Positions 1 to 64,000 of a stretch of 64,000 nucleotides of DNA are shown piece after piece; the stretch's first letter is position 1, and every line of letters begins with the position of its first letter. Location: positions 7,006,001 to 7,070,000 of the forward strand of contig OY783216.1 of NCBI GenBank assembly GCA_963678705.1, given 5' to 3'. The DNA comes from Panorpa germanica (lineage: Eukaryota > Arthropoda > Insecta > Mecoptera > Panorpidae). Below the pieces are notes generated by a model, which worked only from the letters and a program-made list of their open reading frames with translations, had not been told where the DNA came from and did not search any database. Position numbers and translations under genes: made by a program.

Positions 1-2385
1 TTAAAACTACTTTAAATATTATTACTTTTTATAGTTACTATTTAATTTACAGAAATTTTTAATTGCAAGTTATTGTTTCCTTTTAATGTTATATGTATAT
101 GTATTTATGTTTCTATTAGTAAAGGTACATGCCATGATAAATATTGTCATCTCGCTCTATCATGAAGAGAAAGGTTTCGCCTCGTGTTATACATTCTTCC
201 TTGATGTGAACTCATCATGTTTAAGACATTGTCACAATCTATTCTTCGTTGAGTACTCCATTTAAAAAGAAGTCAGAATTTAAACGCAACACTGGCAACA
301 CTTTACTCTAGAGTACACCGCTCTAACTACATATTCTGTTTATCAGAAACCCATCGCTGAATTTATCGTTGACAAAGAAAGTAGCGGTACGCTTGTTTAT
401 AGTGACACCAAATAGACGCTATTACAAGAATCCAGCGTTAATATAGTTACATGCAGTTTGTATGCGAGTATATAAGTCTGCTAGGAAAATTAACAAATGG
501 AAACTTTTAATTAACACCGGAGTTTTCATTTCTATGAAATTCTTAAAGAAGGCTTCTTCCATTTCCTATATTATTGACGCTTCAAACGAATCAGTAAATA
601 TAGTAAACTTAACTAGCATTTTGAACTTTGGTCCTGTGAACCCTACCGCTATTGCCTGCGTTACATAATCATATACGCTCCACTTTATTGTTAAAATATA
701 CGTGATGATTTACGTTCATTTATTTTATAAGTTATGTAATTATATTACATATAAATGAAATAACAATATACGGTATTCATCTTTAGAATAAGGAATGCAT
801 TCAGTTAACGATATTAATAAAGTGGTTTTTAATGAAACAATGTTTATTTAATTTTAAATTTAACAAAATTGAGAGAATTGAGTAAAGTACTGTATGAACC
901 TAAACAAACAGTAAAATGACAGAATATATGTCAATTCAACATTTATTGCAAAAGTTTTATAACATGAAACAGGTAAATGTAGAACACATCAAAGAATTCC
1001 AATACAATCAGCCCTCGCAAGGCCCACCCCCACTCTCACCTTTACCTTGAATGAACCACTTTATACACCCTCACGTATTATACAAGATACAATTCATTTT
1101 AACCAATTCAAAATATATATCCAATAAATGTTACAATTGGCGTAAACACTCTCTTACTTTTTCAACCAAAAATAGAGGAAGTGTTGAGTACATCCACTCG
1201 ACACGAGGATCCGCTGTTCCCCAACATCCTCCAATCTCCTTCCCCGTTTATCTTACGTTTCGCTCGCACCTGACTCGTTCCTTATATGGTGCTGCTCATG
1301 ATCCTAACGCTGTAGAAACGGAATAACTCTCTCAGTGGGGCAATCAACCTTCTGTTTTTGTCAGTTCCTCACTAGAATCTCTGGTGATGTCTCTAGAATG
1401 AAAATAGGGTTGGTTGGTTTTCCATTCGCGTTCCTTTGTCCCTTGTCTCTTGTCCCTTGTCAAGACTGTACAAGTAAAATGTCATTACATTCCTATATAC
1501 GAACAGAGAAGAGTCGTATTACTAAAGAATAATCTATCTATATACCTCGTATATATTCTTTTTAAAAATGTAAAAGGTGAAAGTGATTATTGGAAATTTA
1601 AAATTACAGATTAGTCAACACGTGTATCAATGAAAGATGGGATTTGAAGTTCTGGCAGTGCTTCTAAAATATATTCTAAGTTTTGTAGATTAATGTTATT
1701 ATAGATATACTACAAGTAACTACTTGTATATAAATATATATATGTGTATAATTTGTATTATACGTATAATATACTCTACTCATATTTATATATTATTTAA
1801 AATACTTTGACCGGCTTAGAAGCGCAGTCCTTTTTTGTGAAATAATAAAAATTCTCATTCTCTCATCCCTTATTTTAAAAAAATAACATTTACAAATATA
1901 TAACAATAAAAATAACATTACCCACTATCTAGAGTAAACTCTTACCGCCTTGTAACTAAACCTGTTATAATATTTATATCAGGTATAAACTGATAATAAG
2001 TCTGTCCGGACGGGCTTTATATCTAGTATAAATTTTATAGCAGGTTTATTTGTAAAGCTTAACTTTACTTTACAGTCTGCCACGTGTCATATCTTTACAA
2101 AGGCCAGACAATCCGACCAGATAAGAATTTAACACCAAACCCTCCAACATTCTTGCTATTTTAGCTTTATAATATTTTTAGAATATTAAGAAAAAAATAA
2201 TCATTTCCTTATGATTTTCCACAAGTTTTCTAAATCGTAGCTCTTTCTCTGAACGATTCTGTATTATGTGCGGCCTGATTTAAGGCAATTGTTAGTTCTC
2301 CGTTCGACAAAGACAAAACTTTCTTAAACAGATGAAATCATTAGAGAAATTTCGTGCAATGTTAACCCCCCCGTCTTTGATTGCG

Positions 2386-2388
<3 letters not shown>
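1..2388. other. AT-rich stretch, no gene seen
   Basis: Only short, low-complexity open frames occur here, none with a recognisable domain. The interval 1020-1340 is slightly less AT-rich and has a 91-codon open frame, but its translation shows no family motif and an adjacent short frame overlaps it. I see no inverted termini, target-site duplication or tRNA-like box. Confidence 0.6.

Positions 2389-2438
<50 letters not shown>
2389..2438. repeat. (CT)25 dinucleotide microsatellite
   Basis: An uninterrupted run of CT units 50 bases long. The apparent 85-codon frame that reads through it as Leu-Ser repeats is an artefact of the tract. Long pure dinucleotide runs such as this are usually length-polymorphic. 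Confidence 0.98.
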
Positions 2439-2440
<2 letters not shown>

Positions 2441-3694
2441 AATAAATGCAACACAGTTTCTTTTGTAGATCTCATGGAAATTTTTAATTTTTTTAGCAAA
2501 TCACATTTTATCAATCCTTTTTTTCCAAAAACTATATTTTTTACACGGAAATTTTTAAAAATTCTATATTATTTCGCAAAATTACCTTTGCTTACAAGTT
2601 GTATATATTGTATATTTAAGTTGCATGTCACGTCATAATTTCTGAACCTCCTCCTCTTTGCGTGTGACGTAACTTACGGATGGCCCGAATAACCAACCCA
2701 TGTGGACGCAATAAAATTTCACTTAAAAACTTAAATAATTTAAAAATCGTGATGATTAATCATTTGCCTAAATGTATGGTAAATGCCCTATTAGAAGTTA
2801 GCTAAAGTAATAATTATTTAACGGCTCCCACCAAGCAGGGTGCAATAGGGTGAACAGGGAGGGTGAATGGTTCTATGAAACGACCAAACCCAAACAAAAT
2901 GTTAATCAAATGCTCGTCAACATTACAACTCAATTAATTTTCGGTTAATTCATTTAAAAGAGAGTTCCATGAATACGGCAAAGTAAAAGAGGAAAGGAAC
3001 ATATTTTTCCATTTTGTTATAAATGGGTTATTCCAGATTCCCCTATTCACAAACTGTATTAAATATAGGAAGAGTGATATCCCAGCTAGCACGGCCGGGT
3101 TTATATATTATGCATGTAGTACTGTCAGATTTAAATCAGTGGTTCTGAAATATTTAGTTCCGCTTGTTTTCTTTGAATAATAGTTGCATTTTAACATAAA
3201 ACCTAAATATTACCTTAAATACATATATGAAATCTAGTAAGAGTTTTATTTAATAAAACTAAACAATCTTTTTAGTATTTAAAAAAATTCTTAAAATTAT
3301 AGTGGTTGCACTTAATGCCAGACAACTCTGTCTTCAGAATTTAGTTGTTATCAATTCATAAATATACATATACTACCGAATACTACAATATATGACTCTT
3401 AAATAATAGGATATATTTACTGATATCTTGCAAAAATATATGCAGCCTTCTGAGAAAAACACATCAAACGAAAATTCTATTATTCGCAAAAACCGTAAAA
3501 CTAGAGAATGAAATAAGGAAATTGTCACAATAAAATAATATAAATGTCACAATTTTATGGGTGGATTAATCTGAGAAAACGTCATTCTAAAATTCTACTA
3601 CCAATAAATATAGGTCACAGATCGGTATATATTAGATAACCTTTTCTACATAACAAAAATTTCATTGTTACAACACTGTCACAAATGTAGAAAA
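2439..3694. other. AT-rich stretch, no gene seen
   Basis: No open frame of note, no inverted termini and no recognisable transposon motif were found. Short degenerate pieces around 3190-3260 vaguely resemble the AT-1 repeat family described below, but the match is too weak to annotate. Confidence 0.5.
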
Positions 3695-3812
3695 ATGCGT
3701 ATTAAAATTAAAAACCGGTTATTAATTTTTTTTTAAGAAGAATTTTTCTCTGAATTTGTTGAACAATTATATTCTGTGATCTGGCTTTTAAAATATGTTT
3801 TAGACCTGTACT
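3695..3812 (-). repeat. Dispersed repeat AT-2, copy 1 (inverted)
   Basis: On the minus strand this reads like the segments at 53024-53240 and 54930-55135: an 'aacatatttt' block, then 'aaattcag', then 'aaaaaattaataaccgg' followed by 'ttttaatacgcat'. The plus-strand copy at 48685-48865 has the same inverted orientation. Order and spacing of the blocks are kept over about 120 bases, so this is homology and not only shared AT content. The repeat class is unknown. Confidence 0.6.
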
Positions 3813-6049
3813 TATAAATTTATAACTATTTTGTTTAAGAGTGTACCTATCTTTAGTAAAAATTAAAAAATTATATATAAACTGTTTCTGTAATGGAATG
3901 AGTATTTTGAATTATATCCAGTCACACTTCCTACAGCAAAAAGACCTAACAAGACGGTTGTAATTTGTTCTGTATAACTGCTGCTCTTATTGCGATTAAA
4001 GGAATCAGAGAGCGTGAAAATCAAATTTAAGAACAACCATATATTTAAAGAGCATTTCTTTTCGGATGAAATGATTCACACATAGTTTTTTTGTCATAGC
4101 AAATTTTTTTTAAATGTTTTAAATTTTAAAACTATAAATTAAATATATTTTGTTGACACTTGCCTTTTAATAATGAAGTAAAGCAATATTAAGAGCAAGA
4201 TAACATTATTTCTTTAAATGATAACAAAGTGAAAGATTTGTGAAACTTATACTTGAAGAAATAAAACGGTGTAATGATAAAGATGTTAATCAAAAGTGAC
4301 GTTAGCTACTTAATAACACAAATCCATCGGCGTGGCATGGCGCCGTGCGGCGATCCCTACAAAACATTTACACATCCTATAAGCCACTTACAAACCGAGA
4401 ACTACCACTTCCCTGTTTAATAAGACAATCATTCTCAACAAAAGCTTTTATACCTAATTCATCCCCTTTACCTCTACGTCTCTACGTCTCTACGCCTCTA
4501 CGGCAATGTTCACCATAATTTGTTGAGGGTCTTTCAGTATATTTCTATTTCTAAATGTGACTTACAAACATATTGGTATACACCGTTCTTGTTCTACAAA
4601 TGACACCTTTTTGAAGAGGATTTTAGATTAGTAACATTGCTGTGAAGGGATTATGTGGCCAGAAAGCTTGAGGGAAGATGGAAGACTTAATGCCTAAGCA
4701 CCTATCTAAATCTGACACCGTAACCGTAAACCGTAAACACGAGGATGTGTCGGCCTGGTCCATGGGTTCTTACTAGGAAATGTTGTCCTATTTGTCCTAA
4801 GCAAAAATATTTTTACTGCAAAATATGTGGAAGCTATTCGATTCGATTTGGAGCGGATACATTCATACGCAGGCACCACACCCTCTGGATTTGTATACAG
4901 AAAATACTTTATTTTCATTTTGTATGATTTGGGGTCTTATTTTGTAATTTTTTCTATGACGTCATGAATTGAACTAGTGTGACATTGATTTGTTTGTTAA
5001 TATTAGCAAATAAACATCGTCATCATCATAATAGAAGGGTCGGCATTCGAAGTGTTACCAATTTCACGCTGCTGTAGCAACTAAACGGCTGATTATAGTG
5101 CGCTCATTTTTATATCGTTTTATGTCATAGGTAAAAGAAGTTATTAGCAAGAGCAAAAATGTTTTTACGATTTACTGAAGTTTTTAAATTAAAAAATTGA
5201 CAAAATTACACCTATTTTTAATTGATTTCGACGGCAAGACACCAGAGAAAAAAACAAAAATAATATCAAATTTTTTACAGTGTGTATATATAAATTTATA
5301 TTATTAATATTATTTAAATGTTTTTAGTTTATTTTTTACAACGTATTTATATAAAATGTTCTTCAAGTGATACACTGCCATACATGAATTCTCATCCTCT
5401 TCCATCCCACCCATGCCATCACACATCTACTCCTAGTTCCTCCCAGTCTTTCATCCACCTAATATAGGATCCCATAGAATGTGAAAGCTACACAAGTACT
5501 AATCCCCTTGTGGCCAGCGGCACTATGGGAGTTGTAGGACAATCTTATCCTGTTAAAATACATATAAAGCTGTGTATTATTACACCAGAATATCAGTGAG
5601 CTTTCATTTTAAAAGCTTTATCAACTGAAAGATGAAATTCATGATTTGAATTCTTTTATTTTAATTACTTGGGTTTTATTTCTTGTAAAGTAATTTTATT
5701 TAAAAGAAATAAATAAACATATATAGGTTTACCAAAAACAAAAGATCTTAAAGTTCATCTCCATTAATACAATTTTTCTTTATGATATGCTATATCTTTA
5801 GTAAAGATTCCCGAAGCAAGGTTATATGGGTCTGGTTATCGACAATTCAATTGATTATATGTTTATATAATATATGTAAGCTATATTGTAAATTTGAGTA
5901 AAATCAGTTAATGTATGACCGAGATTTAAACAAGCATACTTAATCAACAAGATGTAAAAGTACTCAGTGAATATGAGTCAAGTAAAACTAAAGAATAAAG
6001 CAAAAGAAGTTATTTTAAATTATTATACAAAATAATAAAATCTAACATG
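3813..6049. other. Intergenic stretch without recognisable gene
   Basis: It contains a short tandem of a 10-base unit (tctctacgtc-like) near 4472-4502 and overlapping short frames around 4706-4927 on both strands without domain signal. The interval 5390-5570 is less AT-rich but has no recognisable coding content. Confidence 0.5.
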
Positions 6050-6464
6050 TTTGGTCACAGATACTGAGCAAATAAAGAGAAAAGGATGTGCAGGGTGTGC
6101 GTACGGAGATAGAAACGCTGGAGCACATTAAGTATTCACGTGAGAAAAGACTAAAAAGTGAGAAGAAGATGGTTAAGTTGTTAAAAGGAGGCAGTGAAGG
6201 GAAGAGGTGGATTGCGGACATAGAGAGAAGGAGCAAGGAAAGAGAAGAAATGTCAGAGTAGAAACAGGAGGGAGAGTATGATGAAGAAGGAAGCAGTAGG
6301 GGTTTAAATTTATCTTAATATATTTATTTTTCTTTTTTCTTTTGGAAAGAGTGAAAATGGTTAAATAGAATAAGGATCACAAAATGTAATTAATCACAAT
6401 GATATGTAATTTAAACATTTAAGGCAGAAGAATGTAGTGCTTAATGACAAAAACATTAAAATAA
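6050..6464 (+). pseudogene. LINE-A non-LTR retrotransposon 3' fragment (decayed)
   Basis: The plus strand carries a degraded version of the C-terminal zinc-finger region that is better preserved at 8390-8848. Around 6088-6240 the blocks corresponding to 'CRVC', 'ETLEHIK' and 'LLKGGSEGKRW' can be read, but in more than one frame and with stop codons, so frameshifts are present. About 200 bases of 3' untranslated sequence follow and end in 'agaatgtagtgcttaatgac' and an ATTAAAATAA-type tail. The same tail occurs at about 39050-39100 and 25030-25072, which defines one 3'-end subfamily. The copy is 5'-truncated. No clear target-site duplication was found. Confidence 0.8.
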
Positions 6465-7552
6465 GAGATTCTTACATAATATTACTTACATAAAATTAAA
6501 AATAAGATTTACAAAAAAAGTAATTAAATCCGCCACTCTCTTAAGTACATATTTTGCCATTCACTAATAAACATTATTACTTAAATTAACTTAAATTATG
6601 TATAACACTCTTTTTAAATATATGCTAAAATGTTACAATAATGTTTTGTTTTAGTAAATTTATATAGGACCCTTCGAATATATACTAAAGAAAGTAGTAA
6701 TGATTGCGAAACAACTCGAATCACATCAAACACAACTTGCCTCAGCTAACAATTCAGTCTAAATAGTTCAAGCCGTATGTTAATGGAGGCCACGCCCCCG
6801 GTCTGTCACGATTTCGAACACGTGTTTTTCCAGACTGATCGATAACCCGTAGTAGGTGGAGTGGGGTGTATGGGTATGAGCTTTGAGAAGGGTGAATACT
6901 AGAGGTTCTACTTCCTCTTCCGCTCCTTCTCTTGGTTCCTATAGCGAACAACGCATTTTTCGAGAAGTCCGTCTATAACTACGGGTATGTCCGTCCTCCG
7001 TATGTACGCGGAAGTCGACAGAAACGAAGAATGGAGATTGTACTGATAGCACAAATCTAAACTGATGTCCCCCGAGGCGATATGACAACATATAAACTTA
7101 TTTATTGAACTTATATCCCACGGGTCGAATAATGGATGTTGTATATTGATTTTGTTTGCTTGGTTGTTTGTTTGTTTGATAATGTTATCATTATTGTTAT
7201 TATTAGTTTGTTTTATAAAACTTTCTTATAAAAAAACTTTAAGATGGGGTTCTGCTAAAAACATATCTACGAATATATGTCTCCCTCTAAATATAAGAAA
7301 CGGAAAGACATTTTTACGTAACGTTACGTTTTAATTTTGACCAACATACTAAAATAATTTTATATATTGTCTTTTTATTGTATGTATTTTTTATATGTAT
7401 TTGTTTATTATTTTCTAACAAAAGATAAAAATTTAATGTGAATCATTAACGTCAGATCGTCAATCGATTTATAATAAATAATTTTATATACGAGTATATT
7501 TATATAACTTTAAACTTATTGTCTTTTTATAAGACAATGTCTCCAGTTTTAT
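6465..7552. other. Intergenic stretch with a less AT-rich island
   Basis: The interval 6775-7080 is visibly richer in GC than its surroundings and contains a 65-codon minus-strand frame (6754-6951) rich in Arg, Pro and Ser. I recognise no domain, splice pattern or repeat there. The remainder is AT-rich and empty. Confidence 0.45.
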
Positions 7553-7593
7553 TAAGAATTATAAATTTTAAACAAACTCATGTGTTGCTTCTG

Positions 7594-7606
7594 AAATGTA
7601 AAGTTT
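7594..7606. repeat. Left target-site duplication of the 7.6-kb LINE-B insertion
   Basis: The 13-mer AAATGTAAAGTTT is repeated exactly at 7789-7801. The second repeat copy at 24.5 kb has a single related site here with nothing inserted. Confidence 0.8.
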
Positions 7607-7788
7607 TTTTTTTAAATATAGTTTCTCGGGCTTCCTATGTACGTAGCCTTTTATCGCCCCTAATATTGTTCTGCTTCTTCTTATACGTTATATCCAGACA
7701 ACAAGAATGATCTATTCATGGCTACTGCAGTTATAAATTTCGGTTTCTCAATCAAAAAGGCGGTGTAAACAGGAAGCGTCTGCGAAGT
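7607..7788 (-). mobile_element. LINE-B 3' fragment inserted in repeat X
   Basis: The minus strand carries the last codons and 3' end of the LINE-B family: the sequence from about 7700 to 7780 matches the end of the 10903-11187 reading frame (FITAVAMNRSFLLSGY-type ending), followed by 'ggcgataaaaggctacgt' and an A-rich tail, seen as T's at 7607-7613 on the plus strand. It is severely 5'-truncated at 182 bases. The flanking 13-bp duplications (7594-7606, 7789-7801) and the uninterrupted sibling repeat at 24.5 kb both support target-primed insertion. Confidence 0.85.
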
Positions 7789-8297
7789 AAATGTAAAGTT
7801 TATTTTGTTAGTTTACATACATATTTTAATTACATTGTTTAACTAAAATCTGAAATTTACCTGAAATCTAAAGAAACGACATTTAAAGTTTATTATTTAA
7901 ATTATCAATTCCTTTTTATCTAATTTGATTATAACCTCACAATATGCACTAACATGTGAGTTCTATCGACCAGTACAAATATCAACTGTGTTTTCCGTTA
8001 TTCCTTCTGCGTCATCTATGGCGTTCATGAGTATATGTTTTACCGACAAACGAGCTTTGTAGCAACTAAAGAAATATAATTTTCTTACATATATATTTAA
8101 TTACTGATAACTGCTTAGGAATAGCATTGATGTGAAATCCGAATTAATGATTCATTTTAAGTGGATGGAATTTTCAATAAAGTATATAAACGTATCGAAT
8201 CTAGAATCATTCTCTCTTATTATGTTATCTATCATAGAGCAAATCAGTGTATTTGAACTTTGTACTTTTGTTCAAGTCAATTTTCAGCTCTCTTCAT

Positions 8298-8313
8298 TGG
8301 GAGAATATTTGTA
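8298..8313. repeat. Left target-site duplication of LINE-A copy
   Basis: TGGGAGAATATTTGTA occurs here and again, without mismatch, at 8926-8941, directly bordering the LINE-A copy on both sides. Confidence 0.95.
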
Positions 8314-8925
8314 TTATTTTATTGTTTATTGTTCGCCTTTCGGCTTTACAATCTACATTCTTAATACATACTTCAAATTACAATTAAATTTACATTATTC
8401 TCCACCAGCTTATTTGTTCTCCTGTTTTTTCTTTCCTTCTTACTATTTCCGCCATCCACCTCTTTCCTTCACTGCCTCCCTTTAATAGCTGGCCGATATT
8501 CCTTTCGCTCGCTACTTTTTCCTTACACTCAAACTTAATGTGCTCCAGTGTTTCGTCCTCCGCTCCGCACATTCTACACTTTCTTTCCTCACTCTTTTCC
8601 CAGTATCTGTTTCCTTTATCCTCATTTCCCAATCTAAACCTTGCTGTTCTTCTTATGTGTTTTAGGTCTTTTTCTATAAGGTACTGAGGCACATTCTTTT
8701 CCCATAACCTTTTATATCTTTTATTGTAGTTACTTTTTTCTATTTTTCCCATTCTCTCCTGCTGTTGTATCTCCTTATCCCTTCTCCTTAGCTCCTCTTC
8801 CACACTTGCGCTACCTTCTCTTCTCCTCTCTGCCTTCTCGATCGCCATTCCATTCCTTTCAAAGTACTCCTTTCTCTTTTTTGGACCTCCCCCCCTCCCC
8901 CCATTCTTTATGCTATCCTCTCTTA
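8314..8925 (-). mobile_element. LINE-A non-LTR retrotransposon, 5'-truncated copy
   Basis: A 612-base minus-strand insertion bounded by perfect 16-bp target-site duplications. It begins (right end) with a purine-rich stretch, runs through an open reading frame at 8390-8848 and ends (left end) in 3' untranslated sequence with 'gattgtaaagccgaaagg' and an A-rich AATAAACAATAAAATAA-like tail. The same 3' sequence is found at about 23446-23489, distinct from the tail at 6.4, 25.0 and 39.1 kb, so LINE-A has at least two 3'-end subfamilies here. The identical target duplications and the open frame suggest this is one of the younger insertions in the window. Confidence 0.92.
8390..8848 (-). pseudogene. 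C-terminal fragment of a non-LTR retrotransposon polyprotein (LINE-A ORF2)
   Basis: These 152 residues are the C-terminal tail of a reverse-transcriptase polyprotein, not a whole protein. The N-terminal half is a charged, Lys/Arg/Glu-rich segment (residues 1-75). A zinc-finger-like cluster follows around residues 88-110 (C-R-M-C-G...LEHIKFEC, a CCHC arrangement), then 'LLKGGSEGKRWMAEI'. In non-LTR elements this CCHC region follows the RT domain and is thought to bind nucleic acid. The frame continues upstream of the first ATG to the truncation point (KEYFERNG-like residues), so the ATG is only an internal methionine. The RT and endonuclease domains are absent and no activity is expected. Related broken copies lie at 6.1, 23.2 and 38.7 kb. 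Confidence 0.88.
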
Positions 8926-8941
8926 TGGGAGAATATTTGTA
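8926..8941. repeat. Right target-site duplication of LINE-A copy
   Basis: Exact copy of the 16-mer at 8298-8313. Confidence 0.95.
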
Positions 8942-10860
8942 ATTTTTTATCAGCTAATTAAAGAATTAATTATTGAATATTTTTATAAAAGATGCGAATA
9001 TTCCACGTGGCAAAAAAAAAACTGAGAATCAAAAAAGGTATAAAAACTTATTCACAAATATTATTTATCAGGAATAAATATCTTTGAATCTGATTTGATT
9101 TTTGTGAATTTTCTTGTCGTAAATAACGTTGAATCAGATATGTCATTCAAAGCGAAACATTCGAACAAACAGCCGGCTGATTGCTTGGAAATATTGAAAT
9201 CATTTTGTACAGCAATTCATGTTATGCCAGTATTTGATTAAAGCAAGTTGTGAATTCATTTAGGTAGATGCTATAAGTGTGTTCGTTAATGCTATGAGAA
9301 TCTACGGCCTGGTGGAATTGTGAAGATACAGATTTCAATATGCTTGGTATTATGTATTTGTAAGAGAAAAACCAAATCGGTTTGTTGCAAAGGGGAAAGT
9401 ACAGACTTACTACGTCGAATGAATGTGTTAAAATATATCTATTACTAGATTGTATAAGTAAATGTCAAAATATGTGGTTAAGATATAGATCGAAAAGACA
9501 TTTAACTATGATAGGCAGTTTGTTTTTTGCACAATAACAACCGAACTAACCAAACAATAGGTTGGATGGTCAAATCGATAAAGAAAAGCATATTTTCAAT
9601 AATGTTTTTTGACGACACAGTTAATATATAATTATTACTATAATTACTACATAATAAAATAACATTTGAAAAATACTTTGTGAAATTTTCATAAATAAAT
9701 ATCAAGAAATGAGGCATTAAAAGCGAATCTCCGCAGACGTCACAAAAAAGAGTAACATTGAAAACAATATTATATTTTCGCAGCGAAAAAAAATATATTT
9801 TCGAACGTTACATCGGTTTTTATGTAAAGAACAAGTGTGCAAAATTTCAAAAGAGTCGGTCTAGTAGATTTTGAGCAAGAGACACTACTCTGACAAGACA
9901 AAGTGTGAGAAAAACGCGTTTAAAAGTTTCAAAGAAAGACGAAACCATACCAGAGAGGTGAAGTCTTAAAACTCTATATCTCCGACAATTTTAGATCGAG
10001 TTTAAATGTTCACTCAATAAACTTAATATGTTGTACATAACTAAAATAAATGAAGAAAAGTAATGTTTCATATTATTTGGCAGCAGTGAACAAAACAATT
10101 TTTTAAATTTCGTATTTTAAATATTTCTTTTTGTGAGTTACTAATTATACTCGAACCACATTCTTTCTAACAAAATACTTGAATTACAACTAAACTTTAG
10201 TAATATTTTAAAAACTTTTTAATACAATATTTCAAAGTTTTTTCCTTAAATAAAGGGAGAGTGTACCATACTTCCTGACACTTTTTGTAAGATTTTCTAA
10301 ACTTTTACTTTTATAAAGTTGTGTATTAATTATGTATCTCCGTCAAAATATTAACAAAGCCGCAACGCAACTTGAGGAAAGCTGCTCAAACCCGAATAAC
10401 CCGTTTTTAATACGAGATACAGATCAATACAAATATGTGCCGAATTCATAAAGTAACTCTCTTTTTATTTAATAATATTTTTTTCAAATACAAAATTTAT
10501 ATATTTTATATAATAGATAAAAAAAATTCTATACATAAGTTTTGAATAAGAAAGTTGGGACGGTTAGAACGGTGGGTAAATCCTACAAAAGCTTCCCCCA
10601 CCTCCATGAGCTTTACCGTAGAGCTTTGATATGGTCTGGGAGCAATAACTGAAATATTTGTTGCGAACTGATGCTATCGATAGAATTCATGGAAGTTGCA
10701 AAGAAAAAAATTTATTAAGTGAAACAGGTTATTGAAAAATTGTAGTAAACAACGTTTGAAAATGAACCCACTGTATTGAGGGAATGGGGAGGACTAAATT
10801 TAACCTAGAACATTGACCCACTAAATATAAAACTTAGATGGTACCTTCTTTACTAAAATG
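8942..10860. other. Intergenic stretch, possible old repeat at 9780-10020
   Basis: No gene was found. The interval 9780-10020 has the feel of an insect interspersed repeat ('gtgcaaaatttcaaaagagtc', 'gattttgagcaagaga', 'cgcgtttaaaagtt'), similar in style to the 'aaaatcggttaagtagttta' motif at 40.7 kb, but there is no second copy in the window to confirm it. The rest is AT-rich and unremarkable. Confidence 0.4.
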
Positions 10861-11436
10861 GCACGTAGCCTTTTATCGCCCCTAATGTTGTTCTGCTTCT
10901 TCTTATACTTTGTATCCAGACAACAAGAATGATCTATTCATGGCTACTGCTGTTATAAATTTTGGTTTCTCAATCAAAAAGGTGGTGTTAACAGGAAGCG
11001 TCTGCGAAGTCTGTAGCACCGCTCTTTGGAGTCCATTTCTTGCCATTGCTGTATTTTTACATTGCCACAGAATGTGGTCAGGGTCTGCCTCCTCTTCACC
11101 ACATTCGCATTTAGTGTTGGAAATGATATTGTTTCTTGATAGATGTTTCGGAGCTCCAGTATGATTTATACTTAGTCTTGAGGTCATTGTTATTAATCTT
11201 CTTGGCCATTTTAGTTTGGCTTACGTTTCAATATTGGTTATATTTTATAAAATTTTCTACCTTTATCAGAATTATCCCACTTATCTTGCCAATTTTTCAT
11301 TTCATTTTTTTCTAATTCAGCTTTCATATCTGATTTTATAAAATATGAAATATAGTTATCACAGAAAGCAGCTAGCAAAACCTCTACTGGTTCGAAAATA
11401 CACTTCTGAATTGCACCTATATCTGGATAAATCTTT
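10861..11436 (-). pseudogene. LINE-B non-LTR retrotransposon, C-terminal relic
   Basis: Two minus-strand coding blocks are collinear. Block 1 (11436 down to 11238, 66 codons, no ATG) translates to the linker after an RNase H domain, including 'VEVLLAAFCDNYIS' and the motif 'NWQDKWDNSDKGRKFYKI', typical of RNase H-bearing non-LTR elements. Block 2 (11187-10903, 94 codons) reads 'WPRRLITMTSRLSINHTGAP' from just upstream of its first ATG, then a zinc-finger-like 'CECGEEEADPDHILWQC'. A frameshift and at least one stop separate the blocks. The 3' end has 'ggcgataaaaggctacgtgc', also seen at 7.6 and 30.1 kb. The RT domain is missing. The plus-strand 84-codon frame here is a shadow. Confidence 0.85.
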
Positions 11437-11598
11437 ATATGTATGTTAAAATCAGTTCAGAAGAACAAATACCATAAAAGGTAACTTTGTTCTGTTAATT
11501 AAACATTAAATATACGTAACTGTGTTTAGATATTTCGGAACACATGAGATTATTATAAACATTGTAGAATGGCATCATCGTAATTAGACTACTGTAAT
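11437..11598. repeat. Partial AT-1 repeat (3' end)
   Basis: Between about 11485 and 11530 the blocks 'aaaaggtaactttgttctgttaa' (split here only by eye), 'aaacattaaatat' and 'gtaactgtg' follow the 3' consensus of the AT-1 family seen at 47.3, 51.2 and 54.7 kb. The remaining sequence has no recognised content. Confidence 0.45.
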
Positions 11599-11859
11599 TT
11601 AAAAAAAAAATAATTTACAATATTTAGTTAACCAGTCTTTAAACCGAAGGTTAAACCTTTCAAATAGAACACCGTCTGTATTTATAAACACCTTTTTGGT
11701 TTTCATGTTTAGTTTTTTGTTTAAAAACCTTTCTTTTTCTTTTTTACTATAAATTGTATCAAAAACATGTTGTTTACCTCCAATTTCAGATTCAATTATA
11801 CTTCGTAAGTAATTTTCCAGGTTTTGATTTAACCGTTTAATCGACTGTTCTCCTTGTTT
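11599..11859 (-). pseudogene. Unrecognised 86-codon open frame without N-terminal Met
   Basis: On the minus strand the frame is open between stops at 11862-11860 and 11601-11599. The translation looks protein-like: it starts KQGEQSIKRLNQ, continues through ENYLRSIIESEIGG and ends near FERFNLRFKDWLT. It has a charged, helix-prone composition unlike the low-complexity frames of the surrounding AT-rich DNA. The only internal Met is about residue 52. It lies 160 bases upstream of the LINE-B relic on the same strand and could be an older, more 5' part of an element or a lone exon. I recognise no domain. Confidence 0.3.
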
Positions 11860-12533
11860 TTATAAAAGCTCAACGTTCACAATTCCATGGAATCTGTAAC
11901 TATATAATTATAAAACATGCTCCGAGATCGTTAAGTGTTTTTATTGTTTATTTTCCGCGCTCATTGCTCCGGATATCCGTTTGCTTTTTACAACAATTTT
12001 GAACTTCTGCGTCTCCGCTTCGTATCTCCATCCCCTTCAGCACCCCTACGGCGATTTTTGAACCGTGAACCGTCATGTGTGCTCCACACGCTGGCAACCG
12101 GCTTCACCAGAATGTTTCAGAAGTTTTCTTACTGCTTCTTATGGAATATTTGATATCGAGCACACCCTATCGTGGAGGTGTTTCTCTGTCATCCCTGTCC
12201 GTGCACCCTGCCCTCTCGTACACTCAGGGGTGGTATTTAGAATTTGTTTTCATGTTGTAAACATCGGCCTTGTTATTTATCTCAAGTCTAAAGCAGGATG
12301 GGCTTCTATAGTTCAAATTACGAGAGTTCGGCGTTGACTCATGCTAAAAAGAGTTTGTAAGAGCCGTATAAATCGATGATACGATGGTAAATTTTATCTT
12401 ATTCGTTCCTATACGACTTCCTACAACCATGAGTAATTTACACTATATTTTACATATATGTTTATTAGCAATTAGATGTTGCCTTCAATTTTACGCTATG
12501 TAGATCCTTTGCTTTTTCCTTAGTCATTACGCC
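11860..12533. other. Less AT-rich island with overlapping short frames
   Basis: The interval 11940-12350 is markedly less AT-rich than its neighbours and has three overlapping plus-strand frames of 61-90 codons (11935-12337) in different phases, the usual sign of a low-stop island and not a gene. The interval 12310-12370 ('atagttcaaattacgagagt' onward) matches the minus strand of about 40975-41045 and may be a transposon end. Confidence 0.4.
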
Positions 12534-12659
12534 AGGTAGAAAATGAACCTTGGAACCTTGCACTGCAAGATAATTTTTATATTTTATGAATAAACCTTAG
12601 AATTAAATTGTGGCAAGCTAACATGCCTGAAACTTGAATTGCAAGACAGTTTTCTACCT
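12534..12659 (+). mobile_element. Short MITE (AGGTA family), 126 bp
   Basis: It starts AGGTAGAAAATGAACC and ends with the inverted TTTTCTACCT, giving perfect 10-base inverted termini. Internally it has 'ttgcactgcaaga' and 'ttgaattgcaagaca' blocks shared with 34827-34899 and 48338-48403. No coding capacity, so it must have been moved by another element's transposase. Confidence 0.7.
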
Positions 12660-14374
12660 TTGTAGTTCCATAAAGATATATCACAAAATTATATTAAATT
12701 ACTACGATTAATTGTATATTTTATAATTTACAGATGTGGACAATTGCAGTAACCATTCACACCTAAGAGAAGCTTGTAGCAGTCAGGGTGAGTTGTTATA
12801 CTTTAAGTATTCATTTATCTAAGTTCATTCACTTAATTTATTTTACAATAGGCTTCTGTCCTATGTCTTAATTTCTATAAAAGTGTACTATATATTGATA
12901 AAGTGGGTTACTAGAATGTTCAATTAATTTTTAATAACTCCTTATATGTTAGGAGATATTAACAATTAAAAAAGTCATTATGTCTCTTTAGTTATTAAAG
13001 GGATTCAACGTTGTACAACAATCGAAATGCATGTGACCTCACAACCGTTATGTCGTTATATCTTTTATATAACAGAGCGTAAAAGAGATATATTCTTGAC
13101 AGAATTTTGACAGGTTTACAGGTCCTTACTGTTCATACATCTCTGCTATATGTATTTATATATCAAAATATCAAATATTATTTACAGCTATTTCAAGGAA
13201 CAATAAAATTTCGATATTATGTCTGCCGTAATAGGGTTAAATAAAATAAAAACTTATTATTCTTTGACTTGACCACAGCACTGACCTACTCAACAAATAA
13301 CTGACGTATAAAATGCATTTCACGTCATACAAATGGCCGACCATTTCTAGCGCTTAAACTACAATTCAAATTTTTAATTACTATATCTCTGTCAACATTT
13401 AGATATTTAATAAAATAGACACAAGCCTATTTTCGGATATGTTAACGATGAGAACAGTCACATGCCTACCCAGAAAATGACTCCTCACATTTCATCAAAT
13501 GCGATAGATACCTAACACAAATTCTGTAGTTTCTATTTCAACGAATATTAATTTAAGTGTTTATCATTACACAATGTACACGTATAAATATTACACAAAA
13601 ACCAATATTTCATAAAATAATCAAACAAACCGTTATAAATTAATTTAGTTGTCCGGTACTTCCCCTAAATTGCTGTAAAATGACTTCCGGTAAAATATTG
13701 AGCATGGTACACGACGCCCATAGCCATGTCTAAGTCCTTACATTCCTTAGCTCGTGAATTTCTTATACAGGTCCTGGTAATATAGCAACCGGTACCAGTT
13801 ATAGGATTTTCAGTGTCCTACATGACCGACCCAGACCCATACCCTTCTACAAGGCATCAGATCTCTGATGGAGCTTGGAAGGTTGCTTATTGTGTCTGTC
13901 TCCATCTCCACATCCCTTTTCCCCTCACACAACTTGCCTGTAAGTAACGCAGTCTTTTATTTATTGCTATAGGGATTAATTGGAGAGCATACGTACGTAA
14001 ATTAATTTATCTGTAGAATTTATTGTAAGATCTGATTAAGATAAGTGTCCACTGTTACGCACTGCTCGTGTTAATTGCATATTTGTTGGTGCTGCTAAAT
14101 CGTACAGATAATACAGGAAATCGTAGCTGTCGCTGCATGCGCCTTCCCTTTCGTTTTTGTTATCTTCCACGTTTTAATCATTAAAGACAATGTGTGACAA
14201 TATTAATTTGAATCGGTTCTGTAGGTGAGATCGTTGAGGCAGTGATATTTCAATGCTTAGTTGTGCTTTCTATTAGTTCACAGATCTGACAAACCGTATT
14301 AATGCTGGAATAGATCAAAATTTTATCAAATTAAGAAATCATTAGCTAAAAGTGTTTACTTGGGGTTAGTACAG
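12660..14374. other. Intergenic stretch, no gene seen
   Basis: The interval 13660-13950 is less AT-rich, but no coding frame longer than the reporting limit is present and no repeat boundaries were found. Confidence 0.5.
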
Positions 14375-15889
14375 GGTGCAGCACATAACTTCCTTTTTTA
14401 AAAAGCGCGCCATTCAGTCGGTTGATATCGTAGCGTAGCGCTAGTGATCTCGTTCGAAAGGCGGGACAATAAAGTTTTGTTTCCAGCAAGGGGAGGACAA
14501 ATTTGACATCTTTTTAAGATCAGAATGACATACAATATTTACCACCTCCAACATAACACCTGAATTCAAGAAATTAATTATATTTCAAAAGATATTATCT
14601 TTTATTCACTTAGAGAAGCGAATATGAAGGGGCTTTTCAACGGAAAAAAGATTCGTCTGATTGGCCTATATATATATCAATTATATGTTGTTCGCTGTAT
14701 TGTAAACAATAATTTGTTAAATAGTATTATAGCGTTGAATTTGTAAATGTAAGAAATGTAGCCATTGAAAAAACATTGAAATAAAGTGATTAACAGAGTA
14801 AGGAAAAAGAGGCGAGACAATAAAGTCATGACAAACGATAGAAGTCACCTTCCTGATTTGATCTTCAAAACTAACTAAAACAAAGCTTTATGTATGTCCC
14901 TACAATATAAAAAACAAATAAAAATTTTCTGATTCATACAACGGGTTTGTAGATGTACTATATAGGTGCCTCTATACTATACACTATACGAGTATATAAT
15001 GTAATCCCTCAGTGATCTATCAACACTATATAGACGTGACGTCATAACTATCCCTACTTTTTAAAAGCTGCTGATGTCCCTACTATGCTATGGATATGAT
15101 GAAAATGTAAAAGACCATATTGAAAATATACAAAAATATAATACAATGAAAAAATATTTCAAATTTCATATCATCTTTTCTTATTAGATTTTGATGCGAT
15201 TGTGCAATTCTTGAAAAGAGTATTGGGTATTGGGTATTGGGGATTGCAAATATATGACAAAATAAGAATACTGAATAAGCTGCAGGAAATGGTAAACTGA
15301 TACGTTTGCAAATAGAAGCTGTTATCACACAACAAAAACATCCAGAGATTTTGAGTGGAAAATCAGAATTATGATTGGAATCTCTTTATTATTAACTTTC
15401 TTATAGAAACTTTTTTATTATTTCTAAAGTCAAATTTGATTTCTGTTTCTGTAAGATTTAACTATCGCAGATTAAAGTTTGGAATTTGCTATTATACATT
15501 TTAAATAAAGTTTTATTTTATTACAATTTTTACAATGCATTAGTGAGTCATTTCTGAGACATTTAAATAGTTTTATGTTAAAGTGTACCCTCCATCTGAT
15601 TCAATACTCAGACATCTTATAAACGCAATCAAATAAAATTATAATGCTGTTAAATTTGTCGATTGTCACTGGAATGCATACAACTCTAATATTGTTTTCG
15701 TTTAATTGAAATAGATATGTATGTTTCACTGGACACATACCGCGTAAGTTGAGCTTATTATAAGCTTATTGTTAAATTTGTGTATCAACAATTGATCCAA
15801 GCGCACGAATATCGCAGTATAAATAAATCAAATGTAATCAAGTCAATTAAAAAATAATTTTCCGTTAAGAAAATCAAGAGCCACCCTGT
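14375..15889. other. Stretch between two opposed CAGGGTG ends
   Basis: TA-CAGGGTGCAGCACATAAC occurs at 14373 and the opposed CCACCCTG-TA at about 15882-15890. Both have TA outside, as Tc1/mariner-type ends would, but inward of CAGGGTG the two ends do not match, so they may belong to different elements. Inside are no recognisable transposase remnants. An 81-codon minus-strand frame at 15083-15328 has a hydrophobic N-terminus but no family signal. Confidence 0.3.
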
Positions 15890-17520
15890 ATTATAAACAG
15901 CTTTGTGTTTGTTAAAAAAGGAAATTAACTTACTGTATTTAGTTCTTTTTATAAAATAAATTCACATCCCTAGGGAAAATTCGCTGTTTATTCGCATTAA
16001 GTATAAATGAAAAAAATTCGAGAGTGAGGATGTTAGCACTTGGTATTATTCTTCCGTTTTTATAATTAATTTTAGTCGTAATAATTCGTAGAATGTCGAC
16101 TGTGGATTTTGTAAATGGCAACTCCATTTCTATGTAGTCAAGTTTTGTTGATTTTGTACATTAATATAGGTATCCTTATATTAATGGGCTTTCCACATAA
16201 CACAAAACGTAAACTATGTAATAGTTTACGTAATATTTTACGTTAGGAAACGTTACGTTATATTATTTACAAAAGATTTACATATTTAGTGTATAACATA
16301 TACAATCTTGCACAGGAATGTCATTTATGTTGAAAGATAACTTAGACTTAGACTACGTGTCCTCTAATTCGATCTCTATACTAATGCTATATTTTCTGGG
16401 CGCGTTGACAGCTATCTGTTCTGATAAGTGTACGCCTACCATAACATCTATATCAAACCCAATGTAGGTACATTAAAACTTTAAACAAAGCAAGAAATAA
16501 TTTAAAACAAATAATACCCTTAATGACAATGTCTCGTCTCGATTGAAACAAAACTTTAAAAATAGCATTAAAATTAAAATAAAGTTCTCAAGATTTTATC
16601 TTTTAATAATTGTCAAGATATGAATATAAATGATGCTTCTTCTATTCCTTTTGTAATATTATCGAGTATTTTTCTTCATTTTCTTGAGTTTTTCTTTTAT
16701 TCTAGTGTAATATTTCTTTACATTTAGAGCCGTTGGCTCACAGAGCTTAGATCTGTCTGAGAAGTATTCTTATATGACACTGCAATAAAGTGAAAATCCT
16801 TTTGGGAGAACTTGAAGATGTCAACTGTAATAGAGCAATCAAGGAAGATACAAAACTTTCTTGTGTTTTCAAATGAAATGACTGCATTCATCCATGTAGC
16901 TTCTTTTTAACTTATAAAGGAGATACCCGTTCCCACACCCGTCGGTTTGTATATTCTTGGAGACTCTTGGATATAAATATCGGAAAATTATATTACATTA
17001 AATTGTGATTTGCAAAAAGTATGGAATTGTAAAAATATGTATGTATAAAGATAAAAAATGTATTATGTTTTATACAAATGAATATATACCAGTAGCGGAG
17101 TAGTGTTTGGAACACAATTTTGAAAATTTGGGGGCACTTAAATAAACATTGTAGTAGGCTTTATTACAGGTAAGTCTAAACTACATATATTCAAGCTCAG
17201 AAACATAATTTAATAAAGTAGAGACGGGTTAAAATAATAACTTAATGCAAAAACAAGGCATTTAATATTTGTCCCCATTTATAAATGTACGCAACTATAT
17301 TCACGATATATCGTTCGTTCTCTTTAAGTTCTAATAATCAAATATTTTGCCTCGGTCATGTTGCCGATGCATATAACACAAGTAACGTCTATCCTACCTC
17401 ATTCCAGACTGTACTTTGCAGATTTCCGTAAGAGATTGTAGCCTTAGATCCTTTCTTTTCGAAGAAATACAGTTTCGATATTGTTCAGTATTGCGTTGGT
17501 CGAAGCAAAACATATGTTAC
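15890..17520. other. AT-rich stretch with a small hairpin at 16208-16230
   Basis: At 16208-16230 CGTAAACTA and TAGTTTACG form a perfect 9-bp stem with a 5-base loop, next to several 'ttacgt' words of the AT-1 type. No gene or clear repeat was otherwise seen. Confidence 0.45.
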
Positions 17521-17869
17521 GTTTTTTTTTTATTTACAAGAATATTACAACTAAGCGTGACTTATCTAGTAATTTATATATAAAAAAGTTAAATATAATT
17601 GTTCAGTTCTAGTCCACTGACTAGTTCCAAAATTTTAAAAACGTGTGTGGTTTGTAGTAGCAGAATCACAAGGTCAAGTCTTCTGGCTTGGTCCTCTTCA
17701 ATCTGCGCAGATTCTCTCTGTTATTAAGCAGCTGCAGAATTTCTTCATTCTGGTGGTTCTGCAGTCGCAGTAGATGTTTGCTTGCTGCCTTCCTGACATC
17801 TTCGTCTACGGTGGGCATCTTTAGATCACGGTGTAAATTGTCATTCCGTATGTACCAGGGCGCATTTAC
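17521..17869 (-). pseudogene. Jockey-type non-LTR retrotransposon, RT C-terminus
   Basis: Minus-strand codons from 17869 to the stop at 17668-17666 are open for about 67 residues. They begin 'VNAPWYIRNDNLHRDLKMP', a well-known signature of Jockey-clade reverse transcriptases just after the RT/thumb region, and continue 'TVDEDVRKAASKHLLRLQ' to a Lys/Arg-rich end. There is no Met, because the copy is truncated 5'. About 140 bases of 3' untranslated sequence lead to an A-rich tail, seen as T's at 17522-17531. The frame is not broken within the fragment. The 78-codon plus-strand frame over it is a shadow. Confidence 0.85.
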
Positions 17870-18302
17870 GTATGTATGTTACGTATTTGATATAGTTTTT
17901 AATTTAAATGTTTTTTCATTGTAAGTGTCCTCAAATTTTATTGAATTGAACATTGAATATTGATTATTGAACACTGTTTACATAATATTGAATTATTCAA
18001 ATATTTTATGGTTATATTGAACCTTCTCCGTCTAAGAGAAAAGAATTTTTGTTATATTGTTATCCGCTTCAATTGTACTTGGTTTAAAAGTTAAATTATT
18101 TTGTTAGTTTTTAAGTTAGTTTTAAATTAAGAGTTGTAATTATAAGTGCATACGTTATAAAGGTTTTTAAATATATTGCATTAAGCTTACATCCGTTATT
18201 TTCTTCACAAATAAAGATTTATAAAATAAAAAATATATAATTAAATTAAATAAAAAATAAAATAATAAATTCGCGCTCGATTAAGTTCTTACGCGACGTC
18301 CC
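17870..18302. other. AT-rich stretch, no gene seen
   Basis: Strongly AT-rich with runs of A and T; no repeat boundaries or coding signal. Confidence 0.5.
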
Positions 18303-18329
18303 TTATAGAAAACCATAGGTTTTCTATAA
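18303..18329. repeat. Perfect 12-bp inverted repeat (hairpin)
   Basis: TTATAGAAAACC and GGTTTTCTATAA are separated by ATA only. There is no T-tract or gene context to suggest a terminator, and it may be a relic of a foldback element. Confidence 0.8.
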
Positions 18330-19221
18330 AACTTAACAGATATGTTTAATTTTTGTTTTCTATTTAATTTAGTATATTAACTTGGAATATAAACTTAGAA
18401 TAAGAATTTAGAATAACAAAAATATGTTTGGATGTTTGTAATAATGTAGGTTATTTATCTTAGCTTAACTTATGAGTGTACATTTATTTTTATTTGATTA
18501 TTATATATTATTAATTAATTTATAGTCTTGAAGAAAGTTTAGTATTTAGATTTAGAATTGATGTTGTCTTTTTTTTATACTTTCCGATTTACTTGATGAT
18601 TATGTAATCAATTGTTTTCAAAAGATATTTAACCATTGATAGTAATAGTAGTTTTATATGCAATTCGTCAATAAACGACAAAATAGATACAAAGCAAAAT
18701 AAAAGCTTAAAATATCTAGAAATATATTCTAGTACATTTTCCTAGATTTCTTTTTTAACTAAAAAACCAAAATTTTAAATTCTGCGTCATTTCCGTTTTC
18801 GAGTTCACATCAGTTTAGTGGAAACACCAGGGGTTATGCGGGGTTAGAGAGGGGTCAGGGGGTCAGGATTTTTCTCGGGCGAGCCAAAGGCAATGGCAAC
18901 GGCAATGGCGCGGCACTGTACCCCGCGGTGCAGAAACTAGGTGTTCATAAATGTCATTACTTTTCGTGCATTTGACACGTTGACGGTATTTGTGAGGCAA
19001 GAAAGTTTTTCTTGATATTTTTATTGTTATTATGTATACGTGTATATTCACTAAAAAATATAAAACTTGCGTCAGTAAGTTCAGCCACCTGTCATTTGCA
19101 GGCATGTGCTGTTTTAAAAAGTTTACTAGTGGTGAGCGGGAAGCAGCGAAGTATTCTAACTTCTTATTCGCGTAATATTGTACACTACGCGTAAAGACAT
19201 ACCTTTCTGTTAGAATAATTG
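18330..19221. other. Intergenic stretch, no gene seen
   Basis: A less AT-rich patch at 18820-18930 contains G-runs and overlapping 60-80 codon frames on opposite strands (18863-19194) without domain signal. Confidence 0.45.
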
Positions 19222-19557
19222 TTTATTATTTATTAATTTATTTATTTACCTTTACCAGCTTACATTTTTTATACATATTTAACATTTTATAATTCTATTT
19301 TACAAATTTCAAAATATTTAAACAATTCAATAATTAATTTTGAATCACTTAACAAACATTTAGTATTAACAGGAAAAGTTTTAATCACATCTAATATTTC
19401 ATTATTGACTTTTGATCTTTCTGAACTATAATTTATGCATTCAAATATAATATGATCCAAAGTTCCTTCTTCACCACATTGACATCTATCGTCGGATTTA
19501 ATATTAATTTTGTACAGATTGATTCTGATTATAGTTGATATAATTTTGCGGGTATAA
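19222..19557 (-). pseudogene. LINE-C non-LTR retrotransposon 3' fragment
   Basis: The minus strand matches the C-terminal tail preserved at 43992-44384: the DDRCQCGEEGTLDHIIFEC zinc-finger-like block is at about 19435-19505, followed by the 3' tail and an A-rich end (T-rich on plus at 19222-19245). A deletion of roughly 27-30 bases relative to the 44-kb copy removes the segment between 'gtacag' and 'gattctgattatag'. Homology to the 44-kb copy stops just after 'gatataattttg', essentially where the 63-kb copy also stops. Confidence 0.8.
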
Positions 19558-20354
19558 TTTTATAAAATGATAAATGTCCGCGGAATCGGTAAAAAGGCAT
19601 CCTACTGCGACTCTGACCAAGTTAAATACTAATACATTTTGTGAAGGATGTAATAAATTAAAAAAAAAAATCATTTTGGTTTGAAATAGACTACAAAAAT
19701 GTACTACATAATTTTATACATGATTTTTAAATCTAATTTGCAATATTAGTGATATAGTAGAGCTTCAAAAGTATTGTTTCCTGTATTACTGATTACAGTC
19801 GGGATAACTATTCGTTACGATTACTTTCAATCCACCCTATAGTCGGCTAGAAACAGTTAAAGATTTGTCACTCAAAGCACGTTTTTTTACATTTTGTTTT
19901 GTGTAGTCCCTTTTTTTCGTCTTTAAACCTAATTGTATAAATTGTTACCTCTCTAAAGTATAATATATTATTGTATTCAAAGATACAGCTTGCAATTCTA
20001 AAAGAGATGTGCACTATTGAGAACCTATAAGACTTGATTTTTATTTATTTCTATACAAAATACTTTTTATAGTTGTAAATTACAATAGAAACTATTTTTA
20101 TAATTGAATTTTATAGAACTACATTAGTTTTGTTGAAATTTTTAGCTGTATGTCAAAGGAAATACAAAGTTTATATTCTTAGAATATTTCTTCTTGAAAG
20201 TAAGTGAACACGAAGTGATATACTAAAGATACGATTGTCTTAAGATAGTTTGGGTAATCAGGGGTCTGCTCTAAGACCTTCTATTGGTACACGAAATAAT
20301 AATATTTAAAAGTCGGTAATGTGATCCAATGTGAGGAAGAATGGACAAAGAATT
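19558..20354. other. AT-rich stretch, no gene seen
   Basis: No coding frame, repeat boundary or inverted terminus was identified between the LINE-C and mariner relics. Confidence 0.5.
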
Positions 20355-20560
20355 GAAGAATTTATTTGTCCCCTAAGATCAAATCTACATTAAAGGAACA
20401 AGATTTCAGTCCGTAGAAGCTGTGAAAGAAAATCGGCACGTGCTATGAACGAGAACGAACCGTAGAAGGCTACCAGACCTGTTTTGAACAACGAAAAAAT
20501 CTCATGGAGCGGTGAAGAGATAGACGAGGTGTGTATTTTGAAGGTGACAGTGAAGTTATA
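20355..20560 (+). pseudogene. mariner transposase C-terminal relic
   Basis: Nucleotide order follows the better preserved mariner end at 22925-23100: 'aaatctacattaaaggaaca' then 'agatttcagtccgtagaagc', 'ttttgaacaacg', 'catggagcgg' and 'ttttgaaggtgac'. Translated, the segment corresponds to the 'FPK(I/V)K..LKGTRF' to 'CFEQ' end of mariner-family transposases, but with stops and frameshifts. The upstream catalytic part is absent. Confidence 0.75.
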
Positions 20561-20787
20561 CAGCATCAGTCTCGTTGTTTTATATCCACAACTTGTATAA
20601 TTGAGTTTCGGCTATTTTTTCAATGTCTAGTCCATGTGTAAAAATACCACCACATTGTCTTGGGTGTATCAAAGGGAGCTAATATCTTTTTCACGTTATT
20701 TCTATTTTTGGAGACATTAACTAGAATTTAATACCGTTGGATTTCTTTCATTAGAACCAGCAGACCTAAGGGTAGAATCCATTACGT

Positions 20788-20897
20788 CACTATTAATACC
20801 ACAATAGATAATCTTAGGTAATTGTTCTTCCAGTTAAAAATAGGTGTATTTAACCAAGGAGATACCTTTCGTCTCAAACAACGGAATAACCAGAGGC
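20788..20897 (+). repeat. Diverged duplicated segment, copy 1
   Basis: 'cactattaataccaca', 'taattgttcttcc', 'gttaaaaatag' and 'gagatacctttcgtct' recur in the same order at about 21702-21810. Similarity looks moderate. It may be an old local duplication or two copies of an unknown repeat. Confidence 0.45.
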
Positions 20898-21701
20898 ATA
20901 AAGGGCGTTTTACACGTTAAGATGTGCTTATCGTATGCGTAAACACGAAAATTTGATCTCTTCTTTTTTTGAAAAGATGAAGCGATTTTTGTCGGGAAAG
21001 TTAGGTATAGAAATCATAACAGTATAGAAGTATTTTTGTTTACCATCAGATCTTACTGATATTGGAACGAAGTTAAGAGCCACGCGTTGGTGATCTTGCT
21101 TTGACGTAACTTAACTGATTGTAAATCAGTTTGAACTCAAAACAAACACTGACTTTAATATAAATATCTTTAATATACAAGTTATCTATATATACAATCT
21201 TAATTTGAATTCATTTTATTTCACTATGAAATGTTTAAAGGCAGTTGGATAGATAATGAAATGATTTTTGAATGAGTATTTGATTAGGATTGAATTGATT
21301 ATCGTGGTGCGATGTCTTCGCAGTGCAGAGAAGAATGACCGATATTATACTATCTAAAACGTTAAGAACAGAGTGTCTTAAAATGGGGGTAAAAGGAATC
21401 CTTCCCGATACGTACATCTATAATTTCTAATAGGAAATATCAAAATGAATGTTTTGGATCACAGATGGTGCTAGTGTTGGTTTTCGTCCAGATAGTATAA
21501 GTAATAAATTATCTGATGTGTAAATAAATTTGCCGATAGATCTGATTGATCACCTTTAGCTCTCCTGAAAGTCTGCGTAAGTGTACATGCATTTGTCATG
21601 TCATGAGGATAATAAAATTGATCTGATCGTGTGAAAGACCCTTTATGATTGTGGCTTAAAAGCTTCTTCCCACGCGGTTTGAGCTTTAACCAATCATCAG
21701 A
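20898..21701. other. Intergenic stretch, no gene seen
   Basis: Two minus-strand frames of 60 and 78 codons (21235-21417, 21471-21707) show no domain or composition typical of a conserved protein. Confidence 0.45.
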
Positions 21702-21810
21702 CAGCACTATTAATACTACATAGAAAACTCAGCTAATTGTTCATTAGGTTAAAAATATGTAATCAACGGGATGCTTTTAGCCTGAAGCAGAGGATCCCAA
21801 CGCGACTACA
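21702..21810 (+). repeat. Diverged duplicated segment, copy 2
   Basis: Partner of 20788-20897: 'cactattaatactaca', 'taattgttcatta' and 'gttaaaaatatg' in the same order. Confidence 0.45.
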
Positions 21811-22484
21811 GCTTGAAATAATCTTTGATTTAGGTATTAATATATATTTTTAGACGTTATTCGTTGTATTCCAGATACAACTGTTAAAACAGACAGGCGT
21901 AGTTCTCCTAATCCATATTCCAAGTCATAAGCAACACCAGCACCAGCACCAGCAAAGATCTTCGTCTAACTTTCATCATGGAACGTGAGATGAATTTAAT
22001 GGACGGCATTTAACGTGATCCACTAGTAATGTTTTGGGTCGTGCTAAATTACAATTGTTAAGTCATCAAATTAAATTAATATGCGTCAAGCATTCAGTCG
22101 GTGAGCAATGGACAGAATGGTATGCTAATGTAAACCCTAAATAACCAACTTTGATTATCGTTATGTTCAGCTTAGGTTATAAAGTGACTTGAAACTGATG
22201 GATGATCATCATTCTTGGGATATATTCCATTTGTCGGGATGTGATGCGGACAGTTTGTCCCCTTAAGATGTTATTACTTTAGGGGTTTCATGGAATAACC
22301 ACATAACATCTATACCTAATGTTCTTGTAATTATTGTAAAATTTGGTAGCTATATATATATATAGATCACCGTTTATCGTGAAGCCTTCTCTTTCGAATG
22401 CAGTACCTCTCGCTTCTGTAAACAAATCAGTATAACCGTAGCTTTCGTTCGCATTAGAGTTGTTTTTTTTGTTTCACCAGAAAA
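21811..22484. other. Intergenic stretch leading into the mariner relic
   Basis: It holds a short CAGCAC tandem (about 21935-21953) and the presumed 5' untranslated part of the mariner relic from about 22440 ('gttttttttgtttcaccag'). Confidence 0.45.
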
Positions 22485-23057
22485 ATGTTAAGTGTAACAA
22501 TAGAACAACAGATTGTTATGAAATTTCACATGAAACTTAAAAAAACTGAAACTGAAACTTATAATTCATAGAAAGAAGTGTGTGTAAATGAATATTCATC
22601 GCGTGCACGTGTTTTTGAGTGGTTTAAACGTTTTAAAGATGGACTAGAATCTTAAACATGATAATTCACGCCCTTCCACTTCAAAAACGTATGAAAATAT
22701 CGTAAAAATTGGTAATCTGATTCGATTTGATCGTCGGTTGAGTATTCGTGCGATTGCTGAAACTATAAGAATAACAATTACATAACATAACAATTTTTCA
22801 TGTGCTAAAAAGTGTGTGCCAAAATGGTGCCTAAAATTATCACATTTAAGCAACAAGAAGCTCTCAAAAATGTTTGTACTGACACTTTGAATGCTATTCA
22901 AAATGTCTCAAACTGTGTGCGACTTCTATTGTTTCCTAAGGTGAAATATACATTAAAAGGAACAAGATTTGAGACCATTGAAACTGTGAAAAAGAAAGCG
23001 GCACGCGTCCTAAAAGAACTGACAGAAGAAGACTTTCAGCACTGTTTCGAACAATGA
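22485..23057 (+). pseudogene. Internally deleted mariner transposase
   Basis: The N-terminal part (22485-22800) reads with stops as a mariner helix-turn-helix region: KFHMKLKKTETETY, then SSRARVFEWFKRFKDG, SRPSTSKTYENI and LIRFDRRLSIRAIAET. From 22812 'VCAKMVPK' and 'CTDTLNAIQN' follow, which normally lie before the catalytic domain. The sequence then jumps to the C-terminal end, 'FPKVKYTLKGTRFE' to 'TEEDFQHCFEQ', with the stop at 23055-23057. The whole DD34D catalytic core is therefore deleted, and the 81-codon frame at 22812-23057 is a chimera created by the deletion. It cannot encode an active enzyme. The insect mariner assignment rests on these motifs. Confidence 0.92.
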
Positions 23058-23139
23058 AAGATTCACATGGAGCGTTGTACGGATAGGGGTATATATTGAA
23101 GGTGATATTATATATAAATATATAATATATCTATATATG
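23058..23139. other. Mariner 3' end and AT-rich junction
   Basis: Mariner-like sequence continues to about 23108 ('attgaaggtgat'). About 30 bases of TA-rich sequence then precede a LINE-A fragment, so the mariner's right terminus is missing. Confidence 0.5.
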
Positions 23140-23489
23140 GAAAACAGTAATGAGCGAGAAGAATATTGTGCAGTTATTAAAAAGAGGCAGTGAAGGGAAG
23201 AGGTGGATGGCGGAAATAGAGAAAAGAAAAGAGAAGTAACGCCGGAGCAGAAGTGATTTTAATCTAAAGTGACAAAGAGACAAAGATAACAAGAGGTGAG
23301 GAAACGGTGAGAATGAAGGAGGACTAGGTAAAATGAAGGGAGAGGGTCAAGAGAAGAAGATGCAGAAAAGCGTTTTTGGAAATGGAAAGGTCTAGAATAG
23401 TTTTAAGTTTAATTTCAAGTTAAAGTTCTATGAAATTTATTAAGAATATAGATTGTAAAGCCGAAAAGCAAACAATTAATATAATAAAT
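23140..23489 (+). pseudogene. LINE-A 3' fragment
   Basis: It begins inside the C-terminal region ('gagcgagaagaatattgtgc', giving SEKNI.QLL), continues 'GSEGKRWMAEIEK' and ends in a 3' untranslated sequence with 'gattgtaaagccgaaaagc' and an AATATAATAAATGA tail. The same end is present in the 8314-8925 copy. It is severely 5'-truncated and lies directly after the mariner relic. Confidence 0.8.
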
Positions 23490-24496
23490 GAATATATACA
23501 TACGAGTATAGTAATAGTATAGCAAGTTGCAGATAGAACTGAGTCTCCCACTGATATTTCAACTTAAAATGATATTACTCAAAACCATGAATTTAGAGGG
23601 TAGTAGCTTGTCTAATGCAAAAGTTCACCAACCGCATTTGATTTACATCCATATTCAGATTTGATTTGTAAATTTACTGCACTCTCGTAAAACTAGATTT
23701 TATTTATTGGAGTTTAACTCTTTTAAGAGTAACATGTTTCTTGTTGATCTGAGATCTGAGATCGACATAACTCCCACTGGCAACATACATTCAAGTAGAA
23801 TACTTGCTCTGTAGTTCGGTATTCCATAGCACAACAAATCCTTGAGACTCTCTAGAATGCACGAACACGAACACGAGCACGAGCAGATGGACCGTGATCG
23901 GAATGGAACACACATTATTATATAACTTATAGAATGTTGAATACGAGTTAAGAATATGTCCAACTGCACAAGTAGCTGCTGACGTGAAATACTTTGAATA
24001 AATATATTAAAATCGATTCCTCAGAAGAACCAAACTTTAACTATGTTAAAAAACTTGCCACTTGCAATATAATTGTTGCTTTAAAGGAACCCTTGAAATA
24101 CGTTGCTGCAACATGACACAAATGTTTTGTTGCGTCTATTTAGTACGTGTAAAACAATTTATATCTGTAATTGCCTTGGTCTCGTTGTCGTTGCATATAA
24201 CACAAGCGAGTAATCACACCACTCTCCTCCGTGCACTCAGTACAATAACTATTAAAGCAGATTATATATATTTATTAATATTAGTGGTAGATTGATAGAA
24301 CTACAAATGCAGTGAGCGATTTAGAATTAGCATATATTGTATAATACAGAAAGTTATCAAGATCTTTAAGCGTTATTGTCCACAGCTAAAGTTCTGTGGT
24401 TCAATCCCCAGCCAGGTGATTTTCTACAGCATGAAACATTGCAACTCTGCGAATTTTTGTATATATATATATATATATAAGTCATTTCAGGCATTG
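23490..24496. other. Intergenic stretch; weak tRNA-like box near 24390
   Basis: 'GTGGTTCAATCCCCAGCC' at about 24395 resembles a pol III B box, and 'gcagtgagcg' near 24310 vaguely resembles the SINE A-box region, but spacing and body do not match the SINEs at 35.3 and 47.4 kb. An 89-codon minus-strand frame (23700-23969) includes a (CGAGCA)n-like tandem and no domain. Confidence 0.35.
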
Positions 24497-24860
24497 TTCA
24501 TTTTTAATCAAACTTATGTGTTGCTTCTGAAATCAAAGACTTTTATTTTAGTAATTTACATACACATTAAAATAATTGCACTGTTTAACTTAAATCATAC
24601 TATCTTACATGAAATCAAAGAAACGACATTTAAAGTTTATTATTTAAATTGTCAATTCCTTTTTATCTAATTTTATAATAACTTAACCTTATGCACAGTG
24701 AGTTCTCCCAGCTCCAAATATCAACTGCGTTGACCATTGTCACACACTACAATGAAAGTAGCTATAACTAATATATACCGTTCGCTTACCTGACCAAAAT
24801 GCTGTTGTAATATATCTGGTCAGTATTACCAACTAAAGAAATATAATTTCTTTACATGTA
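24497..24860 (+). repeat. Unclassified dispersed repeat X, copy 2 (uninterrupted)
   Basis: Collinear with 7553-8096 but without the 182-base LINE-B insertion. At the corresponding place it reads 'cttctgaaatcaaagacttt', a single copy of the target. It therefore works as an empty-site reference for the 7.6-kb insertion. No coding or terminal structure was recognised. Confidence 0.75.
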
Positions 24861-24954
24861 TAAATAAGAGATATTAAAGAAATGGAAGTAAAGATCATGA
24901 TCAAAGGATCATGACAAAGGAGATTGATATTATTGACAAGGATTGATTGAGATT

Positions 24955-25072
24955 AGTGTGTCAATATAATAATTGTAAAATGGTTTATGTAATAAAATGA
25001 AATCTAGTCTGTAATTTAGGGTGGAAGAATATAATGCTTAATGGCACATATGTTAAATTAATAAACTAACTA
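24955..25072 (+). repeat. LINE-A 3' tail fragment
   Basis: 'agaatataatgcttaatggc' followed by a TTAAATTAATAAA tail matches the tails at about 6430-6464 and 39045-39100. Only 3' untranslated sequence is left. Confidence 0.6.
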
Positions 25073-27354
25073 TATAAAAATAAATAAATATAAACATATA
25101 CATATATTCATATACTTCAGTCCTATCAGCAACTTGTATTAAAAAATAAGAAAATATAAACAATATTTAAATAGTTTGTAGACACGGTACCTAGCTCTAG
25201 CAGTAATTAAATCAATAAATTTAAATAATTTTAATTCCCGTCGGTGAAGCGAGGCGCTGTGGTTTTCCCGATTTTCCACGCTCTTGGTTTAGTTGGTTTT
25301 CTTCTTTTTTACATTTGTTTGCACGCCTTTTCAAGTGTAGTGTAGGCACAGCAATTTGTAATTACATTAGACGCCATAATTTAAGGGGTTTGCCATGTTT
25401 GTTCTATGAAAAATATTTATATTGTGGCTCCTTGAAGTGCGTTTGCTTGTAAAATATTGGTATTTGAACAGAGTAAGAGGTAGAAGGGGAAGAGAAGAGT
25501 GGAACGAAGAAAATGAAGGGAATATTCTTGGAAATGTCAGTTATTTTAAAAATATGTTTTACAAGTTTTAAGTAAAAGCTAAGGGGAGGGTTCTTTGTTA
25601 AAACTTTTTAAGTGAAAATTTTGAATAAAATAATGAAAATTTTGTAGATGAAGATAAAACAGAATGTGACAGAAATAGAAACGTCTTTTGATTATAAACA
25701 GACAGCTTTCAGTGGACCGAATGATTTAATTAATGAAATAATAGGAGTAAATATAATAAAAGTTACCTTATTGGTCGTTAGGCGCTACCGTCGTTCAACA
25801 CCTTCTGATTACACCCCCGCCCCCCACCCACTTCTTTGTACTTAAAAATAATGGAATACGATTCGATATAATTATCTACAAGTTACACGTTAAGTGTTTT
25901 AAATTGCTAGTAATGCAACGAGGTCCTGGTTGTTATGTTTTACTTTGTAATTAACTAAGTTGAGTCATGTTTATACTTATAATTTCTTACGAAGCAAGAC
26001 GAGTAAAGCACAAGAGTATAATAATGAATTAATGCTTTTTGGAGTATTAGTATGTTGGAATAGTTTTAAGTATCATTTGGTAATGAGATGTAATTAGCTG
26101 ATTTAATATTAAAAGAATGTAAAACATCCGCCGATTGCTTTAATGATGATAGAGATGGAAATCTGGAAGCAAATCGACTCCTTTGTTCGTTGCATGTGTT
26201 GTGTCACAACACATACATACCACGTACCGATACGACAGTACGTCAATCAAACTTGTGTACTGTAGGGTGTATTGGAGTTGTTTTGTACTAACATAATTCA
26301 TCAAGAGAGCAAACTTTTAGTTTAATTTTTATCGATGCACCACTGTTATGAAAGAGACTACTGCATCCTCTTTCATATCCCTTCCAGTGTATTTGTTTGG
26401 CCTTTCTTGTTTGGTAAAGCGTAGTAGTGCGTATATGTCCGATCAAAATTAGCTTAAATGCGCTTGCTGTGTTCGACAGGTCTTAAACAGTTTAGGTGTT
26501 TTCGTCACAGACTCTCTCACTAACTGAACACAAATGATTTGCCCTCTTTCGAAGTCTGATATATCAGACATTTCACCGACCTCTCAAAGCGGATACTACA
26601 CTGAAAAATAATCTACAAGACTAATCTATGTAAGCTGTGCAATACATGCGCATCGCATTATTTACACGCAAGCAGTATTGCCAACATGCAACAAGATGTA
26701 CTATATAGCATAGTATTCATATTATTTTGTCCATCTCCTGTATATCGACAAAGCAGGTGTTCAATATACAAATTTTAAAATGTGTTACTGGTCTTAGAAA
26801 TATTTTTTTTACGTTTTAACTTGAATATTTCTACTTAGTTATTTTCCATTACGTTTCACTTTAACACATTGACCTCGTACCATTTTCTTATCAACGTGCA
26901 AAACCCCAGCTCACGTTAAACAACAATATCTAGGTTATGTTTCCCCACGAAGACATCAAATCCTTGATCTCTTTCAATGAATTAATTTAAAATCATCTGC
27001 TACAATTCTGAAAAGTCTCATGTTCATTTATTCCCTTCTTCGGCTTCTTCTCTTGCAGTTCAAAGTAATTCCATACATTTTCAGAATTCCATCATTATAC
27101 TTCACCTCTTTAGATAAAAGGGCGCGCGCCCTTCAGTACTGCGTATGATAAAAGAGGGTGGTTTAAGACAAACGTTTTAACACACCTCGAGTACACAACA
27201 AAGGGGTTGAGGTATGAGTGAGGAAGTGGAGGAATGATCACTGTTTCTTGTATATTGGAAGAAAATACAAAAGTAACATGTACAGAAGGAAGTACAGGGT
27301 GGCGTTTGTGTTGTGATATATTTGTAAGAGTTCAACTACCACAGTTTTAATATA
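25073..27354. other. Intergenic stretch, no gene seen
   Basis: Short frames only. A TACAGGGTGGCG word near 27294 resembles the terminus of the adjacent 27.4-kb element and may be a remnant of another copy. The rest has no repeat boundary or coding signal. Confidence 0.5.
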
Positions 27355-27910
27355 CAGGGTGTTTTTTTTATATGGAATCAATGTTCAAAGATCAACTTTT
27401 TTTATCACAATTTTTATTATTGCCAAAAACAGCAACCGTGACTTCGAATCAAATATTTCAGAGTTTTCTGCGAAATGTATACAGAAAATTTTAACTTTCT
27501 ATTTATTCCATATACACTAATTTCCAGGAAATTTAGCGGAAAATTCTTTGACGCCAAAATTCTTAGAATTATTTGTCTTTGTATCTGACCATTTAAGAAA
27601 TTATCTTGAATTTTCTAAAGGTCTTCTCTCTAGAATTTCCATCAAATACAACCTAATTAGAACATACGTTTGAAACATAATGTATAGCGATTTCTATCTA
27701 TAAATTTACTTTATAAACAGGGTCAAAGAAAGTATCATCGTGGTAAAGCTATGGGAACAGTCAGTAATGTCAAAGCTAACATACTCGTATATACGTAACC
27801 TACAAAATTCAAAAGAAACTTTTGGAATTATCATATAGATTAAGTAAATAAAATAAAAGGAACTTTTCGTATTTGGTACGCATCGTACATTATATTCTTC
27901 CGACACCCTG
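27355..27910. mobile_element. TA-flanked 556-bp inverted-terminal-repeat element (MITE-like)
   Basis: The left end is CAGGGTGT and the right end the exact inverse ACACCCTG, each with TA immediately outside (27353-27354 and 27911-27912). TA duplication is the hallmark of the Tc1/mariner group. Inward of the 8 bases the termini diverge. Inside, a 66-codon minus-strand frame begins 8 bases from the terminus but has no transposase motif, so the element looks non-autonomous. Confidence 0.55.
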
Positions 27911-27912
27911 TA

Positions 27913-28798
27913 CGCAACAATGAAGAATATATGCGGTGGAATGCGTAACCTGTAAAGAAGTTAGCAGTCTATTCGCGGTAAGCGCAGAATATGCGTAGAA
28001 AATGGACTTTAGGATGCAAAGGAGACCATTGGGAAGGGTGGAGGTATGTACGCATTGCTCAAACATCCACTCTTGACAGGCTAATTTATATTTCTAAACC
28101 TCTAAGGGTAACTCTGACATTCGGTTACTTATTTAGAATATGGCTACTTAGAAATATATAGAAAAATTATGTAAAATTGGTTAAAGCTGAAAAATACAAG
28201 AGAATCTTCGACCATAAGTATATATTCTGGGGTTGGTTGTTAGGGAGCGGTTAAGTTCACATTTCCGCAATGCGGCCTAAGAAACAGCATTTTTTCGACC
28301 AATGTTTTGTACAATATATATCTTTCACACGTTTCTTCAATTTCTTAATTTTCACGAAATTGTGAAATGTGAAAATCCAAACGAATTTAACACAGGTAGT
28401 AAATAAATTGTTAATGTAAAATGATTGTAAAACGGAAAGCCAATATTTTTAGATTTTATTTCCGGTTCTTTGTGTAACATACAAAATAAAAAAGAATATT
28501 GTATAAAAAATGAATAATAATCAATTTCAAAAAATATATATTTAAAACTGTAGTAAACAAAATCACAACTGCACGAAACAATATTAAAACAGCCGGCATC
28601 TTTTGAGCGAGGGTGTATATATGAATGTATGCGTATATGTATAATATATACATATATGTATATGTGAGTAAAAATCGAACAAACTTTTATTTATACCTGA
28701 ACAGTCTAAAAGGGAGAACATGGAGTAAATTATGCGTGCAAAATGTATAACAAGTGTAAAGGCAGTCCCCCCTCACTCTCTTTAAACGATGTAGACGC
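27913..28798. other. AT-rich stretch, low-complexity TA/TG tract
   Basis: About 28614-28672 is an imperfect TATATG/CATATA tract that produces a low-complexity 65-codon frame. No gene was seen. Confidence 0.5.
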
Positions 28799-28834
28799 TC
28801 TACGGCAGGAGCTACGAGTATCGTAGCCCGTAGA
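28799..28834. repeat. Two-part stem-loop
   Basis: TCTACGG (28799) pairs with CCGTAGA (28828), and GCTACGA (28811) pairs with TCGTAGC (28821) around a GTA loop, with a 5-base bulge on the left arm. Just upstream GTAGA (28791-28795) could instead pair with TCTAC (28799-28803), making mutually exclusive hairpins. No gene lies nearby, so function is not implied. Confidence 0.6.
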
Positions 28835-29989
28835 CCGTGAGACTTGAGGAAGTCAAACGAAAGCTACAATTCTGGCCGGAACAAGAGGTGATTTCAAATG
28901 AACTGACTTAAACTTATATTGTATAATCGGCATGAATAGTAAATGGGATTCTAACTCACCCTCCCCCCTTCCTCTCCTCTCCACTCCATTCAACTTTAAA
29001 TAAAAGGGAAATGATGAATATAAATTAATTTGATTTTATTGGAAAACTTTTCAAATTTAATATATTTTATGTGAAGTTTTTGTGTTTTGTTTATGAGAGT
29101 CAAATCTTTTTGTTTTGCTCATTTGATTTTCTTTCAAATAAGACTAAGTTTGAAGGCTACAATCTGTTAAATTGATTCTTAGTACCATAAGTTGTTCTGA
29201 ATTACATTGAAAATGGTTTATTTTATAATAAAATTCAGTTCAGCACACATGTAAAATTGCAAGTGAGAATAAGATACGTATTTTGCAAGGCTTCAATTTT
29301 TACAATAATGATAAATAATAGGCGGGGGGCAAGATATGACAAAGGTGGTAGAGGTAAGAGCTAGTAGTTCTCATCTAATCGTGACGTCATAACAGCTGTG
29401 TACAGACTGTATGACAAGACGTAATAATGGTGAGGTGGTGGTTAAAGAAACAAAATATTTCTGTGACGCGTTTTTTCTTGATGACACGCTTGTGTCTTCA
29501 GGTTCCACGTTCGAAACAGCGTTATATTTTCTGGGTTAGATTGTGATCTGAAATTGTGCTTTACGTAATCATAAAATTTATTAGCTGTGTATTCTACATA
29601 TATAAAGACATAACACTATAAAATCTACTAATAAAATAGGAGGCCATCGGTAATAGAGAAAATTTAAAAATGTAACGTATCAATTGTCGAACACTTTATG
29701 TATATGGACTGTATTTGTATTATTATAGTCGGATCTTGAGGATCAATTTGTGGGCGTTGTAAAGTTCATAGGGTATGATGTAAGATGGGTGTAGGTTTCC
29801 TTCACTTTAGCGTAATTTAACGAAGGAAAACAAACACAAACTCTATAGTCGATTGTGTAAACACCGTTACAAACAAACCCCCTTAGAATTGAGAAGCTGT
29901 CCTGAATAAGAAATACAGGGTGCATTGCAATATTTTATTATTATTAAATTATTTTATTTTTATTATAATTATAACTTATTTTTGATGTT
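28835..29989. other. Intergenic stretch, no gene seen
   Basis: A TACAGGGTGCATTGC word occurs near 29914, similar to other CAGGGTG ends, but no opposed partner was identified. Otherwise AT-rich and empty. Confidence 0.45.
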
Positions 29990-30330
29990 GCGTATCATTC
30001 ATGTAATATTTTGCTTAAGCAAAACCTTCTAGTATTTAATATAATGTTATGCTAAGATGCAAAAGAGTTACAGCAGTAGCCATGAATAGAACATTCTTGT
30101 TGTCGGGATATAAAGTATAAAAAAAGCAGAACAATTTTAGGTGCGATAAAAGGCTATGTTACTAGGAAGCCCGAGATATAATATATAAAAAAGATATGCA
30201 AGAGAGTATTATGTAAATTATTTTGTCAGTTAAATTGCTCTAAAAACGTTTTACATTAGTTAAAATCGTTTACGTAACAAGTAACATTTCTTATGTTATG
30301 TTAAACCTTAAGTTATACAATTGGGCTACT
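29990..30330 (+). repeat. AT-1 dispersed repeat copy, split by LINE-B
   Basis: The left part has 'ttcatgtaatattttgctta' and 'tatttaatataa'. The right part has 'aaaatcgtttacgtaa', 'ttatgttatgttaaacctta' and 'agttata', the same left and right blocks as at 54520-54780. A LINE-B tail at 30055-30190 sits between them. Confidence 0.6.
30055..30190 (+). mobile_element. LINE-B 3' tail fragment
   Basis: 'gttacagcagtagccatgaa' followed by the sequence encoding NRTFLLSGYKV-like residues, a stop and 'ggtgcgataaaaggctatgt', ending near 'ggaagcccgaga'. It matches the inverse of 7620-7740 and 10861-10960. Only the last codons and 3' end remain. Confidence 0.75.
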
Positions 30331-32993
30331 TGTTTGACTGGATAATGCTACAGTCTTAAGACAATTTTGTTTTCGTTGTAATATTAAACAAACAAAGGCA
30401 ATGCTAACCGTTTTGTCTTCACACAGACTTGTCGCAACTGTGCGCACCCTCATATGTTCTTATGGCCATTGGCAGCCTTACCCATTGCGAGTCCCTGGGC
30501 AGTAGATCTTTGCGGAGGCAATTGTTCTTTATATAATTTATGTAAATTGAAAGTAAGTATTTTTGATGATGATTGACGAGAAATTCAACAGTTATGCGGG
30601 TTTTGTAAAACTTAACAAGTACAAAGACGACAAATATTAATGATGATAAACTAAGGTACATGAGTGTCTTAAAAGATATAGCCAGAGATTTAAGTGAGTT
30701 TTCTAAAGCGCGAGGCGCGAGATTCAAATACAGATATAGTAATGAATTTTTATACTTGGGTTGTTCCTCGAGGGTGCGAAGCCCCGGGCGGTTGCCCTGC
30801 TTGCCACCCCCTAATGGCCCGTCAAGTAGCTAGACTGTCTTTAAGATAGTTATGTCTTCAATGAGAAGCTTAAACAAACAAAATTGTTATACCAGCGATG
30901 TAATGATAACATGATTTGATAACAAAAGCAAATAGAAATATGTGTGACTCAAATATGCAGTTAAAGATCGACCTCACGTGTAAAGAGAGATATAAATTAA
31001 TAATATTTGATCTCTTTTTAGTAAAAAAGTGTCCCAACTCTGTAATAATACCTTTAAACATAAGAATCACCCTGTGATCAGCTAAGACTATTTAGGGTAT
31101 AGTGGAAAGAGACGGAAGATTGTAGGAGGGAGAAAGAAGAGGGGTTCACAAGCGGTGGATCCTGAATATCGTCCAAACTCTCAGCCCCGGGATATCGTAT
31201 ATCGCTCAACTGAGTTTATTACAAAAACTAAAAAGTAGTCAAAAAACGTTGAAACACAGAACAAATCTTTGTACTCTAAACTATGCTTTTCATTGCCCCA
31301 AACCATAGATCTTGAGGAGACAACGTTATATACAAGTCGGCAGGGGTACTTAGGCTGCATCCTTATGCTCTCACGCAATCAATTAATTGTATCTAGTGCG
31401 TTTTTAATACATTCGTCTTTATCTGTATATGCTTCTGGCTTAAGCCGCTTTCTGCTAAGTATTATTTGTAATTATAAACAGTTAATTCAATTAAGTTTTA
31501 AGTGAATTGTAAACATGTGATTTAAGTGTTAAATCCACATTGCCGTCACACATTTAAAACAGTTTCAAAACACACGCTGATCAAATAGAACGGTTGTCAC
31601 TCAATCTGGTTCTTTGTGCTACTGCTACCCCTATCAATCATATAATTGCATTAAGCTATACTGATTTTTATCCATAAATCTCATATTGATATTTCTGCGA
31701 GTGTCTATGTATGGCACACCATTCATATGTTCTAATGCGGTTATCCGTTTGAATTGGCTTATATGGATATTTATATGAAAAGGATGTAAACAGGATATTA
31801 AAAGGGAACACAAATCATTAGAACTGGTGAATGGATATCATATCACGCCAATTAACAGGTGTGTGTGGGATTGCGTAGCATTAGGTGATAGTGTCCCAGA
31901 ACCCGCTTAGTTGCTCTACTGATTCAGAAATAAATATCAATTCAAAGTTTCAATGGATTTTTTAAATTGGCGTCCGTAGTAAGCATATGGCAATACGCGT
32001 AGTCATCCACAGTACCATTTTTAATTAAATTTATTTTTTAAGTTTTCTTAGTTTTTTTTTTTAATTTTAAATTAAGAAAAACTATATTATATTATAACCT
32101 TCAAAATGTGACAATCTGTCAAAATGCAGTAGGATTTATATTTAAAGAAAGAGTAATGTCGGTTTGTCAAAAATAAAGAAATAAAAACAATTTCTATTAC
32201 TAATTGTTATTAAAAACAGCAATTTTAAGTATTTTTATTAGCAGAGACGCATGCGCACCAACTAAATTAACTAAACTCAAATTAAAACACGAACCTGGAA
32301 TCTAAATTAAAATATTAAATGAGAACAGTAAATTAAATATACAAACAGTGAGTGGGAATGAGGCTTTAGTCTCGTAATTTATATACATATCGTAGACTCT
32401 TATAAAATACTAGCGCAACTCTCTTAAAAATGCTTTTAATGGGTCAATTCTAAATTTATGTAAAAGTTAATGTATATTACTTCAATTGAAATCGAGCGAA
32501 ACGCTTGAAAAATCCTAGATTTTAATTATTTCATGCAGAATATCAGTTCTGCGTCATTAAAATAAAATAGAATTGTAATGATATTTTCTTAATTAGAATT
32601 TTCTATAACATTAGGTTAAACTGGTAATCTTTATCAACCGCGCCAGGATCCGTATCAGTGTCAGGACAGAGGACATTAATGATTAAATCCTAGTAATTAT
32701 TATTTCGTAGCTATGTAGAAACGTAAAAGTACATTAAATATAAAATAAAAAAGGACTTAGAACAGAAATGGACAAAATATATCAAATAAATTCTTCAGTT
32801 TGTTAAAACAATTAAACTATAGACAGAGAACTCCAGCTGGGGCATTGTAGGGCTTATCACTGAAGTTGAAAAGTAAGTACAACGAAAAATAATTGAGAAA
32901 AAAGAAACAATTAGTATCCACGTGAAAATATAACACTTTAATTAGCTTGTAGTAAGCTTGTAGTGTGAAACTCACACTGCAAGACAATTAATA
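30331..32993. other. Intergenic stretch, no gene seen
   Basis: The longest frame is a 102-codon minus-strand frame at 30419-30727 with a hydrophobic middle but no domain. The block at 32925-32990 ('attagcttgtagtaagcttg', 'cactgcaagacaatt') is a diverged remnant of the AGGTA MITE family. The remainder has no recognised content. Confidence 0.45.
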
Positions 32994-33467
32994 TATTTTT
33001 TTTATTTTTTATTTCTCTTATGGTTACAGCAATCTGCCTAAGTAGGCAATCAGCTTCTTACATGAATAAGTAATTAAGACATGTAAGAGAAACATTCCCT
33101 TCTCTTGTTTTTATATACAATATATTAAATACAAAATCCCTATCGGGGAAAAATTACAAATATTCCCTATCGGGGACCTAAAGCAAAGTCTACTGGTTGA
33201 TATCGCCTTAATCTGCGGGGTTCCCTATTCTCGCACACGTTCAGTTGATTCACCAACGCGTTGGGATGGTATATTTCATCTTTGATGGATGACTTCGTTA
33301 GTGACGTATTATGGTGCATCTACAATAGCTCTTAGTACTTTATTTTGGAAACGCTGGATTAAGGCTATATTGGAGTTGCATGCAGTACCCCAAAGCTGAA
33401 TTTCGTAAGTCCAGATGGGTTTCAGAATGGTTTTATATATAAGTATTTTGTTGTCCAGAGAAACATT
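32994..33467 (-). pseudogene. Jockey-type non-LTR retrotransposon 3' fragment
   Basis: The minus strand from 33467 translates as NVSLDNKILIYKTILKPIW, then TYEIQLWGTACNSNI and IQRFQNKVLRAIVDAP, a classic Jockey-clade RT C-terminal signature. Stops and a frameshift follow (around the expected WYVTNEVIH block), so it is dead. The 3' untranslated part has two 'tccctatcgggga' words, a 'ttgcctacttaggcagattg' block and a long A-rich tail (T-rich 32996-33013). The family differs from the 17.7-kb Jockey fragment in its 3' region. Confidence 0.88.
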
Positions 33468-34322
33468 TCATTTATTTATTGCAAATTAAGAAACAATCAA
33501 TGATGAAGCTTTAGCTATGGAGTTTATTCATTTAAATTCGGTCTATTTCCGATGCTGTTCTACTATCAACGATTACTACTACTATGTTGGTAGTTTATGC
33601 AGTGTCGTAGTTACATATATGTCAACCACACCGCTGTCTGTTAAGATTATGATTATGATTAAGTCAGCGTCAAGCATCAATTGTCTGGACCACTGTGTCA
33701 GTTAGATATTAAATAATGCGGTTGTAAATACCCAGTAAACATTTTGGAGTCATTTTGCCATCATTGAAGATGCGTATAATTTTTTTTGTCATGAAAGAGT
33801 TAATTTACAATTTAATTTCTCACAGTCTTGAGAAATATGAAATGTCTATTTTATCGGCAACTGCCGGAATACATATGAAGTTAAAGTTGTTACTAACTTT
33901 AATTCATATGCAATAGTGATAGAAACGTCAAAAAAAGGGACACTTCACCAAATTGTTTAATGGGTAGAGTTTTTTCCTTGTAAAACTACAGCTGACCGCT
34001 TCCCAGAGAAGTTGCTTTTATTTGGTTAAGTCACATTGCTGCTGTAAGCAATCAACAAACTTCATTCTAAAGTATAAAGTAAGTATTTATAACAATACAC
34101 AAAAGTTTTCCCTTATAAATTCATAAATTTTGATTAAACCCAGAACATTTCTAATAAATGGAGTCAATTCCACGTGGAATTGTCAAACTGCATGACGACG
34201 ACCGAGGGTCAGCTTTACTGGTAGCCGGCCACTAGTGGACTCTCCGAATGCCGAAGAACAGTTCACAGTCATGACAAAGAACTCAGCACCAGAGATTATT
34301 TCATGGACGCTAACCAAAGACT
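33468..34322. other. Intergenic stretch, no gene seen
   Basis: Short frames without domain signal; no terminal repeats identified. Confidence 0.5.
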
Positions 34323-34344
34323 CAGAGAGAGAGAGAGAGAGAGA
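34323..34344. repeat. (GA)n microsatellite
   Basis: About 11 consecutive GA units. Confidence 0.95.
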
Positions 34345-34599
34345 CACAATATTAAATTTCAGGGTTTAGAAGGAATTTTAGTAAACGTGTAATAAGTATC
34401 AATATGATTTGATATTAAAACTTATTGTTATATACGTTGTCTCTATCTATTAAGATTGATTCAAACTAATATCATTTGGAGAATTATCAGTGACAGTAAT
34501 TACATCTAGCGAAAAGGGTTGTAACTTCGAAACTAATCAAATTCTCTTGATAATGATTAATTGTAATAACTAAATCATCGCTGTATGTACTTAATCAAA

Positions 34600-34763
34600 G
34601 TTACGACATGTTGCATGAATATGTATTATCAATAGATGGGAATATGTTAATCAATACATTGTTACATCTCTAAATTGCCTTTGTGGTGAAGAAGGGTCAA
34701 ATGACGAAGTTATTTTGGGATGTGAATACAGTAAAATTCCAATAGATATAAAATTCATTGCAT
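34600..34763 (+). pseudogene. Possible LINE zinc-finger relic
   Basis: In one frame the plus strand reads NQYIVTSLNCLCGEEGS and then NDEVILGCEYSKIP. The C-x-C-G-E-E-G spacing and the following (I/V)IL-x-C are similar to the LINE-C tail (RCQCGEEGTLDHIIFEC). The match is short and the expected His is missing, so this is tentative. Confidence 0.35.
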
Positions 34764-34826
34764 AGGTAGAATGTAACGCTTGAATTAGCTGCAACATGCA
34801 TATAAGTGGAATCATGCATATATGTG

Positions 34827-34899
34827 AGGTATAGAAAATGAACCATGGAATTAGCTTGTAGCAATATTAAAACTTACACAGTAAGACAATGTTGTACCT
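34827..34899 (+). mobile_element. Short MITE (AGGTA family), 73 bp
   Basis: It starts AGGTATAGAAAATGAACC and ends TGTACCT. The inside has 'ggaattagcttgtagcaa' and a 'cagtaagacaat' block shared with the copies at 12534 and 48338. Another fragment of the family begins near 34768. Confidence 0.6.
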
Positions 34900-35107
34900 G
34901 GGAGTAAATGCAGTATTTCTAATAATAAAAATGAATAATAGAAATGATAAAATTATATGAATATTAATGTAATAGTCATATTCATAAGAATTTCTTCAAT
35001 TTTCTTATTTCTAATGTGTCATCCATTTAATCTCCTCCCTATTTTTCGGTAATTAATTTAGGAAATGAGATATACGGTATGACCCACTAAACAAATAAAT
35101 TTGATTT

Positions 35108-35282
35108 AACTTAAATTCATGTAATATTTTAATTAAACAAAACCTAGTTATATTTAATCTAAAATTTTATTTTCTATAACTTTTAACCCGTTTTAAAAGC
35201 ATTTAATCCTTAGATAAGAGATCGTAATAGTCCTAATTATTAAAACGGTATTTTTAAAGAAGTTTTATAATTATTAATATAT
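35108..35282 (+). repeat. AT-1 dispersed repeat, 5' part
   Basis: 'ttcatgtaatattttaatta' and 'aaaacctagttatatttaat' match the left part of the copies at 30.0 and 54.5 kb. The copy is interrupted on the right by the SINE at 35296. Confidence 0.55.
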
Positions 35283-35295
35283 TAATGAAAATAGG
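35283..35295. repeat. Target-site duplication, SINE copy 1 (left)
   Basis: TAATGAAAATAGG, repeated exactly at 35579-35591. Confidence 0.95.
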
Positions 35296-35578
35296 GACGA
35301 CACAGTGGGCGAGAGCATTGATGCTTGACGCCGACTGCTGTGTTTTCGGGTTCGATCCCCGGACCAGATATATATTTTCTGGGTTTGGTTATTATGCACT
35401 TATATTGATTATGGTCATACATAATCATACAGTTATTAGGCAGTGGTGTAGCCCACATATATGAGGCCACGACACCATAAATACTGCCAACATTGAAGGA
35501 GGTCGTCGGTGATAGGACTCAGCATCGGAAATAGGCCGACGTTAAATAAAAAAAAAAAAAATAAAAAAAAAAATAAAA
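35296..35578 (+). mobile_element. tRNA-derived SINE, copy 1
   Basis: A complete short retroposon flanked by perfect 13-bp target duplications. The 5' head resembles a tRNA gene with an internal pol III promoter: an A-box-like 'cagtgggcgagagcattg' at about 35303 and a B box 'gggttcgatccccgg' at about 35348. A tRNA-unrelated body of about 180 bases follows and it ends in an A-rich tail with interspersed T's. The body has no obvious match to the LINE tails in this window, so the partner LINE is not identified. It differs from the 47.4-kb copy at only two positions outside the tail by eye. The 62-codon minus-strand frame across it is not a gene. Confidence 0.93.
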
Positions 35579-35591
35579 TAATGAAAATAGG

Positions 35592-36204
35592 TAAGCCGAA
35601 AATTTCAAAATGTTGTATATTTGTTAATATTGGTTACGTAATTAGTAATAAATAATAAATTTAAACGAAATATAAGTAATTTAAACATCAGATAAATAAA
35701 GCTTCTCCTTCAACAAAATGAATTACTTAAACCTACTTAAGTTTGCATGTAGGTCATTTACCTTTACTATATTATAATATTAAATATGTTCATTATTTTT
35801 CTATACATATATGTACATACTTCCATAATATGTATGTTATATACGAACTTGATTATATACGCCAGAGCTTAATGTAATTGTAGTTTAGTAGCTTAGAGCT
35901 TTAGTCTTAAAAGCTCGCCAGTTTACGAGTCACTGAGAACCCCTCGCATGTTAACATAAAAACCAAAGTTAAAAGAAAATTGTTCTGATAATCGTAAAAA
36001 TGAGAAGAAAATTATTAGCATGGAAATTTCTGATTAATATTTTAACAAACAATTATGAAAATGCTTAATACGAGTATTATACCGGGGTACCGGAAATAGT
36101 TTTATACAGCTATAAAATATTATTTATAGAGATGATAGTCGCTTTACCGACTATATTACTTATTGTTACACAATATTTACAAAACACTTTTATTACATAA
36201 CACA
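35592..36204. other. AT-rich stretch, no gene seen
   Basis: Possibly the remainder of the AT-1 copy up to about 35690. No other recognised content. Confidence 0.4.
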
Positions 36205-36730
36205 TGAGCTGAAAAGTCCCGGGCCTAACAAAGAAAACACAGTTTTTTTGGTTCAAAATTAGCTTTATTCATCAACGTAATCTCCATCAAGAGCAACGCA
36301 ATCATTCCAGCGCCGCTCTAACATTTCAATACAACTTTTGTAGAACGATTTATCTTTTGCCTCAAAATAGGCCTCAGTTTCAGCGATAACCTCTTAATTC
36401 GTGCGAAATTTCTTACCGGCGAGCTTTTTTTTCAGGCCTGCGAACAAGCAGTAGTCGCTGGGAGCCAAATCTGGCGAATACGGTGGATGTGGGAGCAATT
36501 CGAAGTTCAATTCATGTTGTTTTGCCATTGTTTTGATTGACTTGTGACACGGTGCGTTGTCTTGATGAAACAAAATTTTTTTCTTTGCCATATGCGGTCG
36601 TTTCTTTGCAATTTCGGCCTTCAAACGCTCCAATAACGCTATATAATATTCACTGTTAATGGTATTTCCTTTCTCAAGATAGTCGATGAATATTACACCA
36701 CGCACATCCCAAAATACCGAGGCCGAGCTA
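36205..36730 (-). pseudogene. mariner transposase C-terminal half with one terminal repeat
   Basis: The minus-strand translation starts SASVFWDVRGVIFIDYLEKG and contains 'HQDNAPCHKS' and 'LLPHPPYSPDLAPSDY', the last two Asp of the mariner DD34D catalytic triad. It continues 'LFAGLKKKLAGKKF' and, after an in-frame stop near 36394, 'EVIAETEAYFEAKDKSFY' to the natural stop at 36267-36265. The apparent start (36705) is a GTG, not an ATG. Downstream lies a terminal-repeat-like 'gaaaagtcccgggcc' (about 36211-36226). The N-terminal DNA-binding region and the first catalytic Asp are missing. This family differs from the mariner at 22.5 kb. Confidence 0.9.
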
Positions 36731-38599
36731 TATAATTCTGTATAAAAAGTCTAATTTGTATCAGAAAATGTAAATTTGTAGCAAGGATAATGTTACTTAT
36801 GTTAAATAAACCTTAAAAAATTGTAATTCTGTTTACCGGGAAAAAGATATCGGTAAAGATGGATCATCAGATACTGTACCAAGTTCTTCAAAGTTATCCA
36901 AGACTGCTCTACTAAGTTTTAATTCAGATTGTCAATGCGTTTACTTGTTACTTCGGTTTTCTTCAACAAAGTTGTTCAACTTGTGTCAATTAGTTTAATT
37001 TAATTAACAACGTATTGATAATTGTTAGAAGTTTCAGCTAAATATTAAGTTAATGAATGTTTTGAACGTCGTAGAGAACCTACTTGTACTTCCGTTCGCT
37101 GCAAGATTTAGTTTCTATAAAGATTCCGTTATTGCCGTCATGGCATTTTACGAGCTGACTAATTAGATGCTGCTCTAATTAACAATTATTATAATTACAT
37201 CTTAAGTAACATTTTATTAAGTTACTGAAACTATTGTCTTATCTCTTATAATGATTATTACACACACACACACATATAGAATGTACATATTATTTTCTAC
37301 TATGATTATTTATCAATGATACTTCCCGAGTCGAAATTTTGACCCTATTGCCGACCTAAAAGAACCTGGGTTCCTGCAGGTAGAAAAGAGGATCTTTTAC
37401 ATATGATTTTAGCTCCTCCTTTGGGCCTACATGTGGCAGTTATCGGACAAATTACGATGTTTAGGGTCAAATGAGGATGACATTCAAAACGTCATATAAA
37501 CTTAGCCACGCTCTAGTCACGCCTTTACTCGGTGTTGCCGTGTCGACGATGATATATTTATATATATATCCTATTTTACAAGTGTGTGTCTGTGTGGATG
37601 TTAACATAAGTGAAACATAAAATACATAAACAGTTACAGGTGGACATAGAATACAATGTACTGAGTAAATGTGTTAAACGAATTAACTTTATATTTAGTT
37701 TTCTGTCCCCTTGTCGTGCAATAGGTATATATTCATATGAGAGAGACAGAGATGGAGAAAAACTCTTAATCCCAGCTTTAATATGGGAAACTAGTTGAAG
37801 GTGGAAATATGTGCTCGATGAAATATTGAACAGGACTTAAAGGATTATAAGAGAACTTTAAAGAATATATCCTTGTAACAAATTATTGTTACTAGAAGAT
37901 ATGACATCTTCCTCAACCCTTGGCTACCACCCATATGATTTGATAATGACTGTACCAGATTCAGTGCTTCGAGTATTCAATCCCCTTACCTCTCACCACC
38001 ATGACAGTGAGGGAATGAGGTTAATAGTAGATACCGAAATAGGGGCTAATACCAGTGTCCCTCCCTTAGCCCATCAGTACCCCCCCCCCCCCGCCATCCC
38101 TAACACTGCACCATACCATCTAACGCTAGATTTATGGTCGAGCTAACACATGACGATCGACCTGAACATTTATTTCAGCCCTTATTCTGTTGTACATCGA
38201 AACCAGGATATTCAGGACATTCAGGACATCAGGACCAGGATATGGAGTAGCATCAAGTTATTGAAATCGCGTGAAGAAGTTTTCGGGGAAATAAATCGAC
38301 CGAACGATATTCCCAAAGGTCGATTTGCATAAAACCTGACGAATGGGTTCATTATATTAAGGGAAGATAATGCAGAGATGTAATGTAACGTTTGTAAGTT
38401 ATTAAATACTGTATCTATATACTTTTAATCATCTGAAAAAGTAATTTGTTACTCTTTAAGGTGTATCATTTAAATACACCAGGAAGTTTGCTTATTTGAC
38501 AGTTCATTGTTTTTTCGCCAACGAAGATGAGAAATCAAGTAAAATTTTAAAAGGAGTCGTAGCCCAGTTATGTAATGCTATCAAAGTGTTTCAATGAAA
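36731..38599. other. Intergenic stretch with small simple repeats
   Basis: It contains an AT-1 3' end at about 36770-36835 ('cttatgttaaataaacctta'), a short (AC)n at about 37260-37273, a run of 13 C's at 38080-38092 and a tandem of 'ggacatcaggac'-like units near 38208-38236. An 86-codon frame (37886-38146) reads through the C-run as Pro and shows no domain. Confidence 0.45.
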
Positions 38600-39101
38600 T
38601 CAGAAGTTTCAATATGGTCGTGTTAAAGTGGAGAATGAGAAGGATGCCAGATTCAGATTGGGAAATGAGGAGAAAGAAAGCAGATACTGAGCAAATAGCG
38701 ATTAAAGGATCTGTAGGGTGTGCGGAACGGAGATAGAAAAATTGGAACACATTAAGTTTTTATGTGAGGAAAAGGTAATAAGCGAAAAGAATATTGGGCA
38801 GTTATTAAAGGGAGGCAGTGAAGGAAAGAAGTGAATGGTGGAGATAGAGAAAAGGAACGAGGAAAGAGAAGGAATGGTAGAGTAGAAACATGAGGGAGAG
38901 TAGCAGGAGGAGCGAAGCAGTAGCAGTTTTGTGTTTATTTTTATAAGGATAATTTTTATTTTCTTTTGGAAGGAGTGAGAATGTTTAGATATAATAAGGA
39001 TCAAAATTGAATTTAGCACAATAATATGTAAATAAATGAGTTAAGGCACAAGAATGTAGTGTCAAATGGCAAAACCATTAAAATAAAATAATAATAATAA
39101 G
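38600..39101 (+). pseudogene. LINE-A non-LTR retrotransposon 3' fragment (decayed)
   Basis: Translated in one main frame it gives ARFRLGNEEKESRY, then CRVCGTEIEKLEHIKF and EEKVISEKNIGQLLKGG, matching residues 50-130 of the 8390-8848 fragment, with at least three in-frame stops. About 170 bases of 3' untranslated sequence lead to 'agaatgtagtgtcaaatggc' and an (ATAATA)n-like tail, the same 3' subfamily as at 6.4 and 25.0 kb. A 105-codon minus-strand frame here is a shadow. Confidence 0.85.
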
Positions 39102-39104
39102 TGC

Positions 39105-39310
39105 AGAATCAAAACCTTAAAACCTTTAATCCAAAAGTACCTTAAAAAGTGTTCTTAAGATTATAAAAAGGTTATAATTAATCTTAAAGTTTTATGATTA
39201 CTTTAATGAACAAAACGAATACTTATTGCTTAAAAAGTTGATAAATAGGTCACAAAAATTTGTATATTAGGCAAAATTACGTAAATGGTATTATTAGTTA
39301 TAGTTATATA
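39105..39310 (+). repeat. AT-1 dispersed repeat, partial
   Basis: 'tgttcttaagattataaaaa', 'tatattaggcaaaattacgt' and the flanking words follow the order in the 54520-54780 copy, but divergence is high. Confidence 0.4.
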
Positions 39311-40460
39311 GACAAAACTGGTTTAATGATATCAGTACTAAAGAAATAAATATTTACCATTAAAAAATAGAACAGTACAGAGAAAAGAACGTACAACCAG
39401 TGTAAAACTGTAAAAATGAGATCACGTCTATGACAGTGATAGCTTCTCACAGCTCACAGTACAAGTAGAGACTGCCGTAATAAGACATTTTTGAACCTTA
39501 CGAGATATTCTTCGTAGACATTGTTTCCTCCACATGTTATATGATAAATCAGTCATCAACTAGAGCGGTATCTCGGGGCAATAAGTTGACTTTTCTTGTA
39601 CAACGTCTATATTTTACAGTTTTCTTTTTATTATTATTTTTTTTGTACAACATGACGTATCGGAGTGCAGTGGATAATAGTTTAAGTGGACAAAACCTTT
39701 GTCGTTATCTTCTTCGCTGTCATCTTGTCAACCCGTTCCCGTTCCCGTATTTCCAGACCCTTTATGGTTCCTGTTAGTCCTGTGGGTTCTTCTTAGATTC
39801 CCGATTCCCTGTCGCCGGTTACCCATCGTCGTTCCCGGTCATTTCTCCGACTCCGGGACTCCGGTCATCGGTCTTACAACCAGACAACGAGTTAGGTATA
39901 GCTTGTGCTAAAGTAATAAACTGGGATTCCGTTTCAGACCGATATAGATCATCAATGACATGCGGCTCATCATAAAAAACGAGGTTTTTGATTGCAGTTA
40001 GGCTCGTTTAATTAATAAGCGACGTGCCGCGATATTTACTTGGTTATAATCACGTGACGACTTTATTACTTTTATCCACTATGATATGGAAAAATATTAA
40101 TGATAATAAAAAATAGATGGATGACAATATAATCTTTAAGACTTTTACTATTAATTTTCTGAAAAGAATGTGTGAAAGTGAATCATTTCAAGATCAGGCT
40201 TCTGCCCATCAGTGATACCTATGCTTCTGTCTAAAAATGTTTCTGCATTTACTTTTCATAAGTAATTTTTGTAATGCTAGATAAACTTTAAATACACGAA
40301 AGTAAAGCTTCATTCTCACTCACTCTTTCTAGTTTTAATTCAAGGTTTTAACCTTAATTGACATTTTTAACGTCAGTAATACAGATAATTTTGTAATAAT
40401 ATCTTTATTTAATATATATTATTGTATTTAACATCAATAATTTTTTATATTTATATTTTA
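39311..40460. other. Intergenic stretch with a less AT-rich patch
   Basis: The interval 39690-39890 is richer in C and G, with tandem-like 'cccgttcccgttcccg' words and overlapping 70-78 codon frames in different phases. No domain is visible. Confidence 0.4.
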
Positions 40461-40797
40461 CTAGCTGTCCCGGCCACGCGTTGCTGTGCCTAACGTAGCG
40501 CCATCTATTGAATATTTACTCAATCTAGTCAACAGATTTCGATTTACTCAACAGAATATTTACTCAATCTAGTCAACAGATGTCGCCATCATCGTCGCCC
40601 GATGTCATATGTCATATACAGATAATTAATAGACAAATAATTAGCAATAAGATAAATAAATTGAGATTTAAGCTATCCTATCTTTCAAGTTGGACCAAAC
40701 TGCACACGGTGTACAAATTTGATTAAAATCGGTTAAGTAGTTTAGGAGTCCATCGCGGAGAGATGCAGTGACACATAATTTATATATATTAAGATAG
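40461..40797 (+). repeat. Arthropod-type interspersed repeat (CTAGCTGTCCCGGCC start)
   Basis: The start 'ctagctgtcccggccacgcg' and the later 'gattaaaatcggttaagtag' with a TATATATATTAAGATA end are of a kind widespread in arthropod genomes, but I cannot assign a superfamily. It contains an internal direct repeat of 28 bases (40510-40537 and 40554-40581), separated by 16 bases. Confidence 0.55.
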
Positions 40798-42174
40798 GCT
40801 GAAATTTACATGTTAGGTTAAAACCATAACACTAAAATTCAGTGACTGGGAATAAAGCTTAAGTATTTGAAGGAGCAACAATTTTTTGTTTAGAAAATCA
40901 TCTTAAATATTTTGTAGTTACAAAATATTTAATTTAAATTACAAGCGGTCCGGGCGATTCTTGCAACTCATGAGAAAGTTTATACAGCTCTTATAATCTC
41001 TATTAAGCATGGGTCACTGTCGAACTCTCGTATTTTGAACTATACCACCTCTTACAAAATAATCTATTCAATATTTGCACTGCAAAATATGGTAAATACT
41101 ATTTCACATATGAATATATCACAAGAAATTAACAAACTTGAATTCTGTAAATGCTTTTTAAAAAATAGGAAAATTCATTTTTCGCCAATGATTCTCTATC
41201 ATATTTCTTGTAAATATTTTGAACTACTATTAGGACCTAGCTATAGTGCAAACAGCCATAAAACACATAATAAAAGGATTGCCTCTTGTATAAATCCTAC
41301 TTTTTGCATTCCTCTCGAACAAAGTTACAATATAATTTCTTATTAAATACATTTATGAAACCCTTTTATTATACAGGAAGAGAAGAAATATCCTGCTGCG
41401 GCAAAGAAATAAGTGGGAATAATGTGAATAACCGGGAATAACTATGTCTTGAAAATGGAAATGTGAGAGTATCTCATTCTATATACTTCAAAACATGTAT
41501 TATCTCATAATTTGTACACTTTAATTTATAACAAAATGTACGACGAGTAAAATATGAACGAAAACATAACTGAAGAACTACCAAGCAAGTTCAAGTTGTT
41601 GAATATTTACTTTCTTATGTGTATGCTTCATAATTACAACGCGAGATGGAGTTTTAATCAATTATGGTGTATTCTGTTATTTCCGTTTTCGTTATATTCT
41701 TCATTTAGTGTAAGAATGAGAAATTCCATACAAATATTACCCCTTGCTTTATAAAATAAAGATCATTTCAGTGGGGTGCAGTGGAATATAAAATATACGT
41801 CAGTAATCTTTTCAAAAACTTTCTACCCTAATACATTTTCCTGTTCACTGTTACGATATTGTACGGGCACACTATTTAGGTGAATTATAAAAATGAATTC
41901 AAATCGGTTTTGAAATGATGTAGTATTCTACCTTTTGGTTAGATGTAGCATTAGGACAAGACTGTTTCAAGATAGTCCCTGTATTAAAGCCAGGGCGTTA
42001 AAAAATATTTCTAACAAATCGTGTGAAACAAAGTCCAGACTCAATGTGGTTTTAAGGACCATTTAAAAAGAATCAAAACACTTTACTTTAATATTTATTT
42101 AACTTATTTAGCAGTGTTATCCATCGCAGGTGTAGCACTCGGGTTAAATATACGTCAGATCCCAATAAAACCAC
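40798..42174. other. Intergenic stretch, no gene confirmed
   Basis: About 40960-41045 matches, on the minus strand, the block near 12310-12375. A 103-codon frame (41035-41346) has no transposon or enzyme motif and sits in AT-rich DNA. I do not call it a gene. Confidence 0.4.
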
Positions 42175-42177
42175 TTA

Positions 42178-42750
42178 GGGCCGGTTTTACGGTTTTCTAT
42201 TTACTTCGGGGATTATGAAACCCGGAGTTAGTTTAGTTCGGTACTTATTTTTGTGGCGGGTTTTATCATTCAAATTTAATCCCGTGTAAGTTAGTAGAGA
42301 CGTAAACCATATTTTATGAAATTCGAATATTTTTTTACAGTTGTAAACCCATGGGAATGCAAGATTCAGTTTAATTATTGTTTTAAAACATTTTAAAAAT
42401 GACGGATTTCTCAACTTAGTACTATATTTGTATAATAGCTGATCTTCCTCATCATCTGTTATTGATTGATTAAGGTCACTCACAAAATTCATAATAAACA
42501 ATTTAATTTAATACTATAACCTAAAATATTATAATAATGAGAGCTAAACTGGCTGAGATAGCATGATATTTTATCTCTGTTGCACACTTATTCCGGGTTA
42601 TCATATTTAAACCTTGATTTATGACGGGATATCTTACTCCGCGATTTTAGTTCCGAGTTAGCGTTAATCCTTGATGATAAAACACATTTTTCGTTTAATT
42701 CGAGGGTTAGCTATTTAGTTCGGTAGTAAGACGAACCATAAAACCGGGCC
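42178..42750. mobile_element. PIF/Harbinger-like 573-bp inverted-repeat element
   Basis: The left end GGGCCGGTTTTACGGTT and the right end, read inverted, GGCCCGGTTTTATGGTT match in about 15 of 17 positions. TTA lies directly outside both ends (42175-42177 and 42751-42753), as expected for the 3-bp target duplication of PIF/Harbinger elements. 'gtttagttcggta'-like words occur near each end in direct orientation. A 104-codon minus-strand frame (42187-42501) occupies half of the element and shows no transposase motif, so the element is presumably non-autonomous. Confidence 0.7.
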
Positions 42751-42753
42751 TTA

Positions 42754-43904
42754 GTAACTTAGAAGTAGATATCATTAGTAATTAGTTTTAGTCAACACAA
42801 CGCATCTAATGATCAATTCTACTAGGCAAGTTTAATTAACTAAAAATTAGATATCGTTAGCTAAGGAAAATATTTTACATATGGAAACAGTCGGAATATC
42901 TTTGAATTGAGTAATGTATATATTGTGTAAATAAGTTTTGAATCATAGATGGCGCTAAAATTTCATTCACGATATCATCATGGTGGAATTTTTTTTTAAT
43001 CAGCAATCGTCACATTACTCAACGACGTTATTTCCAAATGAAAGTCTTACACAGTAGACAGTAGCTGTCGCTGCATACTGATTTTTTTGTTTCGATAAAT
43101 ACTTCCAAAATCTTGAGTACTATTGAATTCATTATTTCTATATTTGCGCATTAGCATAATTATACAAAAGTTATTAAAAATGTGAATGAATTAAGAATGC
43201 TCAAATAAATAATGCAAACAGTACGAGATATATCATGGAACACCCTATACCAATAAACTGGGTGGGGTGCATGGCATCTGTAAACAGTAATTAATATTTA
43301 CATAAAATTGAATTTGATATTTCGATCATAAATAACTGCGCTTGACGTTTTTATCTGTCTTGTTAAATGTCGTTGCACATTAACTTTGCAAGATTAATTG
43401 CAACTTGCATGATGTTACGTTAGTAAAAGAATGAATTCATCCTGCTGCTGCTTGTCTGTAAACTACAGGGGGACGAAATATAGTGACGTAATAAAATATG
43501 TATATAGGAATTCATTTGTTAAAGATGATGAGATGTATAAAACATTTAGTGCGATCGTTGTCTGGGGACATTAGGTTACACATCATAATCTTCAGAGGGA
43601 CGGTGACGGATAAAAGAGAGATTGACTGATGAAAGAATCCTGGTGGTAAAATATGCGGATTCTTATAAATACGGTTAAAATAGTAACTTTCATTATCCAA
43701 AATAAAAATTCATTTGAATTTAAAATGCGTAAAGTCGAAGTACACATATAAAATAAATCGTAGTAAATAAATATATCGAATTGTTAACACGTGAAATGAA
43801 ACAATTAAAACAAATATGTGCATTAATATGCAAAGATCAAATTGATGTCTAATTTTAATTTGCCTTGATGAAACCTAAATGTTTGTGATTTAATTGATCT
43901 TATT
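42754..43904. other. AT-rich stretch, no gene seen
   Basis: No frame with a domain and no repeat boundary was identified. Confidence 0.5.
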
Positions 43905-44462
43905 TTTTCTTTTTTATATTTGTTTACTTATTTGCCTTGACTTTCTTTCGTCGTAACCACCATCAAACATTTTTTATACATCTTTTATAATTTATATTTC
44001 AATTTTACAAATTTCTAAATATTTAAATAATTCACTAATTAATTTTGAATCACTTAACAAAAATTTAGTACTAACAGAAAAAATTTTAATCACATCTAAT
44101 ATTTCACTATTCAATTTTGATCTTTCTAAACTATAATTTATGCATTCAAATATAATATGATCCAAAGTTCCTTCTTCACCACATTGACATCTATCGTCGG
44201 ATTTAATATTAATTTTGTACAGGTGAGCTGGAGTTTTGCAATGATTACTTTTGATTCTCATTATAGTTGATATAATTTTGTGGGACTCATTTCTAAACCA
44301 TCTCTTCTTACTTAAATTTTGATGCAACATATAATAATCTCTTTTTTTTAACTGACTTTTGTTAATGAAATCTGTGTTTCTCAAATTGAAGTTAAATTTT
44401 TTGATTATAGTAAAAAAAAATTTATTGATTCCTTTGCCAATTTATCCTATTCGATCTTATTT
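43905..44462 (-). pseudogene. LINE-C non-LTR retrotransposon, C-terminal fragment
   Basis: The minus strand from about 44462 reads DKLAKES (the end of an RNase H domain) preceded by a stop, then a frame open from about 44450 to the stop near 43992. It includes LRNTDFINKSQ, KKRWFRNESHKIISTIMRI and the zinc-finger-like DRCQCGEEGTLDHIIFEC, then a 45-residue tail. The 130-codon ATG-initiated frame (43992-44384) is the best preserved LINE-C tail here. Compared with the 57.9-kb copy it lacks about 14 residues after DKLAKESIN. The 3' end has 'ttgccttgactttctttcgt' (plus-strand orientation), shared with 61.06 kb. Confidence 0.85.
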
Positions 44463-45244
44463 GAACATATGTTTGTATAAAATACTCCGAATCGAAATTG
44501 TTTACACTTTTATTAAGTAAACTAACAGCAAATTTATTTTTATAGGTTATAAATTAGAATGCATCTATTGATAGTAATTATAAATACACTAAAAACAATA
44601 ACACCAATATAATTGCTGTTTACTTGAGAAATGAAATATAATTTCCTGTCTTATAACTTATTGTTATTATTATTATTGTAGTAGGTTTGTAGTTTGAAAA
44701 AATGCCTTCTTTGAATTTGGTTGACTTAGGTTTAGTAATTGAAACAGCTCTGGATTTTATTTTAACACACTTATATTACACAGACAATTAAGTAGTAGAA
44801 TACATATATACTACAAAAGATGATTATTTTTAATTTTATTTAGTTTGCCTTTATTTTGTTGTTTTGGCTGTTGTTGGTTTGCGAGTTGTATTAAGAGTCA
44901 TTTAAACCAGCAACAAAACGTTCAAACATTGTTATTATGAAACAAAAGAGACCAAATCGAACTAAATATTCAATAACAATAGATAAAGTAATAACTAAAT
45001 AATCACAATAACAAATTGTTCCTGTTAAATTAAAAAATAGAAAATATATTAAATTAAAGTGGGATTTAGTGTTAACATCATTGGTCTTATTCTAAAATTA
45101 ATAACAAATACTTAAAACTATCGAATTATACGCAAACAACATGCAAAATGCAGGTGTTCCGAGACTTTCTGTGTTATGTATTTAAAATTTAACTTTTGCT
45201 GATAAATATTGGAATCACTGCAAAAATATTTACTACTATTTGTA

Positions 45245-45253
<9 letters not shown>
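44463..45253. other. AT-rich stretch, no gene seen
   Basis: No coding frame or terminal repeat was identified. Confidence 0.5.

Positions 45254-45305
<52 letters not shown>
45254..45305. repeat. (TA)26 microsatellite
   Basis: A pure TA run of about 52 bases. It yields a meaningless Tyr-Ile repeat frame (45240-45431). Confidence 0.97.
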
Positions 45306-45308
<3 letters not shown>

Positions 45309-45339
45309 CAGTATCCAACTAAAGTGGATACAGTATTAT
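45303..45339. repeat. 14-bp inverted repeat beside the TA tract
   Basis: ATAATACAGTATCC (45303) and GGATACAGTATTAT (45326) pair over 13 of 14 positions with a 9-base loop. It overlaps the end of the TA run. It could be the end of a small foldback element that inserted at TA. Confidence 0.7.
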
Positions 45340-46449
45340 ATTCGCGCAAGCGCTTCTTCATATACATATACATACCATGGTACATACTATATCTTTATAT
45401 ACGACAAAAGGAAAATAGCGCAGTGGAGTGAAAGAGAACCCTATATGAAATGATTTTGTAAGGGTAGGGAATACTTCGGCAACCCAAAGCCACTACAGTT
45501 TTCCTCGACATCAGTTTGTTTCAGTACGTGTTTGTTCCTCACAGAATTAACACCCAGACTTTAAACACGCTCTCTCACTTTCTGACTCTCTATCTTCTTA
45601 CTAAGTCAAACTTTCTTATGTTTTAAAACACAATTCTTCTAAAATTCTTCTTGAACTATTTATTTTATACAAGTGTTTCTTTTAAAACATCATTATTTAA
45701 AATTTCTATTTTATATTTTTAAATTAAAGTTTTCTATGTTATGAAATAAATTGTGTGTTTGTTTATAACTGAAATAATTTATTTGAACAATTTTTTGAAA
45801 TTTTGTTTCTTTATTTGGATTATGAATGCTGTTTTACACATGGTTTGTATTCAACTACTGTCTTTATGCTTTGCTTCTCTAAACACGCTTTCACTTTATG
45901 CTTTCTTACATACTATTTTTCAAAGAAACAAACAAACAAGTCTAAATTTTGACTGAAAATGGTGAATTTTTGTTAATGTATAAAATAATAGGTATGTCAC
46001 ATTTTTATATTCTATATAATTGTACTCGTATATTTAAAAATTACAAAAGTTATAAAATATTTATTATTTTTTTTATTAAAATAAAATTTTATAAAATTTT
46101 TATAAAATATTTATATTGTCACTTATAAGCGTAATGTGTTATTCATCAATGTCAATCGCTTTCTTTCAACCGCCCACTCTAGATGTCATCAAGAACTCAG
46201 AATAACTGACGTTAATATATTCTGCTAAACACATTGCGTAAACAGTAAATTAGAAAATCGACACGTACAATATTTTAGGAAATTCATTGTGTAAATTTTT
46301 TTATGTATAATTAAAACTAAAATTTTGCTTCATTTTTTTAAATATGTTGGATAGGTGTTTTTATCGAATTTAGGAATTGATTTGTCAAGTATATTTGATG
46401 TTTAACTAAACCGTTACTTGTCTGTAATACTGACCCGCAAACACAAAGT
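45340..46449. other. AT-rich stretch, no gene seen
   Basis: A 67-codon hydrophobic frame at 45753-45956 shows no family motif. Nothing else was recognised. Confidence 0.5.
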
Positions 46450-46620
46450 GTAAGTTCATGTAATATTTAACGTAATAGCTTTTACCCAACGTTATGTTTT
46501 ATTTTTTACCGAAGTTAAATACAATTATGTTAGATTGTCATTAAATAAATACAAAACATGTTAAAAAGCTTTTTTAATGTCAAATAAATAAATTTATAGC
46601 GAAAGAAAATTTTTGAAATA
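46450..46620 (+). repeat. AT-1 dispersed repeat, partial copy
   Basis: 'ttcatgtaatatttaacgta', 'accgaagttaaatacaatt', 'gattgtcattaaataaata' and 'tcaaataaataaatttatag' (partly) keep the order of the longer copies that follow. First of four copies in the same orientation between 46.4 and 51.3 kb. Confidence 0.6.
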
Positions 46621-47034
46621 TAATTTTAATAAAGCTTACCATAATTTTTATTAATAATTAAAAAGCTTTGTAAAAGCTCATTCTATTAGTTAGCTTACAA
46701 AATATTTAAAGTATGACCAAGTTCTATATACAAATCTTAATATATCATGGATTATAAATTGTTGCCGATAAATTTAATTAATGAAGCTTGAAGAGTAATT
46801 TCTATATTCAAAATTTATTAATAGTAATTATATTTTATTTAAATTATAGAAAATTTTCAAGTGACAAAATTAATATTTGATTATGACTGATTAAATTAAT
46901 CTAGTAATTAGCTTAAAAAAATTGTTTATAAAATTTAGTCGTTAATTAGGAATATTTTCAAGTAATGAATTATTTAACAAATATTTAAAAAATATTCATA
47001 TATCATTTACGTTATTTTAATATTACCCATATTA

Positions 47035-47305
47035 ATTTCCTCTAAACAGAAAACGTAAACTGATTTATTATTTAACGTAATATTTTTTATCTAACGTTAT
47101 ATTTTAATATTTACGAAGTTTAACACAATTTTCTTACATTGACATTAAGTTAATATGTAAGTAACATTATACAATTTTGTATAACAACCTTTACTAACAT
47201 CACAAAATATAAATTTATGTCGAAAGGTAATTTTAGTTATATATAAAAGATATATTATATAAAATGTAAACTTTTTTATGTTTAATAAACCTTAATCATA
47301 TGTAA
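47035..47305 (+). repeat. AT-1 dispersed repeat, near full-length copy
   Basis: Blocks in order: 'tttcctctaaacagaaaacg', 'tttaacgtaatattttttat', 'acattgacattaagttaata', 'aaatataaatttatgtcgaa', 'aaatgtaaacttttttatg' and 'tttaataaaccttaatcata' then 'gtaattatg'. Length is about 270 bases. No inverted termini or open frame were seen. Confidence 0.65.
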
Positions 47306-47359
47306 TTATGCGCTTAACGGATCTGGATCGAAGTTTAACTTCGCAAATATTAGCATTAC

Positions 47360-47372
47360 TAAACCTCGTATG
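47360..47372. repeat. Target-site duplication, SINE copy 2 (left)
   Basis: TAAACCTCGTATG, repeated exactly at 47644-47656. Confidence 0.95.
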
Positions 47373-47643
47373 GACGACACAGTGGGCGAGAGCATTGATG
47401 CTTGACGCCGACTGCTGTGTCTTCGGGTTCGATCCCCGGACCAGATATATATTTTCTGGGTTTGGTTATTATGAACTTATATTGATTATGGTCATACATA
47501 ATCATACAGTTATTAGGCAGTGGTGTAGCCCACATATATGAGGCCACGACACCATAAATACTGCCAACATTGAAGGAGGTCGTCGGTGATAGGACTCAGC
47601 ATCGGAAATAGGCCGACGTTAAATAAAAAAAAAAAAAAAAAAA
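47373..47643 (+). mobile_element. tRNA-derived SINE, copy 2
   Basis: The same element as at 35296-35578, with the same A-box-like head and B box and the same body. Only two substitutions were noticed (T/C just before the B box and C/A in 'attatg(c/a)act'), and the A tail here is purer. The perfect 13-bp duplications have a sequence unrelated to those of copy 1, showing independent insertions. The near identity suggests recent activity of the family. Confidence 0.93.
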
Positions 47644-47656
47644 TAAACCTCGTATG

Positions 47657-48214
47657 TAGTAAAATGAAAATAGCACGTATAAATTACTTATTATAAATTT
47701 ACATCACTTCAACCAGGCCAGGGCAGAAACCCTTATAAGCAAACCTACCTCTGTCCTTTAAAGTTTTTATGACTTTTACTTTTTATTAAAATTACATGAA
47801 AAACAAATATTTAAAATGTTGTACTCTTTTATAAAAATAAAACATAACCGTCAAGCATTCTGCTTTTCGCATTCCGCTGCAATCTCGTTTCGAAATCATT
47901 ACAAAGAATATTGACGTAGACTTTCTTTCGTCTTACACTATAACCAATGCTATAGAAAATATAATACTGCTAAATATAAAGTAATTTAAATTCAAAGAAA
48001 AACGATACAATAGGTTTTCGTTAGTTGAAATGTCAAAGCACTTAACTATACTCGTTGGAAATGTTCTCCAATCGTTGTTTAAGTTGAAATATAATATTTA
48101 CTTTATCATGCTATGAGTATGAAGAACTGGATGTAGTTCAGCATGTTGGAATACGTCATTTATTCGCGATTAATTATCCAGGTGAACTTAACTTCTAAGT
48201 TCTTCCTTCTAATC
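47657..48214. other. AT-rich stretch, no gene seen
   Basis: No coding or repeat signal beyond scattered words. Confidence 0.45.
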
Positions 48215-48590
48215 ACAAAACGTAAATTCATGCAATAAACATCTAACATTACGTTTTATTATTTAACAAAGTTTTAACATAATTCAGTTATATTGTCATT
48301 TAAAAAATGTTAAATATATTTAACACTTTTTGCTGCTAGGTAGAAATTTGTATTGCAAGTTATTAGTTTGCTACAAGCTAATTCCAATGTTCATTTTATA
48401 CCTAGTATATAATTCACCGCAAGGTAACTATAACTGGTAACATTTCTACTAATTTAATATGTAACATAATATAATTTTACATTAAAAACTTTATTTCCGC
48501 CAGAAAATGTAAATTTATGTTTGATAACTGTTGTTATCTAATCTAAAGGTAAACTTTTTTATGTCAAAAAAACATATAACAAACATAATA
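48215..48590 (+). repeat. AT-1 dispersed repeat, interrupted by a MITE
   Basis: 'cttctaatcacaaaacgtaa', 'catgcaataaacatctaaca' and 'ttatattgtcatttaaaaaa' on the left; 'gccagaaaatgtaaatttat' and 'aaaggtaaacttttttatgt' on the right. The AGGTA-family MITE 48338-48403 lies between them. Confidence 0.6.
48338..48403 (-). mobile_element. Short MITE (AGGTA family), 66 bp
   Basis: Termini AGGTAGAAAT and ATTTTATACCT are inverted; flanked by CT on the left and AG on the right. On the minus strand it reads AGGTATAAAATGAACATTGG and then 'aattagcttgtagcaaacta', the same internal order as at 34827. It interrupts an AT-1 copy. Confidence 0.65.
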
Positions 48591-48684
48591 GTTTCCAAAG
48601 TATTTTACGTTGAGATATAGATGGAGTATCATTCTGTAAAACAACTCAAAAACTTTTAATGAAATAAAAATTATACCTTAAGAA

Positions 48685-48865
48685 AATATTTTTGGCGATT
48701 AAAATTGTTCTTAATTTTAATACAAATTTTAGAGACCAATGCATATTAATATTAAGAATCGGCTATTAATTTTTTTAAGATACATTTTAGTCTGAATTTT
48801 TTAAAGAATTCTTTAAAAATGCATTGTAATTTATTACCTGGTTCTAAAATATGTTTTAGGACAGT
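48685..48865 (-). repeat. Dispersed repeat AT-2, copy 2 (inverted)
   Basis: On the minus strand 'acatattttagaaccaggta', 'ttcagactaaaatgtatctt', 'aaaaaaattaatagccgatt' and 'gtattaaaattaagaaca' match 53024-53240 and 54930-55135 in the same order. Confidence 0.65.
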
Positions 48866-49842
48866 TCTAAAATTGATAAAGTTATTTTGAAAATGTAGAG
48901 AAACTCAAAAAATAATTGTCTTTTTCCAAAATAATATTTTTTAGTTATAGTAATAAAAATAAAAGAGTTTTAGTTTTATTATTAGTATGACATATATTTA
49001 CATATTTCATAACATTTCGAGTATGCAGCAGTTTTGTAGCTGCCTTAATACAAAGAATTGTGCTATCGTAACAAGACAGAAATTATGTCTAATTTGCACC
49101 CCTACAATATTATTACCAAATTACAAAACACCCTGTACAAAATATTGTTCTATGAATTGCAATCATAAATTTATGGAAATAAAATTTGTACAAAAGATTA
49201 AAAATATTTGAAGAAATAAATTTCTATTTTTGAAATATTCCTTTGAAAAACCATCTTTATGCTAAACAGGGCATAATGTTATTACAAAAAGAGTAGTAGT
49301 AATATATGCGATACGTCTGTTATATAGAAGTATTCCCTCACTTTAATTCCAACGTATAGTTAGAGTTAGAGCCGAGTAGAAAGAATGTTTCAGAGTACCA
49401 TGGGGTATCTACTAGTAGAGGGAGTGGTAAGGGTGATGTAGAAGTTGGTAGAGAGCGAGAGAGAGAGAAACTTTTAAATGTGGCAGTGGGCTTAACACAA
49501 GTGATCTGTATATTTTTCTAAAGCATTTAAACAAACGAGAATTCCTTAATCCAATTAGTTTTAATTATGTTTTTCATTTTTATTCATTAAACACAGAATC
49601 AGTCTTTTGTTTTGATTTATACATTTTATTTTAAATTAACACATGCTTTAGTAATTATAAAATGGTAGTTTTTATTTTAAGCTGTACAAAAACGATGCTA
49701 TTTAAACCTTTATCTTTTTAGAAGCGACGTACACTGATAAAAATAAAAGAGCGATACAAAAAGGAGGTTTTTGTTTATTTCATATAGAAAACAAATATTT
49801 TTTAATTGAGTGTAAGATATTACTCGAATATTCTTAATAGAC
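48866..49842. other. Intergenic stretch, no gene seen
   Basis: An ACACCCTG-TA word near 49124-49133 resembles the right end of the 27.4-kb element, but no opposed left end was identified. A short (GA)n lies near 49454-49467. No coding signal. Confidence 0.45.
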
Positions 49843-50355
49843 CGGGCGCTAGAGGTGAGTGAGTATGCAAAATGTGAGGACCGAATTCTACTAATGGATT
49901 TAACTTAAGAAAAGTTCAAAAATTAATAATGCGGATCTTGCCGGTCAAATATTTGGTACAATCTATAAAATCATTTTAATGATTATTTCAGTAATAATTT
50001 ATACTTTACACTATATATTATATTTATATTTTTACTTATACACTAGGTATAAGTTCTGTTTTTAATAATTCAATAGTTTAATTGACGCAATGCTTTTGCA
50101 CTCTGAACGATGTAGTTTTTTGAATTGATGCTACGAACATGTTCTATTATTTCCACCAATGGTATATTTCCCATAAACACTAATGAAGATTTTGATCTAT
50201 CAGTTGGGTAAGAAAATAATATGTGAAGGGAGCGGGAAGGGACCATCACAGCTTGTGGCAAGATGTGTTTTGTTATTATTTGGGGTCTCAGGTATAAGAA
50301 TCCGACCATAGTTGCCGGTCCTCACATTTTGCATACTCAACTACCTATCGCCTGC
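49843..50355. mobile_element. Inverted-repeat DNA element, about 513 bp, superfamily unknown
   Basis: A 24-base segment at 49860-49883 (starting TGAGTATGCAAAATG, ending GAGGACCG) is present as a perfect inverted copy at 50316-50339. Outside it the similarity continues imperfectly (GGGCGCTAGAGGT against CAGGCGATAGGT), giving terminal repeats of about 37-40 bases. I could not identify a target-site duplication. The interior holds a 79-codon minus-strand frame at 50070-50309. Confidence 0.75.
50070..50309 (-). CDS. Unrecognised 79-codon frame inside the inverted-repeat element
   Basis: The frame starts (minus strand) seven bases inside the inner edge of the right terminal repeat and runs over half of the element. 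The translation, MVGFLYLRPQIITKH to ALRQLNY, contains IPLVEIIEHVRSINSK but no domain I know. It may be a chance frame, a remnant of a transposase or a captured fragment. The less AT-rich codons towards its start set it apart from neighbouring noise. Confidence 0.2.
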   Translation of the reverse strand: MVGFLYLRPQIITKHILPQAVMVPSRSLHILFSYPTDRSKSSLVFMGNIPLVEIIEHVRSINSKNYIVQSAKALRQLNY

Positions 50356-50984
50356 ACTATAATACATAATAATTAATTCATGTCCGGTGTACAATAATAC
50401 TTTTTTACATTAAACACAAATTAGTTTTTTTGTGATTACTTCGATTAAAGAAATATAATTAAGCTGTGCACTCTACGTTACAACGAGCTTTTTAATGAAA
50501 TCGTTTACTATTCACAATCATGTTTAAATAGCAACAACTACTCTATGTTGCTATTTTAAAGCGCAGAAATATTAAATTAAATTCAATTGTAAGTTCATAT
50601 TCACGTAATAACTGCATTCAATTAACACAATGCACTAAAAGTTTACAAATATTTCTATTAGTTTTATTATATAACTATATATCTATATATGTTTGTTTTA
50701 ATTGATTGATTGATGTTTACGCATAAATTGTTGATTACTCAGCCAATATTAAAATAAATAACATAGTGAGAAATTTAAATTAAAAACTACTACAGATGCA
50801 TATTAACATAGATTTGATCTAGCAAATTCCTATAGAGCATCAAATTAAAAATGTTTTGATTACTTAAATATTTACAAAGGCAAATTTTTATTTTCAAAAC
50901 GTTTTCAAAATTTGTGTAAATAATTTTACTGAAAGAAAGAGTACAGTAAAATTAAATATGGAAATCTCCTCTAAACTCTAAATG
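50356..50984. other. AT-rich stretch, no gene seen
   Basis: Nothing recognised. Confidence 0.5.
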
Positions 50985-51265
50985 TAATTTCATGTACTAT
51001 TTAATGTAATATTTTTTACCTAATGCTACGTTTTGTTATGTATGGAAGTTCTACATAATTCTATTTACATTGTTTTTTATTAAAATATTAATTTAATCTG
51101 TATCATTATATATTCTTGCATATAAATCTTTGTTAACGGTAGAAGACGTAAATTTATATCAAATGAAAACTATTATTATGTGACCTTACATTACATAAAC
51201 TCAGAAAATGTTACGTAATAGGTAAACTTTATATATTAAATAAACCTTAAATATATGTAACTATG
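50985..51265 (+). repeat. AT-1 dispersed repeat, near full-length copy
   Basis: 'tttcatgtactatttaatgt', 'aatattttttacctaatgct', 'tctatttacattgtttttta', 'gtagaagacgtaaatttata' and 'gttacgtaataggtaaactt' then 'attaaataaaccttaaatat' follow the 47.0-kb copy throughout. Confidence 0.65.
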
Positions 51266-51337
51266 TTTAGCGACTCTTAATCGTATATACAGTTAACATG
51301 GTCGAAGTGGTTGAGTCGTTGACTACAAGACTACACG

Positions 51338-51775
51338 TTTTTTATTTTATTATTTTAGAATTTAAGGTGAGTCCACAACATCGTCATATTCGCCTGAAGT
51401 AATTTTAATTTTAATTAAATTTGGTTTATTATATTTATATCATTAAGGAATTCCACGAATTTTTAAATTTTTTCTGTATTGCTTGAAAGTATGTCCTTTA
51501 ATTCACCACTGATGTTGTGTTTTGTTCTTTGCGTTTGATATTGTGGGCAGGTTATTAGTAGATTATGGACTGTTATTTGCGTCTGACAGTTGCTGCACTG
51601 CGGAACTGTTGTTTTACTGATTAAATATTGATGCGCCAATCTCGTATGTCCTGTTCTTAGTCTGAAGATATTTTTTTTCGAAAGACCACACGTTGTTATG
51701 TTTATTGCGTGACTGAATTTTTTTGTCTTTAATTTTTTAAATATTAAATTGTAAAATTCAGCTGTTACCATGCGA
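51338..51775 (-). pseudogene. LINE-D (I/Jockey group) non-LTR retrotransposon C-terminus
   Basis: The minus-strand frame 51771-51463 (102 codons) includes the signature RLRTGHTRLAHQYL and the zinc-finger-like CSNCQTQITVHNLLITCPQY, typical of the post-RT tail of I/Jockey-group non-LTR elements. After the stop at its end the same frame continues KFVEFLNDINIINQI and a second stop, so the first stop is probably a mutation. The 3' untranslated part has 'gcgaatatgacgatgttgtg' and ends in an A-rich (AATAA)n tail near 51338. RT and endonuclease are missing. Confidence 0.85.
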
Positions 51776-52473
51776 AAAAGGATAAAATTACATTATAATT
51801 TTAAGTAGTATTATTAAGTAGAATTTCTTATACGAGTATTATTTTAGTGAGCACTCTAGCTGTGTTGTTTAAAATCCACAAACAATTCATTTCCTTTTAA
51901 TAAACTACTTTACAAATTAGACGTATGTACAACCTTATCCCCATTCAAATTAATTACTCTTTTTGCCCCGTTACCACAAAACGTTAAAATTACTTTGAAT
52001 TTCATCTTGAAGCAGTCTAACTAATTACAGATTGGAATCATATTGTGTTTGTCAACAATACGTTACAGATAATTATCATACATCTGCAAATGATAACACT
52101 ATTCACCGTGCCGTAGCGGTGTTGTTCCTTGTACATCTTGCTCTATTCATGTTGGTTGCGCTACGATATGCGGTCTACGGTGTACTGCTATGGTGCTACG
52201 TCGTCTGGCTACGGGTATGCGTTACCATGCACTACTCTACCAGAGCTGCTCTTGTTTTCGTTCCAGAAGATACTCTTTTGTTAGTATTAGTTCATGATGA
52301 TGTTTTTGTTGTTTTGTTTTCATGAAAGACAATACTGTTATCGTTACTCACTTCGAGGTGAATAATTACATCCTAAAAGAGCTCTATAATTATCTTTCTA
52401 CCGTTCTAGAGACTATCTCTATTTTATTTCATATTACACGGTTACAGGACTTGCTTGTCGTGTATAGTTTATG
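51776..52473. other. Intergenic stretch with an unrecognised low-stop patch
   Basis: The interval 52100-52330 is less AT-rich, has repeated 'ctacg' words and a 97-codon frame (52032-52325) translating to a Val/Leu/Tyr-rich chain. I see no signal peptide, domain or splice context that would justify a gene call. Confidence 0.4.
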
Positions 52474-53023
52474 GCAGGCGTCGGCAAACTAAGCTATTGT
52501 TTTTACACAAAAGACTTTTTAATAAATATTATTATAAACAGAATTTCTTTTTTTTATTTTGGCTGCATCAATTTCCAAATACACGTATGTTTTCTCCACA
52601 TGCTTCTAAGAACCTTTGGAAATAATAGAAGTCTTCTGTCTGCCGTAGAATTAGTGTTGACAGTTCTCTTAATTTTTCTTCACAAATTAAAAATAAGAAG
52701 TACTAATTTCGAGTTTCAGTATATTCATTGTATTAATAGAAAATTTAACCAATTGAATAATACGTTTTTTTAATTAATAAATGGAAATACAGTGTGTCTG
52801 TGTATACTAGATTAACTAGTTTTTACTCATATATAATTAATATTTAAGTTGCAAAAGAATTTACATAATTTGTATTTTATTCATTTTTCAAATGGTAGTA
52901 TGTCATATTATAAAAATATTTTGTAAAAATATCTCTTTCTAATAAATAGAACCTCAGACCAGAGTTTTATTTTCCGGGTTTGAATGTTAACACTCTTTAA
53001 AAAATCGCTATAAAGTTTAGACT

Positions 53024-53240
53024 AGATTCTAAAGCATATTTCAGAATCAGACATTCAAAAAAATTGAGATCCAGGTATATTAATTTTCATGAAATATTCA
53101 GTGCATTTTCAAAGAATTTTTGAACAAATTCAGACCAAAATGTATCTTAAAAAAATTAATAACCAGTTCTTTATTTTAATACGCATTTGTCAATTAAATT
53201 TGTATTTAAATTGAGAACATTTTTAACAGTATATAATCAT
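53024..53240 (+). repeat. Dispersed repeat AT-2, copy 3
   Basis: 'ctaaagcatatttcagaatc', 'caggtatattaattttcatg', 'cattttcaaagaatttttga', 'aaaaaaattaataaccagtt' and 'aaattgagaacatttttaac' match copy 4 at 54930 in order and spacing. Confidence 0.75.
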
Positions 53241-54519
53241 AAACTTATCCGAAAACGTGTCAAAACTAGGTCAACGTTAAATAAATTAAGTTAAGAAATA
53301 TTAAGAAATGTTTTTTGATTTGTTGTTTTATTATTGGAAATGCCAATGTCAATATTTTTTAATTTCTTACCTAGCCGAGCCTAAAAGTATTACAATCTAG
53401 GGATCCATTTCTTCTTTTTGAAAACACATTTGAAATACATTCCATATATTTATTTTATCCAGTGTGAATTTTACTCGATATTCTAGGAGAGCAGTTCTCA
53501 GAATCACCTAACTACAAAATAAAACGACCATTATTACTGTATATTAAAAGACCTTGATATAATATTAATTTAAATGAAGCCTTTGTAATACATTCAAAAT
53601 TAAAATATTTTAATTTAGAATAGGTAACAAACATAAAATTAAAATGAAACAACACAAGGGCTAATAGATATTAAAAATAAAAAAGAATATGTATTAAAAA
53701 GTAATTAAAAAATATATTTAATAATGAAATTTGAAATATAATACTCTTGTTATAAGCAAACGGTTAAATGAAAAGTCAGAAAAAGAGAAACTTCTCTTTT
53801 AAAATGTAAATCAAAGAAGAAATAATACAAATACTGTTTCATGCTGTTTATATAATTTAAATATGAAGTTAAATTAATAAGTATTAGTGTAAAACAGATT
53901 TTGTTATGTGTACATTTTAATATTTGTCATGGGATGCGTTGGTAGCAAGGCATGTCAAAAAAGATGTTTTCATTGTTCTCGTTTTGTTATTTTTTTACGA
54001 AAATATATTTTCAAACTGATATAACCAGTTACTATATATCTAATTTTAATTATATAAATGCAAATCTCGTTTTACTTTACTTAAGTAATTGACATTTTTG
54101 TCCCAAAGAAACATTATTGAAAAACATTAAATCCGAGAACTGATTTATCCAAGTACAGGGACAGGGATGATGAACCGCTTGTCTGTGGACTTAACTAACA
54201 AATTATGTTTATGGAATTGCTTATAACAAACCCATCAGTTTTCTGAGCTCAAAAATGCCGGGACTCTTGACTTACTAAAATATCAATTATAGCTTTTTAA
54301 ATAAAATAGAAACACATCTAATATCTAACTAATTAATAACATTTAATTATTTATATTATATAGGATAAATGATATAAGTTATTAAATATTATATCTAGAA
54401 ATATTATAACAAAAGAAAACGGAATTATAAATAATATTTCTACTTCTTAATAAACTTTTAAAAATTTAAATATTCTTTAATACAATTAAATAGTAAAGAA
54501 ATACAAAGCATGGATGTTC
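53241..54519. other. AT-rich stretch, no gene seen
   Basis: No coding frame or repeat boundary identified. Confidence 0.5.
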
Positions 54520-54780
54520 CTTACATTTATGTAATATTTTACTTAAGTATACCTAATTATATTTAATCTTATTTTATTCATTTATAGCTATTCGAAAACA
54601 ATTTATTCTTAAAAAGATCTACTTAAGACTTTAGAATTCTGAAATGTTCTTAAAAAGTTTTGTAAATATGCTAATGCGCAACAGAGTCGAGGCATAATAC
54701 ATTGTATATTAGGTAAAATCGTTTACGTAAGAGGTAGTTTTTATTATGTTAGATATACCTTAAATAAACATAACTGTTTC
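54520..54780 (+). repeat. AT-1 dispersed repeat copy
   Basis: 'atttatgtaatattttactt', 'tatacctaattatatttaat', 'aggtaaaatcgtttacgtaa' and 'tagatataccttaaataaac' match the left and right blocks at 29990-30330. The 80-codon minus-strand frame at 54760-55002 spans the AT-1/AT-2 junction and is not a gene. Confidence 0.6.
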
Positions 54781-54929
54781 AAGCAAGCTTGTAAAGTAAA
54801 CGTCACAACTCTTTTCAGAGTCATAGAAATTTTTGCTGTTAAATACATATACTTCTGTAGTTATTTTAGACATCTCGCAGTCCTGGTATGCATTCTTTAT
54901 ACTCTCAAAAGCTGTATACATTTTAAAAC

Positions 54930-55135
54930 GAATTCTATAGCATATTTTAGAATCCGCTAAAAAACAAAAATTAAGATACAGGCATATTAATTTTCGTAAC
55001 ATATACAGTCCATTTTCAAAGAATTCTTTAACAATTTCAGGCCGAAATATATCTTTAAAAAAATTAATAACCGGTACTTAATTTTAATACGTATACATTT
55101 GCATTAAAATTAAGAACATTTATAACAGTGTAGTC
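54930..55135 (+). repeat. Dispersed repeat AT-2, copy 4
   Basis: 'tatagcatattttagaatcc', 'caggcatattaattttcgta', 'cattttcaaagaattcttta', 'aaaaaaattaataaccggta' and 'aaaattaagaacatttataa' are in the same order as in copy 3. Confidence 0.75.
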
Positions 55136-55211
55136 ACGGTTTACTACAAGTGGTTGTAGTGCGATAAACTAGTAATCAGAAAAACACGTCTCATAGGTTT
55201 GCCACCCCTGT

Positions 55212-57906
55212 CTCTGTCCTAGCAGTTTAGAGCAACCTATTTTCATTTAAGTAATAGATAGTATTATCTTCTTAACATTAAATTTATTTCTGAAGTTTTC
55301 GGTTTTCATAAAGTTCCCATTTATCTGAAACTAACAAAACTGTTGTAAAATACTTTAATGTACATATTTTACTGCATTCATACACAAGAAACATACACAC
55401 ACACACACACAAAACATATATATACATACATACTCACGCATACATAAACATTTAGTGAAACTTTATTAAACTTATTTAACAACTTAAGTCTTCCAAGATA
55501 AGTTGCATTCTTAAACACATATTTAAGTTTATTGCTTTTAATACGCTTTCAACACTAGCAGTACATTGGGTCTTAACACATCAACTTAAAAAGTTAAATC
55601 TTGCAAGAAAAAGCGAACAATAAAAAGTGTTTATAATAAAAAATTATAAAAATGAGTCGTTTAAGAAATAAGTAAAAATATGAACTGAAGAAACACGCTT
55701 TAAAAAAAGAAAAACCCGTTGAAACATGATGAAAAACAACTAACTACTAGAACGTTGGTAAGAAGGGAATGTGAGGAAGGGGTAAGGGAAGGGTAACAGA
55801 AGGGGTTGGGGTGAAGACGAAGACGCAGTACTGCACAAGTCACAAAGAACAAAGGGGATAACAAGGTAAGGGATACTCCTTTGTTATAATAATATATTTT
55901 GTCGCCTTATTATATTTAATATATTATCTTCCTTGTTATACACAAGGATCAGTTTGTAAAAATGTCAGGAAAATTCCTGTGGGTTATAAAAAAAAATTTA
56001 AATAATAAAAATATAGGAATAAAAAACAGTGGAATGTGTTTCTTAACTTTTGAAACCCGTATTATTAAGGAAAGGTGGGAGCGTGGTCAAAGCTAAATTA
56101 ATTAAGAAGTTTGCGTCTTATCGTGACTTGCAATTATTAACACCAATTTCTCTGAACAAAAACACTAATGTTTACACCAAAGAGACAATTCTTAAAACAT
56201 TTTTGTCTTTTGTTGCTGTTTTAGTAAACAAAACACATTCCCATCTGGAGTCTGTAAGATCAAAGGAAAACACATTGTTTTTTAGTCTGCTTGGTTTGAA
56301 CACGCAGTTTTATTTTTTGTGACATTTTGTGCGCTCGTCAGTTGTTGGTTATCATATTTATAATTATTATGGGACACACAGAAAAGCACTAAAAACAAAA
56401 CCAGTCTGTTCAGTTTGTTTTAAAATAAAACAAAACATGTTTTTATTATATATAGTTATAATGAAGATTGGTACTATATAAGAATTATAACATATATGGA
56501 TTTGAATAGTGGTGTCATCTATATGTCACCATACGAGCTTATTCAGTGATCTGATAAACAAAATCGCTAGCATCTAAATCTTGAGTATCTTATGACGTTC
56601 ATCATTCGTTAGCTTTGGAATAGTGCTGCAGTGCAAACACAGCACAATTTCAGTTAAAACAGTTGTAACAAACGGGATAATAAAGTATACTTAATTAAAG
56701 AGTTTAAGTGCTGTAAGTTCATTTTGTGAAGATGTCATAAAGTTTGGTGTTTAACTGATTTCCTAAACCGCAAGTCAAGAACACAGCTGCAATTATTTTC
56801 AACACTGCTAATTAAGAATAAGTCGTTTATGTTTTAGAATAGTAAAATGCTCTTTTTAAATAACAAAATGTCTGTATTATAGCGTAAAGCGAAATTGCTA
56901 ACTGAATTAAAACGAATTGTATTTAAATATATGTCGCTTAATAAAACCGTGCATAAATTTATTCAGAATTTATACAATTCTCTTGCATTTTACTTTATGT
57001 TGTTTTTTTTTCTTGGTTAATATTAAAATTCGTTTGCATATTGTAATATTCATATATCAAAATAGAAACAATTTTAAAAAGTTTTCATTATTTTTAAAAA
57101 GCACTTTTAAACCATCAAAGCAAAACTTTTTGTTTTCCTATACAATTTTACTGTTTTAATAATAATTATATCAGATACTTTTTTCTTTTATTTAAATTAT
57201 TTAAAGTAACTTTTACTTTTGTGGTAAATTATATGGAGCTTTTTGTTTGAAGAAAGAAATTATATAAAGCTTTTCTTATAGATTGCATTAGTCGATAAAT
57301 TTAATAAATAAAAGCTGTTTTACTTATTATACGATATTCCTTACTGAAACTAGTGACCTCTTTGAGATTTAGCCGCTCCACGTTTAATAAAACTAGCAGC
57401 TTTATACTTACTTAACCGTCATGATAAAAAAAGCTCTTAAAGCTCGATGATTTAATGTAATGTTCAGTTTGCACTATAATAAATCCGATTTATAGTTCAA
57501 ATTGTTTCAAGGAAATTGAAGTTAAAGGTATTTCTTTTTTTAATATATATTTTCATTTTACGGGATATCTTTATTTTGATTGCAATTGTGAAAGAGGACT
57601 CTCGAAATAGTTGTGTGTAAAATACGCTGATTTGTATATAATATAAGCTAATACTTGAAATAGTATCTTGTTACCAAATGTGACAATATCAAATCATATA
57701 GATTCTCTTCTTTCACGGAGATTTCAACTACTGTGTCTTATTCTCTGATATTTATCTTCCTTATAGCTTGTTGATAATTGAAATTATGACGAACCAAACA
57801 TAATGATATTAGAAGAAAATGTATAGCGGGTTAACGTTTTTCGATGTTCCTTGAAAACTAGGACTATTAATTGGGTTAAGGATCTGTATTTCAATATAAT
57901 AAATAA
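55212..57906. other. Intergenic stretch, no gene seen
   Basis: A short (CA)n lies at about 55395-55411 and a purine-rich stretch with runs of G at about 55750-55880. Frames of 80-90 codons at 56050-56322 and 56917-57159 are Lys/Phe/Leu-rich without domains. No repeat boundary was recognised. Confidence 0.45.
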
Positions 57907-58361
57907 AAATATTACCATAAAAATTATGTAAGAGGAAATGAAATTGCGGACAAATTGGCAAAGGAATCAATAAATTTGGAAATTGAGATGAAAGTGAAAT
58001 TACCTTCATATGAAATTTTTAATATAATCAAAAAATTAAACAATTTGAGAAACCAAGATTTCATTAACAAAAATCAGATTCAAATTTCAAAAGTCAAATT
58101 TAAGTAAGAAAAGACGATTTAGAAATGAGTCCCGCAAAATTATATCAACTATAATCAGAATCAAAAGTAATCATTGCAAAACTCCAGCTCACCTGTACAA
58201 AATTAATATTAAATCCGACGATAGATGTCAATGTGGTGAAGAAGGAACTTTGGATCATATTATATTTGAATGCATGAATTTTAGTTTAGAAAGATCAAAA
58301 TTCAATAGTGAAATTTTAGATGTGATTAAAGCTTTTCCTGTTAATACTAAATCTTAAACGT
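57907..58361 (+). pseudogene. LINE-C retrotransposon fragment with RNase H end
   Basis: The plus-strand translation from 57907 gives KYYHKNYVRGNEIADKLAKES, the conserved GNE-x-AD end of an RNase H domain, followed by a linker (KLPSYEIFNIIKKLNNLRN). A one-base deletion near 58097 (relative to the 44.3-kb copy) shifts the frame. The tail then reads SKKRRFRNESRKIISTI, DRCQCGEEGTLDHIIFEC and SLERSKFNSEILDVIKAF to a stop near 58358. Homology ends there, before the usual last 25 residues and A tail, so unusually for a LINE copy its 3' end is missing. It shows that LINE-C belongs to the RNase H-bearing non-LTR clades. Confidence 0.85.
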
Positions 58362-60624
58362 AATTATATTTATCATGTCTAACAGTGAATGCTTTACATT
58401 TACTAGTTTGCCACAAACTAATTTCAAGCTTTATCTTCTTCTCAAATAAAAGTTCTTCTTCTTCTCAAAAAACTTAGAGTGCAGGTTTCATACTTGCTAG
58501 CTAATTAAAGTTGTACATTACATTACATTCTGTACCTGAGTATTTCAATCTACCTAAGTATTACACTTTTCCCTTTAATTAATCACTTAAAACCATTCAA
58601 ATGTTCATTATCCTTAATGTTTATAATATTGCTAATGATGTTGTCTCCATATAATGTATTTTATCTTTAATAGAATAACTAATAATATTTTCCTCATGCA
58701 TTTGCAAGAGTAAACTTATGTGGAAGGATTTAAACGTAAGTACTTCTAGGATTTATGCTGACAGAGTTGATCCGAATAGGTAGTCAAGCATAGCAGCCCC
58801 TTACATCATAAACCACCCCGCGTATTATATTATTTTCTTAAAACACAGCTGTCAGTTTAGATCTCTGAACATATATCAACTGCGCCGGCAGTACTGGTAC
58901 GGGGAGGGGGACGGGTATGAGTAGCTAGCTACATGTTCGTTCGTATGAATTATTCGCCATGACTTACTAGATGGGAATGCAACGGGATGGCTTAGCTTAG
59001 ATACTTACATGAGTATATTTGTTTAGAAATTGAAAATAATGTTTGTCAGTCACATAATGTATCAGGAGATGAAAAGGAACCAGCTTGTTTTTCAAACCTG
59101 ACGCAGATATAAAGATGCATTTAATTGTAAGTTATATACAGATAACTGATACGATATATTAATTAGTAATTAAGCTGATTGGTTAATTTAATTGATTAGA
59201 AAACAAGAGGTAATACTTATTATAACCCAAAGCAATACATTGAACATTTTTATTTTGCGGTGGTGATGTGCGTTACTTTGCCTCCTTGTAACTATTGCTT
59301 TTAATAGCTAAGACGATTAGAAGATATAAGAATAATAAAATGTATTAATAAAACAACATCTAATGTTATTGATATACTACTATAAACTTAACACTTTTAA
59401 GCTTAGATAATGCTATTTAAAATTATAAATGTTGAAGCTCTTGTTTTAATCGATTTAATCTTCTAATCACTAAGTTACTAGGTGGGAAAAGTCAATAACG
59501 ATTAAAAGTAGCTCACTTTTAACATATTTTATAAAAAAAAGAATACCACTATTCTCAATATATATATAATACTATATTTATATTCTCAATTTAGGATTTC
59601 AAAACAATCGCAACAAAATTACCATTGTTATGTTAGAAAACATACGTTTCAACATAGGTCGGTGTAGGGTTCGTATGTTAAAAATGCAAAGTTTAAGTGT
59701 CAAAATCTAAAAAATTAGTACTACAAAGAGTATTGAAACTTTTTCTACTTATAAAGGACATTATTAAATATATATAAATTTAAATTTTCAAGATTCCTTA
59801 AAATTAGTGTCACCATATTTTCAAGATCAAGGCATCAACATATTTTGCAAAATAACGTAAGACTTTTACAGTTTCTTGGTTAATTATTATATGGTCTTGT
59901 TTGATATTGAAATTAATTATAATATAGTTTATATCAATGTTGAATTTTAATATATTTAAAAATGATTGAGCCACTATTTTATTCTTTAATTATTGTTTTC
60001 AATTATTTTGGTTAATTTTCCACATTAATTTCGATTCCACTTCAAAGAGTAAAACATTTCAAGTAACTTACAAAGTAAACTTTTAAAATGATAGAAAGAA
60101 TTCTATTACATTGGAGAATGCTTAAAAATTAGTAAAGTCTGCAACAAACGCAAATTGCAAATTTCCGTCCAAGTATTTTAATATTCATACAATAAAACGA
60201 AGTAATCAAATTCAAATTAGAATAATGAAATACACATCAAGTGGAAATGATTAAATTATCTTTAGAAATTTGTAATTAAAGCAAACAATAAATTTATTTA
60301 TAATTACATTATACAATTGTGAACAGTTCTTAACTTTTACAGTTACACCTATACTAAGATAGGTGCAAACGTGGGAAGTAAAGTACATAACGTTTCACGC
60401 CGACAAATTCATAATTGAATTGGATCTGTACAAAAACTTTCTATGCTCAGAGCTTTTCTTGCCGTATACTTGCTAGTACTAAGAACTGATGGAGCGGGAT
60501 TCCCAAGTCGATTGCAAAACTTTCTCAATCGAAACGACGTATTGAATTATCTAATAAACGTAGTACGACTCTGTACTTAACACTTTTTGTAGATTTAAGT
60601 GCCACATTATAAAGCAGTGTTATA
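58362..60624. other. Intergenic stretch, MITE remnants only
   Basis: The block 58390-58560 contains 'agtttgccacaaactaattt', 'tagctaattaaagtt' and 'ctgtacctgag', related to the AGGTA MITE family on the minus strand. The rest is AT-rich with no coding signal. Confidence 0.4.
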
Positions 60625-60723
60625 TTCAACAAGAGCGGTCATTTTATGGATGTTTCAACAAGAATACAACCTCTAGGGTTAGTATTAAAACACACTATCT
60701 GCCAAATGTCCGCTCTTGTTGAA
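60625..60723. repeat. 99-bp inverted-repeat (foldback) unit
   Basis: TTCAACAAGAGCGGTCATTT at 60625-60644 and AAATGTCCGCTCTTGTTGAA at 60704-60723 are inverted copies differing at one position. The 59-base middle contains another 'ttcaacaagaat' word. It may be a miniature transposon or a transcribed hairpin. The flanks show no convincing duplication. Confidence 0.8.
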
Positions 60724-61040
60724 AGATCAACCAATACTGAGACAAATATTGAGATAACGATCAAAATAATATTCAAAAAGTTTATCTGCATTACTTCTTT
60801 ATTTGGATGCATTTATAAGTTATCAGAGTATTGAATCAGACAGACAGTTCAAATTTTGATTTTTTTGAGATGTTGCGGTAATGTGGTTAAGTTTGAAATA
60901 AACTCGAGAAAAGTTAATGTTCTTTATTGCTTTGGAGAACATAATCATATACATTTTAAGCTATAAAAAGATGGTGTACAATGAGAATGATAATGTAAAA
61001 TGAGCAAATCCTTTAATTATTATAAAGAATATTACTATAT
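60724..61040. other. AT-rich stretch, no gene seen
   Basis: Nothing recognised. Confidence 0.5.
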
Positions 61041-61105
61041 TTTTTTTTTATTCATTTATTTGCCTTGACTTTTATTCGTCATATAAATATATATATATAT
61101 ATATA
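61041..61105 (-). repeat. LINE-C 3' end, left part (split by Tigger element)
   Basis: A T-run followed by 'ttcatttatttgccttgact' and 'ttattcgtcata' matches the LINE-C end at about 43905-43955. It runs into a TA repeat in which the Tigger element is inserted. The remainder of this LINE-C copy resumes at 62948. Confidence 0.75.
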
Positions 61106-61128
61106 CAGTAGGGCCTCGGTAATCCGGA
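61106..61128 (+). repeat. Left terminal inverted repeat of the Tigger element
   Basis: 23 bases, the first 13 identical to the inverted right end. The transposase reading frame is open from 61112, inside this repeat, with no ATG until 61217. Confidence 0.95.
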
Positions 61129-61216
61129 CTCTCGCTTATTCGGTGATCGCTGTAATCCGGCCGGCCGGGCAATTCGACATTCATTAACAATAAAAGACAA
61201 ATTACGGATTATAGAA

Positions 61217-62734
61217 ATGTTAGATAAGGGTGACAGCTACCCTGTCATTGCTCGGAAGTTTGGTATAGGCAGGTCAACTGTAGGCGACATAAAGAAAAAC
61301 AAAGACAAACTCTTGAAGTTTGTTAGCCTAACAGAACGTGGTCCCGGTGTACGAAAAACACTGAAGAAATCGGAAAATCCTGTTTTAGAAGATGCTTTGT
61401 TTACGTGGTTTTTGCAACAAAGGCGATTGCATGTTCCTGTAAGTGGTGATATGATTTGTGAGAAAGCTCGAATTTTTCATCGCCAGATTACAAACTCCAA
61501 TATCGGATTTAATGCAAGCCGGGGATGGTTAGACAAATTTAAAAAACGCCACGGAATAAGACGTTTAAAAATGGCCGGTGAAAAACTGTCAAATGATGAA
61601 GCCGCTATCGGACCATTCCAACTAGAGTTACAGAAAGTTATTAGAGAAAAAAAATTAACAGCGGAACAGGTTTACAATGCTGACGAATCTGGTTTGTACT
61701 GGCGATTATTGCCAGATCATACATTAGTCTCTGGCAATGAGCAGTCGGCTTCCGGAAGGAAAATGATGAAGATGAGAGTGACATTCATGCCTTGTGCAAA
61801 TGCGGCTGGAACTCATAAACTTCAATTGCTTGTTGTCGGAAAATCAAAAAACCCACGGGCATTTAAATCAACACGTCTTCCTGTTTGTTATCGTGCACAA
61901 AAAAATGCTTGGGTTACGAAAGACTTGTTTCTTGAGTGGTTTAAAACGGAATTCGTTCCCGCGGTCCGCCGCCATCTTTTGTCTGTTAATTTGCCTCCTC
62001 AGGCACTGTTATTGTTGGATAATTGTCCTGGGCATCCATCAGCAGATGAACTTGTCTCTGAAGACGGCCACATTTTTGCAATGTTCCTGCCACCTAACAC
62101 CACGGCGTGTATACAACCAATGGATCAGAACGTTATACAAAATGTGAAGTTAAATTACCGCAAATCACTTTTGGTTAACTGTCTTGCATTATGTTCTGAA
62201 AACCTCATGGACTCATTAAAATCGATAACTTTAAAGGACACAGTTTTTCTTTTGGCTAATTGCTGGGCCAATGTTAAGACATCGCTAATTAACAAATCAT
62301 GGAAGAATTTGCACCCTGAATTTCTCACTGATAATGACGAACTAGAAGATGATGTTCCTTTAGCCCAGCTTTTTAACAGGTTGAGGGGACCCAATGATCC
62401 TCAAATAAGTGAGGCAGAAGCTCAAGAATGGGCTGCTGGTGGTGCCGAAAGCGAGTTACAAAGATATGAAGTGTTAACTGATGAGGAGATTGTGCGAGCG
62501 GCTATGTGTGAGGACGATGAGGAAGATGAGGACAATAGCGTTGAAATTCTAAAAATCACAAAAGTTGGTAATTCAGAGGCAGTAGGAGCTTTAAACACTG
62601 CTTTAAAATGGGCTGATGATAACGAATTTGATAGCCACGAAGTTATGTTTCTCCGTCGACTTAGAGACCGGGCTTTCGAAATGAAGTGCGAAAATTATAA
62701 ACAGAAGAGTATTACAGACTTTTTCAAGAATTAA
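61217..62734 (+). CDS. Tigger/pogo-like transposase (DDE superfamily, CENP-B-type DNA binding)
   Basis: A 505-residue cut-and-paste transposase. Residues 1-30 are the recognition part of a psq/CENP-B-N helix-turn-helix (PVIARKFGIGRSTV). Residues about 55-118 form the CENPB-type second DNA-binding domain (WLDKFKKRHGI at 104). The catalytic triad is D156 (NADESG), D268 (LLLLDNCPGHP) and D303 (LPPNTTACIQPMDQ), with 34 residues between the last two. An acidic stretch lies at 432-439. The C-terminus has Q496-x-x-I-x-x-F-F503, a PCNA-interaction box of the kind described for pogo transposase. No stop or frameshift breaks it. Codons upstream of the ATG continue the homologous helix (SLTIKDKLRIIE), so the given start is only the first available Met and the original start appears lost. 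The 117- and 79-codon frames inside are shadows. Confidence 0.95.
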   Translation: MLDKGDSYPVIARKFGIGRSTVGDIKKNKDKLLKFVSLTERGPGVRKTLKKSENPVLEDALFTWFLQQRRLHVPVSGDMICEKARIFHRQITNSNIGFNASRGWLDKFKKRHGIRRLKMAGEKLSNDEAAIGPFQLELQKVIREKKLTAEQVYNADESGLYWRLLPDHTLVSGNEQSASGRKMMKMRVTFMPCANAAGTHKLQLLVVGKSKNPRAFKSTRLPVCYRAQKNAWVTKDLFLEWFKTEFVPAVRRHLLSVNLPPQALLLLDNCPGHPSADELVSEDGHIFAMFLPPNTTACIQPMDQNVIQNVKLNYRKSLLVNCLALCSENLMDSLKSITLKDTVFLLANCWANVKTSLINKSWKNLHPEFLTDNDELEDDVPLAQLFNRLRGPNDPQISEAEAQEWAAGGAESELQRYEVLTDEEIVRAAMCEDDEEDEDNSVEILKITKVGNSEAVGALNTALKWADDNEFDSHEVMFLRRLRDRAFEMKCENYKQKSITDFFKN

Positions 62735-62924
62735 CTAATGTTTTATTTTAACTTACTGATTTCCTTACATAGTTGTAATTTTGAACATGTACATTTTGTC
62801 TATATGCTATAATTTAAAAATTGATTAAAGAAACTAAGGTTAAACATGTGTTTTATTAACATTTAATATGGCATACTATAATCCGGACGCCTCGATAATC
62901 CGAAAAGGGTCTTGTTTTTGCCTC

Positions 62925-62944
62925 TCCGAATTAACGAGGCCCTA

Positions 62945-62947
<3 letters not shown>
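62925..62947 (-). repeat. Right terminal inverted repeat of the Tigger element
   Basis: Inverse of the left terminus. Just inside, 'gcctcgataatccgaa' (62889-62904) repeats the left-terminus motif GCCTCGGTAATCCGGA in direct orientation, so the right end can fold back on itself. Confidence 0.92.

Positions 62948-62988
<41 letters not shown>
62948..62988. repeat. (TA)n microsatellite at the Tigger insertion site
   Basis: About 41 bases of TA repeat continue the shorter TA run at 61087-61105 on the other side of the element. Confidence 0.95.
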
Positions 62989-62991
<3 letters not shown>

Positions 62992-63295
62992 ACATTTTAT
63001 ATTGTTCTATTTTAGAAATTTTTAAATATTTAAATAATTCACTAATTAATTTTGAATCATTTAACAAAAACTTAGTATAAACAGGAAAAGTTTTAATCAC
63101 ATCTATTATTTCACTATTGGATTTTGATCTTTCTAAACTATAATTTATGCATTCCAATATAATATGATCCAAAATTCCTTCTTTTCCACATTTACATCTA
63201 TCGTCGGATTTAATATTAATTTTGTACAGGTAAGCGGGGGTTTTACAATGATTACTTTTTATTCTGATTATAGTTGATATAGTTTTGCGAATATA
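62989..63295 (-). pseudogene. LINE-C non-LTR retrotransposon 3' fragment, right part
   Basis: The minus strand reads the LINE-C tail: a 'CKCGKEGILDHIILEC'-like zinc-finger block at about 63145-63195, then INYSLERSKSNSEII and LLNDSKLISELFKYL to a stop near 63000. Homology to the 44-kb copy stops at about 63290, just upstream of the same position as in the 19-kb copy. Together with 61041-61105 it forms one copy, split by the Tigger element. The 76-codon frame 62942-63172 reads on into TA repeat as Tyr-Ile. Confidence 0.85.
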
Positions 63296-64000
63296 AATAA
63301 AATTTATAAGAAAAAATGAAATTTTTCAACAAACAAATCTATAACATTTTCAGAAATTATTTGAAACAGAGTAAATTCGCAAAATCTAACGATTTCATCC
63401 CTTCATCCCTCAAATATTTATAAAAGTAATCTTACGTAAGACCACTAAAACTTCCAAATCAGAATAAGCCCATATTTCGTTATAAAATAAACGATATACA
63501 TATAGTTAGAAAGAAAACATTATTTCAAATTGAACGAATGAGTTGAGAATCCAGCTCCTCTCACCGGTAATGGAATCCTGTAACCAGTAAGCTTTGCTGA
63601 AGAAGAGACTAATTTAGAAGTTTCAACTATGTACTAATTTATAGTTATGAGTAATAAGTAAAATTAATTACGTGTTCAATCTATGTGAATTAAATTTATT
63701 ATTTGTTACAAAGTAAAACTACAATTTACTACTTCAGTAATGCATGGATACAGTTGCACATGCACTACTGCTGAAAACTGTTGATTTTAAAGTTATTATG
63801 AGCTTTCACATCAATTAAACATGATTTAGTTGGAACTTAGACTTATGGACTTATTAATTTAGCTTTACGAATAAATTTTATATCAATTAGATACAACATA
63901 TAAAAACAATTCGTTAAAATCTCGCTAACAAAATACGAATATTATTTTAGATACATATAATATTTTATTTAAATGAAACTTAGTAATATTCAATCTAAAG
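63296..64000. other. AT-rich stretch, no gene seen
   Basis: Nothing recognised to the end of the window. Confidence 0.5.

What the first reader, a model, noticed from the sequence alone, without database searches (positions are those of the whole stretch)
61106..62947. Complete Tigger/pogo element with an uninterrupted transposase and catalytic triad
Seen: both termini, TA flanks, a 505-codon frame with D156, D268 and D303 and no disruption, in a window where every other transposon is broken. Known: Tigger/pogo transposases are the source of CENP-B and several domesticated genes. Inference: a recently arrived or still mobile copy, or one under selection.
Basis: partly seen in the sequence, partly recalled or inferred. 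Interest (0 to 1): 0.75.

Follow-up and report, generated by a model that had tools for sequence, protein, structure and literature searches.

The report
Young scorpionfly jumping gene, start deleted
This is a recent copy of an ordinary Tigger-type DNA transposon in the German scorpionfly; it looks complete, but comparison with its sister copies shows it has lost the start of its transposase gene, so it is most likely a passenger that can be moved but cannot move itself.

Summary
The anatomy is real: a 1842-bp element with 23-bp terminal inverted repeats, TA flanks, a 505-codon frame and a DD34D triad at D156, D268 and D303. The reading "complete, uninterrupted transposase" is not: in this genome (Panorpa germanica) sister copies show that this copy lost a net 139 bp (218 bp against the one complete copy found) just inside its left end, including the 5' leader, the true ATG and the first codons. 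The 505-codon frame opens at an internal Met, residue 21 of a 525-aa protein, inside helix 1 of the CENP-B-type domain. The deletion junction occurs once in the genome. There are 79 exact left-end matches; all 39 copies read at both ends have TA flanks. Only this copy and one on contig C5 span the frame; the other 37 of the 39 are internally deleted, 0.1-0.5% divergent within four size classes: a recent burst, presumably moved in trans. The two long copies differ by 6 nonsynonymous and 2 synonymous changes, so selection is not indicated. A degraded relative in Pieris brassicae (409 of 442 aligned residues, matching into the TIR) points to horizontal transfer. An ordinary member of a known kind: young family, defective copy, not a domesticated gene.

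The parts
61106..62947 (+). Tigger/pogo-type DNA transposon copy, 1842 bp, 5'-deleted
61106..61128 (+). left terminal inverted repeat, 23 bp
   Evidence: 21 of 23 positions match the right TIR
62925..62947 (-). right terminal inverted repeat, 23 bp; A at 62929 is private to this copy (G in L002 and 37 of 37 other copies aligned)
61165..61181 (+). deletion junction: 17 bp where L003-type copies have 156 bp and the complete copy L002 has 235 bp (leader, ATG, first codons)
   Evidence: junction found once in the genome at up to 2 mismatches
61217..62734 (+). 505-codon frame (with stop) from an internal Met; equals residues 21-525 of the full protein
61223..61321 (+). remnant of the CENP-B_N DNA-binding domain (profile positions 20-52 of 53; 29.2 bits against 50.7 in the full protein)
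61376..61564 (+). HTH_Tnp_Tc5 DNA-binding domain
   Evidence: E 3.1e-18
61769..62302 (+). DDE_1 endonuclease domain
   Evidence: E 7.2e-42
61682..61684 (+). codon of D156, first catalytic aspartate
62018..62020 (+). codon of D268, second catalytic aspartate
62123..62125 (+). codon of D303, third catalytic aspartate (DD34D)
61086..61105 (.). left (TA)n flank
62948..62988 (.). right (TA)n flank
62990..63290 (-). 3' part of a high-copy non-LTR retrotransposon into which the element inserted
   Evidence: 90-94% identical matches over about 300 bp in 39 other places scored of 1415 candidates; flank-joined comparison with the copy ending near 43991

Best explanation
The window holds one young, 5'-deleted, probably non-autonomous copy of a Tigger/pogo-superfamily DNA transposon of the German scorpionfly. 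Shown: ends, TA targets, sister copies, the deletion of leader, start codon and first codons in this copy only, and the absence of a selection signal. Inferred: the complete 525-aa protein binds the TIRs with its two helix-turn-helix domains, cuts the element out with its D-D-D site and inserts it at a TA; a complete source copy (L002 or one like it, perhaps no longer in this assembly) supplied the transposase in trans; the window copy inserted in the (TA)-rich 3' part of a non-LTR element and lost its 5' leader by faulty repair at or after insertion. It can be moved if a transposase is present, but would make at best a protein lacking its N-terminal arm and most of helix 1 of the first DNA-binding domain.
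For: Leader, ATG and MAPPRKHS-type start present in 13 of 13 other copies aligned at the left end and missing here. Complete 525-aa frame in L002, C5:23396156-23398215. Same start in two outside relatives: P0001 (94.1%, 494 of 525, unnamed source) begins MAPPRKHS; the Pieris protein carries LANIMAPRKHS. No in-frame ATG upstream. Helix 1 modelled at residues 12-23 of the full protein (block pLDDT about 87-91) while the window frame starts at residue 21. CENP-B_N falls from 50.7 to 29.2 bits. Junction unique in the genome. 79 exact left-end matches and 152 TIR matches at up to 1 mismatch against 0 for the reversed control. 39 of 39 two-ended copies flanked by TA. Within-class divergence 0.45% (1165 bp, n=18), 0.12% (1726, n=3), 0.26% (1552, n=2), 0.38% (901, n=4). 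6 N and 2 S changes between the long copies.
Against: The truncated CENP-B_N match is still above Pfam's cut-off (29.2 against 21.2 bits), so some binding is possible from the internal Met. The source in trans is inferred: L002 itself carries 4 private nonsynonymous changes, and 33 of the 39 aligned copies share a 3-bp insertion absent from both long copies (alignment, counted), so most derivatives stem from another lineage than either. No expression or activity data. A misassembly at the junction cannot be excluded without reads.
Confidence: 0.85

Rival explanations
1. A still autonomous copy: translation from the internal Met (or a near-cognate codon upstream) gives an active transposase.
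For: All three catalytic aspartates, the whole DDE_1 and HTH_Tnp_Tc5 domains are intact; the frame is open upstream to the TIR; CENP-B_N remnant scores above cut-off.
Against: Leader (presumed promoter region), ATG, basic arm and most of helix 1 are gone; no other copy carries this junction, so this variant has left no detectable descendants; private P376L, E467D and a TIR change.
Confidence: 0.08
2. A copy under selection or being domesticated by the host, like CENP-B, JRKL or the TIGD genes.
For: Long open frame; published precedents for pogo-derived host genes (PMC7386202, passages).
Against: Both TIRs and TA flanks present, one of many young copies; dN/dS 0.81 on 8 changes; start codon lost. 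The small number of changes leaves weak selection untested.
Confidence: 0.02
3. The missing leader is an assembly or sequencing artefact and the real locus is complete.
For: The missing stretch is GC-rich and reads were not available to me.
Against: The junction holds bases not found at the corresponding place in the other copies, and 13 of 13 other copies aligned have that stretch assembled.
Confidence: 0.05
4. For the Pieris relative: vertical descent from the common ancestor of Mecoptera and Lepidoptera rather than horizontal transfer.
Against: 409 of 442 aligned residues identical (BLASTP over the whole gives 83%) and 23 of 25 residues identical when the TIR and leader, which are non-coding, are read through; the record sits on an 18.5-Mb contig, so a stray contaminant is unlikely.
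Confidence: 0.1

Closest known systems
Tigger family of the pogo superfamily (PMC7386202 and PMC9219625, passages seen)
   Same: CENP-B_N + HTH_Tnp_Tc5 + DDE_1, DD34D within the reported DD29-36D, TA targets, TIR of 23 bp within the reported 8-33 bp, transposase of 525 aa in the complete copy
   Different: This copy lacks the start; position in the family tree not tested. PMC7325037 (passages) argues that Tigger is polyphyletic.
Insect proteins annotated 'jerky protein homolog-like', e.g. Sipha flava P0004 and Macrosiphum euphorbiae P0006
   Same: Same domains and length; 61-62% identity
   Different: Separate families by any usual element threshold; names come from annotation pipelines
Pieris brassicae protein P0003
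   Same: 92.5% of aligned residues, TIR and leader matched: the same element family
   Different: Degraded: lacks stretches and has E in place of the second catalytic D
Non-autonomous deletion derivatives (MITE-like; comparison recalled, not from a call)
   Same: TIR-bearing internally deleted copies amplified in discrete size classes
   Different: The window copy keeps almost the whole coding region and is a singleton variant

Membership tests
pogo superfamily, Tigger family | CENP-B_N, HTH_Tnp_Tc5 and DDE_1 domains in order | tested here: met
   for L002 in full; in the window frame CENP-B_N is truncated but above cut-off
pogo superfamily, Tigger family | DDxD triad with 29-36 residues between the last two | tested here: met
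   34 residues; range from PMC7386202
pogo superfamily, Tigger family | TA target site duplication and short TIRs | tested here: met
   39 of 39 two-ended copies TA/TA; TIR 21 of 23
pogo superfamily, Tigger family | Placement within the Tigger clade in a transposase tree | not tested
   no reference set of pogo families was at hand
Complete autonomous element | Intact leader, start codon and full transposase frame | tested here: not met
Complete autonomous element | Catalytic activity | not testable with these tools
   needs an excision or transposition assay
Domesticated transposase gene | No TIRs or TSD, fixed single locus | tested here: not met
   TIRs present and many sister copies; fixation among individuals not testable here
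Domesticated transposase gene | Purifying selection | tested here: inconclusive
   6 N and 2 S, ratio 0.81, P = 0.53 for fewer N than neutral; only 8 changes

The most novel reading that the evidence does not exclude
The family has evolved its own brake: the most amplified class read here (1165 bp, 18 of 39 two-ended copies, plus one of 1173 bp) keeps the authentic ATG and a 96-aa frame with the first helix-turn-helix and no catalytic domain in 19 of 19 copies, and the window copy encodes a DNA-binding and catalytic protein without its N-terminal arm; such fragments could compete for the TIRs and repress transposition, as KP does for the P element (recalled).
Probability: 0.05. Interest if true: 0.5.

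Novelty: new member of a known kind. Interest (0 to 1): 0.22.

Why it matters
It shows why an unbroken frame and both ends are not enough to call a transposon complete: only sister copies reveal that the start is missing. The family itself is a useful young case, with one complete copy, a ladder of internally deleted derivatives and a probable transfer between a scorpionfly and a butterfly, in an order (Mecoptera) for which my searches found no Tigger report (three Tigger/pogo papers searched, two of them for the words Panorpa, Pieris and Mecoptera with no hit).

Tried and rejected
Rejected: 'complete element'; 'copy under selection' as unsupported. A trans-acting repressor from the 1165-bp class was considered: 24 segregating changes among 18 copies, of which 2 N and 3 S fall in the 96-aa frame and 7 N and 0 S in the downstream 173-aa frame; this gives no support for selection on the second frame and too few changes for the first. 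A scan of viral contigs for a possible carrier gave 6 pattern matches, none encoding a relative. Rfam found nothing in the window. Foldseek with the L002 model (mean pLDDT 73.5, pTM 0.51) gave weak whole-chain matches to Mos1 (TM by query 0.22-0.28) and domain matches to CENP-B 1hlv and Sleeping Beauty 5cr4: consistent, not decisive. Left-flank search gave only short matches, so the flank does not show a clean empty site in a second genome place; the flank-joined comparison with the non-LTR copy near 43991 is approximate because (TA)n replaces some bases, and the one with the copy near 19279 does not extend through the left flank. A literature search on gap repair and internal deletions returned no paper.

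Full report
What was checked. The element at 61106-62947 is real. Its ends are inverted repeats matching at 21 of 23 positions, TA lies on both sides, and the + strand holds a 505-codon ATG frame at 61217-62734 with CENP-B_N (partial), HTH_Tnp_Tc5 and DDE_1 domains and D156, D268, D303, spacing 34. By sequence the nearest solved structures are the DNA-binding part of CENP-B (E 1.4e-10) and fission-yeast Abp1 (E 3.4e-4).

Host. The window is G000:C13:7006001-7070000 of a 464,208,970-base genome. Its mitochondrial COX1 is 100% identical over 98% of the query to Mecoptera records, including a Cerapanorpa one; Panorpa records listed are at 99% or 100%. Size and 21 chromosomes with an X agree with the published Panorpa germanica assembly of 464.2 Mb (PMC11464959: abstract, outline and one passage seen). 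The species name is therefore inferred from assembly size plus COX1, since no P. germanica COX1 row was among the names I saw.

Sister copies. A DNA search of the genome gave 113 matches from 40 scored of 82 candidates. The left-end pattern gave 152 matches at up to one mismatch and none for the reversed control; of the 100 places listed, 79 are exact left-end matches, two of which face each other 489 bp apart and may be one copy. I read 39 copies at both ends: 39 of 39 have TA on both sides. Their lengths are 2060 (1), 1842 (1, the window copy), 1824 (1), 1726 (3), 1557 (1), 1552 (2), 1173 (1), 1165 (18), 1150, 1086, 1042, 902 (1 each), 901 (4), 893, 838 and 489 (1 each). Two further fetched copies, L007 and L019, lack one end in the scan and were not counted there. 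Pieces of 100 bases or more are 97-100% identical to the window copy. Mean divergence within classes is 0.12-0.45%. A protein search gave 137 matches from 85 scored of 234 candidates; only the window copy and L002 span residues 1-505, three 1726-bp copies reach residue 441 with two stops, and the rest of this family are shorter pieces.

The decisive point. L002 (C5:23396156-23398215, - strand) is 2060 bp long and encodes 525 aa beginning MAPPRKHSTLTIKDK. In the left-end alignment of the window copy with 13 other copies, all 13 have a leader and an ATG with MAPPRKHS or, in L007, MASLRKYS; the window copy has 17 bp in place of 156 bp (L003 type) or 235 bp (L002). The window's first Met is residue 21 of the full protein. 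In an AlphaFold model of L002 the first helix runs from 12 to 23, so the window product would lack the basic arm and 9 of 12 residues of helix 1. CENP-B_N falls from 50.7 to 29.2 bits but stays above the 21.2-bit cut-off, which leaves some room for residual binding. No in-frame ATG lies upstream, and a TAG in the TIR closes the frame. The junction is found once in the genome at up to two mismatches.

Selection. The long copies differ at 8 codons, 6 nonsynonymous and 2 synonymous: dN/dS 0.81, P 0.53 for a deficit of nonsynonymous changes. Polarised by the other copies, P376L, E467D and one TIR base are private to the window copy; S210P, T355I, V456I, A458G and one synonymous change are private to L002, and a second synonymous change is shared by L002 with one other copy. 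Thirty-three of the 39 aligned copies share a 3-bp insertion missing in the other six, both long copies among them, so neither long copy is the direct source of most derivatives; an unseen or lost source is likely.

Insertion site. The right flank is the 3' part of a high-copy non-LTR element (1415 candidates, 40 scored, one being the window itself). Joining the flanks and aligning them with another copy of it in the window (near 43991) places the insertion within that element, with (TA)n tracts in place of some bases. The match is approximate.

Relatives elsewhere. The protein search of L002 returned 675 proteins at E 0.001 or better from 7992 scored candidates, 120 listed. P0001 (unnamed source) is 94.1% identical (494 of 525). 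A Pieris brassicae protein on an 18.5-Mb contig has 409 of 442 aligned residues identical (83% by BLASTP over 94% of the query), is degraded, and its upstream part reads through the element's TIR and leader with 23 of 25 residues identical before a gap (the whole alignment is 58.5% over 82 columns). Aphid proteins follow at 61-62%. Similarity in non-coding sequence between two insect orders is best explained by horizontal transfer, which is common for Tigger elements (PMC9219625, passages). Pieris DNA and host-gene distances were not available, so this is inference.

Verdict. A young Tigger/pogo family that was mobile recently; this copy is 5'-deleted and most likely mobile only in trans. It is neither complete nor shown to be under selection.

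Noticed in passing
own genome C12:16077304, C9:1469360, C16:5827774, C21:25558387, C1:4270807, C2:4146014, C2:6016719, C10:6962186, C21:15789847, C5:3331976 (L070-L079): A second Tigger-type family, 36-37% identical to the window frame: 10 loci read, 98.8-99.6% identical to L070 over about 2.2 kb, 6 of 10 with an uninterrupted 546-aa ATG frame. A better candidate for a currently active Tigger in this genome.
   Followed up: partly
own genome C1:18176012-18177523 (L066): A further Tigger-type frame (532 aa from ATG, 37% identical to the window frame) that did not match L070; a possible domesticated gene or another family. TIRs and copy number not examined.
   Followed up: no
1165-bp copies, e.g. 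L023-L027: The commonest class read keeps a 96-aa ATG frame with the first DNA-binding domain and a second frame of 173 or 199 aa in 18 of 19 copies.
   Followed up: partly
own genome, 19 places outside C249: COX1-like fragments on chromosomal contigs, several with stops beyond TGA: probable nuclear copies of mitochondrial DNA.
   Followed up: no
window 36394-36750 (-): Fragment of a mariner-type transposase (Transposase_1, E 6.2e-15).
   Followed up: no
L043 3035-3523, C2:25650709-25651197, C3:16805402-16805890: A 489-bp class of the same family with both ends; on C21 one lies 173 bp from a 1552-bp copy.
   Followed up: no
P0117: A relative annotated in a 'Candidatus Arsenophonus' metagenome bin on a 3.2-kb contig, probably insect host contamination.
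   Followed up: no
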